Below, one piece after another: positions 1-64,000 of a stretch of DNA of 64,000 nt (the first letter of the stretch is position 1; each line of letters begins with the position of its first letter). Under the pieces are notes generated by a model. That model had not been told where the DNA came from and ran no database searches. It worked only from the letters and a program-made list of their open reading frames with translations. The translations under genes and the position numbers were made by a program. The stretch comes from Crambe crambe (lineage: Eukaryota > Porifera > Demospongiae > Poecilosclerida > Crambeidae): NCBI GenBank assembly GCA_963924555.1, contig OZ004594.1, positions 2,883,563 through 2,947,562 on the forward strand. The letters run 5' to 3'.

Positions 1-71
1 GTGTGTGAGATAACAAAACTAAAAACTATTATCTTGTGTCGTCATCACATAAAAGGTAACATCAAGGCCAG

Positions 72-673
72 ATGGGGATTGTGAGCGATCATTTTTTGAC
101 TGTGGTTGTGAGGAGCTAGCTAGGAAGCTGCTTGGGTGTGTTCTGGTTAGGGATGTGGAAGGTGAAGGAAGGTGCTGGGGTCGAATTGTGGAAACAGAAG
201 CATATCTGGGAGGGGATGATAAAGCAGCCCATTCTTACAATGGGAGAAGAACTGAGAGGAATGAAGCAATGTACATGCAGCCAGGCACGGCTTATGTTTA
301 TTCCATATATGGAATGTATTGGTGTTTCAATATCTCCAGCAGAGGTGAAGGAGCAGCCGTACTCGTACGGGCATTGGAACCACTAGGAGGCATGGCAAGT
401 ATGAAGAAACGACGAAAGAAGATGAAAAAGGAGACAGATCTTTGTAATGGACCGGCAAAACTCTGCCAAGCAATGGCCATAGATAAGGCTTGCGATAAGT
501 TGGATCTTGTGCTCAGCAAGGAGTTGTGGGTAAAGCATCCACAGAATGATGGAGAGGTTGAAGAGGGTGTGGTCACAAGTGGGAGGGTAGGAGTGGACCA
601 TGCAGGACAAGAATGGGCAAGTAAACCCCTTAGATTTTACTTCAGAGACAATAGATTTGTAAGCAAGAAATAA
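72..673 (+). CDS. MPG: DNA-3-methyladenine glycosylase (AAG/MPG), 3' part
   Basis: Monofunctional base-excision-repair glycosylase that flips out and removes alkylated or deaminated purines in the nucleus. The frame is open from about 53 to the TAA at 671-673. The exon probably starts after the AG at 70-71, and upstream exons lie outside the window. The peptide follows human AAG closely: FFD..LARKLLG, then RIVETEAYLGGDDKAAHS, which holds the catalytic Glu (second Glu of ETEAY, codon 197-199, equivalent to human E125), the base-stacking Tyr and the His. YSIYGMYWCFNIS contains the intercalating Tyr and the Asn, NGPAKLCQA follows, and RVGVDHAG...KPLRFYFRDN forms the C-terminal strand. No internal stop or frameshift. 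It converges tail-to-tail on the minus-strand SMURF gene, 349 bp between stop codons. Family identity is certain from motifs; the exact exon start is inferred. Confidence 0.93.
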
Positions 674-1022
674 TGTTTTTTTGGTTTGTTTGTTTTCCCT
701 TAAAGATACAATAATTAAAAATTAATTTTTTTTTTTTTTAATGATGAGAAAATACTACTAAATAAAATTGATATAGTTTTTTGTTGTTTTTTTTTGCAAA
801 AAGGACTATGTACATAGGATCTTAATTATGGGTATACCGAGTCATAAAAATCAATTTTTAAAAAGTAAGTTTTAGTTTAGTTTGACTAACATATTGCAGA
901 GATGCTGTTGCTTAAACTTAATAATAGAGATTTTGAGAGATAAAATTGTCTTTTTTGTACAGTTTTTGAAGCCATGGGAGATTATTAGTAGTAAGAGGTG
1001 ACTATTTCCCTTCTTTCTTTCT
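674..1022. other. Convergent intergenic gap MPG/SMURF
   Basis: 349 bp between two stop codons. AT-rich with T homopolymers near 728-739 and 777-796, and the AATAAA for MPG. No clear minus-strand AATAAA for SMURF was found, so its 3' end may use a variant signal or overlap the MPG 3'UTR. No other gene seen. Confidence 0.6.
761..766 (+). terminator. Poly(A) signal AATAAA of MPG
   Basis: Canonical AATAAA hexamer 88 nt after the MPG stop, in a T-rich 3' region. Good position for the MPG polyadenylation signal; no cleavage-site data. Confidence 0.6.
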
Positions 1023-18955
<17,933 letters not shown>

Positions 18956-19210
18956 GATGATGGCTTTTTTTGCTCCAGCTAGCTAGAATAGAGATAAAAT
19001 TGTAGAGTTAGCTAAAGGATAAGTGGTAGGCCTAGAACACTGGCTTGATATGTCACACTCGCTCCTTCATAGTGGGCAGCACAAACACAAAACAACAACA
19101 CTATTAGCAGCCAGGCCAGCTGGACTACCGTTTTGTCTGGTTGAAAACGCAAATTCTTCAGTCGCACGTGATTTAATTAATTGATATGGTGCACTTTAAT
19201 TAGCGATATT
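18956..19210. promoter_or_regulatory. Divergent promoter SMURF / TELO2
   Basis: The two start codons lie 255 bp apart on opposite strands, so both 5'UTRs and promoters must fit here. A CACGTG E-box is at 19165-19170, 41 nt before the TELO2 ATG. No obvious TATA box for either gene. Transcription start sites are not known. Confidence 0.6.
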
Positions 19211-32586
<13,376 letters not shown>

Positions 32587-32728
32587 ATAATAATCAGAAT
32601 TGGTTTATCGCGCGAGCGACAAATTCCAATTATAAAATGATGGAACAATTGGTCCTTTGTTGGAGGTTTCGTTCATAGCTAGCTGGAGGTTCTAGATCTG
32701 GAATGCCGCTACCGGTCTCTTTTCGAAG

Positions 32729-33901
32729 ATGAAGTTGCTACTAAGCCTCGTCACAGTATACTGGACTCTCCTGTCGCTAGTGGAGGCTCATATTCACTCC
32801 CAGAAAGTCAGACATATAGAGAGAGAGAAGCTCACTCTGACAACGTGGGCAAGCGCTCTATTCTCTTCGGCACTGGTGGGGATATGCGGTGTCTTCCCGC
32901 TGATTGTGAACAAGTGGATAAAGCTAGACAAGAGTTGTAAAGACAAGCTCGCCTTCAAAGCCGTGCTCAGTTTCGCTGTAGGAGGTTTGCTGGGTGATGT
33001 GTTCCTGCACTTGCTACCCGAGGCGTATGGGACTTCACCCGAGGTGCATAGCCCGGGGATAGGTTTATGGGTCATGGCTGGGCTACTTTCGTTCTTAATG
33101 GTGGAGAAAATGATGAAGCTGACTGAGAAGGAATTGGATGAAGAATCACCAAAAGATAAAAGCAAGCCTGTCCTTGTGGAAACCTTGAAGGGGAAAATTG
33201 ACGTCCCAAAATGCATTAACGTTTATAATAACACTAATGGCAACTGTAGCATCTCATCATCATCATCATCATCATCTACTAGTGGCCTAACAAGAAGAAC
33301 TAATCCCAGTAAAGATAGCATAGAGTATTCAAGTACAATTTCCTCTGTAATTCATGAACCTCCCACTTCTTCTTCACATGCGCTCCTGACCCCAGCCCCT
33401 CCCCTTTCCAGCTGGTGGGACAAGGATGTGAGTGGTTATCTAAACCTTGTGGCCAACAGTGTAGACAACTTCACACATGGTCTAGCCATCGCTGCAAGTT
33501 ATGTGGCCAGTCCTGCTGTGGGGATCCTCACGACGATAGCAATCCTGTGTCACGAGATCCCCCACGAAGTGGGTGACTTTGCGATCTTGTTGAACTCTGG
33601 CTTCTCTTTGAAAGAAGCGACCAAAGCCCAAATGTTGACAGCGTGTGGTGGGATATTTGGAGTGGTGGCTGGACTCACTGCCGAGCACATGAGCAATGCA
33701 TCCTGCTGGCTCCTGCCTTTCACAGCTGGCGGTTTCTTGTACATAGCGCTGGTTTCCATAGTGCCAGATCTGCTGGAGTGCACCAACTTGAAGCACTCTG
33801 TGGTTGAACTTTTGGCCCTGGGCCTGGGTGTGGTTGTCATGGCATTGGTGACAATCGTGGAAAAGAAAAGCTGCAGTTACATGCCTCTAAGTGGAAGTTA
33901 A
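32729..33901 (+). CDS. SLC39A13: ZIP13-like zinc transporter (SLC39 LIV-1 subfamily), intronless
   Basis: Membrane transporter moving Zn2+ (possibly Fe2+) from Golgi/ER or vesicle lumen to cytosol. 390 aa in one exon (human ZIP13 371 aa, multi-exon). Signal peptide 1-20 (MKLLLSLVTVYWTLLSLVEA). Predicted TMs about 37-60, 76-98, 109-128, 236-259, 262-290, 297-317, 326-349 and 356-377. Metal-site motifs: SVDNFTHG (244-251) in TM4 and HEIPHEVGD (275-283) in TM5, the LIV-1 signature; HLLPEAY at 94-100 in TM2. The cytoplasmic loop (130-230) is His-poor and carries a Ser run from a (TCA)n tract. KAQMLTACGG and FTAGGFLYIALV resemble ZIP13 more than ZIP7. Convergent with the ASB gene, 161 bp between stops. 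ATTAAA at 33984-33989 is a likely poly(A) signal. Confidence 0.93.
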   Translation: MKLLLSLVTVYWTLLSLVEAHIHSQKVRHIEREKLTLTTWASALFSSALVGICGVFPLIVNKWIKLDKSCKDKLAFKAVLSFAVGGLLGDVFLHLLPEAYGTSPEVHSPGIGLWVMAGLLSFLMVEKMMKLTEKELDEESPKDKSKPVLVETLKGKIDVPKCINVYNNTNGNCSISSSSSSSSTSGLTRRTNPSKDSIEYSSTISSVIHEPPTSSSHALLTPAPPLSSWWDKDVSGYLNLVANSVDNFTHGLAIAASYVASPAVGILTTIAILCHEIPHEVGDFAILLNSGFSLKEATKAQMLTACGGIFGVVAGLTAEHMSNASCWLLPFTAGGFLYIALVSIVPDLLECTNLKHSVVELLALGLGVVVMALVTIVEKKSCSYMPLSGS

Positions 33902-33983
33902 CGTTACAAAGTTAACGCTGCCAAATGTGTGTATGTATGTCTGTCTGTATATATGTCAAATTTATGGATATTTTTAACATGAA

Positions 33984-33989
33984 ATTAAA
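33984..33989 (+). terminator. ATTAAA poly(A) signal of ZIP13
   Basis: Variant hexamer 83 nt after the ZIP13 stop, the only good candidate before the convergent ASB stop at 34063. Confidence 0.45.
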
Positions 33990-34062
33990 TAACAAACATG
34001 AAAAATTATTTTTAAAAATGGGAATTCAAAGAGGTGATAAAAAAATCTGTTTGAAAGATTTC

Positions 34063-36374
34063 TTAAAGCAGTGCTTGTGCTTCTCGCTCTTTCCAGTATT
34101 CCTCTGAGAGACCCTGCAGGGCGGCTTGCTTTATCAGCCTGTCGTCACACATTTGCTTCATCTGCTTCATAAAGTCCTCCAGGGAAGATGGGAGCTCGAA
34201 ACTTGGTAGCATTGTGTCGAAGGTTGCAGGTCCCATCATCTGACGGACTGTCACTCGGCACAGACGAAGGAGTGATAGAGGAGAGTCTATAATCAACACA
34301 AAATGTTCTTTAATATCGTACAATACTTGTGGGAGGGGGGTGCAAACAATGAGGGGGGCCATCGAGTTTACCCAACGGTCATCATGAAAAGAAATACCAA
34401 TACCATCCTTTACCCAAACTGTAACAAGGGTAGGAAATTGAGCATTCCTTAATCAAATTTCAAATTTCAAGAACTGAAGTTTGGTCAAATTATTGAGTAA
34501 AAGAGCCGAATGAAAACTGCAATAAGCTGCTCTGCTTCAAGTATGATGATGTCTTCAAGTTTGAAATGACTAATGAGTGACCAGTACTGTGGAACTTCCA
34601 ATAAAGGACACTCTTGAAAGAGGACAAATCTCTCAACAAAGGGCAATCTAAAACCACCTTTGCAGTGGAAAAAAGCGGGCCTGGGTACAAGGCTAGCACA
34701 ATCTATACAATATAATATTACTTAACCTCCAAAAGGACTAAAGGCTAGGTCATAAGTGTGTCCATTAGAGTGGAACCCCTGAAGAAGAAAAAAAAGACAC
34801 TCCGAAAGAGAATCTAAAACTGAGGACAACCTGAGGATGGGTGTTCATTGTTCAACTCTGATGCTATTTACCTGTAAGTCTGTCAATGAAACTCTGCAGC
34901 TTCATGGGAAGATGTTCCCGATCTACTTTGTTCAGTCGAGCTCCGTATTCCACCAGTAACGGGATCACGCTGTAAAACTTATTCACCAAAGCCACACCTA
35001 TTGCACTCTGACCCAGCCCATTCTCCACTGTTACGTCTGCACCAGCATCAAGCAAAATGAGTACGCTCTCCTCATCTCTGGAAGCACAGGCAATGTGCAG
35101 TGCTGTGTCGTTGTGGTGGTAGTCTCTGATCTCGGTGTCTGCTCCCATGTGAACCAAGGCCTTCATGCACTCGACACGGTTCTTCAAAGTGGCAATAATT
35201 AAAGGGGTTTGCCCCCATGATTCCTGAGCGTTGATATTAGCTCCCCAGCGCACCAGTTCATCTATGCAGTAGGTGTGGCCGATGGAAGCAGCTATGTGAA
35301 GAGGTGTGATGCCAAACCTGCATTAGTCAATAAAGAATGACACTTTTGCATAATCATTGGTAAATGATAGAATGTGAACCAGAATTCCTATGTGAACCCC
35401 AGAACCCCAGTTACTGAGCCAGAAAGTGGGTGTGGTTACTCAAAGTATGCGTAAAGATGATGTCAGTAGAGGAATTTTTTCAGTGGTTCTGGCCAACACA
35501 TTAAGGAGTCCTGGTTCACATTGGAGGCAGTTAAACATGTTGCATAGTGGGTCTCATTCACACAGCAAATGTTATCCATCTATGACCACCTGCAAACATC
35601 TTTCAACAATGTGTTGAGCCACAGAACAGTTATGTAGGCTTTGCACAAAGTTATTCACTCCAATGGAAAGAGAGGAGTGAGTATTCACGTTGCTGCTGTA
35701 GTCTCTGATAAAGACGAGAAAGCTTTTTATCAGCCAGAGTTGGTGCTCTGTTTACTATGTAATCCCCACACCTGATCACACCCACTTGCTGTTAACTCTA
35801 CCTACCTGTTCTTGATGTTAACTTTCGCTCCAAGTTGCAACAGCATCTTCACACACCCATACTGACCATGGGCCACCGTCAGGTGGAGAGGAGAGTAGCC
35901 ATCTTCATCCAGCTCATTCAGTTTGGAACCTGTACAAGAAAGACCATTACGTTCTGTGCATGCAATACTCATGCAGACAAGCTATCCCTTTACCCGATGT
36001 ATGCATATGCCACTATCAAAACAAAAACAAAAACAGAAACAAAAGGCTAGCAGACTCCAGGCTCTAATTAGCTCTAATTAGCTCCAGGCTCTCATTTAGC
36101 TCCAGGCTCTCATTTAGCTCCAGGCTCTAATCAGCTGTAGGGGGCCATAGCTAAAGGGCATAAGCTTACCAGCTTCTCGAAGGGCTTGTATGCACCTGGG
36201 GTGACCTCTGATGGCTGCTACGTGGATGGGCGCCTGCCTCTTGGGAGTCATACATCTGCTGGAGTCCAAGTCTTCGGGCTGGGCAGCTCTCAGGTGGTAG
36301 AGCAGGTCCTGTAACCTCCCAGTTTGAGCAGCCCACATAATATTGCTCCGATGTCCCGACTGAGTGATACCCAT
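34063..36374 (-). CDS. Ankyrin-repeat and SOCS-box protein (ASB family), 4 exons
   Basis: Probable substrate receptor of a Cullin-5/Elongin BC ubiquitin ligase. Exons (minus): 36374-36170, 35929-35806, 35317-34872, 34286-34063; total 999 nt = 332 aa, all in phase. About six ankyrin repeats between residues 45 and 245, for example DGYSPLHLTVAHGQYGCVKM, FGITPLHIAASIGHTYCIDE, WGQTPLIIATLKNRVECM and NDTALHIACASRDEESV. SOCS box about 259-298: SPLSLLRLCRVTVRQMMG (BC-box-like, LCR) followed by LPSFELPSSLEDFM. A charged 35-residue tail (KQMKQMCDDRLIKQ...EYWKEREAQALL) follows, not typical of short ASBs. Which of the many ASB paralogues it matches cannot be decided. It lies 486 bp downstream of, and on the same strand as, the KDEL receptor. 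Confidence 0.88.
34590..34810. repeat. Decayed fold-back repeats in ASB intron 3
   Basis: TGTGGAACTTCCAATAAAGG, AGAGGACAAATCTCTCAAC and, near 34768, AGTGGAACCCCTGAAG. These are fragments of the TACAGTGGAACCTCT family seen at 16000, 44561 and 63020. Confidence 0.55.
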
Positions 36375-36860
36375 CTTCTTTAGTACGAGATTGATATTAG
36401 TCTAGCTTAAAATGCTCTTCCACGTCTCCCTTTTTAACTAGATTCATACCAGCCCCATGATCACCATATTTATTTACTACAAGTTGATGCAATGTTTATC
36501 ATGTGACATTACGTCATATACAGTGGATTCTTCAGCCACCGAGGTCACATGGACCAATCAGATTTGCAGGCAATGATGTCAGCATGAATCTGATCGGTCC
36601 ATGTGACCTTGCTGGCTGAAGTACTGAAACCTGTGATCCACTGTATAATGATGAAGTGATCGTCACAACAAAAAGAACTGAGTCAGTTATATCTGACATG
36701 CGCAGCTCTGTATGCGCACCATTATTATAACTAGTATAGTAATACTGTATAGTATGAAAAATTGTTATATGCTATGAAATTGCAACCATGTCACCTAGAG
36801 ATAGTATTTAATTTTTTTTTTGTGCACCATTAATAAAGACGGGCAGTTCATTACTGCAAT
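36375..36860. other. Intergenic gap ASB / KDELR
   Basis: 486 bp between the KDELR stop and the ASB start on the same strand. Holds the 131-bp MITE and should contain the ASB promoter; no further signals recognised. Confidence 0.6.
36517..36647. mobile_element. 131-bp MITE with TACAGTGG ends
   Basis: Terminal inverted repeats TATACAGTGGAT / ATCCACTGTATA. Inner arms pair further (AGGTCACATGGACCAATCAG with CTGATCGGTCCATGTGACCT, CTTCAGCCA with TGGCTGAAG), so nearly the whole element folds. TA at both ends fits a Tc1/mariner-like target duplication. Confidence 0.8.
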
Positions 36861-39677
36861 TTATGCCGGCAGTTTCAGCTCTTTGCCTTTTATAACTGCA
36901 AAAAGGAAGAAAGAAAAAGTCATTTCAGATAACACAAAATATAAATCACCATTGTGGAGTAAACTAACCCACCCCAGTTGTTTTTGTACCCCAATGGGAG
37001 GTGCCCAACTTCCCTTCTCTACTTGGTGTATTGGGGGGAGATCCTATCAATCTAAACAGTGCACATTATTCTAGTTGTACTCTGGGTCTCTGCCGTGAAT
37101 GAACCTTTTGTGATGTATAGATAGAAGAAATCGCAGTAGAGTGCCGTCTGGACGCAGCCCGCCACGATAGCAATGATGTCATAATACTCTTCCACGTAGG
37201 CTCGGTAGGCCCAGTTGACGATGTACAGAGCCCGGTAACTGCCCAGGGCAAACAGGTAGTGCGAGGTAATGGTTTCTGCCTCCCCTGTCTTGGAGATCAT
37301 GTAGAGTTGGGGCATGACCGCTACACTTTCCAAGTAGATAGAGAATGTCCAGAGAATCTGATTTGAAACACAATCACAATGATAATGGTGTGATATTAAG
37401 AGTTCAACCAAAGGATGGCCAATATTTGTAATGATAAATATTACTCTACTACCTCCATGAAGCTTTCTAGCTCTCTAGCTACTAGCTAGACAAAAAAGAT
37501 AAACAGGCTCAAGCTCAGGCTCGCAGTCACTACGCAGTAATGCTGCTACACTGTGAAGAGAGTGCTGATGCTTCTTGGCCATCTTTTCCAACAAATCAAG
37601 CTCATGCAGAGAACTAGAACTGACTAATTGACAGCAATGAACAAAAATAACAGAGCCACGTTACAAACAGACAGGCTCACAGTCACTATGCAGTAATGCT
37701 ACACCGTGAAGATAGTGATGCTTCTTGGCCGTCTTTGCCAACAAATCAAGCCCATGCAGAGAAGACAGCAAAACAGAGATTGCAATGTACATGAACTAGG
37801 TGATCATTTGAAGTGCCAAAGACTTAGAGAGAGCCATGTTGAAGGAGAATCTAATGAAAGAATCCCAGACATACTTCAATCAAGTTATATGCGTGAGAAT
37901 CATTCAAAACAGCAGTTTGAACAACAAGAATACTAGCTGTGTAAATACCCACCTTACTACAATAAGCCATGTTGCTTAGTGCACATTATTTATAAAGTTT
38001 GATAATAATAAAGGTTGCACTGAAGTCGTGCCGAGGCATTCCTAGTCTTTTTAAAAGACTAACTTGTTAAGTTTTTATTTCATTTTCTTTTCCTCTATGA
38101 ACATAAATTTCACAACTACATTCAGAATGGGATATAATGTTCTTTTGAATCAGGAGCTGACGAGATTTCTATAATGCCTGAGAAAGGTCCAAGATTTTGT
38201 TCCTCTATAATGCATACCCAAATACATAATTATCTGGAACACTATGGGGGAAACCCCTGTCTCAATTACACACTGGAGAAACCCCTGTCTCATATAACCC
38301 CAACGAACCTCCATAACAGTGAACTCGTGGTTGACCAACACTGCTAGACCTGCTGTGGGAATGACAAGAAACTCCGCTCGAAACGTATCGTGATTAGAGT
38401 CATATGTAGCCTTGAACTTGAAGAATACAAGGTATACCGTCCCGTACGTGGTCACCAGAAACACTACCTTCATGATAGTGTTGTAGGGAGAGACAAAGTT
38501 GGTAAAGATGTCGAGGTAGCGTGTTGTGAACACTATGACAAAGAGAAACTGACTCTTTCCTGAGATGCCTGTTGTAAAGAAGAGAGGAAAGATTATGTTA
38601 TGTTATAACACTGTCATTTTCCAACCGATAGTTTTAAACCATCACAGGGTAGACTCTGCTTTCGTGACAACCTACAGGCCACAAGAGTGGCTTTAATAGA
38701 GAGGTGGTCTCATTACAAGGTGGACGTTTGCTGTTGGGACCTTATGGTTTCATTACAGGGTGGTCTGAGTTTCACTTGGGTGCTGGGGCTGCCCTTGATA
38801 GAAAGGTGGTCTCATTTCAGGGTGGTTTGATCAGAGAGGGTTCACTGTACCAGATTATCTTACATCTGTACCAACCAATGAGGTAGGCATACTGTGTTGA
38901 TTATAATTTTGAGTCCCTGGACTGTAGTCAATGCATCTGGCACACTTTTGTTACAGTTGTAAACAATCGTTGCTGCTCTTTGACCATAAGGCCATAACAT
39001 GGAAGACCAGATACAACACTTAAAGGGTATGATCAACAGGGACATGCCCCCAAATAAGGAGACATAAAGGTGCTTTCCCTACTCCTATGTAGTGTGTACT
39101 ACAGAGAATATCCGTCTGTTGTTGTTTTTTATTTGTTTGTTTTGCATTTGAGGGAGTCCGCTAGTGCGAACTCCCTGAAATGTAGAACTACATTTATGGG
39201 AGAGAACATATTTACACCTATGGTGCTAATAACAACTCCATTACCAAGTCTTCCTTCCCCGTACCATACACACCCCTTTTATCTGGAAAAGGGGGTGTGG
39301 CAATATCCAATTTCAACTTGGCTATGTTATAGAGCTAGCTGTGAGTGGTGTTTCAAAAGAAATACTGCTTCACAAGAATAGTGTTTCACTTAGATACAAG
39401 GAATTTGAATCATATTCCATTGTGAATAGAGGCTAGATACCACATTTCTAACATCAAGGCTTTTACAAAGGGCAATTCCAGCTACACTATATCCAGACAT
39501 CTCCAATGATCAAAGATAATGATTTCTTAAGAGTTGGCTACCTACCTACCACCTTTTTAGTTCTAGAGTAACTACGGAATCCTTACCCGCTACTGAGCGC
39601 GTTCTCCACATCTTGACCAGCAGGATAATAATGGCCATTAGATGGGACAGGTCCCCGGCGAGCCTAAATACGTTCAT
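36861..39677 (-). CDS. KDELR: ER lumen protein-retaining (KDEL) receptor, 4 exons
   Basis: Seven-helix Golgi receptor that binds C-terminal KDEL/HDEL ligands at low pH and returns them to the ER in COPI vesicles. Exons (minus): 39677-39587, 38568-38309, 37357-37105, 36895-36861; 639 nt = 212 aa, the same length as human KDELR1/2. Motifs: [15 protein letters not shown] start, [93 protein letters not shown], and tail [11 protein letters not shown] (COPI-binding Lys cluster). The tail comes from a 35-nt last exon; reading on past 37105 gives a spurious extension. Introns 2 and 3 have weak donors (GTTCGT, GTTCAT). Head-to-head with TMEM186-1. Confidence 0.96.
37510..37765. repeat. Two-copy repeat in KDELR intron 2
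   Basis: About 90-100 bp with GCTCACAGTCACTATGCAGT, GTGATGCTTCTTGGCC and CCAACAAATCAAGC at 37515-37615 and again at 37674-37765. Frames here are non-coding. Confidence 0.75.
38569..39586. other. KDELR intron 1
   Basis: 1018-bp intron. About 38690-38850 holds repeats of GGTGGTCTCATTTCAGG ending GGGTTCACTGTA, a decayed fold-back element in inverse orientation. The remainder is unremarkable. Confidence 0.5.
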
Positions 39678-39867
39678 CTTCACGCTGCTGAGAAAACGAC
39701 AGCTTCAAGGACTGAAATACACAAAGACCTCTTTGTCCGCACACCTTTTGACAACAAAAAAAACAGCGCAGCACATGTAGCTTTGTGCACGTGGCACAAG
39801 GAGAGGCAAGCGCAAATTTTATTATTCGACCTTTGCCCTATCCAAAAGATGCTGATTCAGCATTATA
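39678..39867. promoter_or_regulatory. Divergent promoter KDELR / TMEM186-1
   Basis: Only 190 bp separate the ATG of KDELR (minus) from the ATG of the first TMEM186-like gene (plus). No TATA box is evident; a shared bidirectional promoter is inferred from spacing. Confidence 0.55.
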
Positions 39868-40554
39868 ATGAGCACCTGCGGAATTTTGCTAACAAAATCC
39901 ATTCATAGAGCAAACTTAGCTGGTGGAGGAACATTTCAAGTATGTTGCTATTCCAGAAACGCTTTAAGGACACCATGTATACCTCAGAACTCTTTCCCTC
40001 GAAGAGGAAGTGATCAAAAAAGACCCATCAACGGTAACAACAACCAAAGTTTAGAAGGCTCTGATGTTTCCGTATTAATTTACCGCTGGCCATCTATCAA
40101 GCACTTCAGATTCATCTCCAGATTTAAGATTTATCAAGTTTCAGTCATGCTAGCCCTGCTTGCTCCAATGACACACTGGTACAACCTCGGATTGATAGCT
40201 AGCAAGACTTTGGTTAGCAGTTATGCAGCATCTCTTGGCACCACTGCAGTCCTGCTTGTCATAAGTCACTACTTCACTAGAGTCATAGGAGAGCTGAGGT
40301 ACAAGGCATCGAATGACACTTTGAGAATCTCCACCCTCACCTTCTGGGGAAATAGAAAGGAAACCGAGTTTTGTGCAGGTAAAGTCGTGGATTTTTTGGA
40401 ATCACAGACCCGCATGGGTGGGGCTATCCAAAAACTGGAAGTTAGGGATCAATCGGTTGTCTATTTGTGGAGTTTGAAGTATGGGCGTGTGCTTTGTCAT
40501 GACCTTTTGTGCAAGGTGTTGAAAATCACTGACATGGACTTGAGATACTTTTGA
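39868..40554 (+). CDS. TMEM186: TMEM186-like mitochondrial protein, copy 1
   Basis: Inner-membrane protein; human TMEM186 belongs to the MCIA complex assembling respiratory complex I. 228 aa, single exon. The N-terminus (1-50) is basic and Ser-rich with few acidic residues, as for a mitochondrial presequence. IYRWPSIKHFRFISRFK matches the human FYRFDAIRTFGFLSRLK block. Two hydrophobic segments follow, about 91-110 and 118-138. ISTLTFWGNRKET matches LNFWGWRQDT, and LKYGRVL matches LRYGRIL. This copy keeps both family motifs, so it is the more likely functional orthologue. It lies 101 bp upstream of a second copy. Recognition is by motif only; overall similarity to human is modest. Confidence 0.82.
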   Translation: MSTCGILLTKSIHRANLAGGGTFQVCCYSRNALRTPCIPQNSFPRRGSDQKRPINGNNNQSLEGSDVSVLIYRWPSIKHFRFISRFKIYQVSVMLALLAPMTHWYNLGLIASKTLVSSYAASLGTTAVLLVISHYFTRVIGELRYKASNDTLRISTLTFWGNRKETEFCAGKVVDFLESQTRMGGAIQKLEVRDQSVVYLWSLKYGRVLCHDLLCKVLKITDMDLRYF

Positions 40555-40655
40555 ACCAGTTTCTTATCCACACAGTCTCAATTTGTATAAAGTTTCCATG
40601 CAGAGGGGAGGGGTTGGAGCACACGTGGCATTTTGACCTTCGACCTCCTAGAATT

Positions 40656-41339
40656 ATGAGTACTAGACAGCTTGCCTTCCATAAGAAGGGAACAGCTGCT
40701 ATAAGGGGATTTCGAGTATGTTGCTGTTCCAGAGGAGTTCCAGTGACACCAGGGATTTTTCAGGGCTCACCCCCACACAGAGATGTGAAGAATCAATCTA
40801 AGTCCAAAGCTGAAAAGGCCACCAGTCCATCAAGCAGTTGCTCAGAACTACAAGAGTCCGTTGCAATCTATCGCTGGTCTTCTTTAAATCGCTTCAGATT
40901 CATCCCCAGGTTTAAATTCTCAATTGTGGTGGCCTTGCTAGCACCAATGGTACGCTGGTACGACATGGGAGAACTGTTAAGCACAAAAGCCTTCATGTAT
41001 GGTTGTGTGGCGTACTTAGGCATCTCTACTGTTATTGTTGCATCTCGCTACTCCACTAGAGTCATAGAGGAACTGAGATACCGATCTTCAGATGATACCG
41101 TAACGATATCCACCTTCACCTCACGAGGAAAGAGAAATGAAGTTGAGATTTCCGCAGACAAGGTAATCGAGTTTATGGAGTCACAGAATCATGGGTCTAA
41201 GGGTGGGGTTCTCCAAAGATTGGAAGTGGAGGATCAAGATGCGGTGTATTTTTGGAGCCTGCAACATGGGCAGGTGTTGGACTTTGACCTTTTATGTAAG
41301 GTATTGAAAATCAGAGACCGTAGCATATTAACTTTGTGA
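40656..41339 (+). CDS. TMEM186-like protein, diverged tandem copy 2
   Basis: 227 aa, single exon. The ATG at 40656 is chosen because it aligns with copy 1 (MST...FRVCCCSRGVPVTPGIFQ against MST...FQVCCYSRNALRTPCIPQ); the open frame upstream has no ATG. Roughly half the residues match copy 1 through IYRWSSLNRFRFIPRFK, STRVIEELRYRSSDDTVTIS, LEVEDQDAVYFWSL and DLLCKVLKIRD. The family motifs have changed: FWGNR is now TSRGKR and YGR is now HGQ. The basic N-terminus still resembles a mitochondrial presequence. Either a subfunctionalised paralogue or one under relaxed constraint; the frame is intact. Confidence 0.78.
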   Translation: MSTRQLAFHKKGTAAIRGFRVCCCSRGVPVTPGIFQGSPPHRDVKNQSKSKAEKATSPSSSCSELQESVAIYRWSSLNRFRFIPRFKFSIVVALLAPMVRWYDMGELLSTKAFMYGCVAYLGISTVIVASRYSTRVIEELRYRSSDDTVTISTFTSRGKRNEVEISADKVIEFMESQNHGSKGGVLQRLEVEDQDAVYFWSLQHGQVLDFDLLCKVLKIRDRSILTL

Positions 41340-41958
41340 TTTATGTTGTCAAAATCATCAAAATAATAATCAGGAGCTGCATCATGCTGTATGTTTTGGG
41401 AGGTAAAAGGTTTCATTGTCAGAGTCTCCCCTAGCTGTACTTTCAAACAGGATCCTTAAGTATATTCATGAGAATATAATTCAATTAGTGCCATAGACCC
41501 AGCCCACTTTTCTTTGAAGTTCTATATCCAAAAAGGGTGGCCTGCCCTGCATTTAGTATACTGGGGGGAAACACTGCATTGTGTTGTTGTTTTTTAATAC
41601 ACAAAAGCAAAGGAATCTATGTAGCCATAGGTGACCACCACTTCATTTCAACAATTGGTAAATATTCGGGGGGGGGGGGGGGGGGGGGGGGGGAATAAAA
41701 TACACTAAATATAATATGAAACGTAGCTATAACTATCATGTTTACCAGACTATAATAACCACTAATAGATCTAATGATTGAGGGAAAGTTTAAAAAATTA
41801 ATCCTGAATGAAATCCACTGATATTGATGATTGATGTGTCCATGATCGCAATTTGCATACAATAATGTACCATAATAATATTATGTTGATAAAGAAATTA
41901 AAAAAACAAAGCAGAACCAGTTTCTCATAGCTGAAGTGGTGATGAAGTTGGAGTTGTG
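41340..41958. other. Convergent gap TMEM186-2 / TMC-A
   Basis: 619 bp between two stop codons. Contains a G26 homopolymer at 41668-41693 followed by AATAAA (41694-41699, plus). The region 41730-41880 (GAATGAAATCCACTGAT, TTGATGTGTCCATGATC) resembles 52405-52495 downstream of TMC-B, so it is duplicated 3' flank. No gene seen. Confidence 0.6.
41668..41693. repeat. G26 homopolymer
   Basis: Uninterrupted G run; length in the assembly may be unreliable. Confidence 0.85.
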
Positions 41959-52114
<10,156 letters not shown>

Positions 52115-52200
52115 CTTTGCGAGTTATTGTCTATTGGTCGCAAATGATTCCAAATCCGTGCTTTTATATGCGCCGAGGAAAAGGGTGGGCGGTGGCTCCA
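52115..52200 (-). promoter_or_regulatory. TMC-A proximal promoter
   Basis: On the minus strand: TATAAAAG-type box (plus 52161-52168), a CCAAT motif (plus 52133-52137) about 20 nt before the ATG, and a GC-rich CCACCGCCCACC block (52184-52195). The CCAAT context (GACCAATAGAC.ATAACTCGC) and the GC block are shared with TMC-B upstream sequence. Function is inferred from conservation between the two copies. Confidence 0.5.
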
Positions 52201-52615
52201 AAGGCGTAAGCTAGCTAGCTAGCTAACCACCACTTCCATTATTTTCTTTTCAGTTTAGAAGTAGATGATCCTTTATTAAATGTTCAAAAAATTTTAATAC
52301 AACTGCATGTTTACTGGAATAATAATCTAAAATGATTGGTAAAGTGAATGAAAAAACAACAAAACAACTGAACAACAACAACAACAACAACTACAGAAAC
52401 TACTGTGAATGAAATCCACTGATCTTTAGCGACTACTAGCTAGAGCATAAAGTGATAACCTGAGTCTGATTGATGTGTTCATGATCATAGTTAAGAATAA
52501 ATATTGCATGTGCTACAACATACCATAAGACTTGTAGTGAAAATATTGTGTAATCAGACTAAATAAACAAATAAACAAACAAACAAACAAATAAACAACA
52601 AAACAAAGCAGTTTC
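52201..52615. other. Intergenic gap TMC-B / TMC-A
   Basis: Between the TMC-B stop and the TMC-A promoter; contains (CAACAA)n near 52370-52390, (AAACAAAT)n near 52565-52605 and sequence shared with the 3' flank of TMC-A. No gene. Confidence 0.6.
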
Positions 52616-55600
52616 TCACAGAGAAACCCCTGAAGTGGTGATGAGGTCTGAGTTATGTTGCTGTTCGCTGATGCTGGTTCTGATGTTTAACAGTCGCTCC
52701 TCTAGGGTCTTGTGAGCAGCATCGGTCATGTCTTTGGGTCCTGAGGCCCGCTGTTCAGCTAGCCTGCGCAGTACACCATCCAATTTCCCAACAATGTGTG
52801 TGACATTTGCTCCCTCCTGTTATGTGTGTGTGCGTGTGTATATGTGGGTTGATAGTGGGCATTGTGAAATAATGTGTATGGCTTCAAGGGAATTTCATGG
52901 TTTGCACTTGAAAGTGCCGCCAACATATTTTTTGATAAGAAATTCTGAATAAAATCCTGGCAAATATATAATTACCATAAGTATGGGAATCTTATTATAC
53001 TACATTGCATATTTGGCTCAAGATCCAAGACTTTGGCAGTACTAGAGCCAATACATTTAGCTATAATAAGGTATGCATCATTGCATGTTGCTCTTTCGCA
53101 TGCTTTCAGATTGCTCTGCTAGTTGTTCTTATGTCATGACTCACCAGTACAAGCTGCTTCTTGATCAACCTGAAACGCTCTTTCCTTGCCCTGAGAACCA
53201 CGTACTGAGCAAAGATGAGCAATCTGTGAAACGAGCAAAACATCCAAAGTTGGTAAAGAGTCATCGCATAGATAAAACTGCCTTACAGGAGCAGCACTAT
53301 GACTGGAATGATGAACCCAACGGAGCCAATGAAGTCAAAGAACTGCTGGGCACTACACGAGAAGTTGTTAATGACTTCTACAATAACAGTGAAGACTCCC
53401 TGCTTCCCCCTGAAAGGACCGCATGTGGCACTGGGAACAAAACTGCACAATTAATGAGAAGATTAACAATGACACTCAAGACTGTCAAAAGGTTACACCC
53501 CAGGGGATCCAAATTCGATTTCATCTAAGGTACAAAACCTCTCAACAATCATAGATTCCCAAGAACCCTCTCTAATTAGGATACCTCTCTAATCAGGACG
53601 CCTCTCTAATCAGGACACCTCTCTTATCAGGACGCCTCTCTACTCAGGACGCCTCTCTAAAATCAGGATGCCTCTCTAATCAGGACACCTCTCTAATCAG
53701 GACGTCTCTCTAATCAGGACACTTTTGTGTCTAATAGAATTCTCACCCCTCTAATCAGGATACCTCTCTTTTTGGGACACTTACTTGGCGACCAGGTAGC
53801 CTATTGGGACAAGGATTAGGAAGAGGCATAGGAGCATGAGGAGGATGAAGAGGAAGTTGGTACGGGCAGCTCTGAAGGCTCCTCTCTTATCCGGAGCAAG
53901 GTTGTAAATCAGGCTGTACTGTAGATGGAAAATATTCGTGACAGTCTAGCCCTAGCCCTGGCTTTAGCCCTAGCCCTGGCCTTGGCCCTAGCCCTAGCCT
54001 TAGCCCATTCACTTTTCTCCCGCTCTGTGAAAGTGGGTGCCATGTGTCATATATGCATGTGTTTTGTATTAATGGTCTACACCAAATTCAGCCACAAGGC
54101 TATATATTTGCATTCACCCTATAACTGCTATAACTTTCTCCATTCTTCAAATTTCAAACACCAGCAGAGAGAGTGGATAATCAGCTCTCTGTTGATGCAT
54201 TAAATTTGGTTAAGAATTGAGTAAGTTATAGTGAATGATCAAGGGGCGAGGTGAATGCAAATAGACTATAGTAACCATGAATATAGGAGAGCTAGTTATG
54301 GAGAAGTGGAAATTCCTAAGACCATCACATAATATCGACATGACCACTCCTAAAGACTCTCCTGTTCTGATGCACATACACACGTACTTACTTAAGGTAA
54401 AGCGGGGCTATTTCGAACTGCGGGTAATTCCGTATTTTTCAAATATTTCTGAAACTACTGAAGCTTTTGAGCTCAATGTTGGAGGATATAATCTACTATA
54501 ATAGTAGAATATACCTTTCAAAATAGAGCTCATAAGGTCGAGGAGTTTTGAAAATATTTGACCCTACGGAATAGCCCCACCGTTCGAAATAGCCCCACTT
54601 TGCCTTACCTTCTTGACATAGAATAGAACGAAGGATGTTAGCATGATGACAGCAGGAAGCATTGGACTGAAGAAGAAACCAAGCCTGCAGGAAACATCAG
54701 GTCAGCATTAATGCATCAACCATGTAACAATCTCTCATGAAAAATAGAGCAAGGTTTTCAGGACTGCATAGCTAGCTATATACTGTCTCAAATTTCAATG
54801 CCACACTTACCACAGAAGAGCTTGAGTATAGATCAAGTCCAGAATGCTCTTAGGGATGTTAAAGTTCCCTTTGCCTATCTTCTCACCGAGTCCTTTGTAT
54901 TTGATACGAGAAACAATACTACATCAAAATAAATGAACAAAAAATGATGATAATAATGTTAGCTATAGTTTTTCCCTTTTATGTGTTCTTCCCTTCCCCT
55001 TCCCCTTCCCTCCCCTTCCCTCCCCTCCCCTTCCCCTCCCCTCCCCTTCCCCTCCCCTCCCCTCATACTCACTTTCTGAGAGTTTCCACGGCAATGGTGC
55101 TGATGGCAGATACCACGAAATTCGTGAGACCGAGTTTGTATAATTCTTGACCCACAAAAGTCTCCCAGCACTGCAATGAAGATCAAAGGTCAATTATGAA
55201 AAGGAAGTCCAGGCTGGAGACCATAACAGGTACACTTTTTCCCTTTTACCCCTTTAATTAAGCAGCTTTCACTCACAATATTGCTTCAAATATGCAGGTG
55301 TCAACCCTTGCTAACTGGTATGAGCTTTACCCCTTAATAAAAGCAGCTTCTATCATATACGTAGCTGCCACGTTCCTAACTGATACAAGCTTTAAACTTA
55401 AGTCATTAGCCTGATTGGTGCCAGCCCCCTAGCTATAGCTGGTACGAGCTGACTCCACTGCTTACCACAGGGCAGTCTGCAACAATCTCTCTGGTAGCGT
55501 TGGCAATCACCCCAGTCAGGGAGGCAGTGGTGGAGATGAAAGTGCATGCACCACTTTGCGTGTTGTTGACCATTTCTTGAGTGCAGGAGATGAGGATGAA

Positions 55601-58600
55601 GATGGTGACGACAAGAACCACCAGTGAAGACAGTCGCACCATGATCGCCCTGAAGATAATAATGATGACTAACATGACAATCATCACAGTGTAACCTCCT
55701 GATAAAGAAGAGGCCTACAAAACCTCTCAACAACTTTCTTTGTATCATACACTCTATACAAAATAGTCTCCAAAAGTGGACAACTTCTCGGATATCCCAA
55801 GTAACGAAAAAATTTCGTGGGTGAAAAATTTTGCAAATATCGATGTGTGAACCATGTAAATTCCCTTATTCTCTCTCGTGTATTATTTTTCAAAACCACG
55901 AAATATGAAATTTTTTACCCACGAAAATATCGCGCTATACTGTATTCGTGTATTGCCCAATTGACAATAATGAAACCCAAAGACACTCTCTAACTAAACT
56001 GGGATTGAGTGAAAAAAAAAAGTTTAAATCACCTGACTAGAGTCATCTTTATTTCACCACTCTGTGTCTTGAAGTGCTCAAAGTGAGCCAGGAAGGAGAA
56101 GAGGAAGGGGAAGATCAGGTTGAGGGCTGTTATCACCACTGGAAGAACCAGACCTTCAAACGATATTCCACTACGTCTCTGCATGTGTGTGTGGGAGTGG
56201 GGGGTGTTTCAATGGTAAATTTGGGCGTCTTCGAGCTTCAAGGTTTAGGCTTCAGGCTTTTAGGCTTAATATATAGTGCTAGGCTTTTGGTGAATTAGAT
56301 AAGTTTATCCCTGCCTCTTGTTCTCATGGGTACGTACATTTTGAAGACCATACTGGGCTGCAAAGAATATGGCAGCTGCCCCTCCTGCCAGCACTAAGAA
56401 TGTGAAGAGATTGGTGAAGATCCTTATCACAATCACTTTAGCCAGTTCCCTCTTGGTTCGCTGAAGGTTGCGTTTTTCATAATCTGCCAGCTCCTCCTAT
56501 AAGGGATGGTGGACAAGTATGAGTATGTTCCTTTAATTAAGCGATAGTATGAGTATGTCCCTTTAATTAAGGGATGGTGGACAAGTATGAGTATGTCCCT
56601 TTAATTAAGGAATGATGGACAAATGCCCTTAAATTAATTAAGGGAGGTCCTAGGTATGAGTTAATTTGCCCCTTCTATTAAGAGATAGTGTCCCTTTTAT
56701 TTATAAGGGCTGTCCCTGGAGGTATGAGTATGTCCCTTTAATTAAGAGAGTATGTCCCTTTAATTAAGAGAGGTATGAGTATGTCCCTTTAAGGGTGGTG
56801 AATAAGTATGAAAAATAACAAATTCTCACTCAAAGAGATAAGAGGTGAGTGGGAGTACCAGATTGAAATACTCCATATACACAAGGAAAGAGTATGTCCC
56901 TTTAATTAATTAAATACAAAGACCTAAATACGAACTTGAAATCACCCCATTACTCTTGGTAGCAAAGCATGTGCATGCTTCATCACCATGACAATGAGGT
57001 TTTCCCGCCTCAGAGGAAATTACACACACTGACACTAGTTATAAGGTCAGCACACATTGTGGTTTAATTAAAGTCTGGGTTGGGAAAACAGGCACTTTGA
57101 AGTGGTCGTAACACTCAGAAGCTTTATGAGCTTATCATGAGAGGCTTCTGGGCCGGTAGGAAGCTTCCTGGACACTAAACTTAAGTGGCAAAAAAAAAAA
57201 AAAAAAAATTCAGAAGATCTCTCTCTCTCTCTCTCTCTCAGGATCAATCGATAATCTTGTTCAGGACACAATTCTATACACTCTCAGGACAATCTTGTTC
57301 AGGACACAATTCTATACACTCTCAGGATAATCTTGTTCATACACTCTCAGGACAAGACACAGCTATGGAACACACCTCAAAGTCTGTCCTGATGTGGACC
57401 TTCTTGAGCCTAGCTGTATTGGGGTGAGTGATGTTGAAGTCCCAGGCTGTGAAGACCTTGTTGCTGAAGTTGATGCGTCTCTTGGTGGTGAATTGGGTGT
57501 GACTCTCGTTGTAAGCACGTCCCAGTCTATGGAGAGAGAGAGAGAGAGGGGGAGATTATGAATGGAGGGGGGGAGGGAGGGAGGGAGAGAGGGAGGGAGA
57601 TTGTGGAGGGAGGGGAGGGGGGAGGGAGGGAGGGAGGGAGGGAGGGAGGGAGGGAGGGAGGGAGATTGTGCATGGAGGGAAGAGGGCAGGGAGAGGGGAG
57701 CACATAACGAGGAAAATGAGGGGAGAGAGAAAATGAGTGACATGAGATGTCAAGGAAAGTGAGAGTGGAGAAGGGGAACAGAGGGAGGGGGGACAAGAAT
57801 GAGACTATATCATCATGTGATATGATTGAACCAACGTACGTACTTGTAGACGAGGAATATGACACTAATGGTGTAGATGGTGCCAGTCACCAGCAGGTAA
57901 GCAAGAGGCAGCGAATAGCTCTCTCCCACCACTGTGGTGTTCCCATAACGACCATAGAAGAGTATGGTCTCATTAAATATCCCCTGCCCGAGTACAAAGT
58001 CCACGATATACTGATACCACAGGATCCTAGGGGCTATGTTTCCAGAGCATATCCTCAGCTCGATGACTTGGAAATTGGTACTGTTATCTTGGAACATGCA
58101 ATCCATAACCTGCAGATGCAAAAGAAATTATGAGAAATTTTCACAAAGAAGAAGTTGAAGTGCGAACCATAATTATGACAGCCACAAAGTAGAAATCAAA
58201 TATTAGACATTCTATTCTTTAAAAAAATTTTTTTTGGCAACTCATGACTACATGACGGATAGTTTGGGACAAAATTCAAGCTAATCATTAAAATCCATGG
58301 GTTGTTACTTTCCAAGCATTTTCTGAATTCTAGTACAATTTTCATACTATTTATGCCATAAATGGTGTAAATATTGGACTAGAAATTCTAGGAAAGTAAC
58401 CACCTGTTGAATTGTAATCTCATTAGTTAGAGAGAGAGAGAGAGAGAGAGAGTGGGACAATAACTGGTCGACTTCCTGAAATGCATACCTGTCTTCTGAT
58501 ACATTTACAATGGTGCTAATAAATTCACAATAGGACACCTCTTTAATCAGGACACCTCACTAATCAGGACGCCTCTCTAATCAGGACGCCTCTCTAATCA

Positions 58601-61600
58601 GGATGCCTCTCTAATCAGGACAACTCTCTAATCAGGATGCCTCTCTAATCAGGACACCTCTCTAATCAGGACGCCTCTCTAATCAGGACAGTTCATTGCA
58701 ATGCACTACCCTGAGAGCTATCTCTTTAATCAGGACATCTCTTTAATCAGGACATCCCTTTAATCAGGACATCTCTTTAATCAGGATATCTCTCTAATCA
58801 GGACATCTCTTTAATCAGGACACCTCTTTAATCAGGACATCTCTTTAATCAGGACATCTCTCTATTCAAGATACTTGATCCCAAAATGTCTTTGAAAACT
58901 CTTAAAGTAGCTACTACTTGTCATCACCTCATCGGGTCTGACGTTGGCCACAGTGATGGTGGTTTCACCTTCTCTCTCAGCAACATGATACTCAATCCCT
59001 CCAGCACTCGCTGTCACTACGGACCCAAATGCACACTCACGCACCACAAAACTCTGATTGCCCATCTGTGGAAAGGTGCAGCTGTATACGCTGGCCAGCT
59101 CCATCTGGAAGAGAACGTCATCTTGAAATGTAGAATTGGCAGTTAAAATGGTGGCATTGTCACTGGGACATATTTGTGACGGATAGAGGGATGCTTGATA
59201 AACACATGTGGCCTGGGAAGGGGTCGTTGGGGGGTCATTGACTTGGACGTAAATGATTCCAGGGATGACCACTAACCCGAACCAGAGGGCAAAGATGATT
59301 AAGTTCATGACAAAGAGAAACCGGAGGAAGATGAAGTACGAGACCACTGCAGTGCCAAAGTGACCTTCGACCTCTTTCATGTGACCTTTCCATAGTTCCC
59401 ATGACAACAAAACTTTCACACGGCTCTTAAACTTTGGCCATTTCTATAAGAAGAATCATGACATTGTAATATGATGTCCACCCTTGTGGGAATAATGCCT
59501 TATAAGATCAAAATGATAATAGAATTTTAATGTGAGAGGATTAATTTTCATGAGGCTTGACTAGATGACTCTAATAATGGCAATAGCCTTGGATCTAACA
59601 CTGAATACCCCCTCCCCCATGTATAATAACATCACAAATTAGTTCACCCACTTGTCATTTCCTTTGATGTGGTCAAGGAAACATACATACATACATACAT
59701 ACATACATACATACCACATGTTTTAAGTTATCCCACAGACTCTCTCGTGCAATAGCTGCATCTACTCTCGTCTCACGACTGCATTGAAAGGAAAGAAAAG
59801 ATGATTCAGCTAATATCAAGATGGAGAGAACATCTCCTGTTCTCATACCATTTGAAGATTTGCTGTTCATGCAGTACTAGTGATGATGCGATGCTCATAT
59901 ACTATTAATACAGGATACAACAAGAGAAAACTGATTGGAAGAGAACTCTCTTTTGAGACTTGAGTCAATCAATAAGGTCATAGAGGGGTAGTATATTCAA
60001 TCCTTAAAAAGTGGTCAACATCAATCAATAGGGGCTGGCACTTGGTTGCACAGGTCATACACTGTCTCATACTTTCTTGTCCACATTTGGCAATGGCATC
60101 TCTTCACCAGCATAAACACGCCTATTGTCAATATTGCTGAGTTTACTCAACAATTAAGGAAACTGAATGAGCGTGCCTAGGTCAGATATCATGCAGTGAA
60201 GCCATGAATCTTGTTGTATTATGTTCAATGGAGACATGAGAAGCTGTTAGCTATAATCAGAAAACACCTTTTCTATACTTGGAAAGGACACTTCTGATCA
60301 CGTGATTAACTTAAGAGGATATTTTTCTCAAATCAGGACAGGACACTTCCTCTAATCAGGAAACAGGACACTCCTCTAGTCAGGACACTTTTCTAATCAG
60401 GACACTTAATTCCAGGACATTTCTTTGATCAGGACACTTAATTCTCTGATCAGGACATCTTTTTCTTAGACTCACCGGAGGTCTATTCTCTCCTTGAGGC
60501 GACGAGTGGATTGACGGTGGAAGGCAGGCTCCAAAAAGCCTTCATCCGTCTCTGAGTAGTCCGAGTCTCCAGGTTCTTCAGCACCATCCTCCCCCACTAG
60601 GCCTGCCTCCGATGGAAGGGCTCCTTCAGGGAAGGAGCTGGTCCTCCGCAACCCTCCATCAATAGTGTCTAGACATACACAACATTGCAGCCGACATAAT
60701 AATAAAATAGAGAACCAGTATTGGCACAATATTTCTTACTTGATAGAGCATGCAGTGAGTTAATTATTATGATTCTTATTAATAGGCTATTTCACACTGT
60801 TCCTTATGGAGGAGGTTTCTTTCTTAATGGAACATACAGTGGCTATTTCCTTAAGAAGGAGGAAGTCTTCAATGGATTACACATAAGAGAATATGGCACA
60901 TTGTTACAGAAGCCAGATACATATATATACATAGGTTAGAGGAAGTCTCTTATTGATGGAAGTACAGATTAAATTTTTTTTTGCAGCCTATCTTTCTGAT
61001 AATCATCTTTCCTGGACTCGCAAATCTTGTTTATTTGGCAAGCTTTTGTGAATGCCCCATACATAGAGGTCTGCATCCCTTTTGGAGGTCACCCAGTAAC
61101 TGTGTTTACTACAAAACGTACTACAGCTGTTCATAGCTATGCACATGACTGTGACCATCAACCATACACATGCCTCGTGCTGTGGGAGTATAATGATGGA
61201 AAAGTGGTAGTATTAATCAGTGTAATTAACAGCTTATGTGAATATGCAGTAATAGCAGGGTTCTCCTCATAGATACTAATTAACAGGATAAATTGCAGGG
61301 TCCTCCTCTAAACTGGAAATAAGTAGTTTGAGGCAATTAGGACCCCATTCCTCATTTCCTGTCAAATTGATCATTAATAATTCATTTCCTGTTGGCATCC
61401 TATTAAGAACTCACTAGAATTCCTCAGGACATTAGCAGAAACACTTCTATTATTAGCGGGCAGACTCCTGTACTTGAGGTCGCGCCTCAAGCTCTTTCCA
61501 GAGAGGATTCTCGACCTACTCTTGTATGCCTGGTTCATCCTTCTGATCGTCGGGCGGGACTTGAGCACGTTTCTTACCTGTTCGCTCAAGTTCTCGGCTT

Positions 61601-62313
61601 CTTGTTGGGGAGGTGTGACAACTGTGGTAGGAGATGTGGCAGTGGCCCTTTCACTGTTGGGGGGCATTTGGTTGAGATCATTCATCTCCACAGAAACTTC
61701 TCCTGAATAAATTACACAGTCACAAACTAAATCATAGTAGGTCTAGTCTAGCTCATCTATTTTAAAATTCTCTCTAGACTCTCCTATCAAAAATGGGAAG
61801 CTGTTTACTTCAATGAAGCACTAAATTTTGAATAACAATGTACATTGAATCTCAAATAAACAATCTATCATGCAATGGTATGTAGCTTTCCTCTACTTCT
61901 TATTTCCTCGACTTCTGTTGGCATTAGCAGAATCCCAGCAAAAAAAAAAAAATTCTTTTTTTATTTTTTATTCCCTAGATGACTAATTATACTGATCAGC
62001 TAACTACCTAGGAATTTAGATGCTACAATCTTATGCAGATTGTCTAGCAAGCTAAGAATAACAAGATTAAAGTAAAAGAATAAACTACAATGCGGTTACA
62101 ATAACGAACCTCGATCCACCACAATAAAGAAGGTGCTCGCAGCTACTAACCTTTCTGATAGAAAATGGCGCTTCCTCCTCGCTCTTTCCTGCTGGCATTC
62201 ATCTGGTCGTCTTGAGAAGTGAAATCTACTTCAGGACCTGGAGCCGGGCTAACGCGGACCAGAGTGGAACGCGAAGTGGATCCACCTGTCGAGAATATCG
62301 AGCCCAAGGACAT
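52616..62313 (-). CDS. TMC: Transmembrane channel-like protein, paralogue B (TMC-B), 17 exons
   Basis: Same family and exon phases as TMC-A. Exons (minus): 62313-62151, 61702-61415, 60668-60476, 59778-59715, 59443-58928, 58109-57844, 57526-57376, 56496-56338, 56178-56033, 55649-55466, 55170-55073, 54918-54811, 54684-54609, 53918-53785, 53442-53287, 53223-53145, 52816-52616; 2982 nt = 993 aa, all in phase. Exons 4-16 have identical lengths in the two copies. B is longer in the cytosolic N-terminus: extra FSTGGSTSRST in exon 1, a basic insert (QAYKSRSRILSGKSLRR) in exon 2 and an acidic insert (EEPGDSDYSETDEGFLEP) in exon 3. Its C-terminus is longer by 13 codons (ending LITTSGVSL). CWETFVGQELYKLG at about 711; SGTCGPF and the last helix as in A. 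No inactivating change seen. Confidence 0.94.
53224..53286 (-). other. 63-nt intron 15 of TMC-B
   Basis: Same position and length as in TMC-A, few base differences, with TAA in frame at the donor if retained. Confidence 0.9.
53576..53770. repeat. 17-nt minisatellite, TMC-B intron 14
   Basis: About 10 units of CCTCTCTAATCAGGACG/A. TMC-A intron 14 has only two or three decayed units (about 42690-42775). Confidence 0.85.
53948..54005. repeat. (CTAGCC/CTGGCT)n hexamer-like tract
   Basis: Variants of GCCCTAGCCCTGGCTTTA in TMC-B intron 13. GCCCTA and GCCCTG differ from the metazoan telomere hexamer CCCTAA, and the array is short, so telomeric origin is unlikely. Confidence 0.6.
54395..54605. mobile_element. 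211-bp MITE inserted at the TMC-B exon 13 splice donor
   Basis: Terminal inverted repeats about 24 bp: AGGTAAAGCGGGGCTATTTC at the left and, inverted, AGGCAAAGTGGGGCTATTTC at the right. TA flanks both ends (54393-54394, 54606-54607). The right TA plus the element's last bases form the donor GTAAGG of exon 54684-54609. TMC-A has a plain GTAAGT donor there and no element. No coding capacity; TA duplication suggests Tc1/mariner. Confidence 0.88.
54990..55063. repeat. C-rich (sense G-run) tract after the CWET exon donor, TMC-B
   Basis: Same position as in TMC-A; sense GGGGAGGGGAGGGGAAGGGG begins about 8 nt after the donor GT of exon 11. Confidence 0.85.
55685..55945. mobile_element. Fold-back remnants in TMC-B intron 9
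   Basis: 55685-55795: decayed ACAGTGTAACCTCC element orthologous in position to 44561-44691 of TMC-A. 55800-55945: a separate element with arms AATTTCGTGGGTGAAAAATT and AATTTTTTACCCACGAAAAT, ending CGCGCTATACTGTA; its left end is decayed. A related sequence (GTGTGAACC, ACCATGAAATTTACCCCAC) is at about 47450-47545 in TMC-A intron 5. Confidence 0.6.
56515..56800. repeat. GTATGTCCCTTTAATTAAG repeats, TMC-B intron 7
   Basis: About seven irregular copies of ATGAGTATGTCCCTTTAATT with GGGATGGTGGACAAGT. TMC-A intron 7 has one copy near 46165. Confidence 0.8.
58540..58870. repeat. 17-nt minisatellite, TMC-B intron 5
   Basis: About 18 units of CCTCTCTAATCAGGACG and TCTCTTTAATCAGGACA. The matching TMC-A intron (156 bp) has none. 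Confidence 0.9.
60280..60470. repeat. 17-nt-related repeats, TMC-B intron 3
   Basis: Degenerate CTTTTCTAATCAGGACA units just after the exon 3 donor. Confidence 0.7.
60669..61414. other. TMC-B intron 2
   Basis: 746 bp. A plus-strand open frame at about 61027-61272 has ordinary composition but matches no family I recognise and has no splice partner; treated as non-coding. No repeats of note. Confidence 0.5.
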
Positions 62314-62480
62314 TGCTACTGCGAGTTATCGTCTATTGGTCCAAATAAGTGTTGAATTCATCCACGGTAAGCTGCTACCTGGTGCAGAATTTCAACACTT
62401 CTAGGCCTAGATTACTTTAAAGCTTTGACGTGTCAAATATGCACTGATGCGTGAAAAAGGTGGGCGGCGGTCTCTTCCAA
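62314..62480 (-). promoter_or_regulatory. TMC-B proximal promoter
   Basis: Shares with TMC-A the block GCGAGTTAT.GTCTATTGGTC next to the ATG (CCAAT on the minus strand at plus 62335-62339) and the GGTGGGCGGCGG block (about 62459-62470) followed by CCAAAGGCGT. It lacks the TATAAAAG of TMC-A and has about 120 bp of extra sequence between the blocks. Confidence 0.5.
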
Positions 62481-62793
62481 AGGCGTGGCTAGGTATTTTA
62501 ATTAATGATGGTACAATTGTACAACTGTAATACATTTACACATAGTGAACAGATGCAATGAGATATACAATGCATTGAAAATTTGTTGTGTAAGTTGGCA
62601 CAAATTTGTCGGTTTATGCTAAACAGTCACTGAACTATATGTAGAGCATGGAAAAAGAAAAAAACTAAATTGTTAATCCTACCATAGCATAATTATATAC
62701 AATGTTATGATAATAAAATGTTTTTGCTAAAGTATGACTTCCACCTCGTGAGAGAAGGTGAAATTATAAAGTCTTCAAGCTTTGATGAAGGGT
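62481..62793. other. Intergenic gap PKC / TMC-B
   Basis: About 310 bp of AT-rich sequence downstream of the PKC stop; nothing recognised. No clean AATAAA on the minus strand seen. Confidence 0.5.

Positions 62794-64000
<1,207 letters not shown>

Follow-up and report, generated by a model that had tools for sequence, protein, structure and literature searches.

The TMC-B gene of the sponge Crambe crambe raises the question of how a transposable element can come to lie within a 5′ splice site that still reads as one. The gene is located in the window analysed here, by which we mean the whole 64,000-nucleotide stretch of contig OZ004594.1 (positions 2,883,563 to 2,947,562, forward strand) in which the element was found.

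An element within the TMC-B donor

The TMC-B exon, which on the minus strand ends in AAGAAG at 54609, is followed by an intron start that reads GTAAGG (54608-54603). The layout and coordinates given in the first-pass annotation were right, the order along this strand being exon end (54609), G (54608), TA (54606-54607), a 211-bp element and a second TA (54393-54394) [Table 1]. The arms of the element (54393-54424 and 54576-54607) are 88% complementary. Positions +1 to +3 of the hybrid donor (GTA) are host bases and positions +4 to +6 (AGG) are element bases; as had been proposed, the donor's own TA is the target, and the TAAGG terminus converts a GTA target into GTAAGG. At the matching site, the tandem paralogue TMC-A reads AAAAAG/GTAAGTATGTATGTG (slash, exon end), with a GTAAGT donor and without the element, the two genes being identical at 111 of 113 bases across the exon and part of the preceding intron. 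Joining the TMC-B flanks through a single TA, with the element and the other TA removed, yields AAGAAG/GTAAGTAAGTACGTG. The GTAAGT of TMC-A that had been set opposite the GTAAGG of TMC-B thus agrees with both the paralogue sequence and the reconstructed empty site.

When the TMC-B exons were spliced in silico over the insertion, the product matched the Pfam TMC family (PF07810, E 6.8e-33) over profile positions 1-111 of 111, with a phase 0 junction (KK/YSLI). Translation running on into the element would reach a stop immediately in phase 2, after 14 codons in phase 0 and after 36 in phase 1. Use of the distal GTAAGT in TMC-B would therefore carry element sequence, with a stop 14 codons in, into the mRNA.

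Table 1. Features of the TMC-B insertion and of its TMC-A reference (positions in the window)
Feature	Position	Strand	Remarks
MITE	54395..54605	-	211 bp; terminal inverted repeats AGGYAAAGYGGGGCTATTTCGAAC
Target-site copy TA, exon-proximal	54606..54607	.	donor +2/+3
Target-site copy TA, distal	54393..54394	.	
Hybrid 5′ splice site GTAAGG	54603..54608	-	GTA from host, AGG from element
TMC-B exon upstream of hybrid donor	54609..54684	-	phase 0; ends LGFFFSPMLPAVIMLTSFVLFYVKK/
Next TMC-B exon	53785..53918	-	begins YSLIYNLAPDKRGAF...; in frame with 54609..54684; 3′ border set by eye
GTAAGT remaining beyond the TMC-B element	54386..54391	-	possible alternative donor
TMC-A paralogue donor GTAAGT	43636..43641	-	uninterrupted; empty-site reference

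The MITE family and its target sites

The element has the characters of a MITE: it is short, ends in terminal inverted repeats, exists in many near-identical copies and is flanked by a fixed TA target-site duplication, a Tc1/mariner-like feature present in the family. Beyond the window copy, 39 other genomic places carry it at 94-98% identity, the scoring having covered these 40 places out of 410 candidates. Across the genome searched (143.1 Mb, 119 contigs), the exact 20-base terminal pattern was found at 294 ends (none for the reversed-pattern control) and the exact 16-base pattern at 329 (one for the reversed control). The first 100 listed ends gave 73 rows, of which 67 were kept after four with repeated flanks and two from the kinase locus described below were dropped; because at least one more pair (L064, L117) shares similar flanks, 67 independent insertions is a maximum, and so is the estimate of ~220 that follows when this proportion of the first 100 ends is applied to all 329. 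TA flanks the left end of 28 of 29 other copies and the right end of all 29, and the bases beyond it vary. One copy appears to be nested, inserted at a TA within the terminal repeat of another (L031). On contig C11 (C11:1723380-3722281), eight ends have AGC before the TA in common, which suggests that these copies were carried along by a larger repeat. A separate inverted-repeat family with ends ACAAGTAAGGGAAAAA also bears a donor-like GTAAGG near its terminus (L029 366, L011 1753, L002 2974).

No transposase was found by Pfam scan in six of the ten frames listed for L061, a locus with an inward-facing pair of ends 3.4 kb apart; frames were also listed for four further end-rich loci (L062, L063, L065, L066), the scan comprising the six L061 frames. 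Outside this end pair, a frame at positions 4833-5201 of L061 matched phage integrase (tyrosine recombinase) below the cut-off (E 2.4e-4).

Among the 29 most similar copies, the base at -1 of the TA was G in 21 and the base at +1 was C in 23. A strict GTAC target, our first impression from these copies, proved weaker in a less selected sample; there, 57 of 107 ends had G outside the TA, a 2.7-fold enrichment relative to the TA sites of a 240-kb sample. The intrinsic target of the family is G-TA-C, not donors: under the family's flank preference typical donors score 0.76, below the average TA site, with assumed donor base frequencies. Any copy with G before its TA thus carries GTAAGG at that end, whether near a gene or not.

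Donor insertions in other genes and the expectation by chance

The sequence upstream of all 36 family ends in GG-TA context was read. Six of these ends are exact donors, each with an exon whose partner follows in frame. Four of the six show homology across the junction (TMC, SQOR-like, receptor tyrosine kinase and, weakly, FN3), and two (anoctamin-like and TTLL-like) were placed by frame, splice consensus and neighbouring exons. The joined SQOR-like exons (L033) align gap-free through the junction to sulfide:quinone oxidoreductase (PDB 6mp5, E 2.9e-32), and the kinase match (L070/L087, KTDV/WSFG; PF07714) rises from 48.5 bits for the first exon to 107.8 for the joined pair. The joined FN3 exons (L032) match PF00041 at E 0.0016 and 19.1 bits, below the curated 25, with a best PDB match at E 0.074 and no match for the first exon alone. 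At the anoctamin-like locus (L036), the downstream exon matches PF04547 (E 1.4e-15), while neither the donor exon alone nor the joined pair has a real Pfam match. The TTLL-like pair (L074/L088, DDW/DLLW) scores 19.9 bits against PF03133, for which the cut-off is 20.1, in a match that starts past the junction, and a PDB search gave no match. The junction is in phase 0 at all six donors (window 54609; L032, L033, L036, L070, L074). Read from the far TA, the earlier donors would have been GTAAGT, GTACAG, GTAGCT, GTAATA and GTATGT, so that the weak ones, GTACAG, GTAGCT and GTAATA, would have become GTAAGG upon insertion; the far end of the kinase copy was not recognisable.

Two other GG-TA ends lie ~35 bases into an intron rather than at its donor (L037, beside an FAD/NAD-oxidoreductase exon, and L017, beside an SRCR exon; borders by eye), and the remaining 28 of the 36 showed no convincing exon, several having open frames that are short and match no Pfam family. 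Weak donor candidates that matched no Pfam family with an E of 1 or less (L083, L079, L085, L068, L073, L080, L076/L077, L067 and L086, the last outside the 36 with a mismatched end) were left uncounted. A survey of non-G exon ends, covering 91 distinct G-TAAGG ends with the GG ones skipped, gave no convincing donor; all 16 of its frames of at least 44 open codons were scanned against Pfam. A sub-cut-off tetraspanin match at L007 was set aside, its exon ending, by eye, upstream of the element. A codon-usage score of exon-likeness upstream of GG-TA sites (2266 training codons) was dropped for poor separation and replaced by homology and reading frame (by eye, with Pfam and PDB searches); it was at or above zero at 5 of 37 element ends and at 16.5% of 1788 other GGTA sites, and the ends did not stand out. 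With 6 of 36 GG-TA ends in donors, a single lucky insertion does not fit, and the sequence at these loci makes donor insertion a recurrent event. Donors in genes that cannot be recognised would have been missed, so six is a minimum. The genome-wide search of terminal repeats, which the first-pass annotation had put forward as the way to recognise a general donor-mimicking element, thus bore out recurrence; it did not bear out a preference for donors, given the G-TA-C target and the 30 of 36 ends without a donor call.

The number expected by chance was modelled from 167,000 introns, assumed base frequencies of metazoan donors and the measured TA density. The intron number takes as proxy Amphimedon queenslandica, for which 166,862 introns are given and a table implies an assembly of ~145 Mb (PMC4432959). 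On these inputs, 1.5 donor insertions are expected under uniform TA choice and 1.2 under the measured flank preference, against six found (P 0.005 and 0.001, respectively) or five with the discovery case removed (P 0.020 and 0.007); with 250,000 introns, six give P 0.03 and 0.009. An estimated 8.6% of GG-TA sites, the far flank being ignored, are donors, and conditional on that context 6 of 36, 6 of 35 and 6 of 34 give P 0.085, 0.076 and 0.068, and 5 of 35 gives P 0.18. The excess over chance is thus about four- to five-fold in the unconditional test and does not reach significance in the conservative, conditional test. The donor preference entertained in the first-pass annotation accordingly finds no backing in the family's flank target, in the score of typical donors under it or in the conditional test.

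A second TA-inserting family served as control, an abundant group of tiny TA-flanked hairpins with ends GCCTCGTACCCAG that is seen in the window at 34681-34693 and in L020, L021, L029 and L061. It has 707 exact ends genome-wide, 17 of them in GG and three in AGG context; TA precedes 15 of 16 sampled matches, and its ends would yield GTAGCC in a donor. No convincing donor was seen by eye among the 17 GG ends, two (L150 and L157) being still possible; the reading covered the 300-450 upstream bases, a lesser scrutiny than the MITE received. Eight of nine control frames of at least 30 codons matched no Pfam family with an E of 1 or less; L150 gave a sub-cut-off THOC1 match (E 0.002), a 103-codon frame runs through to the element at L157, and L152, L154 and L157 have a donor-like site a short way upstream. 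At GG ends, 6 of 36 (MITE) versus 0 of 17 (control) gives a one-sided Fisher P of 0.085, or 0.125 without the discovery case, and 0.27 (6 of 36 versus 1 of 17) were one of the two possible control ends a donor. Over all ends, 6 of 329 versus 0 of 707 gives P 0.001, a comparison confounded by the different flank preferences of the two families. The control thus leans weakly the expected way and decides nothing; another candidate family had no GG ends and was of no use. That a TA-inserting element simply lands anywhere, at times in a donor, with its ends irrelevant, is accordingly an account to be taken seriously, if one to which we give somewhat less than even weight: the G-TA-C target, the GG-TA-conditional values and a control GG sample too small for a difference speak for it, and the unconditional expectation speaks against it.

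Proposed mechanism, competing accounts and known systems

We consider it likely that a non-autonomous TA-inserting MITE entered a pre-existing TMC-B donor at +2/+3 and that its AGG end keeps a U1-compatible GTAAGG, and that about five other genes were hit in the same way. Such a DNA transposon would jump into the TA at +2/+3 of a donor already present, and duplication of that TA would keep G-TA ahead of the element. The conserved first bases of the element, AGG, would then occupy +4 to +6, so that the intron would still start with a U1-compatible GTAAGG; U1 pairing, and with it the gene, would survive. At the sequence level, support comes from the target-site duplication, the paralogue's empty site, the in-frame exons on either side and recurrence. 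From these we infer that splicing uses GTAAGG as its donor and that splice tolerance is the reason such insertions persist. Counting against this account, the intact GTAAGT lies just past the TMC-B element, and the transcribed element is predicted to fold into a hairpin (-107.1 kcal/mol, z -12.0, none of 200 shuffles as low) that pairs the donor UAAGG with the far-end CCUUA and could hide the donor from U1. A stronger version, in which the termini evolved or were filtered to mimic a 5′ splice site, such that donor insertions would be neutral or improving, a niche closed to other TA-inserting elements would open and a measurable donor excess would result, strikes us as tentative and rather unlikely.

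The predicted pairing, the remaining GTAAGT and the existence of a paralogue of TMC-B would also suit an account in which the insertions disrupt splicing and are tolerated in redundant or dying genes, GTAAGG being incidental and another donor being used; we hold this improbable, since the insertions lie in different genes with open exons on either side and matching phases. Even less credible to us is that the element creates introns as an introner, with the donor from its left end and the acceptor TTACAG from its right. A good acceptor sequence, CTTTNCCTTACAG, stands at 21 ends; none of the 21 clearly abuts an exon (frames by eye), and at L044 the frame is open past the CAG. Each of the five other donor insertions has its acceptor outside the element, and TMC-A keeps this intron without carrying the element, whereas an introner's empty site would have no intron. 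In favour of intron creation, an open frame of 254 codons leads into the copy at C6:855393, and removal of the stretch GTAAGG...TTACAG would take out the element plus six host bases, in frame. At this locus (L011 1501-1715, C6:855393-855607; frame L046 739-1500), the copy's TAA is an in-frame stop and the frame has no Pfam match; the copy is possibly an intron in waiting.

The insertion of a MITE into an existing donor resembles several known systems in part. Rushforth and Anderson are said to have described in 1996 that Tc1 of C. elegans, itself TA-inserting, is neutralised within genes by splicing from the pre-mRNA, reportedly at sites at or near the ends of exon insertions; in that case Tc1 sits in an exon, whereas the MITE end rebuilds a native donor. 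In stwintrons of the [D1,2] type, the inserted unit likewise splits a 5′ donor; that unit is itself an intron, whereas the MITE is not bounded by GT...AG, the unit between the TA copies beginning with AGG and ending with CCT. Introners, like the MITE, are short and non-autonomous DNA elements, and bases of their ends and target duplications contribute to splice sites; across 175 genomes, 27,563 introns derive from introners, some of which carry a 5′ splice site and co-opt a 3′ one (PMC9860276). They create a new intron, whereas the MITE splits and replaces the donor of a pre-existing one; the words 'sponge' and 'Porifera' are absent from the main text of that paper. The Amoebophrya introner elements have inverted repeats and short direct repeats that overlap the exon-intron borders (PMC7789003), and are mostly non-canonical, whole-intron units, in contrast to the canonical GT donor and single border of the MITE. 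Among the titles and abstract openings listed in searches of open-licence papers, none described an existing donor being rebuilt by a DNA element. Donor rebuilding appears to be a different use of a known principle, that of DNA-transposon ends carrying splice signals.

If this account is true, a site vital to a gene could be hit by a transposon without the gene being broken. Confirmation would provide a natural series of donors rebuilt by a single element, and would place this case between ordinary MITEs and introners. How donor-like the ends of different TA-inserting families are could be set against how often each family occurs in donors. Should transcripts confirm it, a few terminal bases would decide where a transposon survives in an intron-dense genome.
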